Shown here piece after piece: positions 1 through 64,000 of a DNA stretch of 64,000 nucleotides (its first letter is position 1; every line of letters begins with the position of its first letter). The stretch lies in assembly GCA_947175265.1 (NCBI GenBank), contig CAMWMD010000004.1:1-64000 (forward strand), read 5' to 3'. Below the pieces are notes generated by a model, which searched no databases, was not told the DNA's origin, and saw only the letters and a program-made list of their open reading frames with translations. The translations under genes were made by a program, and so were the position numbers. Source of the DNA: an uncultured Porphyromonadaceae bacterium. Lineage in GTDB: Bacteria > Bacteroidota > Bacteroidia > Bacteroidales > Muribaculaceae.

Positions 1-520
1 GCTGGCGGTTGTTGTTGTAGCCACCCTGCTGGCGGTTGTTGTAGCCGCCCTGCTGACGGTTGTTGTTGTAGCCGTAGCCACCCTGTTGGCGGTTGCCGTA
101 GCCACCCTGCTGGCGGGGTTGGTATCCCTGACGGGGCTGATAGGCCTGACGCGGCTGATAACCACCCTCGTTATTCTGTGAGAAACCGCTATCCTCGCCG
201 CTCTCGTTCTTCTCGGAGCCTTCCGCATCCGATGAGGTGTGCTGCTGATAGCCCCCCTGCTGATAGGAGGGTCGGTCGTAATGGTTGTTGTAGGAGTTAC
301 GGTTGCCGTAGCCACCCTGCTGACGGTTGTTGTAGCCGTATGAACGCTGCTGATACCCTCCCTGGTTGCCGTAAGGTCTCGGTGAGGACTGACGGTCTGA
401 CTGACGGTCGTCATTAGGGTAGTTCACTTTCTCATAGCGGTTTTCAGAGTCCCCGCTCTCTGCTGCACTCGGTGCAACACCGCCGATTCTCGGTCGTTTT
501 GGTTTCTTTTCTGCTTCCAT
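1..520 (-). CDS. N-terminal part of a protein with a low-complexity Q/N/G/Y/R-rich domain (partial, runs off left edge); possibly the N-terminal extension of an RsuA/RluB-type pseudouridine synthase
   Basis: Minus-strand ORF from ATG at 518-520, open to window edge: MEAEKKPKRPRIGGVAPSAAESGDSENRYEKVNYPNDDRQ... then repeats of RQQGGYGNRQQGGYNNNRQ. The + ORF 178..417 is its antisense shadow. Enzyme assignment is a guess because the catalytic domain is outside the window. Confidence 0.7.
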   Translation of the reverse strand, partial: MEAEKKPKRPRIGGVAPSAAESGDSENRYEKVNYPNDDRQSDRQSSPRPYGNQGGYQQRSYGYNNRQQGGYGNRNSYNNHYDRPSYQQGGYQQHTSSDAEGSEKNESGEDSGFSQNNEGGYQPRQAYQPRQGYQPRQQGGYGNRQQGGYGYNNNRQQGGYNNRQQGGYNNNRQ

Positions 521-706
521 CTGTTTATATATAACCTATCACCCTGATCCGGAGTGGTCTCCGTCACGGAAACCTTTTTCGGAATAGTGGTGGTTACGAG
601 TTTTTATTTGGTGTTTATATACTTTTTAATCTATTTTGATTCTGTAAATTAAAATCACGACATCAAAATATGGGGACGCCACGAGAATGTCGTTCCCCCT
701 CAGGCG

Positions 707-737
707 CAAAATTAATTAAAAAATTCGGATTACCAAA
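707..737 (-). promoter_or_regulatory. Bacteroidetes-type promoter TTTG-N19-TAATTTTG for the Q/N-rich protein gene
   Basis: Plus strand reads CAAAATTA (707-714), 19 nt, CAAA (734-737); about 180 nt leader to ATG at 520. Confidence 0.6.
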
Positions 738-757
738 GCATTGGGCCTAAAAAAGCG

Positions 758-1333
758 TCAGTCAAGGGCATCGATGCCCTCCGATATCGCCGAAAAGATA
801 TCGTCTACGTTCCCTGTGCCGTTCACCGGCATATATTTCCCCGTCGCCGTGTAGTAGTCCCTAAGCGGTGAGGTCTGGTTGTGATAGACGTCAAGACGCT
901 TCTTTATCGTGTCGATGTTGTCGTCGGCGCGTCCTGTCTCCCGTCCCCTGTTAAGCATCCTCTCCACAAGTTCCTCCTCCGGAACCTCAAGACCTACCAC
1001 CGCATGGAGGTCGGTCCCCCTCTTACCAAGCAATTCCTTAAGGGCCTCTGCCTGCGGTATCGTCCGGGGGAAGCCGTCGAATATCACCCCTTTCTTTCCC
1101 TTGGCCTCCTTCTCGAGCACTTCATCGAGTATTGAGATCATGAGGTCGTCCGGTATCAACTGCCCGTTGTCGATATAGCTCTTCGCGATTTTGCCGAGTT
1201 CCGTCTCCCGCTTGATGTGATCACGAAGCACCTCCCCGGTGGAAATATGGTGCAGACCGTATTTGTCTATTAGTTTGGCGCTCTGGGTGCCCTTCCCGCT
1301 GCCGGGCGCACCGAATAATACAAGATTCAACAT
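758..1333 (-). CDS. adk: adenylate kinase (short, LID-lacking form)
   Basis: MLNLVLFGAPGSGKGTQSAKL P-loop, FDGFPRTIPQAEAL, 191 aa. Confidence 0.97.
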   Translation of the reverse strand: MLNLVLFGAPGSGKGTQSAKLIDKYGLHHISTGEVLRDHIKRETELGKIAKSYIDNGQLIPDDLMISILDEVLEKEAKGKKGVIFDGFPRTIPQAEALKELLGKRGTDLHAVVGLEVPEEELVERMLNRGRETGRADDNIDTIKKRLDVYHNQTSPLRDYYTATGKYMPVNGTGNVDDIFSAISEGIDALD

Positions 1334-1436
1334 GTCTGAAATGGGTTAATTTGTTTATGCCTCCGGATACCTCATCTCTCAAGGGCCCCTTCAGCCGTTT
1401 ATTAGAGTAATTGATCTGATATCTTTTAATTCCGAT

Positions 1437-1979
1437 TCACTCCTTCACCATATAGATATCCTTCAGGTTCCTGACTTTCCCGTCAAGGTCAAGGCCATAC
1501 CCTATGATGAATTTCGGGGGGATCTCAAACGCAACATAGTCGGGCTTGAACCCCGTCTTGCTGCTCGCCGGCTTATGTAGAAGTGTGGCGAATCTCACCG
1601 ACGCCGGATTGCGCTTCTTCAAATCCGATATCATCTGCACGGCCGTAAGACCCGTGTCGACTATATCCTCGATTATCACAACGTCGCGCCCGTCGATATC
1701 CTCATTAAGCCCTATCAACTGCTTGACGTTGCCCGAAGTGGTCAGCCCCTCATAACTCTTGTATCTCACGAACGAGACCGTACAGTCGTTGATCCCCACC
1801 TCTCGGATGAGATCGGCCGCGAAGATGAAGGCTCCGTTAAGAACACACAGGAAATGGGGATTCCGGCCCGACAGGTCCTCACGGATCTCCGAGGCGACTC
1901 TTCTCACCTGCTCCATGATCTCTTCTCTTCCAAGATACGGCACGAATGTTAGGCCGTCGACTATGACTTTATCTTCCAT
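1437..1979 (-). CDS. hpt: hypoxanthine phosphoribosyltransferase
   Basis: PRPP motif [15 protein letters not shown]; start set at [12 protein letters not shown] because the longer ORF runs into a terminator hairpin. Confidence 0.92.
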
Positions 1980-2048
1980 GATAGATTTAGTTGTTTTTAG
2001 GGCACCGCCGCCTGTGGCACACCGCGGCAAGGGTGTGACAAAATTAGC

Positions 2049-2088
2049 AAAAAGCCTTTGAATATGCAAACACATTCAAAGGCTTTTT
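2049..2088 (-). terminator. intrinsic terminator downstream of the 2103..3272 gene
   Basis: Perfect 15-bp inverted repeat AAAAAGCCTTTGAAT / ATTCAAAGGCTTTTT with 10-nt loop. Confidence 0.8.
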
Positions 2089-2102
2089 CAAATTTTTATT
2101 TC

Positions 2103-3272
2103 CTATCTCACCATCCTTTTCTTACCCCCTACGATATACAACCCTTTGGGGAGCCTCGCTATTTCTTCTTCCGTAGCTTCCTTGAGCACCTTGACCCCCG
2201 TAATGCTATACACGTCAACGGGGCGGCCTCCCTCTTCATCTGCCGTTATCTCCCCTACCCCGGCCTCAAACTCGGCATGGGTGAAGACGCATTTCAACTC
2301 TTTCGGATACCATGCCGGAACAACAAGGTAGGCCGAATTGGCCGGTATATACTTCAGGGTCTCATCAGTGACGAATCCTACAGAGCCGTCAGCGCATCGC
2401 CCCAGAACACGCATGGTGGACTTGTCGTATGCAAGGCGGTTGACGTATTTCCCGTTGCTGACGTAGCAGTTGAAGTAGCGCCCCTTCAATATATTGTCCG
2501 TGGGTTTCTTCCCTCCTGACGCTCCGACATTAAGTCGGTTCTGCGCCGGATCTGCCGAAGGGCATTTCACTATCACCGGCACTCCCCCCTGCACTGCCCC
2601 GCTTATCTTCTTCATCTCAACGATACCCGTCGAGGCTATCGCACACGGGTAATAGAACTCTACCCCCGGAGAGACTGCGGAATACGGAAAGGAGGCGTAA
2701 AGCGACGCCCATTCCATCCCCGAGGCTGTCACCGTCGGAAGTACGCCAAAGAAATTGTCGCCGTTCGACGAGATCGGTAGTATCATCCAGTTGACCACCT
2801 TCTGGCTGTTCGTACTCGATGCCACGGGGGTCCCGAAGATTACAGTGCCGGTCGGGTAGCGGGAGTTGGCGCTGTCGCCGAGATATTTCGTGACGCCCTT
2901 ATCCGTTGCATAGAGCCGGTAGAGTATCTCATTGCCGAGTTTACCCCATTCCCCGAGATTAAGATGATACTTCATCATATCCTTTACCGAGACTCCCTGC
3001 GCCGACACCTCATACTGCGTCCCGGAAGTCTTCTTCGCATAGATCACCGATGCAGGGTCATGGCATACTATGTCGAAATCCTGTATGGTAAAGAGGGAAT
3101 GGCCGTCGATTTTTCCCGTCACAAGGTCTATGTACTCGCAATCGTTGTCTATGACGGTCACATAACGGAGCGTAAACTGGTTCTTTATCCTGTAATAACC
3201 TGCTCCGTTGAAATTTGCAAAGACCGGAATGGCAGAGGCAAGGGCTAAGAGAGTGGAGAAAAAGATTTTCAT
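2103..3272 (-). CDS. secreted hypothetical protein with T9SS-like C-terminal tail
   Basis: Signal peptide MKIFFSTLLALASAIPVFA; C-term VDVYSITGVKVLKEA...LPKGLYIVGGKKRMVR. Confidence 0.75.
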   Translation of the reverse strand: MKIFFSTLLALASAIPVFANFNGAGYYRIKNQFTLRYVTVIDNDCEYIDLVTGKIDGHSLFTIQDFDIVCHDPASVIYAKKTSGTQYEVSAQGVSVKDMMKYHLNLGEWGKLGNEILYRLYATDKGVTKYLGDSANSRYPTGTVIFGTPVASSTNSQKVVNWMILPISSNGDNFFGVLPTVTASGMEWASLYASFPYSAVSPGVEFYYPCAIASTGIVEMKKISGAVQGGVPVIVKCPSADPAQNRLNVGASGGKKPTDNILKGRYFNCYVSNGKYVNRLAYDKSTMRVLGRCADGSVGFVTDETLKYIPANSAYLVVPAWYPKELKCVFTHAEFEAGVGEITADEEGGRPVDVYSITGVKVLKEATEEEIARLPKGLYIVGGKKRMVR

Positions 3273-3325
3273 AATTTATTGATCGGATATGTAAAGAGAG
3301 AGGGAGAGATTTCTCGTATGAAAGA

Positions 3326-3371
3326 AATTGGTCATACCAACACGTCATCAAAACGCTTGATATGACCAATT
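3326..3371. terminator. intercistronic hairpin between ompA-like gene and downstream gene
   Basis: 11-bp perfect stem AATTGGTCATA / TATGACCAATT with 24-nt loop. Confidence 0.45.
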
Positions 3372-3415
3372 AAATAACGTACCGAGTGTGCTGTTTAGTT
3401 CACACTGTCAGATTT

Positions 3416-4600
3416 TTATTTTGCGATACAGATTGCAACACGGTTCTGTACGGGATCTGAGTAAGGCTGGTACTCTGACTCACCCATGCTCTTAACCTCG
3501 ATGCGTGATGCCGGGATTCCGTATTTCTTCATGAGCTCGTTGGCTACTGTCTGTGCGCGCTGCTTTGAGAGACGAAGGTTGATGGCCATTGTGCCGGTGC
3601 CCTTGTCTGCGTAACCTGTGATGACTACTTTTGACTCGGGGTTCTCCTTGAGGAAGTCGGCTATCTGCTGCACCTTCGCCTGCTCGCTCTTAGCGATAGT
3701 AGTGTTGGAGATGGTGAAGAAGATGTCGCGACGCATTGTCACTTCCTCCTTGACTACCTCTTTCTCTACCTGTACGGGCACCTCTACGATCTTCTCTACA
3801 ACCTTCTCAACGATCACAGGCTCCGGAGCAACGGGAGGCTCGATTGTGCGGGTGCGGGTCTCATACTTCGGACCGAAGGCATACTTCACACCAACGAGGG
3901 CATTGAAATACCAGTCGGCGTTGCTGCCTACCTTTGAGTTGTAGTTGTCGCTCAGTGAGTTGGCCATGAGTTCGAGACCTACCTGAAGCTGTTCTGTCAC
4001 GTTGAAGTTAACGTCTACACCTACCTGGCCTACGAAACGGGTCTTGGTGCCGTCCCAGATGTTGCCGAGCACGTTATAGTTGGCTGGAACGAGGGCACCT
4101 ATAGTACCGCCGGGAACAGGGTTGTCAAAAGTAGGCTGCTGCTTGATTGCGGCTGTGAGAGCATTGTTGATTTTGTTAGCCTCCTTATTGTGGAAACCGA
4201 TGTTGATGCCGAGACCGGCGAGGAGGTTAACCTCTACGAGACGTGTGGGGTTGTAACCACCGATAAGGTTGGTGAGGTCAACTACCGCATCTACTGTGGG
4301 AGCAACATAGTTCCATTTCCACTTGTGTGAGCCCTGGAAATCAAGTACACCCTTGCTCTGCCAAGCATTGATGGCGAGGCGTGCGCCGATGTAGGGATTG
4401 AACTTGTACCCTGCGGCAAGCTGAGCATTGGGAGCAAGGAGTTTGCCGAAAGCGCCCTCACCGAGAGTCTCCTGGAGGCCAATCTGAGCCTGGCCATACC
4501 AATGGGGCTGGAATTCGTATTCAGTGACGGTTTCCTGTGCGTTGGCGCAAAGTCCGCCGAGCAGGAGAGAAGCAGTCAGAAGAATTTTATTTAATTTCAT
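3416..4600 (-). CDS. OmpA family outer membrane protein
   Basis: Signal peptide, beta-barrel N-term, EPVIVEKVVEKIVEVPVQVEK linker, C-term OmpA domain (VVITGYADKGTGTMAINLRLSKQRAQTVANEL). Confidence 0.93.
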   Translation of the reverse strand: MKLNKILLTASLLLGGLCANAQETVTEYEFQPHWYGQAQIGLQETLGEGAFGKLLAPNAQLAAGYKFNPYIGARLAINAWQSKGVLDFQGSHKWKWNYVAPTVDAVVDLTNLIGGYNPTRLVEVNLLAGLGINIGFHNKEANKINNALTAAIKQQPTFDNPVPGGTIGALVPANYNVLGNIWDGTKTRFVGQVGVDVNFNVTEQLQVGLELMANSLSDNYNSKVGSNADWYFNALVGVKYAFGPKYETRTRTIEPPVAPEPVIVEKVVEKIVEVPVQVEKEVVKEEVTMRRDIFFTISNTTIAKSEQAKVQQIADFLKENPESKVVITGYADKGTGTMAINLRLSKQRAQTVANELMKKYGIPASRIEVKSMGESEYQPYSDPVQNRVAICIAK

Positions 4601-4653
4601 TTTCTATAATCTATATTTGGTTCTAAAATACTTGCCTAACTCTGCCGGGGAGA

Positions 4654-7020
4654 TTATTTCACCTCGATATAGTACTTGCGTGAAGATGTTACGCCACGAT
4701 AGTCAAGGGCTGAGTAGAAGATCTCGTATGTGTAACCCTTCTCAAGTGTTGTGAGTGCCACTTTGTGACGGTCGCCGTCGATTACTGTGTTGATGTCGTC
4801 GCCGCTGTTTGCCTTCTCAAGGAGTGTCTTCGCATTGGCTACCTCAACGCCGTTCTGGTATACGTTAGATACAGTCACGATCTTCTTGTAGGCCGGAACG
4901 AGGAGCTCGCCGTTGTATGAAGTCAGGTAAACTGTGAAGCCTTCGTTTGCCTTTGTGTAGAGCGACGGGTCATTCACGTCTGTTGAGAAGTGGTGGAGGT
5001 TACCGTTGTTATCCTTGTAGGCTGCGTAAACCTGGAGATACTGGTTCGGATCCTTGAGGAAACCGTTTACCTTGTCAACTACCTTGTTGTAGAGCTTAAC
5101 GAGGTCATTGTTGGTGTCGAGTTTCTTGTTGAGGTCATCCTGGATGTCAGAGATGATATCCTTAACCTGGTTGTTTACTGAGCTTACCTGCTTCTGGATA
5201 TCAGCAACGATATCGTTCACCTGTGCGATTACGCTCTCTACCTCCGACATAGGAGCCTGGATTGCGTCAACAAGCTGCTTGATGGAGGCGTAACGTACGC
5301 CATTGATCTCGCCGGTCTTGCCATCCTTGTCAAGTACGATGATTACAGGATTAGCATCATTTCCTACAGTGCCGATAGGATCACCATGTTCGTTGTATAC
5401 AGGTACACCTGTAAGGTCGATGGTGATGTTGTCGATATTGACCTGGAACTTGCTCTCGTCGAAGGATACCGTCCATGATGTGCCGGGAGTCGGCTCGATC
5501 TTGATGTTTACCTTATCCTTGATCTTGTCAAAGTAGTCGTTGATGGCATCCTTGATTCGGCCGAATGTGGGGAGTTCACGGTCGAAACTCAAATCCACAC
5601 CTGTACCGAAGCTCAGGGGATGGAATGTCACGGCTGCGATGTCATACTTTGAATAGAGATAGTTGTAGGTGACAGAAGTAGAGGGAACAACGCCTGTGTA
5701 AGCATTCCAGCTGTGAGTTGTTGTGCCGCCATATACGATGTCGCCGTTTGCATCCCTTACCACGCCGTCAGCACCAAGGGTAGCGCCCTTAACTGTGAGA
5801 AGTGCTGTAGCGAGATCCATAGGATTGCTCACATAGCCGAGTTTCACTGCGTATGCAGGGAGATTGGTGTTGATGAGTGTGTTGTAGACACCCTGAGCTA
5901 CGCTTGTCAGATCTGCCTTGGAGGGGCTGTTGTAAAGATCCTTGACTGCTGACTTCAGACCCTCGTCTACCTTAACCTCGATATTCTCGATATCCTCAAC
6001 TGATGCGGGTACCTCGATTACGTAGAGACCGTTGTTCTTTGCGCGAGTGCCTGTGCCGAACTTGAATTCTGCATCGTCGTCACCCTCTTCCACGAGTTGG
6101 AGAGTAGCCTTCACCGGCTCATGCTCCTTGCTTGACTTGAGTTCTACCGTAAGACCGGAGAAGTCAGGACCAACAGGGTTAACTGTAAGATAAATCTTAC
6201 CGAGGCTCTCGATCTTCTTCTCATTTGCGGGAAGATTCTGTACATTTCCGGGTGTTACACCCTCTTCCCATGCGCGGATACCGTCGAGAAGGTCAGGATT
6301 TGTCTCTTTGTACTCACCTTTCTGGAACTCTGTGAGGTCTGTGTTCGGGAATGTCACTGCCTCCTTAGCCTCATAATAGTAGCTGCCGAGTACTGTTGAA
6401 TTGATGCCCATCGGAAGGTCGAGCGAACCGTACATATTGTTATATACGCGCTGCACCTGGATGCTTGTCACCATAGCGGCGAGTTTGGAATCCATATAAG
6501 ATTTGAGGGCAGCGATTGAAGTGCCGTTATCGTTGATGAGCTTCATGATCTCATCACGGTCTGCCTGATTGAGATAGCCGCTGTTCTCAAGAGCCTTTAC
6601 CTTTTCCTGAAGTTTAGTAACAGCTAATTTAGTCTCAGCATACTCTACCAAATGTCGTTGATAATCTACACTGAGATCATTAAATCTTTTGAGAAGTCCA
6701 TCAGGGTCATTAATCTGCTTATAAAGATCTTCGAACTTCTTCTCAAGACCGTTGGTTCCTTTCACAGCCTCCCAAAGGGTTGCCCATTCACCATTCTTAA
6801 AGGCATTGTAAGTGGCCTCATCAAGTTTCAGAGCCAATTTATCATCAGTATCTTTCAGAAGATCCGCGAGTTTCTTCTGGAGAGCATTGATAAGCTCGCT
6901 CTCATTGTCGTAGATACCTGCCAATGTGGCATCCTCGTTGTCCTTGCAAGAAGTGAACACACTTGCGCCACTTGTTGCAACAGCCAACAACAGCAAGCCG
7001 TTGATCAGTTTTTTATTCAT
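4654..7020 (-). CDS. large surface lipoprotein with coiled-coil segments
   Basis: Lipobox ASVFTSC after signal peptide; heptad-rich helices near N-term (ELINALQKKLADLLKD...) and C-term (QVNDIVADIQKQVSSVNNQVKDIISDIQDDL). Confidence 0.8.
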   Translation of the reverse strand: MNKKLINGLLLLAVATSGASVFTSCKDNEDATLAGIYDNESELINALQKKLADLLKDTDDKLALKLDEATYNAFKNGEWATLWEAVKGTNGLEKKFEDLYKQINDPDGLLKRFNDLSVDYQRHLVEYAETKLAVTKLQEKVKALENSGYLNQADRDEIMKLINDNGTSIAALKSYMDSKLAAMVTSIQVQRVYNNMYGSLDLPMGINSTVLGSYYYEAKEAVTFPNTDLTEFQKGEYKETNPDLLDGIRAWEEGVTPGNVQNLPANEKKIESLGKIYLTVNPVGPDFSGLTVELKSSKEHEPVKATLQLVEEGDDDAEFKFGTGTRAKNNGLYVIEVPASVEDIENIEVKVDEGLKSAVKDLYNSPSKADLTSVAQGVYNTLINTNLPAYAVKLGYVSNPMDLATALLTVKGATLGADGVVRDANGDIVYGGTTTHSWNAYTGVVPSTSVTYNYLYSKYDIAAVTFHPLSFGTGVDLSFDRELPTFGRIKDAINDYFDKIKDKVNIKIEPTPGTSWTVSFDESKFQVNIDNITIDLTGVPVYNEHGDPIGTVGNDANPVIIVLDKDGKTGEINGVRYASIKQLVDAIQAPMSEVESVIAQVNDIVADIQKQVSSVNNQVKDIISDIQDDLNKKLDTNNDLVKLYNKVVDKVNGFLKDPNQYLQVYAAYKDNNGNLHHFSTDVNDPSLYTKANEGFTVYLTSYNGELLVPAYKKIVTVSNVYQNGVEVANAKTLLEKANSGDDINTVIDGDRHKVALTTLEKGYTYEIFYSALDYRGVTSSRKYYIEVK

Positions 7021-7208
7021 TCCGTTAAGATTTGAATTAATAATTTATTGTTGTTTTTTTACTTCCAGTTTAAAGCGTCCTGCAACGCACATACCCTGCG
7101 TGGAATCGAACGAACACAGAGCATCAAGAATCATTATTTACCTCTAAGACAAAAAGCGATAGCACATTGCACACTGACCTTTCACAATCCGCAATGAAAA
7201 ATCGACCG

Positions 7209-7240
7209 CAAAGGTAAGACTCTTTATTTTCATAAACAAA
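7209..7240 (-). promoter_or_regulatory. promoter TTTG-N20-TACCTTTG for the lipoprotein/ompA locus
   Basis: Plus strand CAAAGGTA (7209-7216), 20 nt, CAAA (7237-7240). Confidence 0.7.
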
Positions 7241-7349
7241 TTTTTACAAAAAAATATTTAAGATTTCCGTTTTTTTTATCATTATTTCCTTTTTAGAACA
7301 ATATATCGCCCCTAATTTCCCTTTCCGACCATCTTTATATTCCTTCTTA

Positions 7350-7380
7350 TTGCATCTTTGGTGAATTTTTCATAATTTTG
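7350..7380 (+). promoter_or_regulatory. promoter TTG-N20-TAATTTTG for the 7401 gene
   Basis: TTG 7350-7352, TAATTTTG 7373-7380. Confidence 0.65.
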
Positions 7381-7400
7381 TCAGTCTCAATTATTCATTT

Positions 7401-8510
7401 ATGACCAAACAACTTATTATCTCATTATCCCTGTTGGTGGCCTCCTCGGCTGCCGCTTTGGCCGACGCTTCCCCAAAAGACTATATATACACTCGCCGGA
7501 ACTCTGTCTCGAATGATTCCTCTAAAATCTCAAAATCACTCCCCGACGACTCTCTCCTCTCTCCTACCCCCTCCCCAAAGAAAAAATCCCATTTCAGTTT
7601 CGCAGATGTCAAGAATTGGTGCCGCGATAATGATGTCGCCGACAACCTCAGCGTATCATTCACACTCGGAACCGGTGGACTCGGCCTGGAGGTCAGCACT
7701 CCCCTCACCCGTCGCGCTCGCCTCCGCACAGGCGTGGAGTGGATTCCCTCTTTCAAGATTCCTATGACGTTCGAACTCTCCTCTTTCTCCGAAAACGGCG
7801 AGAGCCATGACGTGAGCCATATTCAACAGATGGTGAAAGACATCATGGGGCTCGATATGGACGACAAGGTGGTGATGGATGCAAAGCCCAATATGATAAA
7901 CTACAAACTTCTCGTCGACATTTTCCCCTTCCGCAACAACAACCATTGGCATGTCACTGCCGGATTCTATCTGGGTAGCCCCGTGGTGGGTAGGGCGAAG
8001 AACAGCCGCTCCGAGACTCAGACTCTCGTCGGGGTGAACATCTATAACCGCGCTTACCGCTATTTCACATCACCGGATTTCGACCCCTATATGGTGGCTA
8101 TCGGAAACGGCAATTACCTTGACCCTGAACTGGCCAAGGAATACCACGATGATTTCGAGCGTTACGGTAGCGTGGGAATACATATCGGCAACTTCAAGGA
8201 TGGAAAGCCTTATCTCATGCAGCCTACTAAAGACGGTCGCGTGTCGGCTAAGGCGACAACCAACAATTTCCGCCCTTACATCGGGTTCGGATATGCAGGC
8301 ACCGTAGGGAAAGACCGCAGACTCGAATTGGGTTTCGACGCGGGTGTGCTGTTCTGGGGGGGCGCGCCCAACGTAATCCTTCATGACGGTATCAACATGA
8401 CGAAAGACCTCGTCGACATACGTGGCAAGGTGGGCGATTACATGGACATTATGAAAGCACTCCCCGTATATCCCCTCATAAATTTCAAAATCTCATATAC
8501 CATTTTCTAA
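7401..8510 (+). CDS. hypothetical exported, probable outer-membrane barrel protein
   Basis: Signal peptide, repeated beta-strand/turn pattern, C-term PLINFKISYTIF; adjacent to PorE-like gene. Confidence 0.65.
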   Translation: MTKQLIISLSLLVASSAAALADASPKDYIYTRRNSVSNDSSKISKSLPDDSLLSPTPSPKKKSHFSFADVKNWCRDNDVADNLSVSFTLGTGGLGLEVSTPLTRRARLRTGVEWIPSFKIPMTFELSSFSENGESHDVSHIQQMVKDIMGLDMDDKVVMDAKPNMINYKLLVDIFPFRNNNHWHVTAGFYLGSPVVGRAKNSRSETQTLVGVNIYNRAYRYFTSPDFDPYMVAIGNGNYLDPELAKEYHDDFERYGSVGIHIGNFKDGKPYLMQPTKDGRVSAKATTNNFRPYIGFGYAGTVGKDRRLELGFDAGVLFWGGAPNVILHDGINMTKDLVDIRGKVGDYMDIMKALPVYPLINFKISYTIF

Positions 8511-8511
8511 A

Positions 8512-10476
8512 ATGCGACTCCCCGCTCTCCCGCTCCTCCTCACTCTCCTAATTTTCACTGCATGCAATTCCCCTAAATTGTCGAAGGCTGACGAGGCTTT
8601 CGGCCGCGGGGAGTTTTTCGAGGCTCAGAAGATATATAAGAAGGTCTACAACAAACTTAGCGGAAAGGCCGACCGCCCTCTGCGCGGTGAGGTGGCCTAT
8701 AAACAGGGACTCTGCTACGAGAGGCTCAACATGGCCTCGAATGCCTCCAAGGCTTTCCAGAACGCACGCCGCTACGATTATCCCGACTCCGTGCTGTATC
8801 TCCGTCTCGGAAAGGCCCTGCAGGGGGAGGGGCAGTATGCAAAGGCTATAGAGGCTTACGAGACATACCTCTCTTTCGACCCTGACAACGCTCTGGCAAT
8901 GGAGGGCATAAACGGTTGCAGGAGCGCGATTGCGGCCAAAGATAAACCCCGCACGAGATATGTCGTGAAGAAGGCGCCACTCTTCAATTCCCCGAGGGCC
9001 GATTATTCACCCATGTTTCTTGACAAGAATCTCGACCAACTCTACTTCACCACAAACCGTGAGAAGGCTACCGGCACCTCTCACTCCGAGATTACGGGTA
9101 TGAAGCGCGGCGACATTTATGTGAGCCGGAAGGATGAGCAGGGAAGGTGGAGACAGCCCGAGGCCGTGGAGGGGGGGTTAAACACCGATGCCGATGAGGG
9201 TATAATAAGTTTCTCCCCCGACGGGCAGACTATGTATCTCACAAGGGCGAGGAAGAGCGACGTGAGCGACACAAGCGTGGAGATCTTCACCTCCCGCCGA
9301 AGCGACGCATCCTGGAGTGAGCCTCAGAAATTCGAGATTACGGCCGATACACTGTCTACTTTCGGCCATCCCGCCGTCTCCCCTGACGGCACATACCTTT
9401 ATTTCACGAGCGATATGCCGGGTGGATTCGGCGGTCACGACATCTGGAGGATTAATCTTAAGGAGCGGGGGGGTAGTCTGGAGAACCTCGGCCCTCAGAT
9501 AAACACTGCCGGCGATGAGATGTTCCCCTATTCCCGCACTGATTCCCTCCTCTATTTCTCCTCCAACGGCCATCCCGGGTTTGGCGGCCTCGACCTCTTC
9601 AAGGCGAAACTCAATACTACCGGCGACTACTGGAGCGTGGAGAATATGGGGCTTCCTATCAACAGCAAGGGCGACGATTTCGGTATCACTTTCGGCGTGG
9701 GTGAGAACGGCTTCCTTAGTTCCAACCGCGATGACGGCCGCGGACGCGACCATATCTACAGTTTTGAACTTCCGGACATCCATATCACCATCTCCGGATA
9801 TGTGGTGGATAAAGACGACGAACCGGTGCCGAACGCCATAATTAGGATTGTCGGCGATGACGGCAGCAATCAGAAAGAGGTCTCGAGAGACGACGGTTCT
9901 TTCCGCTTCAATCTCGACCGCGGGGTGAGATATGTCATGAAGGCGGGTGCTACAGGCTACCTGAATCAGAAACAGGAGTTCACAAGCGACAGCGCGGAGG
10001 AGGATGCCGACTATGGAATTGACTTTATACTCGCAGCGGTCAATAAGCCTCAGGTGATTGAGAATATATTCTATGATTTCGACAAGGCAACTTTACGTCC
10101 CCAATCGAAAGCCGCGCTCGACGAACTCGCCGCGCTGATGCGCGAGAATCCTCACGTCACAATAGAACTTGGCGCACATACCGACCGCAAGGGGAGCGAC
10201 GAGTACAACATGGCCTTATCCGAAAGGCGTGCGCAAAGTGTGATTGACTACCTCATAGCCGCCGGTATTGAGACCGACCGCCTGAGTCCGAAAGGGTATG
10301 GTGAGAGTGTACCCAAGACAGTGACAAAGCGCATCAACAAGGAATTTCCGCAATTTGAGGAAGGCACCATCCTAACCGAGGAATTCATCTCCACCCTCTC
10401 ACCCGAAGATCAGGAAGCCGCCGACCAAATAAACCGCCGCACGGAATTCCGGGTCCTCAGCCTCGAATACTTCTAA
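8512..10476 (+). CDS. TPR / PD40 WD40-like propeller / carboxypeptidase-regulatory-like / OmpA multidomain lipoprotein (PorE-like architecture)
   Basis: Lipobox LIFTAC; TPR (YLRLGKALQGEGQYAKAIEAYETYLSFDPDNA); PD40 repeats (ISFSPDGQTMYLTRA, AVSPDGTYLYFTSD, LYFSSNGHPGFGGLDLF); ISGYVVDKDDEPVPNAIIRI; OmpA motif IELGAHTDRKGSDEYNMALSERRAQSV. Confidence 0.9.
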   Translation: MRLPALPLLLTLLIFTACNSPKLSKADEAFGRGEFFEAQKIYKKVYNKLSGKADRPLRGEVAYKQGLCYERLNMASNASKAFQNARRYDYPDSVLYLRLGKALQGEGQYAKAIEAYETYLSFDPDNALAMEGINGCRSAIAAKDKPRTRYVVKKAPLFNSPRADYSPMFLDKNLDQLYFTTNREKATGTSHSEITGMKRGDIYVSRKDEQGRWRQPEAVEGGLNTDADEGIISFSPDGQTMYLTRARKSDVSDTSVEIFTSRRSDASWSEPQKFEITADTLSTFGHPAVSPDGTYLYFTSDMPGGFGGHDIWRINLKERGGSLENLGPQINTAGDEMFPYSRTDSLLYFSSNGHPGFGGLDLFKAKLNTTGDYWSVENMGLPINSKGDDFGITFGVGENGFLSSNRDDGRGRDHIYSFELPDIHITISGYVVDKDDEPVPNAIIRIVGDDGSNQKEVSRDDGSFRFNLDRGVRYVMKAGATGYLNQKQEFTSDSAEEDADYGIDFILAAVNKPQVIENIFYDFDKATLRPQSKAALDELAALMRENPHVTIELGAHTDRKGSDEYNMALSERRAQSVIDYLIAAGIETDRLSPKGYGESVPKTVTKRINKEFPQFEEGTILTEEFISTLSPEDQEAADQINRRTEFRVLSLEYF

Positions 10477-10546
10477 ATTTGAAAATTGAAAATTTAAATT
10501 TGAAAATTGAAATTTGAAAATTCAATTTGAAGCTGAAGTTGAAAAC
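10477..10546 (+). repeat. AT-type degenerate heptamer array (TTGAAAA units)
   Basis: TTGAAAA TTGAAAA TTTAAAT TTGAAAA TTGAAAT TTGAAAA TTCAATT..., starting immediately after the TAA stop at 10474-10476. Confidence 0.85.
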
Positions 10547-10561
10547 TAATCCCCAATACCC

Positions 10562-10750
10562 CGCGCCTCGCGCCTACCGCCTAACGCCTAACGCCTAATG
10601 CCTCGCGCCTAACGCCTTGAGCCTAACGCCTCGCGCCTTGAGCCTTGAGCCTTCCACCTACCGCCTAATGCCCAACGCCTCGAGCCTCGAGCCTAATGCC
10701 TAATGCCTAACGCCTAACGCCTCGAGCCTCGAACCTTGAGCCTTGAGCCT
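10562..10750 (+). repeat. GC-type heptamer array, 27 uninterrupted units, consensus NNNGCCT
   Basis: 27 x 7 = 189 nt in strict phase; NNN drawn mostly from AAC, AAT, CGC, CGA, TGA, ACC; GCCT core altered in only 3 units. Confidence 0.95.
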
Positions 10751-10818
10751 ACTCTGTTAATCTTTGTTAATTCTAAAAATTTTTATATGTTATACAACAT
10801 ATTTTGAAAAATATTTTG

Positions 10819-10899
10819 TAATTTTGCAGTGAGTTTTTCATGGTATTAGATTTTAAGGTTAACACAAGATTGGTTGTCGGGATGACAATCAATTTTTTT
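10819..10899 (+). ncRNA. candidate sRNA, copy A of a three-member family (includes -7 box)
   Basis: TAATTTTG (10819-10826), GTTTTTCATGGTATTAGATTTTAAGGTT, hairpin TTGGTTGTC-GGGAT-GACAATCAA, T9 tract. Lies between a + gene end and a convergent gene. Confidence 0.7.
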
Positions 10900-11000
10900 T
10901 TGCACCTAAATCTACTTGATTTCCACGAAATAAAGCCGGGAGGAAACGGAAATTCCGCTTCCTCCCGACTTTAATTTTTGGTATTATGCGAATGGCTTTA

Positions 11001-12314
11001 TTAGAAGATCTCCGCGAAAATCTTCTCCGTCGCTCCTATCTTCTCCTTTATATACTCTCCTGCCCAGCGTCCTCGCTTCTCCCTCTCCTTTACATCGTAA
11101 AGAAGTTTGTCGGCATTACGCGAGAAACTGTCGGAGCCTGTCACCTCTATACCTCCTCCTAAGGTCTTCAATTCCTGAGCCTCGATAAACTTGGAGTTCT
11201 CCGGGCCGAATATCACCGGAATACCATAGACGGCCGCCTCATTGATATTATGGATGCTAACCCCGAAACCGCCTCCCACATAGGCCACATCCGCGTAAGC
11301 ATACGCGCTCGACAACAGTCCGAAGCAATCCATTATCAATATTCTCTTCCCCTCTCCCGCAGCGGGATTCTCCTTAAGCTCGCTCATGAGCACGGCCTCT
11401 CCGGGAAACATATCCTTCAGACGCCGAAGCCTGTCGGCATCAAACTCGTGGGGGGCTATCACGCCCTTCACATCCTTGTGTGCCCTGAGCCAGTCGCCAT
11501 AAACTATCTCATCGGCCTCCCAACTGCTCCCGAACATGATGACCATCGGTGCCCTCCCCTCGGATCCCCTCTTCCCGACGAACCTCTCCAGTTCGGGTAT
11601 CTCGCGGCAGGTAGCCATTATGTCGGTCACACGGTCAAAGCGTGTGTCACCGGCAACCTCGGCATTAACCACCCCGATACCTTTGAGCAATTCGAGGCTT
11701 CGCTCATCCTGAACGAATATACGAGTGTACCATCGGAGCCAATGCCCGTACCAGGCCGAACGCTTCTTGAAGAAGAACTGATCCGGCCTGAACACCGCAC
11801 TGATAAGATATACCGGAATCTGACGCCTCCACAATTCATGGAGATAATTGCGCCAGAACTCATATTTCACGAATACCGCCATCTCCGGATTCACCTTATA
11901 CAGGAATTTCCTCACCCTCGCAGGGGTGTCAAACGGAAGATAGCATACACAGTCGGCTCCCTTGTAATCTTTCCTCACCTCGTAACCCGAAGGGGAGAAA
12001 AAGGTGAGCAGTACCTTATATTCCGGCCGCTCCCGCTTGATTTTCTCTATCAAAGGGCGACCCTGCTCAAATTCTCCAAGGGAGGCTGCATGAACCCAGA
12101 TATAACGGTCGTCCGGATTTATGCACTCATCAAGACGCTTCCATATCTCCTTCTGTCCCTCATCAAGTTTCCTTGCCTTCGGGTTCTTTATACCCGCTAC
12201 CTTGACGCCACAACGGTAGGCGGCGATGCCGGCTGTATATAGCGGCATCTCCACCATCTGTCTGACCCCCTCCGCGAGCAGTCCGCGTACCTCCCCGAGC
12301 GACGGTATCTTCAT
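11001..12314 (-). CDS. waaA: 3-deoxy-D-manno-octulosonic-acid (KDO) transferase
   Basis: [59 protein letters not shown]. Confidence 0.95.
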
Positions 12315-13840
12315 CTCTCCGGTGCGGGAATGGTTTCTATCGCCTTGCGGATTCGGGCTATTACCTCATCCTTGGGCATAAGTTCGGTTATATCAAACAT
12401 GTGCGGGCCACGGCACGCTCCCACTACGGCAAGACGGAATGCGTTCATGACGTTGCCGAGATGATATCCCTTCTCCGCTATCCAGTCAAGAACAATCTTC
12501 TCTGCGTTGGCCGAAGTCATGTCGTCGATTCCCTCAAGCACTCCTATAAGTTCCTCCATTATACGCGGCGTATCCGCGCTCCACCTCTTCCTGACATCCT
12601 TCTCGGCGTATGCCTCGGGTGCCTTAAAGAAGAAATCTCCCTGGGTCCACAGGTCAGGGATAAGGTCGGCTCGTCCCTTCACCATACCCACAGCCTTAGC
12701 CACGTAGGCAGGGTCGGCATACGTGATGCCGTTCTCGGCAAGCACAGGGATGAAGAGTGTGGCAAGAGCATCGTCGTCCATACGAGAGAGGTATTCGTGA
12801 TTGAACCATATACCCTTCTTATAATCGAACTTCGCGCCGCTCTTGGAACAATGCTCGAATGAGAATTTCCTGATGAGGTCGTCCATCGACATCATCTCGC
12901 TGTCATCCCCCGGATTCCACCCGAGAAGGGCAAGGAAGTTGACCACTGCCTCCGGTAGATAACCTTTCTCGCGGTAGCCCGAGGAGATCTCTCCCGATAC
13001 AGGGTCTTTCCATTCGAGAAGGAACACGGGGAAACCGAGTTTGTCGCCGTCCCGTTTTGACAACTTGCCGTTACCCACCGGCTTGAGGAGAAGGGGAAGA
13101 TGAACGAAACGGGGCATGGTGTCATGCCACCCGAAAGCTTCATATAGAAGCACGTGCAGAGGTGCGGAGGGTAGCCACTCCTCACCCCTGATGACGTGGG
13201 TCACCTCCATAAGATGGTCATCCACAATATTGGCGAGATGGTAGGTCGGAAGTTCATCCGCGCTCTTGTAGAGCACCTTGTCATCAAGTATGTTGCTGTT
13301 GACGGTGACTTTTCCGCGTATCAGGTCGTCGACCACAACCTCCTGGTCGGGCTCAACCTTGAAGCGCACAACATACTGCGCACCCTCGGCGATAAGACGG
13401 TCCACCTCCTCCTTGGGCATAGTCAGGGAGTTTCTCATCTCTCCGCGTGTGTGGGAGTCATACTGGAAGTTGGGTATCCTCTGGCGTGCCTCCTCGAGTT
13501 CCTCGGGGGTATCAAACGCTATATATGCCTTACCCGCGGCAAGCAGACGGTCGACATATTCGCGGTAGATGGCGCGCCGCTCGCTCTGTTTGTAGGGACC
13601 GTGGTCGCCACCCTCGCGCACACCCTCGTCAAAACTTATCCCGAGCCAATGAAGGGCATCGTTGATATACTCTTCCGCTCCGGGCACGAAGCGACGGCTG
13701 TCTGTATCCTCTATACGGAGAATAAGGTCGCCTCCATGCTGGCGCGCGAAAAGATAGTTGAACAGTGCGGTGCGTACTCCGCCGATATGAAGAGGCCCCG
13801 TCGGTGACGGTGCGAATCTTACCCTTACTTTACGATCCAT
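12311..13840 (-). CDS. gltX: glutamate--tRNA ligase
   Basis: [27 protein letters not shown] (HIGH) and KLSKRDGD (KMSKS) motifs. Confidence 0.97.
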
Positions 13841-13864
13841 ATTTTATCTTTCGGTTATTCTGTT

Positions 13865-14587
13865 TTAAAACTTATACTTTCCTTTCCACTCCCTGCGCAG
13901 TTCCGGGACAAGAAACCTCCTCACCGTGGGAAGGTCGCCCGGGCTTATATAGTCTTCAACGGTAAGCCTCGCCGTGATATCCGTGTTTTCCGCCGACAGC
14001 GAATAGGCCACCGTGGGGAATGGCACCTTCTCCCTGATATCTTCCATCGTCACGTCTGACCCTTTGGGTATGTCGAAGAATTGAGCCAGTACCGGAGGTG
14101 TGAAAAACTTCCGCTTGTCGAGCGGCCGGAGCGATTCGTCATAGAAACTCACCTCGCTATCCTTGGCCTGGACGGAATCGCCTACTGTATAGACGCACAC
14201 AACAATCTTCCCTTTCTTATAGGGGAGTATCTTCAACTCCACATCACTCACCGGAGAGACGTGAATCTTAGCGTAGTCTCCTGTCAGAGCCTCAAGCCAT
14301 GCGGCCCCACCCGATACAGTCATCACTTTATGCACGCTGTCGGCCTCCCAATAGTCGGCGAGGTCAAGACGGGCAGACTTCCGTATCGTCTCCAAACCGG
14401 GGGTATGGAGATTGGCGAATACCTCCCTCGCGTTGAAGCGAGGCCCATCCTTTTTCTTCTCCTGAGCATAAAGGGTGAGAAACGGCAAAAGGGCAACGGC
14501 TAATACCGTCACCCATTTGAATGATATTTCCTGAAAAATCGGAAAATTTCCTGTTCTTAATAAATTATTTCTTATAGAAGACCTCAT
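13865..14587 (-). CDS. DUF3256-like hypothetical protein
   Basis: Signal-like FKWVTVLAVALLPFLTLYAQE; start uncertain, the longer ORF overlaps the helicase gene. Confidence 0.65.
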   Translation of the reverse strand: MRSSIRNNLLRTGNFPIFQEISFKWVTVLAVALLPFLTLYAQEKKKDGPRFNAREVFANLHTPGLETIRKSARLDLADYWEADSVHKVMTVSGGAAWLEALTGDYAKIHVSPVSDVELKILPYKKGKIVVCVYTVGDSVQAKDSEVSFYDESLRPLDKRKFFTPPVLAQFFDIPKGSDVTMEDIREKVPFPTVAYSLSAENTDITARLTVEDYISPGDLPTVRRFLVPELRREWKGKYKF

Positions 14588-16424
14588 AATTACCATTATA
14601 TTCCGGCTTCTTCGCTTTTTTCGATTTCTTATCCTTCTTATCTTTCTTGTCCCCCTTATCCTTGCGCTCCTTCTTGGGCTTACCTCCTTTCGCGGCGACA
14701 CCCTTATCACCTTTTCCCCGACCTTTCGAACGGCGGTCGCGCGCATCGCGGGCATAGTCGCGGTCAGTGGCTATCTCGGGGCGGATCCTCGTGCCGAAGA
14801 AGTCGGCATTCTTGAGGGCGTCGATCACCCTGTGGGCATCCTCCTTCCTCACGTCGAAGAGGGTATAGTCAGGCATCAGGTCTATGCGCCCGACATCCGG
14901 CTTGTTACCCACGACGCTGCGGTTGATGAGTTCCATAAGGTTGCCGGGGAAGAAACCCTGAGCCTTTCCCACATTCACCATCAGACGCTCGAAGCCGTCG
15001 TCGGCCTTGCGCCGGTCTTTGTCGCGGTCTTTGTCGCGTCCTCTACCCTCGCGCCTATCCTTAACATCCTTGGCCGTGGCATTGAGGTCAATGTCGGGCA
15101 TATTCTGGTAGTAGGCAAGCAGACGGTTGAACTCAAGCGAGAGCACACGCTTGAGGAGATCCTCCTCGGAGAGCCATTCCAGTTTCTTGCGCACGCCGGG
15201 AAGATACTTGTCGATCTCCTGCTCGTTGACCTGTACCCTCTCGAGACGGTCGGCGAGATTGTATAGTTGCTTCTCTATGATATGGTCGGGAGTCGGAACC
15301 TTGCGGTACTCGAATTCCTTACCTATCTTCTTCTCTATCTCTCGGAGTTTCCCTTTCTCGCGGGAGTGGATGATGGCGACAGAGACTCCTGTCTTGTTCG
15401 CTCGTCCCGTACGCCCCGAGCGGTGGGTATACACCGCCACATCGTCCGGCAGACCATAGTTGATGACGTGTGTGAGGTCATCAACGTCAAGTCCGCGGGC
15501 TGCAACATCGGTAGCCACAAGGAGTTGGGTGACGTGGTCGCGGAATTTCTTCATCGCCAGGTCGCGCTGTGCCTGCGACAGGTCGCCATGCAGACAGTCG
15601 GCGTTATAGCCGTCGTTGATAAGTTTATCGGCTATCTCCTGAGTCTCCTTGCGGGTGCGGCAGAAGATGATGCCGTAGATGTCGGGATTGTTGTCGGCAA
15701 CTCGTTTCAGGGCAAGATACTTGTCGTGTGCCTTTACCATATAATAGATATGGCGCACATTCTTCGAGCCTTCATTCTTGTTTCCGGCCACAAACTCCAC
15801 GGGGTCGTGCATGAAATCCCTGGATATGGCGGCTATCTCCTTTGGCATCGTGGCAGAGAACATGAGCATCTTCCTGTCGTCGGGTACGTGGGAGAGTATC
15901 TGCTTTATGTCGTCGAGGAAGCCCATGTTGAGCATCTCGTCGGCCTCGTCAAGAATCACTGTATGCACGTCGCCAAGTTTCACCTCTCCCCTCTTTATGA
16001 GGTCGATGAGTCGACCCGGAGTGGCCACAATCACCTGTACGCCGTTGCGCAGCGACCGTATCTGGCTGTCAATGCTCGAACCGCCATAGACCGGAAGTAT
16101 CTTGAGGTCAGGGATATATTTCGAGAAGTCGGCGAGGTCGCCTGCTATCTGAAGACAGAGTTCTCGCGTCGGCGCTATGATGAGGGCCTGAGGCACCCTC
16201 TTCTGGACATCTATGCGCTGAAGCACAGGAAGCCCGAAGGCTGCCGTCTTTCCCGTGCCTGTCTGGGCAAGTCCCACGACATCGCCGTCTTTCTCCAATA
16301 GATGGGGTATCACCATCCTCTGTATTGGCATGGGCTGCTCAAAGCCCAATTCCTCGATTGCTTTCAGCAAGCGGGGTTCCACACCAAGATCCTCAAAAGA
16401 TCCTGTAACTTTATTTTCGTCCAT
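14565..16424 (-). CDS. DEAD-box RNA helicase (DeaD/CsdA-type) with basic C-terminal tail
   Basis: AQTGTGKTAAF, PTREL, VILDEADEML, SATMP, HRSGRTGRA; Lys/Arg-rich C-term RSKGRGKGDKGVAAKGG...KKDKKDKKSKKAKK. Confidence 0.96.
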   Translation of the reverse strand: MDENKVTGSFEDLGVEPRLLKAIEELGFEQPMPIQRMVIPHLLEKDGDVVGLAQTGTGKTAAFGLPVLQRIDVQKRVPQALIIAPTRELCLQIAGDLADFSKYIPDLKILPVYGGSSIDSQIRSLRNGVQVIVATPGRLIDLIKRGEVKLGDVHTVILDEADEMLNMGFLDDIKQILSHVPDDRKMLMFSATMPKEIAAISRDFMHDPVEFVAGNKNEGSKNVRHIYYMVKAHDKYLALKRVADNNPDIYGIIFCRTRKETQEIADKLINDGYNADCLHGDLSQAQRDLAMKKFRDHVTQLLVATDVAARGLDVDDLTHVINYGLPDDVAVYTHRSGRTGRANKTGVSVAIIHSREKGKLREIEKKIGKEFEYRKVPTPDHIIEKQLYNLADRLERVQVNEQEIDKYLPGVRKKLEWLSEEDLLKRVLSLEFNRLLAYYQNMPDIDLNATAKDVKDRREGRGRDKDRDKDRRKADDGFERLMVNVGKAQGFFPGNLMELINRSVVGNKPDVGRIDLMPDYTLFDVRKEDAHRVIDALKNADFFGTRIRPEIATDRDYARDARDRRSKGRGKGDKGVAAKGGKPKKERKDKGDKKDKKDKKSKKAKKPEYNGNYEVFYKK

Positions 16425-16557
16425 AGCGGTTATTTTTTCGGGTTTATACATCACCGGGAGACTGCATACCACATCTCCCTGATATTATTAACGCCTAATT
16501 ATCCCAAATTCCTTTTGAAAGGGGGATTTTTTAGCATCCGGAACGCAAAACCGGCAG

Positions 16558-16589
16558 CAAATTTACAAAATTTAAGCCGATTGCACAAA
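16558..16589 (-). promoter_or_regulatory. promoter TTTG-N20-TAAATTTG for the helicase (about 127-nt leader)
   Basis: Plus strand CAAATTTA (16558-16565), 20 nt, CAAA (16586-16589). Confidence 0.65.
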
Positions 16590-17084
16590 ATAAAAAAGGG
16601 TATATACCTGCCAAAACGTCCGCATCCTCCCTGCAAATCTCCTCCTATGTTTTGTGGAATATGACTCACGTTTGAGTTCCTTTCACTTTCTTTGCGTGAA
16701 TTTTTCATAAAGTCAACTTCTCTCAGGGTTAAACTTTTTCGACAGTCTACCAAATGCAGGAAAAATAGACCAAAACAAAGCAAAAAACAGGGAGAAATAG
16801 ACCAAAATCAGAAAAAACATAGTTTTTTTATTTTTTGGAACGGAACGATTTTCACTTTTTTTAACATGCAAAAACCTCAAAATTCGTCCGCTACATCCTG
16901 ATTTGCTGCGCATTATATTTCACACCATATCCTGCAAAACGTTCCACCCCTGAAACGATTCCGAAACGCGTTCCCCTCCTGAGGAATATTTTTCAATTCT
17001 ACTTTTAATGAATGTCAACCGCCCAAAACCTTTGCAGTTTACTTCTTTTTTACTAATTTCGTAGGAAAATAAACTTTTTAGTTC

Positions 17085-18731
17085 ATGAATCGATTTATTC
17101 TATCCGCTATCGCTCTCCCACTCCTCGCTTTTATCCCGGCGGAGGCGGAGGCTTGCACAAATCTCATTGCGGGTCCGAAGGCCACGGCCGACGGCTCGGT
17201 GTTCGTAACTTACGCCGCCGATTCACACAATCTTTACGGGATGCTTACCAACACCCCGGCGGCGAAACATGCCCCGGGCTCTATGAGAAAGGTCATCGAA
17301 TGGGACACAAACAAACCTCTCGGTGAGATTCCTCAACCGGCAGAGACCTACAACGTGGTCGGAAACATCAATGAGCATCAGGTGGCTATCGGTGAGAGCA
17401 CTTGGGGTGGCCGTGAGGAACTGACCGACACAACGGGCAACTCAATAATCGACTACGGTTCGCTGATACAGATTGCCCTCGAACGCTCAAAGTCGGCGCG
17501 GGAGGCTATTAAGGTAATGACCGACCTCGTGCAGAAATATGGCTACGCAAGCAGCGGGGAATCTTTCTCCATTGCCGACAAGAATGAGGTCTGGGTGATG
17601 GAGATGATTGGGAAAGGCGCGGAGAAGGGTGCCGTGTGGATTGCCGTCCGCATTCCTGACAACGCCATTTCCGGTCACGCCAACGAACCACGAATCCGCA
17701 AAGTCAACCTCAAGGATAAGGAGAATGTGATGTATAGCAAGGATATGATCTCCTTTGCCCGAAAGAAAGGTTATTTCAACGGTAAGGATGAGGATTTCTC
17801 TTTCGCCGATGCCTACTGCGAGCATGATGCCGGCACACGGAGAGGTTGCGACGCGAGGGTCTGGAGTTTCTTCCGTCGCTTCAATAAGGATGCCGATAAA
17901 TATTACGACTGGTGCGCTAACAAGAGCGACGACCCGATGCCCCTCTATGTGATACCGGAGAGGAAACTCACCCTTCAGGATATGCAGGAGAGTATGCGCG
18001 ACCATTTCGAGGGAACTCCCTTCGACATGACTCAGGATGTCGGGGCAGGTCCGAACCACGTCCCTTACCGCTGGCGCCCCATGGAGTTTGAGGTCGACGG
18101 GAAGAAATACTGCAATGAGAGGGCGATTGCAACTCAGCAGACTGGCTGGAGTTTCGTGAGCCAGACTCGTGCCGACATGCCCGACCCTGTGGGGGGGGTG
18201 CTATGGTTCGGTACTGACGACTGCAACACAACCGTCTACATGCCTTTCTACTGCTCCATGACCGAGGTGCCCGCGCAACTCACTCCCGGCGACATAAACA
18301 ATTTCTCCTTCGACTCTAATTTCTGGATGAACAACTGGGTGGCAAATCAGGCATACAACCGTTATGACCTCATGATTCCTGACATCCGCAAGGTTCAGTC
18401 TGCCCTCGAAGACAACTACCGCTCGTCAAGGGTGGAGAGGGAAAAGGCGCTCGTGAAACTTGCCGAAGCCGGCAACATGGAGCGACTCATCAAGAGTGTA
18501 AACGCCGAGGGTAAGGAGATTGCCAAGGAGGCTACCGACGCTTACCGCGACCTCGCCCAATATCTCCTGGTCAAATACATGGACGGCAACATGAAGAAGA
18601 CCGATTCTGACGGCAAATTCATCATGACCGAATACGGCATCCCTGCCGGCCCCACTTTCCCCGGCTATGACCAAAAATACTACGAAAACATCGTAAAAGA
18701 AACCGGCGACCACTTCCTCCTCGAAGATTAG
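17085..18731 (+). CDS. C69 family dipeptidase
   Basis: Signal peptide then CTNLIAGPKATADGSVFVTYAADSHNLYG (Ntn Cys), CDARVWSFFRRFNKDADKYYDW. Confidence 0.92.
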   Translation: MNRFILSAIALPLLAFIPAEAEACTNLIAGPKATADGSVFVTYAADSHNLYGMLTNTPAAKHAPGSMRKVIEWDTNKPLGEIPQPAETYNVVGNINEHQVAIGESTWGGREELTDTTGNSIIDYGSLIQIALERSKSAREAIKVMTDLVQKYGYASSGESFSIADKNEVWVMEMIGKGAEKGAVWIAVRIPDNAISGHANEPRIRKVNLKDKENVMYSKDMISFARKKGYFNGKDEDFSFADAYCEHDAGTRRGCDARVWSFFRRFNKDADKYYDWCANKSDDPMPLYVIPERKLTLQDMQESMRDHFEGTPFDMTQDVGAGPNHVPYRWRPMEFEVDGKKYCNERAIATQQTGWSFVSQTRADMPDPVGGVLWFGTDDCNTTVYMPFYCSMTEVPAQLTPGDINNFSFDSNFWMNNWVANQAYNRYDLMIPDIRKVQSALEDNYRSSRVEREKALVKLAEAGNMERLIKSVNAEGKEIAKEATDAYRDLAQYLLVKYMDGNMKKTDSDGKFIMTEYGIPAGPTFPGYDQKYYENIVKETGDHFLLED

Positions 18732-18741
18732 GAGAGCCGCA

Positions 18742-18790
18742 AGGCTCTAGGCTCTAGGCTCAAGGCCCGAGGCTTTAGGCTTTAGGCGCA
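18742..18790 (-). repeat. GC-type heptamer array, 7 units AGGCNNN (reverse complement NNNGCCT)
   Basis: AGGCTCT AGGCTCT AGGCTCA AGGCCCG AGGCTTT AGGCTTT AGGCGCA; preceded by AGAGCC-GCAA-GGCTCT hairpin starting 2 nt after the stop codon. Confidence 0.9.
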
Positions 18791-18794
18791 AAGC

Positions 18795-18832
18795 CATATA
18801 AGATTCATAAGACTCATAAGATTCATAAGAGA
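18795..18832. repeat. 9-nt tandem repeat CATAAGAYT
   Basis: catataagatt cataagact cataagatt cataagaga. Confidence 0.8.
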
Positions 18833-18836
18833 TGCA

Positions 18837-18864
18837 AAAAGGGCGCGAATAATCGCGCCCTTTT
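18837..18864. terminator. bidirectional intrinsic terminator
   Basis: AAAAGGGCGCGA-ATAA-TCGCGCCCTTTT between convergent genes. Confidence 0.85.
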
Positions 18865-18873
18865 CTATCACCT

Positions 18874-18958
18874 GTCACCTTGAGCCTTGAGCCTCGGGCC
18901 TTGAGCCTAACGCCTCGAGCCTTGAGCCTCGCGCCTCGAGCCTAACGCCTAAACGCCT
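18874..18958 (+). repeat. GC-type heptamer array, 10 perfect NNNGCCT units plus degenerate ends
   Basis: TGAGCCT TGAGCCT CGGGCCT TGAGCCT AACGCCT CGAGCCT TGAGCCT CGCGCCT CGAGCCT AACGCCT (18881-18950); abuts the stop codon of the HIT gene. Confidence 0.92.
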
Positions 18959-19346
18959 AAACCCTCGCCGCTATCGCCTCGCATATCTCCTTCATCCTTT
19001 CGGGATCGGGATTATCTATCTTATGCTTGAAATCCATATCCCCCTCCTTCTGAAGAGGCACGAGATGGATGTGGGCGTGAGGCACTTCAAGTCCAAGCAC
19101 AGTTACTCCTATCTTGCGGCACGGTATTGCCTCCTTCATAGCCTTGGCTACCTTTTTCGCAAAAACCATCATCTCCCCCAACTGCTCGTCGTCTATGTCG
19201 AAGATATAGTCGGTCTCCTGCTTAGGCACTACCAAGGTATGACCCCAGTTAACCGGATTGATGTCGAGGAAGGCGTAGAAACGGTCGTTCTCCGCTACCT
19301 TATATGAAGGTATCTCCCCTGCTATGATTTTTGAAAATATTGTCAT
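18957..19346 (-). CDS. HIT family protein
   Basis: MTIFSKIIAGEIPSYKV...NPVNWGHTLVVPK...VPHAHIHLVPL (HxHxH). Confidence 0.95.
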   Translation of the reverse strand: MTIFSKIIAGEIPSYKVAENDRFYAFLDINPVNWGHTLVVPKQETDYIFDIDDEQLGEMMVFAKKVAKAMKEAIPCRKIGVTVLGLEVPHAHIHLVPLQKEGDMDFKHKIDNPDPERMKEICEAIAARV

Positions 19347-19383
19347 TGCTATATGCTTTTTATCCACCTTCCGGCTGAAAGTA

Positions 19384-19848
19384 TCAAATCTCTATCTTGA
19401 GAATCTCAAACTCCAGAATCCCTACAGGCGCCTGCACCTTTACCTTGTCGCCTACCTTATGCCCCAGGATACCCTGTGCGATAGGTGTGGAGGAGGCGAT
19501 CTTTCCTTCACGGAGGTTCGCCTCATTATCGGTGACGATGGTGTATTTCACCACCATATTATTCTTGAGATTCTTTATGGTGACCGTATTTAGAAGCTGC
19601 ACAACGTCAGTGTTGAGTTTGCTGTCGTCGATGATTCGTGCTGTGGCGATAAGTTCCTTGATCTTGGCGATCTTCATTTCAAGCATGCCCTGTGCCTCCT
19701 TGGCGGCATCATATTCGGCATTCTCTGAAAGGTCACCCTTATCGCGGGCCTCCGCTATGGCCTGCTTGATGAGCGGACGCTCTGCCTCAAGATCGGCCAG
19801 TTCCTTCATTTTCTTGTCGTAACCCTCTTGGGTAAGATAAGTTGCCAT
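19384..19848 (-). CDS. greA: transcription elongation factor GreA
   Basis: YLTQEGYDKKMKELADLEAERPLIKQAIAEARDKGDLSENAEYDAAKE. Confidence 0.97.
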   Translation of the reverse strand: MATYLTQEGYDKKMKELADLEAERPLIKQAIAEARDKGDLSENAEYDAAKEAQGMLEMKIAKIKELIATARIIDDSKLNTDVVQLLNTVTIKNLKNNMVVKYTIVTDNEANLREGKIASSTPIAQGILGHKVGDKVKVQAPVGILEFEILKIEI

Positions 19849-20064
19849 AATTATAAAAGGTCTGATTTTTAATGATTTTCCTTGGTAAATAAACTCAGGT
19901 AAAAAAGCCGGCCAGTCACCATTGTGGGTATTGGAAGAGATTAAAAAAATAAGGAATCTTTCTATTCCGCCTGTGCTCTCCCTCTTTCAAAAGGATTTAG
20001 TACCGACGGGGTTAAAAGACCCTCTCCGACACCCTTCAGTGTCATTTGCCGTATTTTTTCGCTG

Positions 20065-20096
20065 CAAAGGTAATGCTTTTTATCACCACGCCCAAA
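20065..20096 (-). promoter_or_regulatory. promoter TTTG-N20-TACCTTTG for greA-HIT
   Basis: Plus strand CAAAGGTA (20065-20072), 20 nt, CAAA (20093-20096). Confidence 0.7.
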
Positions 20097-20195
20097 TTTT
20101 AACAGTTAAAAGTTGTTGGCGACAAAGATTTTTTTACTATCTTTGCCTGCGGTTTGTACCCCCCTCTCTCCCGGAATTTCAAATATTTTCCTGAC

Positions 20196-20627
20196 ATGAC
20201 TATCAACGAAACTCAAGACGAGATAATCGAAGAATTCGAAGGGCTCACCGACTGGATGGACCGTTATGCTTACATCATCGATCTGGGAAACACCCTCCCT
20301 GACTTCCCAGAAGATGAAAAGACGCCCCAAAACCTTATCGAGGGCTGCCAGAGCCGGGTTTGGATCACGGCTGACAAGGGCAACGACGCCGAAATTCATT
20401 TCCGCGCTGACTCCGACGCTCTCATCGTAAAAGGTATCGTAGCACTGCTCATGAGGGTGCTCAACAACCACACCCCTCAGGAGATTCTTGACGCCGACCT
20501 ATATTTCATCGATAAAATCGGCCTCAAGGAGCACCTCTCCCCAACCCGCAGCAACGGTCTCGTGGCAATGGTGAAGCAGATCCACAACTATGCCCTCGCT
20601 TTCAAGATGCTTGACGAGAATAAGTGA
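20196..20627 (+). CDS. sufE: SufE family Fe-S assembly protein
   Basis: MTINETQDEIIEEFEGLTDWMDRYAYIIDLG...LIEGCQSRVWI. Confidence 0.93.
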   Translation: MTINETQDEIIEEFEGLTDWMDRYAYIIDLGNTLPDFPEDEKTPQNLIEGCQSRVWITADKGNDAEIHFRADSDALIVKGIVALLMRVLNNHTPQEILDADLYFIDKIGLKEHLSPTRSNGLVAMVKQIHNYALAFKMLDENK

Positions 20628-20685
20628 CCTCCCGCAAAAACCTGAAAATTTCCTATCATCATAAACCATTTAATACCAGACAAAC

Positions 20686-22212
20686 ATGTTCAAGAACCAA
20701 CCTAAAGGATTGATTCCTGCCGCATTGAGCAACATGGGTGAGCGTTTCGGCTATTACATCATGAATGCCGTGCTCGTGCTTTTCCTCTGCTCAAAGTTCG
20801 GCCTCTCCGAGGAAACCAGTGCCCTGGTCTACTCATTCTTCTATGCGGGGATATACCTTTTCGGACTTGTCGGAGGTACTATTGCCGACCGCACACAAAA
20901 TTACAAAGGCACAATTATAAACGGCCTTATTGTGATGTCGCTCGGCTACGTCATTTTGGCCATTCCGATTCTCTCCACATCCAACAACATTTCATGGCTG
21001 TTGCCTCTGACTTGTTTTGCCCTCTTCCTCATTGCTTTCGGCAACGGTCTCTTTAAAGGCAATCTCGCTGCTATTGTCGGGCAGCTTTATGACAACCCGA
21101 AGTATGCGGCTCAACGCGACTCCGGTTTCCAGATTTTCTATGTATTCATCAATGTCGGCGGTGTCTTCGCCCCCCTTATCGCTCCCATGCTCCGCAGTTG
21201 GTGGCTCGGTGTTCATAATCTTACCTATAATGCAAAACTTCCGGCCCTTTGTCATGAATATCTGAGCGTTACCGACAATATGTCGATGGAGAACACAAAC
21301 AACCTTTACGAGCTTATCACTGCAACAGGAGGCGACACTTCCGGAGATATAGCTGCATTCTGCACAGAATATCTTGACGTATTCAACACGGGCATTCATT
21401 ATTCCTTTATTGCTTCGGTTCTGGCAATGCTCCTTTCTCTGTTAATTTTCCTTGCATATAAGAAAGGATTGCCAACACCGGTCACCAAGGCCAAAGATAC
21501 AGGGGTCAAAATGTCGGATGAAGAGCGTAAGGCTATGGCTTCTGAAATCAAACAGCGTATGTTGGCTCTCTTTGCTGTGCTCGGTATTGTTATCTTCTTC
21601 TGGTTCTCATTCCATCAGAACGGCACTTCCCTCTCTCTATTCGCTCGCGACTTCGTGAAAACTGATTCTATCGCTCCTGAGGTATGGCAGTCGATAAATC
21701 CATTCTTCGTTATAGTCCTCACTCCGGTGGTTATGTGGATTTTCAGCGCATTGAAACGCAAGGGAATCGAAATATCCACCCCAAAAAAGATTGGCATAGG
21801 TATGGGTATCGCGGGGCTTGCCTTCCTTTTCCTGGCCCTCTTCTCAAGCGCTATGGGCTATCCTTCTGCCGACACTTTCCGTTCTCTCCCCGTGGCCGAA
21901 CAATCTTCAATGCTCGCCGGACCCTGGGTGCTTATCCTCCTCTATTTCTTCCTCACGGTAGCCGAACTTTTCATCTCCCCACTGGGTCTCTCATTCGTTT
22001 CAAAAGTGGCACCCAGCCATCTGCAGGGCCTCTGTCAGGGTCTCTGGCTCGGCGCTACTGCCCTCGGCAACCTCCTCCTCTGGATCGGCCCCCTCATGTA
22101 CAACGCATGGCCCCTCTGGCAGTGCTGGACGGTTTTCCTCGTAGTGTGCCTCGTTTCCATGGGCGTGATGTTCTCCATGGTCAAATGGCTCGAGAGGGTC
22201 ACTCAAGCCTAA
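20686..22212 (+). CDS. POT family peptide MFS transporter
   Basis: MFKNQPKGLIPAALSNMGERFGYYIMNAVLVLFL; multiple TM segments; FKGNLAAIVGQLY. Confidence 0.93.
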   Translation: MFKNQPKGLIPAALSNMGERFGYYIMNAVLVLFLCSKFGLSEETSALVYSFFYAGIYLFGLVGGTIADRTQNYKGTIINGLIVMSLGYVILAIPILSTSNNISWLLPLTCFALFLIAFGNGLFKGNLAAIVGQLYDNPKYAAQRDSGFQIFYVFINVGGVFAPLIAPMLRSWWLGVHNLTYNAKLPALCHEYLSVTDNMSMENTNNLYELITATGGDTSGDIAAFCTEYLDVFNTGIHYSFIASVLAMLLSLLIFLAYKKGLPTPVTKAKDTGVKMSDEERKAMASEIKQRMLALFAVLGIVIFFWFSFHQNGTSLSLFARDFVKTDSIAPEVWQSINPFFVIVLTPVVMWIFSALKRKGIEISTPKKIGIGMGIAGLAFLFLALFSSAMGYPSADTFRSLPVAEQSSMLAGPWVLILLYFFLTVAELFISPLGLSFVSKVAPSHLQGLCQGLWLGATALGNLLLWIGPLMYNAWPLWQCWTVFLVVCLVSMGVMFSMVKWLERVTQA

Positions 22213-22251
22213 GATTATTTAAGGCAATTTCATTATAAACCTACCCTCACG

Positions 22252-22287
22252 GGAGGGGCATCCGGTCCGGGATGTCCCTCCTTTTTT
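22252..22287 (+). terminator. intrinsic terminator
   Basis: GGAGGGGCATCC...GGATGTCCCTCC then TTTTTT. Confidence 0.85.
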
Positions 22288-22310
22288 GAGGGTCAACAAA
22301 GATTTCAGTT

Positions 22311-24047
22311 ATGTTCAAAGACCAACCCAAGGGATTGTTTATCCTTGGTCTCTCAAACATGGGGGAACGCTTCGGCTACTACACGATGCTCTCCATCCTG
22401 CTCCTCTACCTTCAGGCTAAGTTCGGTTTCAGCACGGCTGCGTCGGGGCAGATCTACGCCTTGTTCATGGCAGTGGTATATTTCCTCCCCATAATGGGGG
22501 GATGGGTAGCCGACAGATGGAACTTTTCAAAATGCGTCACCACCGGCATCGTCGTGATGTTCATCGGCTACCTCATCATGGCAATTCCCACACAGGTGAG
22601 GGCCGAATCATCCCTGTGGATACTCTTCGGCGCTCTCTTCCTGATTGCCGTGGGCACGGGATTGTTCAAGGGAAACCTTCAGGTGATGGTGGGTGACCTC
22701 TATGACGAGCCGGCCTATTCATCCAAGAGGGATGCCGGATTCTCTATCTTCTACATGGCCATTAACATTGTCTCCATGTTCGCCCCCGGCACCGCCACGG
22801 CGATGTGCAACCTCGCTTTCTCACGTTCCGACCTCAAATATGTGGCCGACCTCCCAGCCGCCTGCAACGCATATCTCGATGCGGCGGAGACAGGGGCTTC
22901 CTCTTTACCTGACGCCGCCGCTAAGGTTGGCGACCTCGCCATAGCAAACGGCATGGACGTGAACCTTCCCGACATGACCGCCTGGTGCACGGAATATCTG
23001 ACCACCCTCTCCACAGGATACACCTACGGGTTCAGCGTGGCTTGTTTCTCGCTGATTGTCTCTTACGTGATTTATGTGCTCGGCAAACGCTCCTTCATCA
23101 ATTCCATCAGCTCCGGAAAGAAAGAGAAATCAGGCGACGCTTCCCATTCCGTGGAACTTACCCCCGAACAGACAAGAAACAGATTGACGGCACTCCTGCT
23201 CGTCTTTGCCGTGGTGATTTTCTTCTGGATGGTTTTCAATCAAAGCGGAGCCGCGCTTACGGAATTTGCCAAATCATGCATCGCCCCTGAATGTGGAGGG
23301 CCGACAAGAATTTTCTTCAACGTATGGGCCTTGGCTGCGGTCTGCATCGGTGTCTATGCCCTTTTCGGCCTGTTTCAGTCAAAGACATCGGCCGGAAAGA
23401 CTTCTGCGGGTATTCTGCTAATCTGCATGGCCTCTTTCCTTATCTATTTCTTTGTCACCACCCCCAATCCCCTCACCGATATCCAGCCCCAGGCTTATCA
23501 GCAATTCAATCCCTTCTTCGTAGTCGCGCTCACTCCCGTGTCGCTCGCCTTGTTCGGCTGCCTCGCGGCTAAAGGGAAGGAACCCTCAGCCCCACGCAAG
23601 ATAGGCTACGGCATGATTCTCGCCGGTGTGGCCTACGGACTCATGACGATAGCATCAATAGGGCTGAAGGGCACTGAAGGGAGCGTAAATCCCAACTGGC
23701 TTATACTTACCTACCTCCTGCTTACATTCGCCGAACTCCTCCTATCCCCTATCGGAATATCTTTCGTATCGAAGGTGGCACCTCCCAAATATAAGGGTGC
23801 AATGATGGGCGCATGGTTCGGGGCGAGTGCCATAGGCAATTATCTCGTGATGGTCCCCATGCTCCTTTGGGGTAAAATATCACTTGTAGCTATATGGAGC
23901 ATCCTCGTTGCCCTGTGTCTCATCTCGGCGGTGTTCATATTCAGCATAATGAAGCGGCTGGAAAGCGTCTCCGGGGATTCCGACTCACCCAGCCCTCTCG
24001 AAGAGGAGGCTGAGGCCCAGCGCATCGCATCGGATGTGGAGGCCTGA
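22311..24047 (+). CDS. POT family peptide MFS transporter (tandem paralogue)
   Basis: MFKDQPKGLFILGLSNMGERFGYYTMLSILLLYL, FKGNLQVMVGDLY. Confidence 0.93.
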   Translation: MFKDQPKGLFILGLSNMGERFGYYTMLSILLLYLQAKFGFSTAASGQIYALFMAVVYFLPIMGGWVADRWNFSKCVTTGIVVMFIGYLIMAIPTQVRAESSLWILFGALFLIAVGTGLFKGNLQVMVGDLYDEPAYSSKRDAGFSIFYMAINIVSMFAPGTATAMCNLAFSRSDLKYVADLPAACNAYLDAAETGASSLPDAAAKVGDLAIANGMDVNLPDMTAWCTEYLTTLSTGYTYGFSVACFSLIVSYVIYVLGKRSFINSISSGKKEKSGDASHSVELTPEQTRNRLTALLLVFAVVIFFWMVFNQSGAALTEFAKSCIAPECGGPTRIFFNVWALAAVCIGVYALFGLFQSKTSAGKTSAGILLICMASFLIYFFVTTPNPLTDIQPQAYQQFNPFFVVALTPVSLALFGCLAAKGKEPSAPRKIGYGMILAGVAYGLMTIASIGLKGTEGSVNPNWLILTYLLLTFAELLLSPIGISFVSKVAPPKYKGAMMGAWFGASAIGNYLVMVPMLLWGKISLVAIWSILVALCLISAVFIFSIMKRLESVSGDSDSPSPLEEEAEAQRIASDVEA

Positions 24048-24112
24048 CGGGTATCAACACGGCGGGAAGTTAGGGGAAATCGCTTAACAATATCCCAAGT
24101 AATTTGTTATAA

Positions 24113-24145
24113 GGAGTGTGGGGGTGTCCTCACACTCCCTTTTTA
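24113..24145 (+). terminator. intrinsic terminator
   Basis: GGAGTGTG ... CACACTCC then TTTTT. Confidence 0.75.
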
Positions 24146-24182
24146 TTCCCTTAATCATTTCCACAACATAAAAACTCCCGCA

Positions 24183-25844
24183 ATGCTGAAAATCAAGAAT
24201 TTCATAAAGATATACGAACAGAGTTTCGCAGAAAATTGGGATCTCCCCGCACTTTCCGAATTCGGTAAACATAACGACATCACATACGCTCAGTTTGCAG
24301 AGGCCATAGCGAAGACTCACCTCCTTTTCGAATCTATCGGTATCAAACCGGGTGCCAAAATCGCCCTCTGTGGTAAGGATTCCGCCGAATGGGTGAAGGT
24401 GTATATGGCCACTGTGACATACGGGGCAATAATTGTGCCTATCCTTTCCGATTTCAATCCCCGTGACATCGCCCATATCGTGAATCACTCGGAGGCTGAA
24501 CTCCTATTCGTCTCCGACCATATCTGGGAGCATCTTGAGGCGGAGACTCTGCTCAACGTCAAAGGCGTGATGAGCATAGAGACAAAGAATGTGCTTCATG
24601 AGAATGCGGGAGTGGAGTTGCAGCGTAACCTGCGTCTGCTCAAACGTCGGTTCAACCGAAAATATCCCGACGGCTATCAACCCCAGCATGTGATATACGC
24701 AAACAGGGATAACTCCGAGGTAGTGGAGATAAACTATACCTCCGGAACCACCGGTTTCTCCAAAGGAGTGATGCTAACCGGTGAGAATCTTGCCGGAAAC
24801 GTCTGCTTCGGAATATCGGCCGAACTTCATTTCCGCAATTCAAGGGTCCTCGCGTTCCTCCCCCTCGCCCATGCCTACGGGTGTGCCTTTGATATGCTCA
24901 CCCCGCTCGCCGAAGGTTCGCATATCACCCTTCTCTGCAAGACGCCTTCGCCTAAGGTGCTTCTGAAGGCTTTGTCTGTTGTCCGTCCCAATCTCGTGAT
25001 ATGTGTGCCCCTCATTCTCGAGAAGATATATAAGAACCAGATTCTGCCGATGATTTCCAAGGGAACCATGCGCTGGACCCTCGCCGTGCCTTTCCTCGAT
25101 TCGCTCATCTATTCAAAGATTCGCAAGAAACTTGTGGATGCCTTCGGAGGTGAATTTGAGGAAGTGATCGTGGGTGGAGCCCCTCTGAATCATGAGGTGG
25201 AGGAATTCCTCCACAAAATAAAGTTCCCCTTCACGGTGGGTTATGGTATGACCGAGTGCGGCCCCCTCATCTCCTATACCCCCTGGAGAGAATTTATCGT
25301 AGGCTCCTCCGGACGCACACTCCCCATAATGGAGTCAAAGATAGAATCGCCCGACCCGGAGAAAATCCCCGGAGAAATCTGTGTGCGCGGTACGAATGTC
25401 ATGAAGGGTTATTACAAGAATCCAGAGGCTACCGAGGCCGTGATAGATGCCGAGGGGTGGTTGCATACGGGCGATATGGGCACACGTACACCTGACGGGA
25501 CTCTGTTCCTGCGTGGTCGCTCAAAGACAATGATCCTTTCCGCTTCCGGTCAGAACATCTACCCTGAGGAGATCGAGGCCAAACTCAACAATATGCCGTA
25601 TGTGGCCGAGAGTCTTGTCGTGGAGCGTGACGGCAGGCTGGTGGCGCTCGTATATCCCGACTATGACGCTACCGACAAATTCGGAATCTCGATTGCCGAT
25701 ATGGATGCGGCTATGGAAAACGTGAGGGAGGAACTCAACAAACTCGTGGCTCCATACGAGAAAATATCGAAAATCATCCTAATGCCCAACGAATTTGAGA
25801 AGACCCCGAAGAGGAGTATCAAGCGTTTCCTTTACACACGTTAA
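24183..25844 (+). CDS. AMP-dependent synthetase / long-chain acyl-CoA ligase family
   Basis: INYTSGTTGFSKGVMLT, GYGMTECGPLISY, GWLHTGDMG. Confidence 0.93.
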   Translation: MLKIKNFIKIYEQSFAENWDLPALSEFGKHNDITYAQFAEAIAKTHLLFESIGIKPGAKIALCGKDSAEWVKVYMATVTYGAIIVPILSDFNPRDIAHIVNHSEAELLFVSDHIWEHLEAETLLNVKGVMSIETKNVLHENAGVELQRNLRLLKRRFNRKYPDGYQPQHVIYANRDNSEVVEINYTSGTTGFSKGVMLTGENLAGNVCFGISAELHFRNSRVLAFLPLAHAYGCAFDMLTPLAEGSHITLLCKTPSPKVLLKALSVVRPNLVICVPLILEKIYKNQILPMISKGTMRWTLAVPFLDSLIYSKIRKKLVDAFGGEFEEVIVGGAPLNHEVEEFLHKIKFPFTVGYGMTECGPLISYTPWREFIVGSSGRTLPIMESKIESPDPEKIPGEICVRGTNVMKGYYKNPEATEAVIDAEGWLHTGDMGTRTPDGTLFLRGRSKTMILSASGQNIYPEEIEAKLNNMPYVAESLVVERDGRLVALVYPDYDATDKFGISIADMDAAMENVREELNKLVAPYEKISKIILMPNEFEKTPKRSIKRFLYTR

Positions 25845-25983
25845 ACGCAGGCAATACATAATTTGGGGAATCTCGGATTTACACGTTACCTTTTGTTGCA
25901 GGAATGAAAAAAAAGTTGTAGTTTTGCGCAGATTTTGTTATTGAATGTTAAATCAACTTTCAAAGTCATAACAGACAATCACC

Positions 25984-26604
25984 ATGCAGAAGCATGTCTC
26001 ACACGCCAAACCTCTTTCTGACAACAGTTTGCTGGCCCTTTCAATAGTCGTCATGCTCCTCGTGGCCATATCTTGTGCCGGGGGTGCGAAAAGTGATGCC
26101 TCTTCCGATTCCTCCCCGGAATCGGAAGACTTCCATGCGGACAATGACATCGCAATGACGATACGCAGCATAGCAGATGCCATAAAGGTGGGTGAGCCTC
26201 TTGATTCCACAGAATATGATTTCCTCGGTGTCCTCACCGACGGACAGGGTGCTCCGCTGTACACCGACGTACAGGGTTCTCCCGGCGTGTGGGTCGTTGA
26301 TGTGCTTGACAAAAGAAACGCTACGATACGTAACCTGTACCTTGGAGACCTCCTTCCGGATGACCTTCAGAGTTACATCCTCCAGAGCCTTTCCCTGACC
26401 GGAAAATCACCTGTCGATTTCGAGAACGATGATGCCGAAAGTTATGACGACACCTCAATCGTGGTGTACGACTTCGGAGGTGGTTACCTGCGTTTCGAAA
26501 TAAGGGCCGGTATCGCCCCCAATGGACTCGAAGGACCGCTGCTGACCATAATCCTAAGTGCCGACGCTCCCCCCGGACTTAAGGAAAAGGGACAGCGTGC
26601 CTGA
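25984..26604 (+). CDS. hypothetical lipoprotein-like protein
   Basis: N-term hydrophobic segment LLVAISCAGG; no family recognised. Confidence 0.65.
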   Translation: MQKHVSHAKPLSDNSLLALSIVVMLLVAISCAGGAKSDASSDSSPESEDFHADNDIAMTIRSIADAIKVGEPLDSTEYDFLGVLTDGQGAPLYTDVQGSPGVWVVDVLDKRNATIRNLYLGDLLPDDLQSYILQSLSLTGKSPVDFENDDAESYDDTSIVVYDFGGGYLRFEIRAGIAPNGLEGPLLTIILSADAPPGLKEKGQRA

Positions 26605-26625
26605 TTCACCAATCCCCCTCTTCTA

Positions 26626-27657
26626 TCACTCCTCCCCCTCTTTCTGTGACAGGGATTTCCCCAGCGGACGGAACACAAACAAACGGGATGACTCAAAACG
26701 CGGGAGCGCCATAAGTTGCACATCCGATTTCCTATCCTCAAGGGTATCTTCCGCATTCCCTACCTTCAGCCCCTTCTCCTCCAAAGCATCCCTGACAGCC
26801 TTCAATGCCTTCTGCGGAGTGTTGTTATCTTTTGAGAGATGACATAGGAATATGTTCTTCAAATCCGGATTCACAATCTCCTTAAGGAATGCAGCCGTAG
26901 CCACGTTGTCCATGTGGCCCGCTTCGGTCTGTATCCTTGCCTTGAGATATTCGGGATAACTGCCGTTGAGGAGCATCCTCAAATCATAATTGGCCTCTAT
27001 CACGAGATAATTGGCTCGGCTCATGTAATGGCGCGCCCTCTCCTTCACGGCTCCGAGATCGGTGGCGAGTACAAAATTACGGTCGTCAAACGTTATGGAG
27101 AAGCCCATGTTGTCCACACCGTCATGAGGTACCTCGAAAGCGGTAATCTCCAAATCAGCCAATTTGAACGGAATCTCCTTAAAAATCGGGGAATGATAGT
27201 CCTTGATGCGCTTGGAGATGCTATGGCGGCGGAGAATACCTGTCAGGACACGGTTGGTGCAATAAAGCCTTATATGCCGGTGATTGCGCAGCAACGTGTA
27301 GACGTAACGCACATGATCGGAATGGTCGTGCGTGAGAAGCACCCCCACCACCTTCTTCATATCTATTCCGTTTGAGGCAAGCGTAGACTCTATGATATCG
27401 GCCTTTACTCCGGCATCAATCAGTATGCCCCCCTTACGGGTGCCGACATAGCATGAGTTCCCGCTTGAGCCGGAACCTATGGAGAAATAATAGAGCAGGC
27501 GGTCTTCAGGTAAAGGCTCCTTTTTCTCCGGCACGGGTATTTCCGCGGCCGCATAGACATTGCGCCTCACCGGCTTCGTAGGCCGCGTATCAAGCACTTC
27601 CCATTCCTCAAACGGAAGTTTCATCTGCCCTTCGAATGTAATCTTGCGTCTTGCCAT
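26626..27657 (-). CDS. MBL-fold metallohydrolase (YycJ/WalJ-like)
   Basis: SIGSGSSGNSCYVGTRKGGILIDAGVKADIIE...LTHDHSDHV. Confidence 0.9.
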   Translation of the reverse strand: MARRKITFEGQMKLPFEEWEVLDTRPTKPVRRNVYAAAEIPVPEKKEPLPEDRLLYYFSIGSGSSGNSCYVGTRKGGILIDAGVKADIIESTLASNGIDMKKVVGVLLTHDHSDHVRYVYTLLRNHRHIRLYCTNRVLTGILRRHSISKRIKDYHSPIFKEIPFKLADLEITAFEVPHDGVDNMGFSITFDDRNFVLATDLGAVKERARHYMSRANYLVIEANYDLRMLLNGSYPEYLKARIQTEAGHMDNVATAAFLKEIVNPDLKNIFLCHLSKDNNTPQKALKAVRDALEEKGLKVGNAEDTLEDRKSDVQLMALPRFESSRLFVFRPLGKSLSQKEGEE

Positions 27658-27659
27658 CT

Positions 27660-28388
27660 TCAATTGTGTTTGGTGCCTGCGTAAATTAGGAATATGGCAG
27701 GTCGCTTGTCGTAATCATATTTCCTTCCCCTCCATTTGGAAACCGGGAGGGTGACGATGCTTTCCTTTTCAGGGTCGGTGATATCGCATGCCACGCATAC
27801 CTCTGTGGTGGGATGAAGCACCTCGGTGATGACCTTGAGCATCCTGTTGTTGCGGTAGGGGGTCTCTATGAAAATCTGCGTCATATCCTGACGGCGTGAG
27901 ATTGCCTCAAGGTCCCGGAGTTTCCTTTCCCTATCTTTCCCCTCTATGGGAAGATAACCGTTGAATGAAAAGCCCTGTCCGTTGAATCCGGAGGCCATAA
28001 GCGACATGAGGATACTCGACGGCCCGACAAGGGGTATTACCTTAAGCCCCTCCCTCTGCGCTATGCTCACCGGGAGTGAGCCCGGGTCAGCAACTGCCGG
28101 ACAGCCCGCCTCACTCATGACACCGACTGGTTCCCCTCCTCGCAACGGGTCAAGATAACGCCCCACTTCCGCAAGGTCGGTATGCCTGTTGAGTTCGTAG
28201 AATGTGACAGCCCCTATGTCGAATGAGGGGTCACACCGTTTCAGAAAACGTCGCGCCGTGCGCACGTTCTCCACTATCAGATGATGCAATCCTTTAAGTA
28301 TTTCAAGGTTGCCGGGGGGCAACGTATCGGCAAAAGGCGCATTACTTATATTGACCGGTATAAGATAAAGGGCTGTCTTGATTTCCAT
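27660..28388 (-). CDS. SAM-dependent tetrapyrrole-methylase-fold methyltransferase (RsmI-like)
   Basis: GVMSEAGCPAVADPGSLPVSIAQREGLKVIPLVGPSSILMSLMASGFNGQGFSFNGYLP. Confidence 0.88.
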   Translation of the reverse strand: MEIKTALYLIPVNISNAPFADTLPPGNLEILKGLHHLIVENVRTARRFLKRCDPSFDIGAVTFYELNRHTDLAEVGRYLDPLRGGEPVGVMSEAGCPAVADPGSLPVSIAQREGLKVIPLVGPSSILMSLMASGFNGQGFSFNGYLPIEGKDRERKLRDLEAISRRQDMTQIFIETPYRNNRMLKVITEVLHPTTEVCVACDITDPEKESIVTLPVSKWRGRKYDYDKRPAIFLIYAGTKHN

Positions 28389-28441
28389 ATAATACAAAAT
28401 TAATAAAAAAATTTGTATTTTTGCAGAAAAATAGATGTTTT

Positions 28442-29680
28442 ATGTCTTTACCATCCGGTTTTATAGAGGAAATGAAGTTGCTTTTGGGGGAGGAAGCCGA
28501 TGAGTTCCTGCTCGCCATGGAACAGCAACCGGTCGTCTCGGTGCGTCTGAATCCAAGGAAGCCGGGTGCCTCTTTCGAAGGTGCCTCTCCTATAACGTGG
28601 TGTCCCGGAGGGTTCTATCTCCCCGAACGCCCCTCCTTCACCCTCGACCCTCTACTTCACGCAGGGGCATACTATGTGCAGGATGCCTCTTCCATGATTT
28701 ATAAGGAGACCGTAAGACGTCTGCTGCCATTGTCGGGAAATCCCTCTTCCGTCACTCTACTCGACCTCTGCGCCGCTCCCGGTGGCAAGACCACAGCTAT
28801 GATAGATGCCCTCCCGGACGGTTCACGGGTGGTAGCCAACGAATATGTCGCTAAGAGGGCGACGATACTTCGTGAGAATCTTTCACGCTGGGGTTATCCC
28901 GATGCCGTTGTCACCAACCGCGATACATCCGCTTTCGTGTCCGACGGGAGTCTTTTCGACATTGTGGCCGTGGATGCACCCTGCTCCGGCGAGGGGATGA
29001 TGCGGAAAGATGAGACTGCAAGAACGCAATGGAGCGAAAAACTTGTAGATGACTGTGCGGCCCTACAGAAAACCATACTCTCGAACGCTGCCAAAGTGGT
29101 GCGCCCGGGTGGATTTCTGATATATTCCACATGTACATTCAACAGGAAGGAGAATGAGGAGAATGTGAGGTTTGCCGTGGAGCAACTCGGACTGCGACCC
29201 ATCGACCTTGATTTTCCCGGAGAGTGGGGAATACCCCGCGGTATAGGTACGGATTTGCCGGTCTACCGTTTCATGCCACACCGCACACAAGGGGAAGGCC
29301 TTTTCCTCGCTGTCCTGAAAAAGCCTGATGAGAATGAAGGCGACCGCGAGCGTGCTCCTGAGCATACTCAAGGCAGGAAGTCCGCCAATTCCAAACGTAA
29401 TAACACTCACACCTCCGCCTCACCTAAGGGTAAGAAGGAGGAGATTCCGGAAATTGACGATATACTTTCCGTAGATTTCGACAAGACCCGTTTCCCTTTG
29501 GTGGAACTTACGAGGGAGCAGGCGGTAAACTATCTGCGTCGCGAGGCGTTAATCCTTCCGGAAGGGAGTCCGCGAGGGGTAGTGATTGTCACTTACCGCG
29601 GGTTGCCGCTTGGGGCTGCTAAAAACATCGGCTCCCGTGCCAACAACCTTTATCCCAAGAACCGACGTATCCTCAAATGA
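28442..29680 (+). CDS. RsmF/NOL1-NOP2-sun family rRNA m5C methyltransferase
   Basis: YYVQDASSMI, LDLCAAPGGKTT, VAVDAPCSGEGMMRK, LIYSTCTF. Confidence 0.95.
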   Translation: MSLPSGFIEEMKLLLGEEADEFLLAMEQQPVVSVRLNPRKPGASFEGASPITWCPGGFYLPERPSFTLDPLLHAGAYYVQDASSMIYKETVRRLLPLSGNPSSVTLLDLCAAPGGKTTAMIDALPDGSRVVANEYVAKRATILRENLSRWGYPDAVVTNRDTSAFVSDGSLFDIVAVDAPCSGEGMMRKDETARTQWSEKLVDDCAALQKTILSNAAKVVRPGGFLIYSTCTFNRKENEENVRFAVEQLGLRPIDLDFPGEWGIPRGIGTDLPVYRFMPHRTQGEGLFLAVLKKPDENEGDRERAPEHTQGRKSANSKRNNTHTSASPKGKKEEIPEIDDILSVDFDKTRFPLVELTREQAVNYLRREALILPEGSPRGVVIVTYRGLPLGAAKNIGSRANNLYPKNRRILK

Positions 29681-29740
29681 TGCCCGGCAAATGCCAGATA
29701 ATACCCCATAGATTACAAATCAAACAAATACAATATCAAT

Positions 29741-29971
29741 ATGCAATTCAAGACTAATGCCAAATGTGCCCATTGTCAGGGTACCATCCTGAACGCCATG
29801 CGTTCACGTTTTCCCAATGCCGAATGGAGTCTCGATCTGGAAAGTGCCGACAAGGTGCTGACAGTCCATGGTATCCCTGAAGATGCCGACCATGCCGCAC
29901 AGGTGATGAAGACCCTGGAGGAAACCGGTTTCAAGGGTTCCTGGCTCACTCAAGGTGATAACAATGATTGA
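29741..29971 (+). CDS. small heavy-metal-associated (HMA-like) domain protein
   Basis: [18 protein letters not shown] (CxxC), 76 aa ferredoxin-like pattern. Confidence 0.75.
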
Positions 29972-30677
29972 AATCAGAAACGTTTCCAAATCATACGGCT
30001 CCCTCACTGTCCTGCATGATGTCTCCCTGTTTATTCCGGAGGGGGAAATTATGGCGATAGTGGGGCCTTCCGGCGCCGGCAAGACAACCCTCCTTCAGAT
30101 TGCCGGAACGCTTGACCGTCCTGATTCCGGAAGCGTGCTTTTCGACGGCACCGACGTGCTCCGCCTTAAAGACCGCCGCCTGTCGGAATTCAGGAACCGC
30201 AACATCGGATTTGTATTCCAGTTTCATCAACTGCTCCCTGAATTCTCTGCTCTGGAGAATGTGGCTCTCCCCGCATGGATAGCCGGGGTAAAGAAGAAGA
30301 TGGCTCTCGAAGAGGCTGAGAAAATTCTCGATAGCCTCGGCATGGGGGAACGCCTCAGGCACAAGCCGGCTGAACTTTCAGGGGGTGAGAAACAGAGGAC
30401 GGCGATAGCCCGTGCCCTCATCAATCATCCCAAGGTGGTGTTTGCCGACGAACCCACCGGGAGCCTCGATTCCCGCAACCGCGACGAGATTCAGGCCATC
30501 ATAGCGCGTTTGCGTGACGAACTCGGCCAGACTTTCGTAATGGTGACTCATGACCCCGAAATGGCATCGATCGCTGACCGCACCGTAAGGATGACCGACG
30601 GACGCATAACGGAAGAGAATATTATCACCACAGAGGCCACTCTGATTGAAAACGAAGATGGGATATTGTCGGAATAA
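29955..30677 (+). CDS. ABC transporter ATP-binding protein, LolD/FtsE/MacB-type
   Basis: [48 protein letters not shown]. Confidence 0.92.
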
Positions 30678-30777
30678 TCAAAAAAATTTGGCAGTTTGCC
30701 TTATTTTATCTATCTTCGCATTCGAAAAATAAATCATGGGGCTGCAAGCCTCTCAAAAAATTAAAATTAACCAAGAA

Positions 30778-31071
30778 ATGGCAACACCTGAAAACAACAA
30801 CAAGAACCAGCTTCAGATTCAACTCCGTCCCGAAGTAGCCGACGGCAAATATAGCAACCTCGCAATGATCGGTCACGGTCCCAACGAGTTCCTCATCGAC
30901 TTCATCTTCGCAGCCCCCGGCATGCCTCAGGCTCCCGTGGTAAGCCGTGTGATCATGAGCCCTGAGAACGCTAAACAACTCATGTTCGCAATCACTGACA
31001 ACGTGAAGAAATATGAGGCTCAGTTCGGCGAGATTCAGCCCCGCACTCCGAAGACTCCCGGAATGAACTGA
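30778..31071 (+). CDS. DUF3467 family protein
   Basis: LQIQLRPEVADGKYSNLAMIGHGPNEFLIDFIFAAPGMPQAPVVSRVIMSPENAKQL. Confidence 0.88.
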   Translation: MATPENNNKNQLQIQLRPEVADGKYSNLAMIGHGPNEFLIDFIFAAPGMPQAPVVSRVIMSPENAKQLMFAITDNVKKYEAQFGEIQPRTPKTPGMN

Positions 31072-31253
31072 TTCAGAAATTGAAAAGCAAAATCTGAAAA
31101 TTGAAAATTATGATTGCCCGCAGCGATTATAATTTTCAATTTTCATTTTATTTGTTCATCTTCCGTTCACATCCCGGGTTGGAGAACTGATAATTCCGGT
31201 TTCCGTATGCGGTTATAATTCTCAATTTTCATCTTTCAATTCTCAATTCATTA
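31072..31253. repeat. AT-type heptamer region: TTGAAAA units after the stop, TTTTCAA/TTCTCAA units before the cysS start, plus 17-bp inverted repeat
   Basis: ATTGAAA AGCAAAA TCTGAAA ATTGAAA; IR TGAAAATTGAAAATTAT (31095-31111) / ATAATTTTCAATTTTCA (31129-31145); TTCTCAA TTTTCAT CTTTCAA TTCTCAA TTCATTA (31219-31253). Confidence 0.85.
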
Positions 31254-31256
31254 AGC

Positions 31257-32723
31257 ATGCTTACCCTCTACAATTCTCTGACACGCTTCAAGCAACCTTT
31301 CAAACCGATTCACGAAGGACACGTCGGCATGTATGTGTGCGGCCCCACCGTCTACGGCGATGCACATCTGGGACACGCCCGACCTGCCATAACTTTTGAC
31401 GTGCTCTTCCGTTATCTCCGCCATCTGGGGTATAAGGTAAGATACGTAAGGAATATCACGGATGTGGGGCATCTGGAGCATGATGCCGATTCCGGCGAAG
31501 ATAAGATTGCCAAGAAGGCTCGCCTCGAGCAACTCGAACCTATGGAGGTGGTGCAGTTCTATCTTAACCGCTATCATCATGACATGGAGGCGCTCAATGT
31601 GCTCCCCCCGAGCATAGAGCCTCACGCTTCAGGGCATATCATAGAGCAGATAGAGTATATCAAGAAGATTCTCGAGGCCGGCTATGCTTACGAAAGTTGC
31701 GGCTCCGTGTATTTTGATGTGGAGAAATATAACCGCGACCACAATTATGGAAAACTTTCAGGCCGTAATATCGAGGACATGCTCTCCACAACACGTGCCC
31801 TTGACGGTCAGGAGGAGAAACGCAATCCCCTCGACTTCGCCCTCTGGAAGAAGGCCGCTCCCGAACACATAATGCACTGGCCTTCCCCGTGGAGCGAAGG
31901 ATTTCCCGGCTGGCATCTCGAATGCTCTACAATGGGACAGAAATATCTCGGTGAGAAATTCGACATCCACGGTGGCGGACTCGATCTCCTTTTCCCTCAT
32001 CATGAATGTGAGATTGCGCAGAGCGTCGCAGCTCAGGGACATGAGACGGTGAACTACTGGGTACACAACAACATGATCACTATCGAAGGGAAGAAGATGG
32101 GTAAGAGTTACAACAACTTCATCACTCTGGAGCAATTCTTCGACGGCTCCCATCCTCTCCTTGAGAAGGCTTATTCTCCGATGGTGATACGTTTCTTCAT
32201 CCTTCAGGCGCAATACCGCTCTACCGTAGATTTCTCGAATGCTGCCCTTCAGGCTGCCGAGAAAGCCCTCCAGAAGATTTCGGAAAGTTATCGCAGACTT
32301 CAGAATCTTGTTCCGGCCGCAAAATCAAGCATCGAGGTGCCTGATTTCATGAAGGCTTGTGAAGAGGCTATGGATGATGATCTCAACACTCCCCAGGTGA
32401 TAGCCCAACTGTTCGAGGCTTGCAAGGTGATAAACTCGGCTGCCGACGGCAGTGTGTCGCTCTCGGATGAGGATATCGACAGGCTAAAGAAGACCTTCGA
32501 CATTTATCTGATCGACATTCTCGGCATGAGGATTGCCGACGATACCGACAATTCGACGGCTACAAAGGCCTACGAAGGCGCGGTGGACCTCCTCATGGAG
32601 ATTCGTGGCAACGCAAAAGCGGCTAAAGACTGGACCACCTCCGACCTTATCCGCGATAAACTCGCTGCCCTCGGCTTCAATATAAAGGATACCAAAAATG
32701 GTGTTGAATGGAGTGTGAAATAA
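31257..32723 (+). CDS. cysS: cysteine--tRNA ligase
   Basis: [70 protein letters not shown]. Confidence 0.97.
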
Positions 32724-32737
32724 CCCTAAGACCGATA

Positions 32738-32793
32738 TGATAAAATAAAAATAGAGATTCCCCGGCGGAGGAATCTCTATTTTTATTTTATCA
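32738..32793. terminator. bidirectional terminator with perfect 24-bp stem
   Basis: TGATAAAATAAAAATAGAGATTCC (32738-32761) / GGAATCTCTATTTTTATTTTATCA (32770-32793), between convergent cysS and ispG. Confidence 0.92.
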
Positions 32794-32810
32794 CGTTTAT
32801 ATTATCTTCA

Positions 32811-34433
32811 TCATCTGTCTTTTTCAATCAGGTCAAGCAAAGCCTCTATAGCCTCATCCGACGGAATATTCTTCCTTACAAGGGTCTTCCCTTTATACAG
32901 GCTCACCTTTCCCGGGCCTGCCCCGACATAACCGTAGTCGGCATCGGCCATCTCTCCGGGTCCGTTCACGATACATCCCATGACTCCTATCTTCAATCCT
33001 TTCAGTCCTTCCGTAGCGGCTTTCACCTCACGCAATGTTTTCTGCAGATCGAACAATGTGCGCCCGCAACTCGGACAGGCTATATACTCGGTCTTGCTTA
33101 TCCTGAGGCGTACTGCCTGAAGCAGCCCCAAAGCCACGGAATGAATCTCACGTTCGCTGAACGCCGGGGCATCTATAGAGATGCCGGAGGCATAACCGTT
33201 CAACAACAACGGTCCGAAGTCTGCTCCCGCCTTTATCTGAAGGTCCTCGAGGTCGGTATCGTCATAACTCATCCGTACAAAAATCGGATTCCTACCACCT
33301 GCTGCGACAAACCTGTCGATCCAAGATGCGATCTCACCGGGACGGTTGGCATTGCCGCTCTCCACAACTACAGGCAAATCATCATCAAACACTGCGGGAA
33401 CGAAATCTGCGCTTACCTTGTGCCAAGTAGCCGGGAATGCAGGGAAATCAAGCCCTTCGACAAGGGGATGCCTCACATCCTCAAATCCGGGCACCGTCAC
33501 AGCCATTTCCCGTGTCTTGACTTCCGGCACTGACTCAGGTTCGGCGACAGGGCGGTGTCCTGCCCGCGATACCACATAATCACGCAACTTTCGCGCCACA
33601 GGTATCTCATTCTCGGGGTCCTCAGTTAGAGAGACCCTAATGGTATCGCCGATACCTTCCGACAGAAGAGTGCCGATACCTACGGCACTCTTTATCCTTC
33701 CGTCCTCGCCATCTCCGGCCTCCGTAACGCCAAGATGCAACGGGAATGACATACCCTCCTCCCGCATTTTCTCATCCAGCAGACGCACAGTCTCAACCAT
33801 CACCGACACATTAGATGCCTTGATGGATATTACCACGTTGTCGAAATTCTCTTGCCGACATACACGCAGAAATTCAAGCGCAGATTCCACCATACCTGCC
33901 GGAGTGTCGCCGTATCGGCTCATGATACGGTCAGATAGGGAGCCGTGGTTTACTCCAAGGCGCACTGCCGTATTATTCTTCCTGCATATCTCAAGGAATG
34001 GCACAAGAGTGTCGGCAATCTTCTTAACCTCCTCCGCATATTCCTCATCAGTAAATTCAAGTTTGCGGAAAGTGCGGGCGGCATCAACAAAATTACCGGG
34101 ATTTATACGCACCTTCTCACAAGTCTCGGCAGCCTTGAAAGCGGCATTAGGATTGAAATGCACGTCTGCCACAAGTGGGACATCGCATCCTGCCTCGTCC
34201 AATCCTTTCCTTATGTTGGCCATATTCTCAGCCTCCCTGACTCCCTGTGTCGTGAGGCGCACGATTTCCCCGCCGGCTTCGGCGATACGAAGTGCCTGCG
34301 CCACGCTCCCCTCTGTGTCGAGGGTTGATGTGTTGGTCATCGACTGCAACACTATCGGATTATCACCTCCGATCTTTACTTTTCCCGCCTGAGCGACACT
34401 GCTTTTCCTGCGTGTATAGTTATATCTTGACAT
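32811..34433 (-). CDS. ispG: (E)-4-hydroxy-3-methylbut-2-enyl-diphosphate synthase, long Bacteroidetes form
   Basis: PIVLQSMTNTSTLDTEGSVAQ, VRINPGN, ACPSCGRTLFDL, VMGCIVNGPGEMADADYGYVG. Confidence 0.96.
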   Translation of the reverse strand: MSRYNYTRRKSSVAQAGKVKIGGDNPIVLQSMTNTSTLDTEGSVAQALRIAEAGGEIVRLTTQGVREAENMANIRKGLDEAGCDVPLVADVHFNPNAAFKAAETCEKVRINPGNFVDAARTFRKLEFTDEEYAEEVKKIADTLVPFLEICRKNNTAVRLGVNHGSLSDRIMSRYGDTPAGMVESALEFLRVCRQENFDNVVISIKASNVSVMVETVRLLDEKMREEGMSFPLHLGVTEAGDGEDGRIKSAVGIGTLLSEGIGDTIRVSLTEDPENEIPVARKLRDYVVSRAGHRPVAEPESVPEVKTREMAVTVPGFEDVRHPLVEGLDFPAFPATWHKVSADFVPAVFDDDLPVVVESGNANRPGEIASWIDRFVAAGGRNPIFVRMSYDDTDLEDLQIKAGADFGPLLLNGYASGISIDAPAFSEREIHSVALGLLQAVRLRISKTEYIACPSCGRTLFDLQKTLREVKAATEGLKGLKIGVMGCIVNGPGEMADADYGYVGAGPGKVSLYKGKTLVRKNIPSDEAIEALLDLIEKDR

Positions 34434-34543
34434 TTTATCTATTTTTATTCTCCTGCTCCCCCGACAGGGAAGCCCTCTTTTCCTTATCTCCCTTCATATT
34501 CCCAATAATGGGTATACCATACTTCTTACTCTTGCACCACTGA

Positions 34544-35362
34544 TTAAGTGAAGAGTATCACACAGGTAAAACCGACCGTTAGACCGGCCATTACCTGCCA
34601 AACCGTATGTCGGCCAAGCCACACACGTGCCGAGCCCAAGAGTCCGGCAAGTATTATGGTGGCAATGAGCCAGCCGAATGCCGCCGGATGAGGGTTGCCG
34701 TCGCGGGCTATGCGCACGAGCAGCGCCACGACTCCCGCTATACCTGCGGCGTGAGCTGAAATCTTCCACCAGAAGTTGACTATCATATTGACGACACCTC
34801 CCGCCGCGCCACCTGCGAAGAACCATACCAGCCAGTAGGGGGCTCCCTTGAGATACATGAAGACAGCGGTAACAATCAATGCCACGATCGATATGATATA
34901 CGGTATCAGACGCTCCTTGCGCCCATTGAGACCAAGGTCTTGCACAAGCCCCAACTTCTTAAGCAACAGCACAAGAAGCATGGGCACAAGCACATTTATA
35001 CCTGCGACTATGAGCGTGAAGCCTATCCTCGTGCCCATTGGGGCAAGATCAAGTATCGACAGCCCGAACGCAAGTATCAGACCGTAGACGGGCATGAGCA
35101 TCGGCACAAGCACCCATGACAGGAGATGGCTGATTCCTGTCACAAATCTTTCGGAATCCGTGGGAGGAACTTCCGGCTCAGGCATCACAGGGGGAGGGGT
35201 AGGATTCTCCCCGGGACCTTTCTCACTTTCTGCCGGCTGCTCTCCGAAAAGCGATCCGGAACGTCTGTTGAGACTGAACTCATCGTTGCCGGGCACTTCA
35301 GGATAGTATGTGGAAGTATCTATTTTCATAAATTGTCGGAACTTGGTTGATGAGTCTGGCAC
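34544..35362 (-). CDS. PAP2-like integral membrane protein
   Basis: TM helices; GRKERLIPYI, KISAHAAGIAG, GSARVWLGRHTVWQVMAG resemble divergent PAP2 motifs. Confidence 0.7.
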   Translation of the reverse strand: MPDSSTKFRQFMKIDTSTYYPEVPGNDEFSLNRRSGSLFGEQPAESEKGPGENPTPPPVMPEPEVPPTDSERFVTGISHLLSWVLVPMLMPVYGLILAFGLSILDLAPMGTRIGFTLIVAGINVLVPMLLVLLLKKLGLVQDLGLNGRKERLIPYIISIVALIVTAVFMYLKGAPYWLVWFFAGGAAGGVVNMIVNFWWKISAHAAGIAGVVALLVRIARDGNPHPAAFGWLIATIILAGLLGSARVWLGRHTVWQVMAGLTVGFTCVILFT

Positions 35363-35399
35363 GACTCATTATATTAAATCTCTATAGTCTCGCTGAAAG

Positions 35400-36314
35400 T
35401 CAGTTGGCTTTTACAGCGTTAAGGAAACGCGAAGGGATAGGTAGTTCGAAGCGCATATCCTTCCTTGTGATGGGATGTGCAAACCTCAAAGTTCGCGCAT
35501 GGAGGCAGAGCCTGTTAAGACGACTCTCCTTTGCGCCATATTTCCTGTCGCCCGAGATGGGATGACCCATCTCTGAGGCATGGACGCGAATCTGGTTCTT
35601 CCTTCCCGTGTCAAGTGAAAACTCCACAAGCGAAAGGCCATGAGCTCTTTTAAGCACTTTGTATCGTGTGAGGGCGAGCTTGCCTTCATCTGGATTCTGG
35701 GTAGAATAGACCACAAACTGCGAATTTTCCATAAGACGGCTCTTCACATATCCTTCATCTTCCCTCACATAACCTTCCAGAAGGGCCACATACAGACGGT
35801 CGAGAACCATATTGTTCCAATTGTGACGGAGATTCTCCTGCGCCTCCTCTGTCTTGGCGAACATCATGAGTCCTGAAGTATCCCGGTCAAGACGGTGGAC
35901 CACATACAGTTTATTTGACGGGTTCTGCCGCTTCACATAGTCACGGAGGATATCGTAGGCCGATTCCTCCTTTTTATGGCTTTGTGTGCCTACCGACAAC
36001 AGGCCATATCCCTTGTTTATGACTATCACATCATCATCTTCATATACCAGATTCAGCCGAGGATGCTTCAACACCACGAAAGGTCGTGAGAAATTCACCT
36101 TCACCTCCCCACCCGGAGGGACAGGAGTATCGAAAGCTGTAGATACCATGCCGTCAACCATATAATGGCCGTAACGGAGCCAAGCCTTGAGGTCGTTGCG
36201 GCTTTTATCGCGGATATTTTCAGATACAAATGCCAACAAAGGCACTGCTGAATCCGAATTATTCTTAAAAGTGAGTATGTTGTCAGGACGCCAAGGACGT
36301 CTTTGATTTCTCAT
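35400..36314 (-). CDS. RluA family pseudouridine synthase with N-terminal S4-like region
   Basis: VVHRLDRDTSGLMMFAKT, GRKNQIRVHASEMGHPISGDRKYGA. Confidence 0.95.
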   Translation of the reverse strand: MRNQRRPWRPDNILTFKNNSDSAVPLLAFVSENIRDKSRNDLKAWLRYGHYMVDGMVSTAFDTPVPPGGEVKVNFSRPFVVLKHPRLNLVYEDDDVIVINKGYGLLSVGTQSHKKEESAYDILRDYVKRQNPSNKLYVVHRLDRDTSGLMMFAKTEEAQENLRHNWNNMVLDRLYVALLEGYVREDEGYVKSRLMENSQFVVYSTQNPDEGKLALTRYKVLKRAHGLSLVEFSLDTGRKNQIRVHASEMGHPISGDRKYGAKESRLNRLCLHARTLRFAHPITRKDMRFELPIPSRFLNAVKAN

Positions 36315-36493
36315 AAATTATACGATTTGGGTTATTATTAATAAAACGGATAAAATAAAGGTTTGTTTTAACTTTCACCTCTGATGCTCTGTTTTTGACA
36401 GAATAACAGATGAACCTGAGATGTTTGTTTTGCGAGTATTTTCTGTAAATGAGAACACCTCCTGTACTACGGTCGAAAAACTATCCCCTGATC

Positions 36494-36578
36494 AAAAAAA
36501 TTAGTCTGTCTCTCTTCCCAGAGAAACAGACCGAAACCTTAATCTTAATTATACTATGAAAAACACTACGCAAAGTTA
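36494..36578 (-). ncRNA. candidate sRNA or attenuated leader, copy C of the three-member family (includes -7 box)
   Basis: Minus strand TAACTTTG, GTGTTTTTCATAGTATAATTAAGATTAAGGTT, hairpin GTCTGTTTCTCT-GGGA-AGAGAGACAGAC, TAATTTTTTT. Confidence 0.6.
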
Positions 36579-36617
36579 AGTCTAAATTTTATTTTTTCAC
36601 CACTTTTCGTAATTATT

Positions 36618-36648
36618 TTTGATTTTATTAACAAATTTTGTAAATTTG
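36618..36648 (+). promoter_or_regulatory. promoter TTTG-N19-TAAATTTG for DUF2851 gene
   Basis: TTTG 36618-36621, TAAATTTG 36641-36648. Confidence 0.7.
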
Positions 36649-36671
36649 TCTTCCCCTTAAATCACTCTGAC

Positions 36672-37952
36672 GTGGAAGCAATTTATCAATTCCTATGGCA
36701 ACATACCATGCTCGGCCGCTCCCTCACTGACGCGGCAGGCCATCACATTGAGATATTAGACCCCGGCCGTCTGAATACCGACTCCGGTCCTGATTTCTTT
36801 AACGCAAAAATCAAAGTTGACGGTACCGAATGGATCGGTAATATTGAAATTCATGTCAAAGCCTCCGACTGGTTTCGCCATCACCACGATTCTGACCCGG
36901 CCTACGACAATATCATTCTTCATGTCGTGGGTATCGACGATAAACGTATCAAACGCGCTGACGGAAGCCAAATCCCTCAGGTTGTCACTCCCCTACCCCC
37001 TGATTTCTGTACCGTCTATGAGCACCTTTCCGTTCATCCGGCATACCTCCGCTGCGCCCCTTACCTACATACTCTATCCTCTATTGCCGTAACCGATTGG
37101 CTTGAATCCCTATCCATTCAACGCCTTCAGATGAAAGGAGAAAGAATAAGGAGCATCCTTGATTCCACCGGCCACGATTGGGAACAGACCGTTTTCATCA
37201 CCCTGGCGCGTGCCCTCGGATTCGGACTCAACGGCGAACCTTTTGAACTCCTCGCCCGCTCACTCCCCTTACGCATACTGCACCACCACAGCGACAATCC
37301 GATGCAACTTCAGGCCCTGTTGTTCGGTCAGGCAGCCATGCTTGATCAAAGTTGCCACATTTTTGACGAATACTATCAATTCTTATGTCGTGAATACTAC
37401 TTTCTCGCACGAAAATATGGACTCCACCCCATGCGACCGGGTCTTTGGAAATATTCCCGCACACGTCCGCAGAATTTCCCTCACCGCCGCATAGCCATGC
37501 TTGCAAAAGCGTGTGAAGGTGGATTCTCCATGCTCGCGAAAATAATTGACTGCATAAAGGAGCGTAAATCTCCGGATACCCTCTTCAATTGGAGACTCGA
37601 AGGCTACTGGCATGAACACTTCTCTTTCGATGTGGAGGCACGCGCCGGAAGCGACACACTGTCTCCCGCGAGTATATCACTCCTCGTCATCAATGCAGTG
37701 GCACCCCTGCTATATGCCTATTCCGCAGAACGTGGCGATCTGGAGTTAGGGGAAAAAGCCATAGAATTGCTTGAAGACCTCCCATCCGAACGCAACAGCA
37801 TTATCCGCGAGTGGGAAGGCTACGGCTTGAAATGCCATAATGCTCTCAGGAGTCAGGCTCTTCTCCACCTCAGGCGCGAATATTGCGAAGCCCGTAAATG
37901 CCTCTTCTGCCGTTTCGCCCACCTCTTCCTCCGTCGCACCCTCAAACGATAA
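36672..37952 (+). CDS. DUF2851 family protein
   Basis: YQFLWQHTMLGRSLTDAAGHHIEILDPGRLNTDSGPDFFNAKIKVDGTEWIGNIEIHVKASDWFRHHHDSDPAYDNIILHVV. Confidence 0.92.
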   Translation: MEAIYQFLWQHTMLGRSLTDAAGHHIEILDPGRLNTDSGPDFFNAKIKVDGTEWIGNIEIHVKASDWFRHHHDSDPAYDNIILHVVGIDDKRIKRADGSQIPQVVTPLPPDFCTVYEHLSVHPAYLRCAPYLHTLSSIAVTDWLESLSIQRLQMKGERIRSILDSTGHDWEQTVFITLARALGFGLNGEPFELLARSLPLRILHHHSDNPMQLQALLFGQAAMLDQSCHIFDEYYQFLCREYYFLARKYGLHPMRPGLWKYSRTRPQNFPHRRIAMLAKACEGGFSMLAKIIDCIKERKSPDTLFNWRLEGYWHEHFSFDVEARAGSDTLSPASISLLVINAVAPLLYAYSAERGDLELGEKAIELLEDLPSERNSIIREWEGYGLKCHNALRSQALLHLRREYCEARKCLFCRFAHLFLRRTLKR

Positions 37953-37994
37953 ATTAAGGTCGAGTAAAATCAAATATTCAAGCATTTCATCAAC

Positions 37995-38048
37995 AACAGC
38001 AAAAGCGAGAGAGGGAATACCACTGTTCCCTCTCTCGCTTTTGCTGTT
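37995..38048. terminator. strong hairpin, perfect 23-bp stem, between convergent genes
   Basis: AACAGCAAAAGCGAGAGAGGGAA / TTCCCTCTCTCGCTTTTGCTGTT with 8-nt loop. Confidence 0.85.
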
Positions 38049-38108
38049 ATTGATATCTTAATCAGTATTTTATATACCAACTATTTCAGAATACTTGCTA
38101 TAAATGAT

Positions 38109-39209
38109 TTATTGACCTATCACTACATTATTTATTATGACACGCCATCCATTGATGTGCACAATAATATGAGCATAATCTTCCAAAGTAAAGATTGCCT
38201 CGTACGTATCCTCACGGTCAAGATATTCCTGATCACTCTTTGTTGTCCAATGTTCTCCATCAGGAGCCATTACCTTAGGCTTTGAGGCAAGAAGCAATTT
38301 CTGAATCAGAGGTTCGTTTACAATATCTCTGTTGTTATAAGTATTCCTGATAACAATAGTTGCAAGATTGTCGTCATCACCCACAACTCCGGGTTCAAAA
38401 AGTCGACTGGTATTGAAGGTGAGTTTTGTGCCCTTTACAGTTTCTCCCGTGTAGGCATCACCATTGTCAGTCGCTGTCGGACAATCTACATTCTCTTCTA
38501 TCTTTACAGGATAATACTTAACATGGGCATACTCGTTCACGATGTTGTTATTGAAGTCAAGTTCATCATTCTTATCTTCAATATAAACTTCGTATCCCTC
38601 CATACTTGTCACCTTACGAAGATAGACAATAATGGTATTCGTATCCTTCGTAAGATCTATTGTGTATTCCTCGTTACCTGTCAACTGAGAGAATGTATGC
38701 GTTCCGTGACCGAAATGCACCGGATCAAGTGAAGTCTCTATGATACCGTTCTCATCACTTGCCACAGTCGCTCCGAGGCCTTCCATCAATTGAGAGCCGT
38801 TGCTGTCAAGGTCGCCATCGACACGTGACATTGTCTCCGACGGATCAGCATTAATATTGACAGCATCCTGATCGGTACCACACCATGTGATAAATTTATA
38901 TTCCGTATCCTTCTGTAGAGCCAAAGGTATGGTATATTCATCTTCAAGAAGCTGCTGACCCTCTGAGACTCCAAAGTCTACAAGGGCACCCTCTTCGTCA
39001 AAAGCGAAAACCTTTGCGTGTTTCACTTCTTCTTCGCGTTTTTCATCGAAGGCCATGTTACGGGTAAACGACAAGCGCACACGTCTGTCTGGCTGACACT
39101 CAGCCAGATCCTCATAAACAAATCCATTGTTGCATCCGGATAAAATGGTAAGGAGCCCGAAAGCACCCATCCATTGATAGGGATTAGTAAAGAAATTAGA
39201 CAGTTTCAT
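38109..39209 (-). CDS. FimB/Mfa2-family fimbrial anchor lipoprotein
   Basis: Lipobox LLTILSGC; CQPDRRVRLSFTRNMAFDEKREEEVKHAKVFAFDEEGALV pattern typical of the family. Confidence 0.8.
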   Translation of the reverse strand: MKLSNFFTNPYQWMGAFGLLTILSGCNNGFVYEDLAECQPDRRVRLSFTRNMAFDEKREEEVKHAKVFAFDEEGALVDFGVSEGQQLLEDEYTIPLALQKDTEYKFITWCGTDQDAVNINADPSETMSRVDGDLDSNGSQLMEGLGATVASDENGIIETSLDPVHFGHGTHTFSQLTGNEEYTIDLTKDTNTIIVYLRKVTSMEGYEVYIEDKNDELDFNNNIVNEYAHVKYYPVKIEENVDCPTATDNGDAYTGETVKGTKLTFNTSRLFEPGVVGDDDNLATIVIRNTYNNRDIVNEPLIQKLLLASKPKVMAPDGEHWTTKSDQEYLDREDTYEAIFTLEDYAHIIVHINGWRVIINNVVIGQ

Positions 39210-39255
39210 TTATATGCGTGTTAGTATTTATTCAAATTTATGTTCCGTTTTGTAA

Positions 39256-39281
39256 CCATGTATCTTTTCACAGATACATGG
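39256..39281. terminator. intergenic hairpin between DUF3868 and FimB/Mfa2-like genes
   Basis: Perfect 10-bp stem CCATGTATCT-TTTCAC-AGATACATGG. Confidence 0.55.
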
Positions 39282-39423
39282 CTTATTCTGTCTACCAATC
39301 TGTATTCTTTGCAATTATACTCTCAATAATAATTTCAAATACAAATATGGTCCATATTAATTTTTAGTCTAAATGGCATTCACACTAATTTTGGATTATA
39401 GAAAATACCATAAGACTCACCAT

Positions 39424-40878
39424 TTAGGGTAGAGTGGTTGTCACCACCTTAATAGGATTATCGACCCCCTCTATCACGGTGTTCAATTCCCCTTCCGCCT
39501 GTCTTGCCTGAGGCATGAGAGGGAGCGATTTGAATATGTTCCGGGCGTCTTCACGTTTGCCGAGTTTCGCAAGGAGAATACCGCGGGCATATTGGGCCTC
39601 CTCGCTGTCGCCGGCCTTTTTCAGATAATATTCAGCACGGGGAAGGTCATCGCGTTGAAGAGCACAGAACGCTGCATTAAGATTGGCAGTAGGATCATCG
39701 GGATACATCTTCGCCGCTATCTCGAATGCCTCGTTGTATGTGTCGCTACCCTTTTCCACACTGTTGGCAGCCACGAAAAGTTCCTGGAGGGAAAGATTCT
39801 GCGGTGCAGTGCGCATGGTCTCGATAATCTCTTTCGGGTCAGTATAATCACGGATGCTGAAAATCACGTCATAGTCGGAATGGCGCAATCCCGGATATAT
39901 GTTCTCAAGGAGGAACTTATAATCCGCAGGATAAGTGAAACGTATCGCCTCATTGCGTCCGTCAGGATTATTGGCGTATTTGGGAGAGTTGATTATATCA
40001 AGTATACCCTCCCTGTTGGTAAGGGTTGTAGACGCCATATCGCTCTCCACATACTCCTTGAGACCTGCCCAATCCTCCGGAGTGGACTGTGTGGTGAAGG
40101 TGCCTTTCGGGAAATGATAAAGGCTATTCACATATTTGGCCAACTCCTCAGTACGACCCTTAGCGAGACGCACGTTGTTGTTATACGGACCTTCAGGAGA
40201 TGCATAACCGTGGATATTGATACCGGTTATCGTAAGGTTGGGGTCATTCTTCACAGAGTCAATGGTAGCCTGGATTTTCCTCAATTCCTCAGGGTTACGG
40301 CGATAGTCGGGATAAATTTCCGTACGGTTCACAGGGAAATCTATATATGCACGCGCCGATATTGAACGCATCTTCACAGCCTCAGCCTTCGGAGTCACGT
40401 AAGCGTAAGCGGGAGAGAACGTAGGAGGCACGAAATCAATCTCCGCAACCGGCACCTCAAGTTCGCTCTTCGGACCCTTGCAGCAGCCGTTTTCCTGAGT
40501 CTCCACAATAAGATGAGACTTCTTCATCCACTCCTCCATCGGAACAGCGTAAGAGTATTCTATGGGGGAAGTAATCTTTCCCGAGCGGTAGAGCGAGCGG
40601 TCGGGCTGCATCTCGTTGCGCACATGGGCATACCAGCGGTTGCGTCCCGCAATTGTGAAGGAGGGCATGCGCAGAGTGTCGGTATCGTTCACAAGCATCG
40701 GAGTATAGACCATCTCGCGGTTTGAAGAGAGGCGCACATCGGAAGCATCGAGGCTCATGTGCACGTCGAGACGAGAGTCTTTCTTGGAGACATCGACACT
40801 CTTGACGGCGATGTTGCCATCGGCGGCGGCAGAGAGAGTCGAGAGGCCCAAAGCCAATATTGCTAAAAATTTCTTCAT
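39424..40878 (-). CDS. DUF3868 domain protein with OmpA-like region
   Basis: Signal peptide; ITGINIHGYASPEGPYNNNVRLAKGRTEELAKYV; adjacency to DUF3575 and Mfa2-like genes. Confidence 0.82.
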   Translation of the reverse strand: MKKFLAILALGLSTLSAAADGNIAVKSVDVSKKDSRLDVHMSLDASDVRLSSNREMVYTPMLVNDTDTLRMPSFTIAGRNRWYAHVRNEMQPDRSLYRSGKITSPIEYSYAVPMEEWMKKSHLIVETQENGCCKGPKSELEVPVAEIDFVPPTFSPAYAYVTPKAEAVKMRSISARAYIDFPVNRTEIYPDYRRNPEELRKIQATIDSVKNDPNLTITGINIHGYASPEGPYNNNVRLAKGRTEELAKYVNSLYHFPKGTFTTQSTPEDWAGLKEYVESDMASTTLTNREGILDIINSPKYANNPDGRNEAIRFTYPADYKFLLENIYPGLRHSDYDVIFSIRDYTDPKEIIETMRTAPQNLSLQELFVAANSVEKGSDTYNEAFEIAAKMYPDDPTANLNAAFCALQRDDLPRAEYYLKKAGDSEEAQYARGILLAKLGKREDARNIFKSLPLMPQARQAEGELNTVIEGVDNPIKVVTTTLP

Positions 40879-40916
40879 GACTTTCGAATTGTTATTAATT
40901 AACGTGGCACTTGGCC

Positions 40917-41486
40917 TCAGAACATATATTCAATATTAAGGGCAATCTTTGTGGGACCGATATAGTTTTTGTGTCCTTTGTCAATCACTGAACCGCACTC
41001 GGCACAAGGATACTTCTTATATGTAGCATAGATATACCCTACGCCAATCTCGGCCTCGAAGTTCCAGTGCTTACCCAGAATCCAGGAATATCCGTAGCCT
41101 ATGCCCCCTCCGTACATCCAGCCTTGATAGCGGAAGTCCTTGAGGTCTTTAAAACCAAGAAAGGGAATGTTGGAATGAAGATGACCGAAGTTGTATTGCC
41201 CTCCCAGACCATGCAGCGCGAAGAAATGACCGTTGAAGCGTTCGCAGAGCCAATATCTCGCCTCAGGTTGTGCAAGCCAATGACGAATTCTTGATTCATT
41301 AATGTTCCAGGCATTCACGTTGCCCGAAATGTCAAGAGTCCACTTCGGAGCGAGAGCAAACTCGAATCCGAGGTTTGCGGTAGCCGTTGCATCGTAAAGG
41401 AGGTTGGTCTTCACCGCCACATGCTGGGCGCTCAGACGACAACAGAACAACAGGGCTACAAACACTATGATTGCTCTAATTTTCAC
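40917..41486 (-). CDS. DUF3575 family protein
   Basis: HVAVKTNLLYDATATANLGFEFALAPKWTLDISGNVNAWNI...WLAQPEARYWLCERFNGHFFALHG. Confidence 0.9.
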   Translation of the reverse strand: MKIRAIIVFVALLFCCRLSAQHVAVKTNLLYDATATANLGFEFALAPKWTLDISGNVNAWNINESRIRHWLAQPEARYWLCERFNGHFFALHGLGGQYNFGHLHSNIPFLGFKDLKDFRYQGWMYGGGIGYGYSWILGKHWNFEAEIGVGYIYATYKKYPCAECGSVIDKGHKNYIGPTKIALNIEYMF

Positions 41487-41547
41487 AATGTAAAAAATTT
41501 AGTTATTAAGCAATACCCCAAAGGGGTCGTAATTTCTCAGTAGTCAG

Positions 41548-41631
41548 TTATGGAGTCTCAGTGTTCCTTAAGTTAAGCGAGTCTTTCAGGAGACGTTGAC
41601 CTTCACTTGACACAACATAGACGCGAGGCAT
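41548..41631 (-). CDS. possible 27-aa leader peptide upstream of DUF3575
   Basis: MPRVYVVSSEGQRLLKDSLNLRNTETP* inside a roughly 340-nt predicted leader; speculative. Confidence 0.25.
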   Translation of the reverse strand: MPRVYVVSSEGQRLLKDSLNLRNTETP

Positions 41632-41830
41632 TTGGTTTGAAGCCGTAATTAAAAAATCTTACATTTTTTTAATATTATTCACACTGCGTTTACCATTTTC
41701 TTCCCATACCCAAATTAATATATTGGAATACATTAATCTTCAATGATTTAGAGAACTATTCCGAAAGTCATCACTGAAGTAGCTGGTCAGGCTGTGTCAT
41801 CATGGCTTCAATCGCTTATACTTCACGGCG

Positions 41831-41861
41831 CAAAGTTAATACAACTTTTGAAATCGTCAAA
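41831..41861 (-). promoter_or_regulatory. promoter TTTG-N19-TAACTTTG for DUF3575-DUF3868-Mfa2 cluster
   Basis: Plus strand CAAAGTTA (41831-41838), 19 nt, CAAA (41858-41861). Confidence 0.65.
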
Positions 41862-41923
41862 ACTTTTTTCCTTAAAAATTGTATAGTTCTTTCAGATTAT
41901 CAACACTTATCTCCACCTCTCCA

Positions 41924-42907
41924 CTATAGCCCCAACTTTGAGAGCATGATGAGTTTCCTCTCAAGAGGAAGACGGTCTTCCGATGCAGGAGCATAAAGTT
42001 TCCTCATGCTCCGGAAATCCCTATGGGCACGCCACACAGCCCCGGCATTCTTCCAGTCGCCCGTCACTACATACATACCCCATGCGAGGGTGTCGGCCAG
42101 ACGCCTTACGAACAAGACTCTCCTCCCCTTTCCGGCCGGGAGATTCTTATGGAGGAGCAGAAGATTGTTACGGAAATTTAGGTAGGTCTTCTTCGGATTG
42201 CCCTGATTCAGCGATGCGCCACCCACATGATACACCACGGAGTCTGATAGAGCCATCACCTTATATCCGAGGGCTATCATGCGGCAACAGAGGTCAATCT
42301 CCTCCTGATGGGCGAAGAATCGCTCGTCAAGCCCTCCGGCCTCACGATAGGCCGAAACCCTGACCATCAGGGCGGCTCCTGAAGCCCATGTTATCTCTAC
42401 AGGATCACCGTCATATTGCCCCTCATCCCTCTCCACTTTCTCAAGGATACGTCCGCGGCAATAGGGATAACCGAGCCGGTCGAGGTATCCTCCCGCGGCT
42501 CCGGCATATTCGAAGTAATCGCGTTTGTGGTAAGAGCGTATCTTAGGCTGGCAAGCCCCGACTTCGGGATGCCTCTTCATGAAGGCAAGCAAAGGCTGCC
42601 ACCATCCGTCAGTGACCTCAACATCAGAGTTCAGCAGGATCACATACTCATAATCCGTCTCATTTATGGCCTTGTTGTAGCCACCCGCGAAACCCAGATT
42701 CTCTTTCAATTCCAGCACCCTCACATTTGGGAAACAGCTACGAATCCATTCCACGGAGTCGTCCGTGGAGCCATTGTCGGCTACAACCAGTTCCACATCG
42801 GAGCCTTGTGTGAACCGTACCGCCGTGGGGAGGAATTGCTCAAGCAGTTTCCTACCGTTCCAATTCAATATAATCACTCCTAACATAACTTTCTTTTTTT
42901 GTTCCAA
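41924..42907 (-). CDS. family 2 glycosyltransferase
   Basis: VIILNWNGRKLLEQFLPT, VVADNGSTDDSVEWIRS, VILLNSDVEVTDGWW. Confidence 0.95.
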   Translation of the reverse strand: MEQKKKVMLGVIILNWNGRKLLEQFLPTAVRFTQGSDVELVVADNGSTDDSVEWIRSCFPNVRVLELKENLGFAGGYNKAINETDYEYVILLNSDVEVTDGWWQPLLAFMKRHPEVGACQPKIRSYHKRDYFEYAGAAGGYLDRLGYPYCRGRILEKVERDEGQYDGDPVEITWASGAALMVRVSAYREAGGLDERFFAHQEEIDLCCRMIALGYKVMALSDSVVYHVGGASLNQGNPKKTYLNFRNNLLLLHKNLPAGKGRRVLFVRRLADTLAWGMYVVTGDWKNAGAVWRAHRDFRSMRKLYAPASEDRLPLERKLIMLSKLGL

Positions 42908-42962
42908 TCGCAGGCCGGCTTATCTCTTCCTTTCCATATTATGCATTTTCTTGGATTTCGGG

Positions 42963-44249
42963 TCAATCAGGTATATGTATGGATGATATGAGGAACGGGG
43001 TAACCGTGTTTATCAAATCATGGTCCAGGGGAGCCTCCACGCGGAGGTAATTGTCGGTCAGACCGTGCATCACCTCATCAGTGACAGCCTGCTCCCACAA
43101 CACCCGCCTTGTCTTGCCTATATTCCTTTTAATGAACGCATCCATCTTGCGGTCGCTGAGACGGGTCAGTTCACCCACACGGCGATGTTTCTCCTCCTGA
43201 CTGACCACATCACCCAAGAGGAGAGCCTTTGTACCCGGTCTTTCCGAATATGGGAACACGTGGTAGCGCGTGACTTCAAGTTCCTCTGCGAAACGGAAAC
43301 TCCTCTCCCACTCCTCCGTAGTCTCGCCTCTGGCTCCCGCTATGATATCAACCCCGATGAAGGCATCGGGAATACACTCCCTGATAGTGTCCACACGGTC
43401 GCGGAAAAGAGAGGTGTCGTAACGGCGGTTCATCAATTTCAGCACCTTGTCGCTCCCGCATTGCAGAGGGAGATGGAAATGGGGCATGAAAGCGCGCGCC
43501 TCAGTCGCTATCCAATTTATCATCTCCTCCGTGAGCAGATTCGGCTCGATTGAAGATATGCGGTAACGCTCTATACCTTCAATTTCGTCAAGCCTGCGGA
43601 GAAGATCAAAAAAATCCTGACCATTATCTTTCCCGTACTCCCCTATGTTGACACCGGTAATCACTATCTCCTTTCCACCCTCGGCTGCCACATTACGTGC
43701 CATATCCACAAGTTCAGAGGTCGTTCCCGACCTTGAGCGACCGCGCGCGAAAGGGATTGTGCAATAGGTGCAGAAATAGTCGCAACCGTCCTGCACCTTC
43801 AGGAAATAACGGGTGCGGTCGCCCCTTTCACATGAGCCGCGGAACTCACGGATGGAAAGGGAGGGTGTAACCTGTGTGACTTTCTGTCGGTCGGTCAACC
43901 AACGGTCAAGATATTCCGCCATCCTCAGTTTCTCGTTAGAGCCCAAAACCATGTCCACTCCGGGAAGCGAGGAGACCTCCTCCGGCTTCAGTTGCGCATA
44001 ACATCCCGTCACCACAAGGGTAGCCTTGGGATAACGCGCTGCGAGGGAGCGCACAAGCCTGCGTCCCTTCTTATCGGCCATCTCGGTGACGGAACAGGTG
44101 TTGACTATGCAGATATCAGGCTCCTCACCTTTGGCAGCCCGCAAGATGCCGCGCGTCTGGAGCATCTTCCCTATGGTGCTCGTCTCGGAGAAATTGAGTT
44201 TGCATCCTAACGTAAAATATGCAGCCTTTAGGCAATTCAGATCATTCAT
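42963..44249 (-). CDS. mtaB: tRNA (N6-threonylcarbamoyladenosine-C2)-methylthiotransferase
   Basis: AAYFTLGCKLNFSETSTIG, VQDGCDYFCTYCTIPFARGRSRS radical SAM motif, TRAM-like C-term. Confidence 0.93.
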   Translation of the reverse strand: MNDLNCLKAAYFTLGCKLNFSETSTIGKMLQTRGILRAAKGEEPDICIVNTCSVTEMADKKGRRLVRSLAARYPKATLVVTGCYAQLKPEEVSSLPGVDMVLGSNEKLRMAEYLDRWLTDRQKVTQVTPSLSIREFRGSCERGDRTRYFLKVQDGCDYFCTYCTIPFARGRSRSGTTSELVDMARNVAAEGGKEIVITGVNIGEYGKDNGQDFFDLLRRLDEIEGIERYRISSIEPNLLTEEMINWIATEARAFMPHFHLPLQCGSDKVLKLMNRRYDTSLFRDRVDTIRECIPDAFIGVDIIAGARGETTEEWERSFRFAEELEVTRYHVFPYSERPGTKALLLGDVVSQEEKHRRVGELTRLSDRKMDAFIKRNIGKTRRVLWEQAVTDEVMHGLTDNYLRVEAPLDHDLINTVTPFLISSIHIPD

Positions 44250-44359
44250 GCCGCAAAATTAATAAAAAAACCGACACACATTAATATAATAGGGGAAGCG
44301 AGGACAACAATAAAAGGAGCGGACTCGGTTCGCTTTTGCATAAAAATGCGCATGAGGTA

Positions 44360-44390
44360 TTGACAAACGGATTGAATTTTATTATCTTTG
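44360..44390 (+). promoter_or_regulatory. promoter TTG-N20-TATCTTTG for ftsX
   Basis: TTG 44360-44362, TATCTTTG 44383-44390. Confidence 0.65.
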
Positions 44391-44428
44391 CAGCCGTAAT
44401 CTCGTGAAGGTTACAAAATCCTAAGGAT

Positions 44429-45307
44429 ATGAAACATAACAAAGAGGTAAAGATCTCATATTGGGCGGCACATCTCACAACAGTTGTGAGTGTGACGCTT
44501 GTGTTGCTTATAATAGGGTTAATTGCCTTAATTTCAGTCAGTGCCTCCACTGAGACACGACGGCTGCGCGAACGCCTTGAGGTAAGTGTGGTTATGGCCG
44601 ACAGCGTAAGCGACGCATCGGCCGAGCAGTTGGCCGCGGCTGTCAAAACTAAGACCTTCGCACATGACGTGAAGGTAATCTCTAAGGATGCCGCTCTGAA
44701 ACAATGGAAAAATGATACCGGAGAAGACCTTGAAGCCCTTTTCGGTGTCAATCCCCTGTCTCCGGAAGTCTCTTTCAGCGTCACGGCTGACTACGGAAGC
44801 GAAGAAGCCCTCAAGAAAATTGACAAGGAACTCAGTTCTCTCCCGGGAGTCGACACAGTGGTGCTCCCTGACAGCAGCATGGTGGAGAGCATGAACAGCA
44901 ATATAGAGAAGTTCACCATCATCCTCGGCATCATAGCCATAGTCATGATTGTCATCTCATTCGTATTGATCAACAATACCGTGCATCTCTCCATATATGC
45001 ACGGCGCTTCACCATACACACCATGCAACTTGTGGGAGCCACCAACAGTTTCATCCGCGCCCCCTATCTCGGCAATAACATGCTTTCCGGCCTTATCGCC
45101 GGACTGATAGCCGCAGGTGTGTTAGGTGTGGCTCTTCTTTTGGCGCCACGTTCAGGATTCTCTGAAATAAATGATTACGTCGGGTGGGGTCTTTACGGAA
45201 TTGTGGCCGGTGGGATAATCCTTATCGGCATACTTCTTTGCGGCCTGGCTGCTCTGATTGCCACAAACCGCTATCTGAGAAAAGATTATGACGGCCTATT
45301 CAGATAA
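44429..45307 (+). CDS. ftsX: cell division ABC permease FtsX
   Basis: N-term TM, extracellular loop, FVLINNTVHLSIYARRFTIHTMQLVGATNSFIRAPYL. Confidence 0.93.
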   Translation: MKHNKEVKISYWAAHLTTVVSVTLVLLIIGLIALISVSASTETRRLRERLEVSVVMADSVSDASAEQLAAAVKTKTFAHDVKVISKDAALKQWKNDTGEDLEALFGVNPLSPEVSFSVTADYGSEEALKKIDKELSSLPGVDTVVLPDSSMVESMNSNIEKFTIILGIIAIVMIVISFVLINNTVHLSIYARRFTIHTMQLVGATNSFIRAPYLGNNMLSGLIAGLIAAGVLGVALLLAPRSGFSEINDYVGWGLYGIVAGGIILIGILLCGLAALIATNRYLRKDYDGLFR

Positions 45308-45406
45308 TATCTCTACGGAGGCATTGTCACGTAGTGCTTCATGACATCGGTTCCGGACTACCGAAGGATGACCTGACGGCTAACGAAAACAACAACAACC
45401 TTTACT

Positions 45407-45694
45407 ATGATTGAAAATAAATTAAATATTGAGGAAAAGTCTGACAAGGCAGGCCTCCAACGCATGAGCAAGGAGGAACGCCCGTTTTCAAAAATCAACT
45501 ATTATCTGATGGGTGGCTGCCTCGCCCTCATAGTCTTGGGATTTGCTCTTATGAGCGGTGGGGGCAGTTCTGTGGAGAACGGTTTCAATCCTGAGATATT
45601 CAGCACACGCCGCATCGTAATAGGACCGCTTTTCGCTTTCCTCGGATTTCTGCTTATGGCCTTTGCCATCGTTTGGCCGGGGAAAAAGCATTGA
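45407..45694 (+). CDS. DUF3098 family protein
   Basis: FSKINYYLMGGCLALIVLGFALMSGGGS...FNPEIFSTRRIVIGPLFAFLGF. Confidence 0.9.
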   Translation: MIENKLNIEEKSDKAGLQRMSKEERPFSKINYYLMGGCLALIVLGFALMSGGGSSVENGFNPEIFSTRRIVIGPLFAFLGFLLMAFAIVWPGKKH

Positions 45695-45715
45695 CCCCAC
45701 TCACGGTCATTTAGC

Positions 45716-45750
45716 ATCTCATGTTTCATATTTCATATTTCAACTCTAAA
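45716..45750. repeat. short AT-type heptamer run ahead of uppP
   Basis: ATCTCAT GTTTCAT ATTTCAT ATTTCAA CTCTAAA in strict 7-nt phase. Confidence 0.7.
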
Positions 45751-45752
45751 GA

Positions 45753-46586
45753 ATGGAATGGTTAGACGCCCTCATTCTGGGCATAGTGCAGGGATTGGCG
45801 GAGTATCTGCCGATAAGTTCAAGCGGACATCTGGAAATTTTCCGCGAAATATTAGGTATCGACCTCCCTTCAGACAAAATATTGCAGTTTGACCTCATAG
45901 TTCATGCGGCTACCGTATGCTCCACAATAGTTGTGCTTTGGCCCATGTTCAAGAAATTGTGCATAAGTTTCTTCGGATTCAAGATGGACAGTGATTTCTT
46001 TTACGTCTGCAAGATTCTCCTCTCATGTATCCCTATCGGCATCGTGGGTGTGTTTTTCAAGGATACCGTTGAACAGTTCTTCGGCAACGGCCTAACGGTG
46101 GTGGGTGTCTGCCTTATCGTGACAGCACTGCTCCTGTCGTTCGCCCATTTCACCGGCAAAAGGGAGAACGCACCGGGTATGGTGAGCGCAAACCGTGGCC
46201 GCGACATAACCTGGCTTGATGCCTTTGTGATAGGTTGCGCGCAGGCTGTGGCAGTGCTGCCCGGTCTGAGCCGCAGCGGTACCACCATCGCCACCGGTAT
46301 ATTGATAGGCGACAAACGTGATAAGGTGGCAAGTTTCTCTTTCCTCATGGTCATAATCCCCATTCTTGGAGAGGCTCTGCTTGACCTTAAGGATATGCTG
46401 ACCGACCCGGCAGCCCAGGGTGATAACGCTGTCGGTGCGATCGCCCTCATCATTGGTTTCCTCTCCTCTTTTATAGTAGGCTGCTGTGCATGCAAATGGA
46501 TGCTCCACCTTGTAAAGAAAGGGAAACTTATCTGGTTTGCCGTATACTGTGTGGCAATGGGTACAATCTGCTTATTGTGGCCTTGA
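45753..46586 (+). CDS. uppP: undecaprenyl-diphosphatase
   Basis: GIVQGLAEYLPISSSGHLEI, LPGLSRSGTTIATGI. Confidence 0.96.
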   Translation: MEWLDALILGIVQGLAEYLPISSSGHLEIFREILGIDLPSDKILQFDLIVHAATVCSTIVVLWPMFKKLCISFFGFKMDSDFFYVCKILLSCIPIGIVGVFFKDTVEQFFGNGLTVVGVCLIVTALLLSFAHFTGKRENAPGMVSANRGRDITWLDAFVIGCAQAVAVLPGLSRSGTTIATGILIGDKRDKVASFSFLMVIIPILGEALLDLKDMLTDPAAQGDNAVGAIALIIGFLSSFIVGCCACKWMLHLVKKGKLIWFAVYCVAMGTICLLWP

Positions 46587-47320
46587 TGGGTAAGGTTGAT
46601 ACGGAAAAGAAAGCCATGGATTTCATCAGCGGCGAACTTATATGCATCGACAAGCCTTTAGGGTGGACTTCGTTTGATGCGGTAAAGAGGATAAGGGGGG
46701 CGATACAGCGTCGCCTGCATGTCAAGAAGTTCAAGGTTGGCCATGCGGGGACCCTTGATCCTCTCGCCACAGGGGTGCTTCTGATCTGTACCGGACGCGC
46801 GACACGCAGCATCGACACCCTCCAGGCCGGCGACAAGGAGTATGTGGCCACCATAAGACTCGGTGCCACCACACCCAGTTATGACCTCGAGACAGAGATT
46901 GATGCCACATATCCCTGGGAACATATCACGAAAGAGGATGTGGAGCGTGTGCTTCCGGGATTCACCGGCAGAATAATGCAGGTGCCTCCGGTTTTCTCGG
47001 CTGTCAAAATCGACGGCAAGCGTGCCTATAATCTCGCCCGTAAGGGTAAGGACGTGGAACTTAAGGCAAAACCTCTTGAAATAAAGGAGATGGAACTTCT
47101 CCGTTATGATATGCCTGAAATAGAGGTGAGGATAGTATGCAGCAAGGGCACCTACATCCGTGCCCTCGCGCGGGATTTAGGGGAAGCCCTCGGCAGCGGG
47201 GCTCATCTGACAGCCCTCCGACGCACTCGCGTCGGGAAGGTGAAGGTAGACAGTTGCCTGACAGTGGAGGATGCCGTAAAACTTATAGATACGGCCGAAC
47301 TCACTTTTCCCGAGACCTGA
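46586..47320 (+). CDS. truB: tRNA pseudouridine(55) synthase
   Basis: DKPLGWTSFDAVKRI, VGHAGTLDPLATGVLLICTGRATR; start overlaps uppP stop (TGATG). Confidence 0.95.
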   Translation: MGKVDTEKKAMDFISGELICIDKPLGWTSFDAVKRIRGAIQRRLHVKKFKVGHAGTLDPLATGVLLICTGRATRSIDTLQAGDKEYVATIRLGATTPSYDLETEIDATYPWEHITKEDVERVLPGFTGRIMQVPPVFSAVKIDGKRAYNLARKGKDVELKAKPLEIKEMELLRYDMPEIEVRIVCSKGTYIRALARDLGEALGSGAHLTALRRTRVGKVKVDSCLTVEDAVKLIDTAELTFPET

Positions 47321-47369
47321 CATATACATAGTTGACTAAGAAATAAAACTTTGTAGTTTAAAATCAAAT

Positions 47370-48422
47370 ATGAAGCTTTCACAGTTTAAATTCAAACTCC
47401 CTGAAAATCTGATAGCCCAATATCCCTCCGAAGAGCGTGATGAATGCCGCATGATGGTGGTCAACGCCCGTACAGGAGAGATCAGTCACCACATCTTCAA
47501 AGAAATCATCGACTATTTCGATGATGGTGACGTGATGATATTCAATGATACCAAAGTATTCCCCGCCAGACTTTATGGCAACAAAGAGAAAACCGGGGCA
47601 AGAATTGAGGTATTCCTGCTGCGTGAGTTAAACGTGGAACAAAAATTCTGGGATGTGCTCGTTGAGCCGGCCAGGAAAATAAGGATAGGAAACAAATTAT
47701 ATTTCGGCGAGGATGATTCCATGGTGGCCGAAGTAATCGACAATACCACCTCAAGAGGCCGCACACTCCGCTTCCTCTATGACGGTCCGCATGATGAATT
47801 CAAAGAGACCCTGTATTCTCTGGGTGAGACACCCCTCCCGGAATATATCACCCGCAAGGCCGAGCCTTCCGACGCCGACCGCTACCAGTGCATATTCGCC
47901 AAGAACGAAGGAGCGGTGATGGCTCCCGCTGCAGGTCTGCATTTCAGTAGGGAATTGCTGAAACGTCTGGAGATAAAGGGGGTAGAGAGGGGATTCCTTA
48001 CCCTTCACAGCGGCCGCGGAAACTTCAAGGATATCGATGTGGAGGACCTCACTAAGCACAGGATGGATAGTGAGGAAATGTTCGTGAATGAAGAATTGGT
48101 GGAGATAGTGAACGCCGCAAAAGACCGCAATTCCAACGTCTGTGCGGTAGGCACCTCCGTGCTTCGGGCCGTGGCAACGGCAGTCTGCATGAACGGTCAC
48201 CTCATGACTTTCGAAGGATGGACCAACAAGTTTATCTTCCCTCCCTACGACTTCACCGTCTGCAACTCCCTCGTGAGCAATTTCCACCTCCCTCTTAGCA
48301 CTATGCTCATGATGGTGGCGGCTTTCGGCGGCTACGACCTCGTAATGGAGGCCTATAATGTGGCTGTCAAGGAGAAGTATCAGTTTGGTGCCTATGGCGA
48401 TGCCATGCTCATTCTCAGATAA
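47370..48422 (+). CDS. queA: S-adenosylmethionine:tRNA ribosyltransferase-isomerase
   Basis: [47 protein letters not shown]. Confidence 0.95.
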
Positions 48423-48747
48423 GGTTTGTGATAAGCGTAGGTAAAAAGTCCGGCGGTGATATATGCGACGACAAAAGGAATAAAGAATAATCCACATAAA
48501 AGAGTCAGCGTGAGCAATGCCAAAGTCTTGTCCACGCTGACTCTTTTACCTTGTTATGCCGATTTTACTTCAATACTGACCTGGAATGATACTCTACTCA
48601 ATTTTCAGGCTCTATTTACGGATGACCCATTTTTAAGAAATGTGTAAACCGTAAATAGCCATTTTGAGGGTTAAGACAACAAAGAAATAGTAAAAAGAAA
48701 CTAAAAACTTAAAACATCGGAAAATATTACAAATATTATTTAAAATA

Positions 48748-48779
48748 TTTGCAATCAAGCAGTTTTTATATTAACTTTG
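48748..48779 (+). promoter_or_regulatory. promoter TTTG-N20-TAACTTTG of sRNA copy B
   Basis: TTTG 48748-48751, 20 nt, TAACTTTG 48772-48779. Confidence 0.75.
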
Positions 48780-48851
48780 CAGCGTGTTTTTCATGGTATT
48801 AGATTTAAGGTTAGAGGAATAGTTGTCGAGAGACAATTACTCCTTTTTTTT
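48780..48851 (+). ncRNA. candidate sRNA, copy B of the three-member family
   Basis: GTGTTTTTCATGGTATTAGATTTAAGGTTA, hairpin AGTTGTC-GAGA-GACAATT, CC(T)8; lies between convergent queA and recO. Confidence 0.75.
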
Positions 48852-48911
48852 ATTGCCCTGTACGAATCAATTTATAGCATTACCTTTCGGATAAATGGAT
48901 TTGCAGTTTGC

Positions 48912-49634
48912 CTAAAACATATTGCGAAGCACCTCCAGCGACCGCAATGAAGAGGTGCCGGGATAATGAATGGCATAATAACGCAGCAACCCCTCCAGCA
49001 ATCTCCGGCGACTCTCGTTGTCAAGACTGTAATCAGCGATATTCGAGAAATCCATATCGCTTATCTTAGCAGCCATCGCTGCCTCCTCCCCTTCAAGCAC
49101 ATCGGTGTGGGGCGGTCGCTCCTCTGTGAAAGTGCCGTTTCGCAAGTCAAAAAAAGAACCCGGTTTCCACTCCGAGGAATCCGGCTGAATGCCCATGAAG
49201 GGGAGCAACGAGGCCATGAATGCTATATGGAAGTCGGTAAAGCCTTTGTCCATACCGTCAAAAAGGCGCAAAGCCCCCACTATATAGTCATATAGACCCT
49301 CGTCCGACATGGATGCCCTAAGCAGTCGGTTGAGAAATTCCGACAGAAAGAGCGACATCATTGCCTTCAAGGGATGGAAATAGATGCCGCTCCATACGAA
49401 GGCAAGCGAGAAAGACCCGAGTTTCTGCAACTCCGCATTCTGCTTGAAATTTATATCCCCCTCAATCACCGCAAGGGGCTGGAGCCTCGATGCGCGCAGA
49501 CGTCCCGACCTTCCGCCCCCTCCGGATGAGAGGAAGGATACGCGACCCCGAGAGCGCGTATAGAGTGTCACTACATTATGCCTGTCGTTATGACGCGTGA
49601 TGTCAAGCACGATTCCGGAAATCTTCTCTATCAT
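48912..49634 (-). CDS. recO: DNA repair protein RecO
   Basis: KISGIVLDITRHNDRHNVVTLYTRSRGRVSFLSSGGGGRSGRLRASRLQPL. Confidence 0.93.
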   Translation of the reverse strand: MIEKISGIVLDITRHNDRHNVVTLYTRSRGRVSFLSSGGGGRSGRLRASRLQPLAVIEGDINFKQNAELQKLGSFSLAFVWSGIYFHPLKAMMSLFLSEFLNRLLRASMSDEGLYDYIVGALRLFDGMDKGFTDFHIAFMASLLPFMGIQPDSSEWKPGSFFDLRNGTFTEERPPHTDVLEGEEAAMAAKISDMDFSNIADYSLDNESRRRLLEGLLRYYAIHYPGTSSLRSLEVLRNMF

Positions 49635-49785
49635 ATCTGTTGGGTTATGTGGTCATCTCTTGCAAACTTAATGAAAAAAAATGAGGGCAGCAAACTATTT
49701 GCGCATGTAATAGGTTATAAAGACAGAGAACCGAGTAATCGGCTATCTAGAATTACTAATGACAGAATTTAACTCTAAAACTACT

Positions 49786-50373
49786 ATGGCTGACACAAAA
49801 AGTATCAAAGGCACAAAAACCGAACAAAACCTCGGTATGGCCTATCTCGCTGAATCAACTGCATACACACGCTACACTTACTATGCGCAGTCTGCGACTA
49901 AGGAGCAGTACTACCATTTCGCTGACATCTTCAACGAGACGGCGGCCAATGAACTTCATCACGCAAAAATATTCTTGAAACTCCTTCCCGAGGGAACTAC
50001 CGTAACAGCACCTGTCGGTGTCGACACCGGTGTCCTCACTCCTACACTCGACAATCTTAAGGTTGCCGCTGCTGAAGAGGAGAGAGAGGGTGTAGACTTC
50101 TATACGAAGGCTTCCGAAGTGGCTCTTGAAGAAGGATTCCCCGAAATCGCTGAGACTTTCAAGGCTATAGCAACTATCGAGAACCACCATAAGGAGCGTT
50201 TTGACCTAATGGCTTGGCAGATAGAGAACGATAAGGTATGGAAGAGCGATAAGCCTCAGAAATGGCAGTGCCTTGTTTGCGGCTATATTTTCGAAGGGAC
50301 TGAGCCCCCGCAGAAATGTCCTGCCTGCAAGCACCCCTACCAGCACTTCATGCCTGCTGAGGAGAACGTCTGA
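49786..50373 (+). CDS. rubrerythrin
   Basis: Ferritin-like EExxH helices and C-term rubredoxin CLVCGYIFEGTEPPQKCPACKHP. Confidence 0.96.
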   Translation: MADTKSIKGTKTEQNLGMAYLAESTAYTRYTYYAQSATKEQYYHFADIFNETAANELHHAKIFLKLLPEGTTVTAPVGVDTGVLTPTLDNLKVAAAEEEREGVDFYTKASEVALEEGFPEIAETFKAIATIENHHKERFDLMAWQIENDKVWKSDKPQKWQCLVCGYIFEGTEPPQKCPACKHPYQHFMPAEENV

Positions 50374-50487
50374 TTCCGTAAGGCTTAACACACGCTGAAA
50401 AACCTGGCCCGAGAGGGTAGGATAATATATCCCGTGAAGGGAAAAGATTTGATTATTAAGATAGTGAAAAATTAAACTTCCAGAAAG

Positions 50488-50524
50488 AAAAAAGAGGCGC
50501 GTATCGCTACGTACCTCTTTTTTT
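50488..50524 (+). terminator. intrinsic terminator downstream of rubrerythrin
   Basis: AAAAAAGAGGcgCGTA-TCGC-TACGtaCCTCTTTTTTT. Confidence 0.8.
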
Positions 50525-50599
50525 CAATATTCTCGAATCACATCGAAAGATATTGAAGTCCTAATCCTAATTTAACTATTAATCCATAACTTTACTAAT

Positions 50600-50802
50600 G
50601 CAACAATAAAATCTTTCTGAAACAATATGTCTCATGAGGTGGTGACACCTCACGAAAACTATCGTATCCCTCCCACACTTTCTTTTCGGACAACCACGCC
50701 CGAAAGCGGAAGATTCGGAGGGTTCAATTTCGGGTAATGAAAGTAAAGCCGCCTCTTTTAGAAGGTGGAAACTTCAGACCACGGCTTTCAGATGCAAAGT
50801 TA
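50600..50802 (-). ncRNA. candidate structured non-coding RNA (class unknown)
   Basis: -7 box TAACTTTG on minus strand (50795-50802); hairpins AAAGCCG/CGGCTTT (50745-50788), CCCTCC/GGAGGG (50668-50722) with inner TTTCGG/CCGAAA, TGAGGTG/CACCTCA (50635-50652). No good ORF; -33 is weak. Confidence 0.35.
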
Positions 50803-50825
50803 ACAATAAAATTATTCTCTGCATA

Positions 50826-50863
50826 AAAAAACGGTAATTAATTTTTATTAACTGCCGTTTTTT
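50826..50863 (-). terminator. intrinsic terminator downstream of surE
   Basis: AAAAAACGGTAATTAA ... TTAACTGCCGTTTTTT. Confidence 0.75.
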
Positions 50864-50912
50864 ATTTCCTTATCCGGTAATTTCCTTTTTATGTTCCCCT
50901 TTTCACGTTCTC

Positions 50913-51680
50913 CTATATACCTTTCTCCAGTTCCTGAAGCCAAGGAACCGATGGCAAGGGAGCGGTACGGTCAATAAGGGTCGGCACTACCGAGACAATG
51001 CCATGCGAGAGACAATACTCATCCGTATCCGTGGCATCCGGCTCCTCATTCACAAAGTTTCCGGTTAGCCAGTAGAACTTCCCTCCGTGTGGATCCGTGT
51101 ATTCCTTATATTCGTCGCTCCAATTTCCCTTGCAGGCACGTACCACACGGCATTGCTCCGGGAGTGACAGTATCACCGGAATATTGACGTTGAGGCATAC
51201 CCCTTCCGGCAATCCGTTACGCAACATCCCCTCCACAATACGCTTCACGAAAGGGAGACAGTGGGCGAAAGATGCCGCCGGAGAATGATCTGTCAGCGAA
51301 AATCCTACTGAGGGAATGCCGAAAGCACACCCCTCCATTGCCGCTCCCATAGTGCCTGAATAAAGCACATTGATAGAGGCGTTGGAGCCATGGTTGATAC
51401 CGCTTACCACAATATCGGGGCGTGAGGGGAGAAGATTGTGCATGGCGAGTTTTATGCAGTCTACAGGAGTTCCGTCGACCTTATACATCATTGCCCCATG
51501 ATAATCGGGGAGACGGGTTGCCCGCAACGGTCCGTTAACCGTTATGGCCATCGACTGCCCCGAGCGTGGCGCGTCAGGACAGACACATACGACTTCGCCA
51601 TATTCCAGAAGGGCATCTATGAGCGCATGGACACCTCCAGCCGTTATGCCGTCGTCGTTAGAGACAAGTATCAGTGGCAT
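50913..51680 (-). CDS. surE: 5'/3'-nucleotidase SurE
   Basis: MPLILVSNDDGITAGGVHALIDAL, VSGINHGSNASINVLYSGTMGAAMEG. Confidence 0.96.
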   Translation of the reverse strand: MPLILVSNDDGITAGGVHALIDALLEYGEVVCVCPDAPRSGQSMAITVNGPLRATRLPDYHGAMMYKVDGTPVDCIKLAMHNLLPSRPDIVVSGINHGSNASINVLYSGTMGAAMEGCAFGIPSVGFSLTDHSPAASFAHCLPFVKRIVEGMLRNGLPEGVCLNVNIPVILSLPEQCRVVRACKGNWSDEYKEYTDPHGGKFYWLTGNFVNEEPDATDTDEYCLSHGIVSVVPTLIDRTAPLPSVPWLQELEKGI

Positions 51681-51813
51681 ATATCAATAATTTTATTCCA
51701 GATTGTTCCCTTGTTTATCCATCCCTGTATTCCTAACGTTTTATAAGACGGATATATTGAAAAAACATGATGATTTTGACAGTTATTCAAATTAGATTAG
51801 GTAATTTTGCAGC

Positions 51814-54312
51814 ATGAAACTTACAGCAGGACAATTGGCGGAGATGATGGGAATGACGTCACACTCCGACACCTTGATCGACACTCTCCTCACGGACTCG
51901 CGCAACTTGACACGCCCCGAATCGTCTATGTTCTTTGCTATCGCTACCCCCGGAGGGAACGACGGCCATCTATATATGCGTGAACTTTACGACAAAGGTG
52001 TGAGGCATTTCGTGGCCAATAGGATTCCTGACGACATGAAGGATGCTCCCGGGGCTGAGATACTGCTGGCTGACGATGCCACAGAAGCGTTGCAACGTCT
52101 GGCCTCTGCCCTCCCCCGCCCTATTGGCATGGAGACGGTGGCAATCACCGGCTCAAGGGGAAAGACCACTCTCAAGGAATGGATTTTCCAACTTACCGAA
52201 CCACTTCTCGCCACCTCCCGCTCCCCAAGAAGTTATAACTCACAGACAGGTGTCCCCCTTTCCATTTGGGAAATAGGTGCCGACAGCACTCTCGCTGTTA
52301 TCGAAGCGGGTGTGTCCAAGAGGGGTGAGATGGAGAAAATCGGACGGTGCATACATCCTCAGACTGTAATTTTCACCAACATAGGTGTTGCCCATGCCGA
52401 GGGGTTCTCCTCTGATGAGGAAAAAGCCTCGGAGAAGGTGCTCCTCGCCCGGAATGCTACCGACGTAATATTCCCTCTTGACGACCGACTCCTATACGAA
52501 GCCCTGCTACCAATGCGCGACACCAAGAGATTCACCGTATGGAGCCGTGAGGGGAAAACATCTCCGGCCCCTTTCCTTGAGTCGGAGGGTAGCCGGCATT
52601 TCATCATGAGGGAAACGGATCCCACACTCCATAAATGGAGAGCCAAAGGTTATGATTGGAAAATAGAAATCCCTCTCCCGCTTGAATCGGACAGTGATGT
52701 GGAGAATGCCGGAAATGCAATAGCCTTCATGCTTCACTGCGGATTCAGTGCTGAAATTATTGAGGAGCGTTTTCGCCATCTATACAAAATAGGCACCCGC
52801 CTCAACGTTACGGAGGGGGTCAACGGATGCTCCCTTATACTTGATTCATACACAAGCGACGTCACCTCCCTTCTCCCGGCAATAAGGTTCATGATGCGCA
52901 GGCGTACACCCGAACAGCGTTCGGCGGTCATAATGAGTGACGTGCAGCATGAGAACGGGCACGGTGCCGAGCCTTACAGGGAGATTGCCAAAGTGGTGGC
53001 TGAAAACGGCATCGACCGTTTCATAGGTGTGGGGAAGGAGATCAGCAAGCATTCCGGGATTTTCCCGGAGGGTTCTCGTTTCTTTGACAATACCGATGAC
53101 CTTCTGGCAGCCCTGCATCCCTCGGATTTCATAAATGAGACCATACTCATGAAGGGGGCTCCCAATTTCGGATTCGCCCGTATAAACGAACTCCTTGAGG
53201 CCCGCAAGCATGAGACCGTGCTTGAGGTGAATCTTGATGCGATGATAAGGAATTACAATTATTTCCGCTCTCATCTCCCTTCAGGAACAGGAATCGTAGC
53301 CATGGTGAAGGCTTCCGGGTATGGAGCGGGAAGTTACGAAATTGCCAAGACTCTTCAGGATTCAGGAGCGGCATACCTTGCTGTCGCTGTCCTTGATGAA
53401 GGTATCGAACTGCGCAAGAGAGGCATCAGGATGCCGATAATGGTGATGAATCCTAAGGTGGTCAACTACAGGTCGATGTTCACAAATCGCCTTGAGCCGG
53501 AGATATACTCCCTCGATATGCTGCGCGATGTGGTGAGGGAGGCTGAAAAGAACGGACTGAAGGATTACCCCATCCATCTCAAGCTCGATACCGGTATGCA
53601 CCGTATGGGTCTCATCGCTGAGGAACTCCCCGAAGCGGTTGAAATTATCAAAAACCAGGAGGCGATAAGGCTTTCTTCAGTTTTCTCTCATCTTGCCACG
53701 GCCGACTGCCTCGATATGGATGACTACACGGAAATGCAATTGAACAGATTCGATGAGATGACCGGATTCATCAAGAGACAACTCCCCTATTCATTCAAAA
53801 GGCATATCTTAAATTCCGCCGGCATACTCCGCTACGGAAAGACCCGGCATTACGACATGGCGCGCCTCGGCATAGGACTGTATGGTGCCAACACACTCCC
53901 CCCCGAGATTGAGAGTCCGCTCTCTGTCGTATCAACCCTGCGCACGGTGATCATATCCATCAGGGAATGGGAAGCCGGTGAGACCATCGGTTACTCACGG
54001 AAAGGTGTATTGACACGAAAATCGAAAATAGCCACCATTCCCATAGGTTATGCCGACGGTATGAACCGTCATTTCGGGAGGGGGCACATTTCAGTGAAGG
54101 TAAAAGGTCAGGATGCCCCCACAGTCGGAAATATCTGCATGGATGCATGCATGATAGATGTCACGGGGATAGACTGCAAGGTGGGTGATGCCGTGGAGAT
54201 ATTCGGCAACGAGGCGCCTTTGCAGCGCCTCGCCGACACACTCGACACGATTCCCTACGAGATACTCACTTCCGTATCTCCCCGTGTGAAACGCATCTAC
54301 TTCAGGGAATAA
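51814..54312 (+). CDS. bifunctional MurF (UDP-MurNAc-tripeptide:D-Ala-D-Ala ligase)-alanine racemase fusion
   Basis: N-half MurF-like ATP site AITGSRGKTTLKEWIFQL; C-half alanine racemase VEVNLDAMIRNYNYFRSHLPSGTGIVAMVKASGYGAGSYEIAKTL, GDAVEIFG. Confidence 0.94.
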   Translation: MKLTAGQLAEMMGMTSHSDTLIDTLLTDSRNLTRPESSMFFAIATPGGNDGHLYMRELYDKGVRHFVANRIPDDMKDAPGAEILLADDATEALQRLASALPRPIGMETVAITGSRGKTTLKEWIFQLTEPLLATSRSPRSYNSQTGVPLSIWEIGADSTLAVIEAGVSKRGEMEKIGRCIHPQTVIFTNIGVAHAEGFSSDEEKASEKVLLARNATDVIFPLDDRLLYEALLPMRDTKRFTVWSREGKTSPAPFLESEGSRHFIMRETDPTLHKWRAKGYDWKIEIPLPLESDSDVENAGNAIAFMLHCGFSAEIIEERFRHLYKIGTRLNVTEGVNGCSLILDSYTSDVTSLLPAIRFMMRRRTPEQRSAVIMSDVQHENGHGAEPYREIAKVVAENGIDRFIGVGKEISKHSGIFPEGSRFFDNTDDLLAALHPSDFINETILMKGAPNFGFARINELLEARKHETVLEVNLDAMIRNYNYFRSHLPSGTGIVAMVKASGYGAGSYEIAKTLQDSGAAYLAVAVLDEGIELRKRGIRMPIMVMNPKVVNYRSMFTNRLEPEIYSLDMLRDVVREAEKNGLKDYPIHLKLDTGMHRMGLIAEELPEAVEIIKNQEAIRLSSVFSHLATADCLDMDDYTEMQLNRFDEMTGFIKRQLPYSFKRHILNSAGILRYGKTRHYDMARLGIGLYGANTLPPEIESPLSVVSTLRTVIISIREWEAGETIGYSRKGVLTRKSKIATIPIGYADGMNRHFGRGHISVKVKGQDAPTVGNICMDACMIDVTGIDCKVGDAVEIFGNEAPLQRLADTLDTIPYEILTSVSPRVKRIYFRE

Positions 54313-54318
54313 GAAGGA

Positions 54319-54498
54319 TTATAACGCCTCAAGGCATTTCTTCACCTCCTCATCGGTGGTATGGAGTTTCTCCTTGCAGAATTTGAGCAATTCCAAGGCG
54401 CGAGATGTATATGAGGCCAGGGAATCTATATCACAGTTGTCTGACTGCATCTTCGCCACAATTGACTCCAATTCGGCGATTGCTTCTGAATATTTCAT
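54319..54498 (-). CDS. xseB: exodeoxyribonuclease VII small subunit
   Basis: MKYSEAIAELESIVAKMQSDNCDIDSLASYTSRALELLKFCKEKL; adjacent to xseA. Confidence 0.9.
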   Translation of the reverse strand: MKYSEAIAELESIVAKMQSDNCDIDSLASYTSRALELLKFCKEKLHTTDEEVKKCLEAL

Positions 54499-54527
54499 AA
54501 CTGATATATTATTTTTCTTTGTTGTTT

Positions 54528-55895
54528 TCAATCGGAAACCACCTCACCCTCCACGGTTCCGTTCAAGAGAGTGGTGGTGAATCGTGTGCCGGCAGGAAGC
54601 GACGCTACATCGGAGACAGCCTTTCCGTCGACGCGGGTGATGCTGTATCCACGCTGAAGAGTATTGGCAGGGCTCAACACCTTGACAAGGGATTCAATTG
54701 CCCCCAGTCTCTCCTTGCTCCTTCTCAGCACATTATCGGCCGAAAGTCTCACCATTCTCCCTACCTCATTCAGACGGTCGGCACTCCTCATAGTCCGCTG
54801 TCCCGTTAGCGACCGTATTAGATCAAGGTAATGGTCAAGTCCGGCCGCCGCATTTTTCAATCGGGAGGATACAAGCACGGGAATACGTGTCATCTCCCTC
54901 TCCAGGAGAGCGGAGGCTCCCGCGATGCGCGCATTGGCAAAAGCCGGCACCATAGTCTCGAGATTTGCAAGTCTGCGGGTCTCACCTTTGAGGCATTCCG
55001 TGCTGAAACGCGCTATCCAGTCGACGAGCCCTGCTACCTTGCCCTCGGCCTCCCGCAGACAGTCCACAAGAAAACCGGCCACAGCCGTCGGTGTCTTCAT
55101 CCGCGTGTGTGCTATCTCATCAAGCACCGTGCGGTCCCTCTCATGTCCTATCCCGACAATCACGGGCAAAGGGAAAAGCGCCACGGCTTTCGCAAGTTCA
55201 TAGTCGTCAAACCCGTTGAGATCTGTTGTGGCGCCACCACCACGGATTATCACCACACAGTCCCAAATGTCAATCGTCTGCTCCACCCTTTCCAGGGCAG
55301 CCCGCACGGATGCCGATGTGCGCTCCCCCTGCATCACAGCCGGGAAAAGGTAAGGATAGAAAACGAATCCATCGGCGTTTCCGAGCAGCTGATTCATGAA
55401 GTCGCCATATCCGGCCGCCCCTTCAGCCGACACCACTGCTATGCGTTGGGGAGCCGGCGGAAGCACTTCCTCCCTGTTTTTGTTTATTATACCCTCGCGA
55501 GAGAGCCGCTCCAGGATTTCCCTTCGGAGGCGCTCCATATCACCCAAGGTGAAAGAGGGGTCAATATCATTCACGTTGAAGGAGAGTCCATAAAGGGAAT
55601 GATGATTTACGCCCCCCCTCAGCATGACCTTCATACCTGTGGCTATGTCGCGCCCCGTGGCCTCGAAAAACTTCCTTCTCAACGGATAAAATGTGCCGGC
55701 CCAAATAGTGGCTCTCATTTTGGCCACTGTCTGTCCGGCAGCATTCTTTTCCACAAGTTCCATGTAGCAATGTCCGCCATTGACGCGCACATCACTGAGT
55801 TCCGCCACCACCCATGCGTTCCATAACTCAGGTACACGCCTCATGGCCTCCCCAATCCAGGCGGTGTATTGCGAGAGGGTCATTCCGCTGTTCAT
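54528..55895 (-). CDS. xseA: exodeoxyribonuclease VII large subunit
   Basis: TLSQYTAWIGEAMRRVPELWNAWVVAELSDVRVNGGHCYMELVEK, IIRGGGATTDLNGFDDYELAKAVALFPLPVIVGIGHERDRTVLDEIAHTRMKTPTAVA. Confidence 0.96.
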   Translation of the reverse strand: MNSGMTLSQYTAWIGEAMRRVPELWNAWVVAELSDVRVNGGHCYMELVEKNAAGQTVAKMRATIWAGTFYPLRRKFFEATGRDIATGMKVMLRGGVNHHSLYGLSFNVNDIDPSFTLGDMERLRREILERLSREGIINKNREEVLPPAPQRIAVVSAEGAAGYGDFMNQLLGNADGFVFYPYLFPAVMQGERTSASVRAALERVEQTIDIWDCVVIIRGGGATTDLNGFDDYELAKAVALFPLPVIVGIGHERDRTVLDEIAHTRMKTPTAVAGFLVDCLREAEGKVAGLVDWIARFSTECLKGETRRLANLETMVPAFANARIAGASALLEREMTRIPVLVSSRLKNAAAGLDHYLDLIRSLTGQRTMRSADRLNEVGRMVRLSADNVLRRSKERLGAIESLVKVLSPANTLQRGYSITRVDGKAVSDVASLPAGTRFTTTLLNGTVEGEVVSD

Positions 55896-57013
55896 TCCGC
55901 GCTTTCCTTCATGACCCCGATTTCCTTCAAGGCACCCGTCGACGGATCAAACACGGCGTATGAGGGCGATTTCTTATCGGTGAATATAGCGGGATTCAGA
56001 CCGAAGGTGACACCAAACTGGGCAATCTCGAATTCCGAAGAGAAGAGATTCTTACCCATATACGAAATGGTGATTTTGGCAGCACCGGGCACACAGTATG
56101 CCACGGCATCCTTCGGGAGTTTCTTCTCCTCACCTTTAGCATCGGTCGGGAGGGCACCCTCATCGGTGATATGCACGCTGATGTACACAGGTTCACCGCT
56201 GTAGTCGTCAGAAGCCACGAATCCTTCGAAATCCGAGAGGCGGAAGAGTGTATTCTTCGCATTATCAGCCGGTATGTAGGAGAAACGGCGCACGACAGTC
56301 TCACGCGTCACGTTTCCGAGGAAAGCGGCGGTCAGAGCCGCCTCCTGATGAGCGAGGGAATTGAGCATGAGTTCCATCTGCTTCCCATCGGCAGGCATAG
56401 TCTCTGCGGTGCCTCTTGTGAGCGACACCTTGGCATCACGAATCTCCATCAGGTTCTCGGCAAGCATCTGAGCCTGTTTGGCCGACGACTGCGAGGCTAT
56501 GAAATCTTCATCCACATATTTAAGGTACTCCTTGTCGGCAAGTTTCTCCCCTTCAAAACGGTTTTCGGGAAGTGGCGCGGCTTTCGGCACATCCGTAGGC
56601 TCATGATTTATTGAAAGGAGCATATCGTCGGCGTCCACGCCTATATATGTGAGTGCACCGGGCTTCAGTTGCATTATGTATCTTGAATCCGGATTCGGCA
56701 CACCATAAGGACGCACCTTAACCGATTGAATGGTCCAATTCTCTCCGTCTTCCTTGATGACATTGTCAGAACCGGTATATTTCTTTGCATAACGATAGTA
56801 AGGGCCGGCAGTACGCACCTCCCTCACAGCCGTCACCTCCACCTCCAGTGCCGTGAGTGGCAACGTGTAGATCAGGCCGTACTCGTTATGTTTCTCGGCT
56901 GTCAGAATCTTTGTCTGTTGGGAAAATGCCGGAACCGCCGATGCCAGCAAGATTACAGCGGTAAGCAGAGTGTTTCTCATAAATGAAACCTTTGAAAATT
57001 TAAATGTGGTCAT
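55892..57013 (-). CDS. DUF4831 family protein
   Basis: Signal peptide; EYGLIYTLPLTALEVEVTAVREVRTAGPYYRYAKKYTG. Confidence 0.88.
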   Translation of the reverse strand: MTTFKFSKVSFMRNTLLTAVILLASAVPAFSQQTKILTAEKHNEYGLIYTLPLTALEVEVTAVREVRTAGPYYRYAKKYTGSDNVIKEDGENWTIQSVKVRPYGVPNPDSRYIMQLKPGALTYIGVDADDMLLSINHEPTDVPKAAPLPENRFEGEKLADKEYLKYVDEDFIASQSSAKQAQMLAENLMEIRDAKVSLTRGTAETMPADGKQMELMLNSLAHQEAALTAAFLGNVTRETVVRRFSYIPADNAKNTLFRLSDFEGFVASDDYSGEPVYISVHITDEGALPTDAKGEEKKLPKDAVAYCVPGAAKITISYMGKNLFSSEFEIAQFGVTFGLNPAIFTDKKSPSYAVFDPSTGALKEIGVMKESAE

Positions 57014-58536
57014 AATTTCTCTCGTGTTATTATGGCACGTATAGCCTTTCCGCAATTTTCGGCAATGTCGGAAGCCATCATGCCATACTCACCTTTCTCA
57101 GCCATAGCCATATCTCCGGCAAGACCATGCACGAACACCCCTATTGTGGCGGCATTCTCCGGACGGTGTCCCTGCGCGAGGAAAGCGGTGATTACACCGG
57201 TAAGGACATCTCCCGAGCCGGCTGTTGCCATTCCCGGATTACCCGTGGAGTTGAAGCACACGCGCCCTGTAGGACGTACGGTAGCGGTGTAATGTCCTTT
57301 GAGGACGATTATTATATTATAGTATTTCGCCATGTCGATAGCCTTGCGCAGACGGGCCTCGGAGGTCTCATGCTCTCCGAAGAGGCGGTCGAACTCACCG
57401 ATGTGGGGTGTGATTATCGTATGGGGAGGAATCATCGACAGAAGTTGCGGACGGCGGGCGATGCAATTCAACGCATCGGCATCAAGCACAAGAGGCGACT
57501 TGCAGTTCTTGAGCAATGCCTCAAGGGCGTCTATTGTGGCTTCATTGGTGCCTATGCCGGGACCGACCGCCACTGCCTGATGACTATGGTGGATGGTCAT
57601 ATCCTTGATGAAGTACTCATTACGGTCTGGCTCGAACATCGCTTCCGGAACGGCTGTCTGCACAATCTGCAGACCACCCCGCGCACTGTGCACCGTAACA
57701 AGCCCTGCTCCGGAGCGCATGCACCCTTTGGCAGCCATGACAGCGGCTCCCGACATACCGATGCTTCCGGCAAAGATCAGGGCCGAACCGAAATCGCGCT
57801 TACCGGTGAATTTCTTCCTTGGTTTGAGAAGCGGACGCACGCTCCTGGCTTCCACGAGAAGGAAGTCGGTGGGAAGTTCCTTCATCTTCTTCTCATCAAG
57901 ATCAATGTCGAGGAGACGCCAGTCGCCTATTATATCCGCATTCTCACTGAAAAAGAATGAAAGGCGGGGGGTCTGGAATGTGAGAGTCAGGTCGGCATGA
58001 ATCATATCGCGCTGAAGCACATTGTTGTTCCATTCGCCGAAGAGACCGGAAGGTATGTCGATAGATATTACGTAAGCCTTTGATTCGTTGATAAGGCGCG
58101 CAAGCATCACGAAACCGCCCTGAAGCGGCTGGTGGAGCCCTGAGCCGAAAAGGCCATCGACCACGACATCGTTCTCGCCAAGATAAGGGGGCTGGAAGTC
58201 GTGCTTCACTTCCGTAAAGTCAATGCCGTCGATGGTGATCAGTTTCTTGCGTTCCTCATCACAGTCATGGCTCAGTTTACCGACCACATTGAAAAGGAAC
58301 ACCTCAACCTTCTTATAACCCTGTTCGAACAGGATTCTTGCCAGAGCGAGGGCATCACCGCCGTTGTTGCCGGGGCCTGCGATTATGACGATACGCTGGG
58401 ATGGAAGGAAACGGGAAATGATCTCAACGCTGAGAGCGCCGGCTGCCCGCTCCATAAGGTCGATGGAGTCAATATGCTGAGCCTCGCAGGTAGCGTTGTC
58501 GATTTCGGGTATCTGGTTTGATGCAAAAATCTTCAT
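57010..58536 (-). CDS. nnr: bifunctional NAD(P)H-hydrate epimerase / ADP-dependent dehydratase
   Basis: IIAGPGNNGGDALALARIL (YjeF_N), GNPGMATAGSGDVLTGVITAFLAQG (carbohydrate kinase-like C domain). Confidence 0.95.
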   Translation of the reverse strand: MKIFASNQIPEIDNATCEAQHIDSIDLMERAAGALSVEIISRFLPSQRIVIIAGPGNNGGDALALARILFEQGYKKVEVFLFNVVGKLSHDCDEERKKLITIDGIDFTEVKHDFQPPYLGENDVVVDGLFGSGLHQPLQGGFVMLARLINESKAYVISIDIPSGLFGEWNNNVLQRDMIHADLTLTFQTPRLSFFFSENADIIGDWRLLDIDLDEKKMKELPTDFLLVEARSVRPLLKPRKKFTGKRDFGSALIFAGSIGMSGAAVMAAKGCMRSGAGLVTVHSARGGLQIVQTAVPEAMFEPDRNEYFIKDMTIHHSHQAVAVGPGIGTNEATIDALEALLKNCKSPLVLDADALNCIARRPQLLSMIPPHTIITPHIGEFDRLFGEHETSEARLRKAIDMAKYYNIIIVLKGHYTATVRPTGRVCFNSTGNPGMATAGSGDVLTGVITAFLAQGHRPENAATIGVFVHGLAGDMAMAEKGEYGMMASDIAENCGKAIRAIITREKL

Positions 58537-58599
58537 AACAGTATAACTTTTCGGAAAAGCCGATTAACACAAAGACTGGCATAACGATGAAAAGTAGTG

Positions 58600-58631
58600 C
58601 AAATTTAACTCACATGGACGTGAATTGCAAA
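58600..58631 (-). promoter_or_regulatory. promoter TTTG-N20-TAAATTTG for nnr
   Basis: Plus strand CAAATTTA (58600-58607), 20 nt, CAAA (58628-58631). Confidence 0.65.
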
Positions 58632-58752
58632 TAAAACAACAAATTTCGCTTCCATAGGAGTCTAAGAGCGTAAAATGATAAAGAGCGGTTGGCGGAGAGA
58701 AGCCGGAATAGCAATTTTTAAAACTTTCACGAATAAAAAAACCACATCAGGT

Positions 58753-58784
58753 TTTGCAGGGACAATGTTTTTTTTGTATTTTTG
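58753..58784 (+). promoter_or_regulatory. promoter TTTG-N20-TATTTTTG for fba
   Basis: TTTG 58753-58756, 20 nt, TATTTTTG 58777-58784. Confidence 0.75.
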
Positions 58785-58824
58785 CATCAAAATGTGCCGA
58801 GCGCACGAAAAATTTAGACAAATC

Positions 58825-59826
58825 ATGGTAGATTACAAGAAACTTGGCCTTGTCAACACAAAAGAGATGTTTGCCAAGGCAGTGCATGGCGGTTATGCCA
58901 TCCCCGCATTCAACTTCAACAACATGGAGCAGCTTCAGGCTATCATCAAGGCCGCTGCCGACACCAAATCACCTGTTATCCTTCAGGTATCAAAGGGTGC
59001 GCGCAACTACGCCAATCCAATCCTTCTCCGCTACATGGCACAGGGTGCTGTGGAGTATGCGAAGAGCCTCGGTTGGGAGAAGCCTGAAATCGTGCTTCAC
59101 CTTGACCATGGCGACAGCTTCGAACTTTGCAAGGATTGTATCGACAACGGCTTCTCATCAGTGATGATCGACGGCAGCCACCTCCCCTACGAGGAGAACG
59201 TTGCCCTCACTAAGAAAGTTGTTGACTACGCTCACCAGTATGACGTGACTGTAGAGGGAGAACTTGGCGTGCTCGCCGGCGTTGAGGACGAGGTAAGTTC
59301 TGACCACCACACCTACACTGACCCTGAAGAGGTGATTGACTTCGTAAACCGCACAGGTTGCGACAGCCTCGCAATCTCTATCGGCACTTCTCACGGTGCT
59401 TACAAGTTCACTCCCGAACAGTGCACACGCGACCCCAAGACCGGTCTTCTCGTTCCCCCTCCATTGGCATTCGACGTGCTTGAGGCAGTTGAGGCTAAAC
59501 TCCCCGACTTCCCCATCGTGCTCCACGGTTCTTCTTCAGTGCCTCAGGAGTATGTCAAGATCATCGACGAGAACGGTGGCAAGCTTCCTGACGCTATCGG
59601 TATCCCCGAGGAGGAACTCCGCAAGGCAGCCAAGATGGACGTTTGCAAGATCAACATCGACTCTGACAGCCGTCTTGCAATGACAGCAGCCATCCGTAAG
59701 GTATTCGCTGAGAAACCCGCAGAGTTCGACCCGCGCAAATACCTCGGCCCGGCTCGTGACGAAATGGAGAAACTCTACAAGCACAAGATCATCAACGTGC
59801 TCGGTTCTGACGGCAAGGCTGAATAA
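58825..59826 (+). CDS. fba: class II fructose-bisphosphate aldolase
   Basis: AIPAFNFNNMEQLQAI, LHLDHGDSFELCKDCIDNGFSSVMIDGSHLPYEEN, VLHGSSSVP. Confidence 0.95.
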   Translation: MVDYKKLGLVNTKEMFAKAVHGGYAIPAFNFNNMEQLQAIIKAAADTKSPVILQVSKGARNYANPILLRYMAQGAVEYAKSLGWEKPEIVLHLDHGDSFELCKDCIDNGFSSVMIDGSHLPYEENVALTKKVVDYAHQYDVTVEGELGVLAGVEDEVSSDHHTYTDPEEVIDFVNRTGCDSLAISIGTSHGAYKFTPEQCTRDPKTGLLVPPPLAFDVLEAVEAKLPDFPIVLHGSSSVPQEYVKIIDENGGKLPDAIGIPEEELRKAAKMDVCKINIDSDSRLAMTAAIRKVFAEKPAEFDPRKYLGPARDEMEKLYKHKIINVLGSDGKAE

Positions 59827-59851
59827 TCCTTCCCTACAGCAGACAATAATT

Positions 59852-59893
59852 TGTCGGGAAATCGCCCTGAGGGTGATTTCCCGACATCTTTTT
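59852..59893 (+). terminator. intrinsic terminator of fba
   Basis: TGTCGGGAAATCgCCC-TGA-GGGtGATTTCCCGACA then TCTTTTT. Confidence 0.92.
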
Positions 59894-59954
59894 CATACCC
59901 TTCCTACCCTCTTTATATCCTTCCTATCCACACAGAGAAAATAGGAACTTCTTC

Positions 59955-61220
59955 TTATAGAGAAAGCAGGAACTTTGACAATGGCACTACATTTATGGGG
60001 AGTTCAGGGGTGGTTATCACCCTTTCCTCCGAAAATGTCACGATATCCGCACGGTTCAACCCATACTTCTTGTGGAATGTCAGCAATGCCCTTACCTCCC
60101 TTTCCTCCGTAGCGGAATCGGCAAGTGAATAGCAAGCCTGAATACCTATCTTGAGCGCGGGAAGATAAAAATCAAGTTCCACCTCCTTATTATAGAAATA
60201 AGGCTTATAGTCTTCATCCTGAAAACTTTTTCTATGTAGACTCACAGCACACAGATTTTCCAGAAGAGTGGTCTCACTGTCTGTCAGAAAAATATTCAGG
60301 AGTCCATTGTCAATGAAATAATGTTTCCTTATTGTAGTACGTTCTACAAACTTAGAGGCAAAATTTTCTAAAGAGAACAAAAGACAAGCCTCTTTACAAT
60401 ATTCGATATAGGAAGATACCGATGCCACATTCGTAGATATGCCCGTTGCCTTAACCATTGCGGTCAATCTTGTCAAGGATGTGGGATTCTTAATATTTTC
60501 AGCGAGTCTCCGGAGTGACAGTTTCAAAGCCATTTCATTCTTAATGGAATTTCGCTGAATGATATCTCCAAGTATGATCTTATCATATAACTCATTTAGC
60601 CAATGGCGTTTGTTGACAAATAAAATCAACTCAGGGAACCCACCCCATAAAAGATAATTCTTTAACCATCTCTCCACCTCCCCTCTTTTTGCTCCATACA
60701 TCCAATTATGATCTATCTCGCATCCGTTGGCCTTGAGATATTCGGGGAAAGAATAAGGCCACACCATAACTTTGAGGTATCTCCCACCAAGAGTTGTTGC
60801 AATTTCCTTACTCAACATTTTTGCATTGCTGCCGGTCAAGTAAACTTCATATTTCTGATTCGCCAACCGTCTGGCAAAATGTTCCCACCCCTCGACATTC
60901 TGAATCTCATCAAGAAACAAAATCGGCCGGTAATCAAATAAAGATGAGTAAGCCTTCAGAATGTCGTCTAATTCGGATGCCTTATACCCTATCAATCGTT
61001 CATCATCAAAATTTATGAAAACCATCTCCCTGATGTCATGCCCCTCCTTTATAAGTTGCAGAGCCCGTATATACATCAGGTATGATTTTCCACACTGGCG
61101 CACGCCTACCAACACATAGCGTGCGTGTGGCTCAAATTCAAAATTCCTGCTGACAGGTGAAACCATCCTCAATATCTCCTGCCCCTCTATTATTATGTTC
61201 TTTAATATTTCCGGATTCAT
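59955..61220 (-). CDS. AAA ATPase with C-terminal DUF4143
   Basis: YVLVGVRQCGKSYLMYIRA P-loop, PILFLDEIQNVEGWEHFARRLANQKYEVYLTGSNAKML, C-term YFIDNGLLNIFL...EVELDFYLPALKIGIQACYSL. Confidence 0.93.
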   Translation of the reverse strand: MNPEILKNIIIEGQEILRMVSPVSRNFEFEPHARYVLVGVRQCGKSYLMYIRALQLIKEGHDIREMVFINFDDERLIGYKASELDDILKAYSSLFDYRPILFLDEIQNVEGWEHFARRLANQKYEVYLTGSNAKMLSKEIATTLGGRYLKVMVWPYSFPEYLKANGCEIDHNWMYGAKRGEVERWLKNYLLWGGFPELILFVNKRHWLNELYDKIILGDIIQRNSIKNEMALKLSLRRLAENIKNPTSLTRLTAMVKATGISTNVASVSSYIEYCKEACLLFSLENFASKFVERTTIRKHYFIDNGLLNIFLTDSETTLLENLCAVSLHRKSFQDEDYKPYFYNKEVELDFYLPALKIGIQACYSLADSATEEREVRALLTFHKKYGLNRADIVTFSEERVITTPELPINVVPLSKFLLSL

Positions 61221-61225
61221 GATAT

Positions 61226-61253
61226 TTGAAAATTGAGATTTGAGACTCGTGAT
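61226..61253 (-). repeat. short AT-type heptamer run in the AAA gene leader
   Basis: TTGAAAA TTGAGAT TTGAGAC TCGTGAT, 7-nt phased, immediately 5' of the start codon. Confidence 0.6.
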
Positions 61254-61318
61254 TAGTATGTACCGACTTTGAGTCGAATACTCCGTATCCCGTATCTTCC
61301 CTTCTCATATTTGATATG

Positions 61319-61353
61319 CAAAAATAATCATTTATTTATTGCCAGTAAACAAA
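61319..61353 (-). promoter_or_regulatory. promoter of AAA/DUF4143 gene, TTTG-N23-TATTTTTG
   Basis: Plus strand CAAAAATA (61319-61326); CAAA (61350-61353) lies inside palindrome copy 1. Spacing is longer than usual. Confidence 0.5.
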
Positions 61354-61420
61354 TTTAACCATTTTTGTTTATTGCCAATAAACAAATTCAGTCATTTTTG
61401 TTTATTGACAGTAAACAAAT
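61329..61420. repeat. three tandem palindromic sites (31 and 33 nt spacing)
   Basis: ATTTATTTATTGcCAGTAAACAAAT; TTTGTTTATTGcCAATAAACAAA (perfect 11+1+11); TTTGTTTATTGaCAGTAAACAAA. Confidence 0.9.
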
Positions 61421-61448
61421 GAATCTATTTTGCGATGATGAACGTAAA

Positions 61449-61493
61449 AAAAAGAACCCCGGAAGCCGAGGTACCGATTCCGGGGTTCTTTTT
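61449..61493 (-). terminator. intrinsic terminator of CotH gene
   Basis: AAAAAGAACCCCGGAA (61449-61464) / TTCCGGGGTTCTTTTT (61478-61493). Confidence 0.9.
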
Positions 61494-61532
61494 CACTATC
61501 GTATGATTTCACAATTATTCTGATTTCGACTA

Positions 61533-62948
61533 TCATTCCATCGGTCCGTAAATCGGAGCCGTCTTGATATACTGCACGCGCTCTATAATCCACTCACGCA
61601 ACAGACGGACCCATTTCTCCCTGTCAAAAGAGGGTACAGCCTTGGTCCAACCTAAGTCGTGCTCCTGATTCCATCTGAGGCCGTTTAATTTTGCCGATGG
61701 CTCTATTAAACGGGCATACTCATCAAAGAACTCCTGAAATTCAGGCACTATCTCTTCTTCAAATTCCTTGAGTCTCTCAGAATATCTGCTTTGAAATTCC
61801 TCACTGTCGATGATTTTCTTAAACATATAAGGCACCGCAAAAGGTTCATCCGGAGGATTGAAAGAAAATCCATCTTCAGTGGGCGTAAGCAAATTAAAAG
61901 TGGCGTCATAATCCCAGGCGGGTCCGAACTTATATTTCTCATCCTCTTCCAGAGACTCCTTATGGACATATACACTTTTAGGAATCCAGACATCACCACA
62001 CCAAACGAAGTGTGCCAGAAGGAAGTAGTTGACGGCAGTTTCAATATCAAAAGCATCCGCACACTTCCCATCCTCCACCAATTGCTCGGCTCGGTTGAAG
62101 TCATCTTCCCAAAGTTTAAGCCGCTCGTCAGGAGAGGGACCTTCAGGATTATCGTCGTAAAGTTCGTCAAAATCGGGATCTTTCACCATTACAGGCAACT
62201 CCCATATATTGGAGCGGAATTTATATTTCTCGTCAAATTCCGCACTGATTTCAAAGAGCATCCCCCTCTCCTCATCTATGTCGACACTTCCGCTGTTTAT
62301 ACCTACCTTCTCAGTCAATGTGTATGCACCGGCATAACTACCGTTGATGAAAACATGACATGGCACCATTGTATTGGCGTAAGGCACTCCCAATCTTTTT
62401 GCCAACCACATTGCCAAAGGGTTTTTCATCATAGACGGATCTATATAATTGTTAAGGAGAACGTAACTTTTGGCTTTCTTGAATCCGCAAATAGAGATTT
62501 TCTTGGGGAATTTCAGGCGCATCGGCTTTTTCGGCATCCCCCAAGTGGAATTCCCCCTCCCCTTTATCTGTAGCGACAGTGAATCCATATCCTCCGTGTA
62601 TCCGTTTCCCTCAATCGAGAGTACGGCATCAAGATAAAGTTCCTTCTCCCAAAGAGACGTTGCCTCCGGATAGTCGGGGAAGGCGATCCTCAGCACAGGA
62701 ATATCCGTGGCATGAATCACGAGGCTGTCAATTGCCGACAACGGCACTTTCGTCTGTCCGGCTATAAAATCGTTTATGACCATGTAGGTACTGTCCGTTT
62801 CAACTGAATGGGCTATCGAATCGCCCTCATACATCCGGAAATTATTGAACAGCGCATCATTTCTATATATGGAGACGTTCAACTGCCCTTTTGAAAGAAG
62901 TGGCAAGGATAGGGCCACAAGTGCAAGGAATCGGAATAAGGATTTCAT
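61533..62948 (-). CDS. CotH kinase family protein, secreted
   Basis: Signal peptide; LQIKGRGNSTWGMPKKPMRLKFPKK, YVLLNNYIDPSMMKNPLAMWLAKRLGVPYANT, FGPAWDYDATF. Confidence 0.92.
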   Translation of the reverse strand: MKSLFRFLALVALSLPLLSKGQLNVSIYRNDALFNNFRMYEGDSIAHSVETDSTYMVINDFIAGQTKVPLSAIDSLVIHATDIPVLRIAFPDYPEATSLWEKELYLDAVLSIEGNGYTEDMDSLSLQIKGRGNSTWGMPKKPMRLKFPKKISICGFKKAKSYVLLNNYIDPSMMKNPLAMWLAKRLGVPYANTMVPCHVFINGSYAGAYTLTEKVGINSGSVDIDEERGMLFEISAEFDEKYKFRSNIWELPVMVKDPDFDELYDDNPEGPSPDERLKLWEDDFNRAEQLVEDGKCADAFDIETAVNYFLLAHFVWCGDVWIPKSVYVHKESLEEDEKYKFGPAWDYDATFNLLTPTEDGFSFNPPDEPFAVPYMFKKIIDSEEFQSRYSERLKEFEEEIVPEFQEFFDEYARLIEPSAKLNGLRWNQEHDLGWTKAVPSFDREKWVRLLREWIIERVQYIKTAPIYGPME

Positions 62949-63442
62949 TTTACGATGAATTTTACAGAGGTAAGGTTGTCCATACTTAAAATATAAATCC
63001 CCTTCGGAAATGAGTTAAGCGGAATGACGGTGGTCTCGCGGCATGTGGTAGCATACAGCATCTGACCCGCATTATTGAAGATACGGCAGTTCACAGGACT
63101 TCCATTTGAATCGGCGACGGCTCCAATCTCGATACCTGAGTCAGTAAACCTTAATGCCGGACGATCCAAAACGGGAGAAACTACCGCAGATGATACAGTC
63201 TTCTCATATTTCATCCCCTTCAGTTCTTCAAGCAGAATTGATATACTGTCTGTCGCCGATGAAAGACAAAGGGAATTGTCTTTGATTCTCATTTTCAAAT
63301 CGCCATCTACGGCAATTACGCTTTCCACGTCGTTCACATCGGTAAGTCTGAGATGAAAAACATCTCCCTTGCATGTGAAGGCACCAAAACTTCCCACTCC
63401 TATAAATAAAGAGATGAGCAGCAGTTTAGTTGATTTTATCAT
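62945..63442 (-). CDS. small secreted protein with T9SS-like C-terminal tail, overlapping the CotH start by 4 nt
   Basis: Signal peptide MIKSTKLLLISLFIGVGSFGAFT; C-term NCRIFNNAGQMLYATTCRETTVIPLNSFPKGIYILSMDNLTSVKFIVK. Confidence 0.8.
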   Translation of the reverse strand: MIKSTKLLLISLFIGVGSFGAFTCKGDVFHLRLTDVNDVESVIAVDGDLKMRIKDNSLCLSSATDSISILLEELKGMKYEKTVSSAVVSPVLDRPALRFTDSGIEIGAVADSNGSPVNCRIFNNAGQMLYATTCRETTVIPLNSFPKGIYILSMDNLTSVKFIVK

Positions 63443-63466
63443 TTTCGTTATAAGTCTTTAATATTC

Positions 63467-63580
63467 TTACTGAATGGCTACATATTTCTTTATGCGAATC
63501 AATCCCGTCATGAAGAAACAGATACCTGCGATAATTAATATACCTGCATAGATTAATTCCGGATAAGCCTTGAGGAATTT
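63467..63580 (-). other. in-frame 37-codon TM-like extension after the TAG stop of the second CotH ORF
   Basis: ...EYMKTAKLF*(TAG) KFLKAYPELIYAGILIIAGICFFMTGLIRIKKYVAIQ*(TAA), same frame with no intervening stop. Confidence 0.6.
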
Positions 63581-64000
63581 CTAAAACAATTTCGCAGTCT
63601 TCATATATTCCGCACGCTCCACAAACCATTGTCGGAGTTCCCTCACATGGTTCTCAGTGTCAAAAGAGGGTTCTACCACAATCCAGGGTATTTTCTCGGA
63701 GTCACTTCCCCATCTTACTCCATTGAGTTTAGCCGAAGGCTCTATCAATTTGGCATAACTGTCAAGATAACTGAGGAATTCAGGGAAAATATTCTCCTGA
63801 AAATCCTTCATACGTTCTTTATATCTTACCTGAAACTCATCGGTCTTATATATCCTCTTTAAAAAAGGAGGGAGCCATAGCAAGGACGTGGCTGACTGCG
63901 TCACCGTGTTGTCACCAATCTCCTGCTTATAGTTGCAGGAAATGTCAAAATCCCAAGCCGGGCCGAAAAAATATTTCTCATTCTCCCCCAAAGACTTCTT
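63581..64000 (-). CDS. second CotH kinase family protein, C-terminal part (partial, runs off right edge)
   Basis: KSLGENEKYFFGPAWDFDISCNY... IEPSAKLNGVRWGSDSEKIPWIVVEPSFDTENHVRELRQWFVERAEYMKTAKLF parallels the C-term of 61533..62948. The TTG-started track ORF is only a fragment. Confidence 0.88.
   Translation of the reverse strand, partial: KKSLGENEKYFFGPAWDFDISCNYKQEIGDNTVTQSATSLLWLPPFLKRIYKTDEFQVRYKERMKDFQENIFPEFLSYLDSYAKLIEPSAKLNGVRWGSDSEKIPWIVVEPSFDTENHVRELRQWFVERAEYMKTAKLF

Follow-up and report, generated by a model that had tools for sequence, protein, structure and literature searches.

Bacteria have an excess of heptameric repeats, for which the literature found gives no settled origin or function. 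In Xanthomonas, Rehm et al. (2015, PMC4692102) describe GGGAATC heptads of the form (GGGANTN)n, with 70 and 75 convergent inverted pairs per genome. Their G-rich strand runs downstream in sense or upstream in antisense, and they lie near or overlap stop codons. Long repeats at a given gene are not conserved in related species, and no regulatory role was found (PMC4692102). The GGGGA(C/T)T heptads of Nostoc are described there as forming few inverted pairs only (PMC4692102). TAACTGA heptamers are known from Beggiatoaceae, cyanobacteria, and some Bacteroidetes (MacGregor 2015, PMC4679880). These have an exact motif, are direct with one inverted case, and are found mostly just upstream of start codons. 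The same study describes mixed heptamer assemblages in Bacteroidetes gaps, which are missing from close relatives and in which contigs end (MacGregor 2015, PMC4679880). A named heptad family of Bacteroidota was not found in the literature searched.

The window analyzed here (the whole stretch of 64,000 nucleotides) contains an array at 10562–10750 (+ strand) that is also picked up by TRF. It is 189 nt long and reads as 27 heptads of the form NNNGCCT without a single indel, so the preliminary description was right to call it real and phase-locked. The GCCT core is intact in 24 units, ACCT in two, and GCCC in one. The restricted triplet vocabulary also holds, with seven triplets in use (AAC 7, TGA 5, CGC 4, AAT 4, CGA 4, ACC 2, and a single TCC). 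Two degenerate units, AATCCCC and AATACCC, immediately precede the array. The view that it is non-coding is likewise right. CRISPR repeats of about 21–50 nt with unique spacers of like length are not seen in this array, which has a period of 7 nt and no spacers, as had been stated. It also lacks the G+C-rich hairpin and downstream T run of intrinsic terminators, and is not built of the exact TAACTGA unit upstream of starts. We read the array, with a probability of roughly three in four, as a single arm belonging to a family of inverted heptad repeats that is intergenic and lineage-specific.

The left neighbor is a porE-type gene (8512–10476, + strand; T9SS_PorE NF052230, 924.9 bits) with OmpA, PD40, and TPR domains. 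Directly past its stop lies an AT-rich period-7 run (10475–10531, + strand; TTTGAAAATTGAAA). This sequence repeat is the left-arm counterpart in the intergenic region of the array, and the GCCT arm is not complementary to it. To the right, the functional element is a FopS small RNA (10831–10902, + strand; RF04319, 78.5 bits), followed by a convergent waaA-type Kdo transferase gene (11001–12314, − strand; PF04413). The array is a lone right arm, with porE on one side and the FopS sRNA on the other. Folded as RNA, this single arm gives a weak structure (z −2.5) and has no strong hairpin of its own. The FopS RNA and its promoter-like upstream region are conserved beside waaA at three further loci (L038, L042, and L058), and a second member of the RF04319 family is present at 48784–48852 of the window. 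More degenerate AT-rich period-7 runs of the TTTCAAT/TTTCATA type are observed in the gaps at 31126–31261, 45701–45761, and 61201–61265. A 33-bp tandem repeat of about three copies (TTTGTTTATTGCCAGTAAACAAATTCAACCATT) lies at 61331–61431.

The array is not alone in its genome, that of a gut bacterium of the Bacteroidales with Muribaculaceae as its nearest records. The pattern (GCCTNNN)3GCCT has 163 + 111 = 274 matches in the 3.25-Mb assembly and its reversed form, used as the control, has none, which excludes chance as the source of the heptad arrays. BLAST with the 10562–10750 array against its own genome returned 55 matches (E below 0.01 for 52), and the genome carries about 50 GCCTNNN arrays of 3 to 27 units. 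The idea that the array might be a one-off product of slippage, found once and in no relatives, can thus be set aside. The arrays sit between genes, sRNAs, tRNAs, and terminators, with the consensus AGGC-N-Y-D on one strand and GCCT-H-R-N on the other. Read as AGGCNNN, 407 of 437 units have C or T at the second variable base, and one of 437 has C at the third. Among 72 congeners, the pattern is abundant in a few (482 matches in G027, 66 in G052, 27 in G021) and has zero matches in most. A genome from another family of the same order (G094) has 177 matches, and at least one match is present in 33 of 397 genomes across the phylum. Other Bacteroidota genomes carry other cores, such as TCCGNNN with 322 matches in G266 and 295 in G425. 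The G266 arrays (L323–L331) mix TCCGTAA, TCCGTCC, and TCCGTAC units, once more combining a constant core with a small set of triplets. The array counts come from whole-genome searches, and the contexts from 1.23 Mb of sampled sequence plus the array neighborhoods. The own genome is a 95-contig draft in which gene calls are crude ORFs, and one genome per species was compared. Seventeen of the 52 BLAST matches are 250 nt or less from contig ends, so arrays and their partner arms are partly cut by the assembly. The heptad arrays explain many of its contig breaks.

The orientation of the arrays is strict. Of 46 arrays near one gene edge, drawn from the own genome, G027, G052, G021, and G094, 42 follow the rule of AGGC at the left edge and GCCT at the right (P = 5e-9), regardless of gene direction. 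Facing arrays less than 400 nt apart are ordered AGGC then GCCT in 16:0 cases from four genomes. A sister species (G120) gives 5:1, with two of the five on near-duplicate contigs. All facing pairs combined amount to 21 against one reverse, and that one, in G120, spans a tRNA-Tyr gene and really represents two gaps. In the sister species, a tRNA-Tyr gene is flanked on each side by one inverted heptad pair (L271, 4827–5405). For other cores, in four further genomes and at other loci, the order is G-rich then C-rich in 9:0. The AGGC strand therefore reads outward from gene edges, and a two-armed gap is a large inverted repeat. A general purine or GC-skew polarity is weak in array-free gaps. Inverted pairing and edge orientation, like the TAG enrichment and shared spacers reported below, go beyond the preliminary description, and most of them need other loci to be seen.

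The anatomy of a pair is illustrated at 18742–18950, between convergent genes. The left arm (18742–18787, − strand) has seven AGGCNNN units and starts 10 nt past the TAG stop of a + strand gene. The right arm (18884–18950, + strand) has 10 NNNGCCT units and ends 6 nt short of the end, also TAG, of a − strand gene. Within the left arm is a period-9 repeat (18788–18841, + strand; ATAAGATTC, also ending in T), which recurs at L240 and L255. At all three loci, the period-9 repeats (18798–18830 in the window) lie within the heptad arms and, like them, form an inverted arrangement about the terminator. The apex is a terminator-like palindrome (18841–18860; GGGCGCGAATAATCGCGCCC) common to L240 and L255. 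A G+C-rich hairpin with a T run, as expected of an intrinsic terminator, is present in the apex palindromes of these three pairs only.

The preliminary description held that the aperiodic mixture of units spoke against ordinary slippage, and it proposed that the randomness of their order be tested. The order is non-random, through local duplication. Identical neighbors number eight in the 10562–10750 array against 3.7 in shuffled order (P = 0.018). Across 60 arrays of the own genome, the fraction of identical adjacent units is 0.334 against 0.243 in shuffles, a value reached in 0 of 1000. Units are also more alike in vocabulary within arrays (0.22) than genome-wide (0.135) in this genome. Neighbor duplication and this likeness are together the signature of slippage, which had been rejected too soon. 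The signature is non-significant in small samples of G027, G052, G021, and G094, and block duplications of two to four units show no excess over shuffles.

The slippage signature would also fit plain neutral heptameric simple sequence repeats, produced by polymerase slippage and tolerated in gaps only, with seeds such as terminator arms setting their orientation and with neither dispersal nor function. The majority of arrays are single, many unrelated heptads occur across the phylum, and the main period of unrelated gap repeats is also 7 (12 against 0 in shuffled sequence), with period 9 second (4 against 0). Lag-7 periodicity as a general property of all gaps was rejected; there are discrete arrays only. 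Against this explanation, the recurrence of a single core at about 50 sites, the composite arms, the strict orientation, and the common spacers are unexpected from independent slippage. With heptads masked, the array gaps of one genome retain common segments, a few of the shared pairs being genic duplicates, and control gaps share 0, 0, 2, 0, and 0 pairs. A cassette running from GGGCGCGA to TCGCGCCC is common to three gaps of the own genome, the element CTCCTGTTCTCCTGT is present in around eleven of its array gaps, and GGGGAAGTTGGGGACAACTTCCC is found at five sites in G027. An inner dispersed CTCCTG element (CTCCTGTTCTCCTGTnnnCTCCTGTC) has 12 genome copies and is inverted. Its copies are on G000 contigs C5, C20, C50, C52, C57, C58, C77, C88, and C93, with heptad arms alongside in all examined (C93 excluded). 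In the sampled 1.23 Mb, 6/6 matches to the CTCCTG element adjoin heptads, at two places on one contig. We regard a purely neutral origin as possible but less likely than not.

Arrays abut the ends of genes. Those facing a gene 3′ end lie −16 to 13 nt from it, apart from one at 30. The distances peak at −2 and −9, and arrays sit further off most start codons than off 3′ ends. The stop is TAG in 25 of 43 genes that end in an array, compared to 68 of 855 sampled genes, the latter being crude ORFs from the own genome alone (P = 1.4e-15). In two ortholog pairs, the native end is replaced by the array (G052 L199 near 6318 and G027 L188 near 18403). The first of these, read by eye, ends in LKFKYKESRGSRP before the stop instead of LKFKYAAKRK. 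The stop position is unaltered in other ortholog pairs, and in one pair both species have TAG (own C6 100262, G052 L199 7157). Alternatively, arrays could begin at pre-existing TAG stops.

Paired arms are predicted to form very stable hairpins around terminators. The 18742–18950 pair, folded as RNA, has an energy of −114.4 kcal mol−1 (z −9.5), and other pairs give z −13.4 (L255) and z −14.3 (L197). Together with the terminator at the apex and the closeness of the arms to stop codons, this would fit a selected RNA element, in which the arms would form a hairpin that protects 3′ ends or blocks read-through from both sides. Convergent gaps are also frequent among array gaps (18/53) compared to gaps of 60 nt or more (85/478). 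However, a single arm of this core is present in 40 of 53 grouped array gaps, and a hairpin is thus not obligatory. The 10562–10750 array itself folds weakly, the family is rapidly gained or lost between sisters, and the triplets of the arms are not mirror-paired. Facing arms show mirrored unit order no more often than expected by chance (24 against 22.9). For want of an overall excess, hairpin-templated copying from arm to arm was therefore rejected, with one suggestive pair (L197, p 0.09). A selected RNA function appears doubtful.

The family is gained and lost between sister species. In G120 (locus L038), the Kdo transferase is 85% and PorE 90% identical, and the gene order porE, FopS, waaA is kept. 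The site corresponding to 10562–10750 is empty, with the array absent. The sister has the family elsewhere (95 matches of a three-core pattern). A manual count of alignable orthologous gaps gave an array in one species only in 14, this locus included, and in both species in four. Empty sites, dispersed spacer cassettes, patchy distribution, and inverted arms are features of a non-autonomous mobile element of the MITE or REP type, in which the heptad arms would be terminal inverted repeats. With filled and empty sites placed side by side, from species that are too diverged for a firm reading, no fixed ends or junctions and no target-site duplication are apparent by eye. Most gaps are one-armed, and IS200-like Y1_Tnp is unassociated with the arrays. 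A RAYT/REP transposase was rejected as a candidate, as Y1_Tnp was not found in the array-rich G027 and G120 and is present in the array-free G008, G028, and G071. We consider a mobile element of this type rather improbable. The notion of an information-bearing code or guide array, suggested by the exact frame and small vocabulary ("a code of few symbols"), can be practically dismissed, since neighbor statistics rule out a code-like order, local duplications and turnover between species run against it, the vocabulary is common to all sites, and no associated machinery was seen.

In our preferred reading, that of an inverted heptad-repeat family, the arms bear the imprint of local slippage-type duplication in steps of 7 nt. 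Cassettes of arm, inner repeat, and terminator would be copied to further sites by recombination, conversion, or an enzyme acting in trans. An enzyme for this spread was not found here, nor was a transposase candidate. In RNA, facing arms would form a long hairpin enclosing the terminator, stabilizing 3′ ends or insulating neighbors. Much of the heptad family may be nearly neutral satellite DNA. As a tentative extension, which we think rather unlikely, the arrays would belong to an undescribed class of dispersed composite palindromes in Bacteroidota with self-expanding heptad termini, which grow by 7 nt, are copied as cassettes into new gaps in a fixed orientation set by gene edges, and overwrite gene ends with TAG stops of their own. 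The general process would be shared with Xanthomonas, with lineage-specific heptads and a polarity that quadruplexes do not explain. The empty sites in sister species make the start, the spread, and the gene-end rewriting of heptad repeats testable.

Several known systems share part of this architecture. The cyanobacterial STRR heptamers, an apt comparison in the preliminary description, and the Nostoc GGGGA(C/T)T repeats have in common with the present arrays a 7-nt unit and a dispersed, intergenic distribution, but their cores differ. The heptamer assemblages of Bacteroidetes (MacGregor) are alike in gap location, absence from relatives, and contig breaks. REP/BIME palindromes and MITEs are also dispersed intergenic inverted repeats near genes, whereas the arms here are tandem heptads instead of fixed short palindromes, and there is no matching transposase. 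The Xanthomonas GGGAATC repeats are alike in the 7-nt unit, the fixed core with variable positions, the intergenic location, the convergent inverted pairs, the G-rich strand directed outward from ORFs, the closeness to or overlap with stop codons, and the lack of long repeats kept at equivalent genes in related species. They differ from the AGGC/GCCT family of Bacteroidota, in which arms are linked with further dispersed repeats and with terminator palindromes and TAG is enriched at gene ends; such an enrichment is not reported in the parts of the Xanthomonas study drawn on here (PMC4692102). The G3 tracts and the preference for about four units described there are not found either, as AGGC has GG only and array lengths span 3 to 27 units. 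A core without a G3 tract does not allow a classical three-tier quadruplex, and the AGGC/GCCT arrays thus resemble the GGGAATC kind without being members of that family. We read them as Xanthomonas-type heptad repeats in a new form that is composite and quadruplex-free. That the same pairing and polarity occur in a phylum so distant from Xanthomonas, on cores devoid of G3 tracts, speaks against the G-quadruplex as the cause of this architecture.
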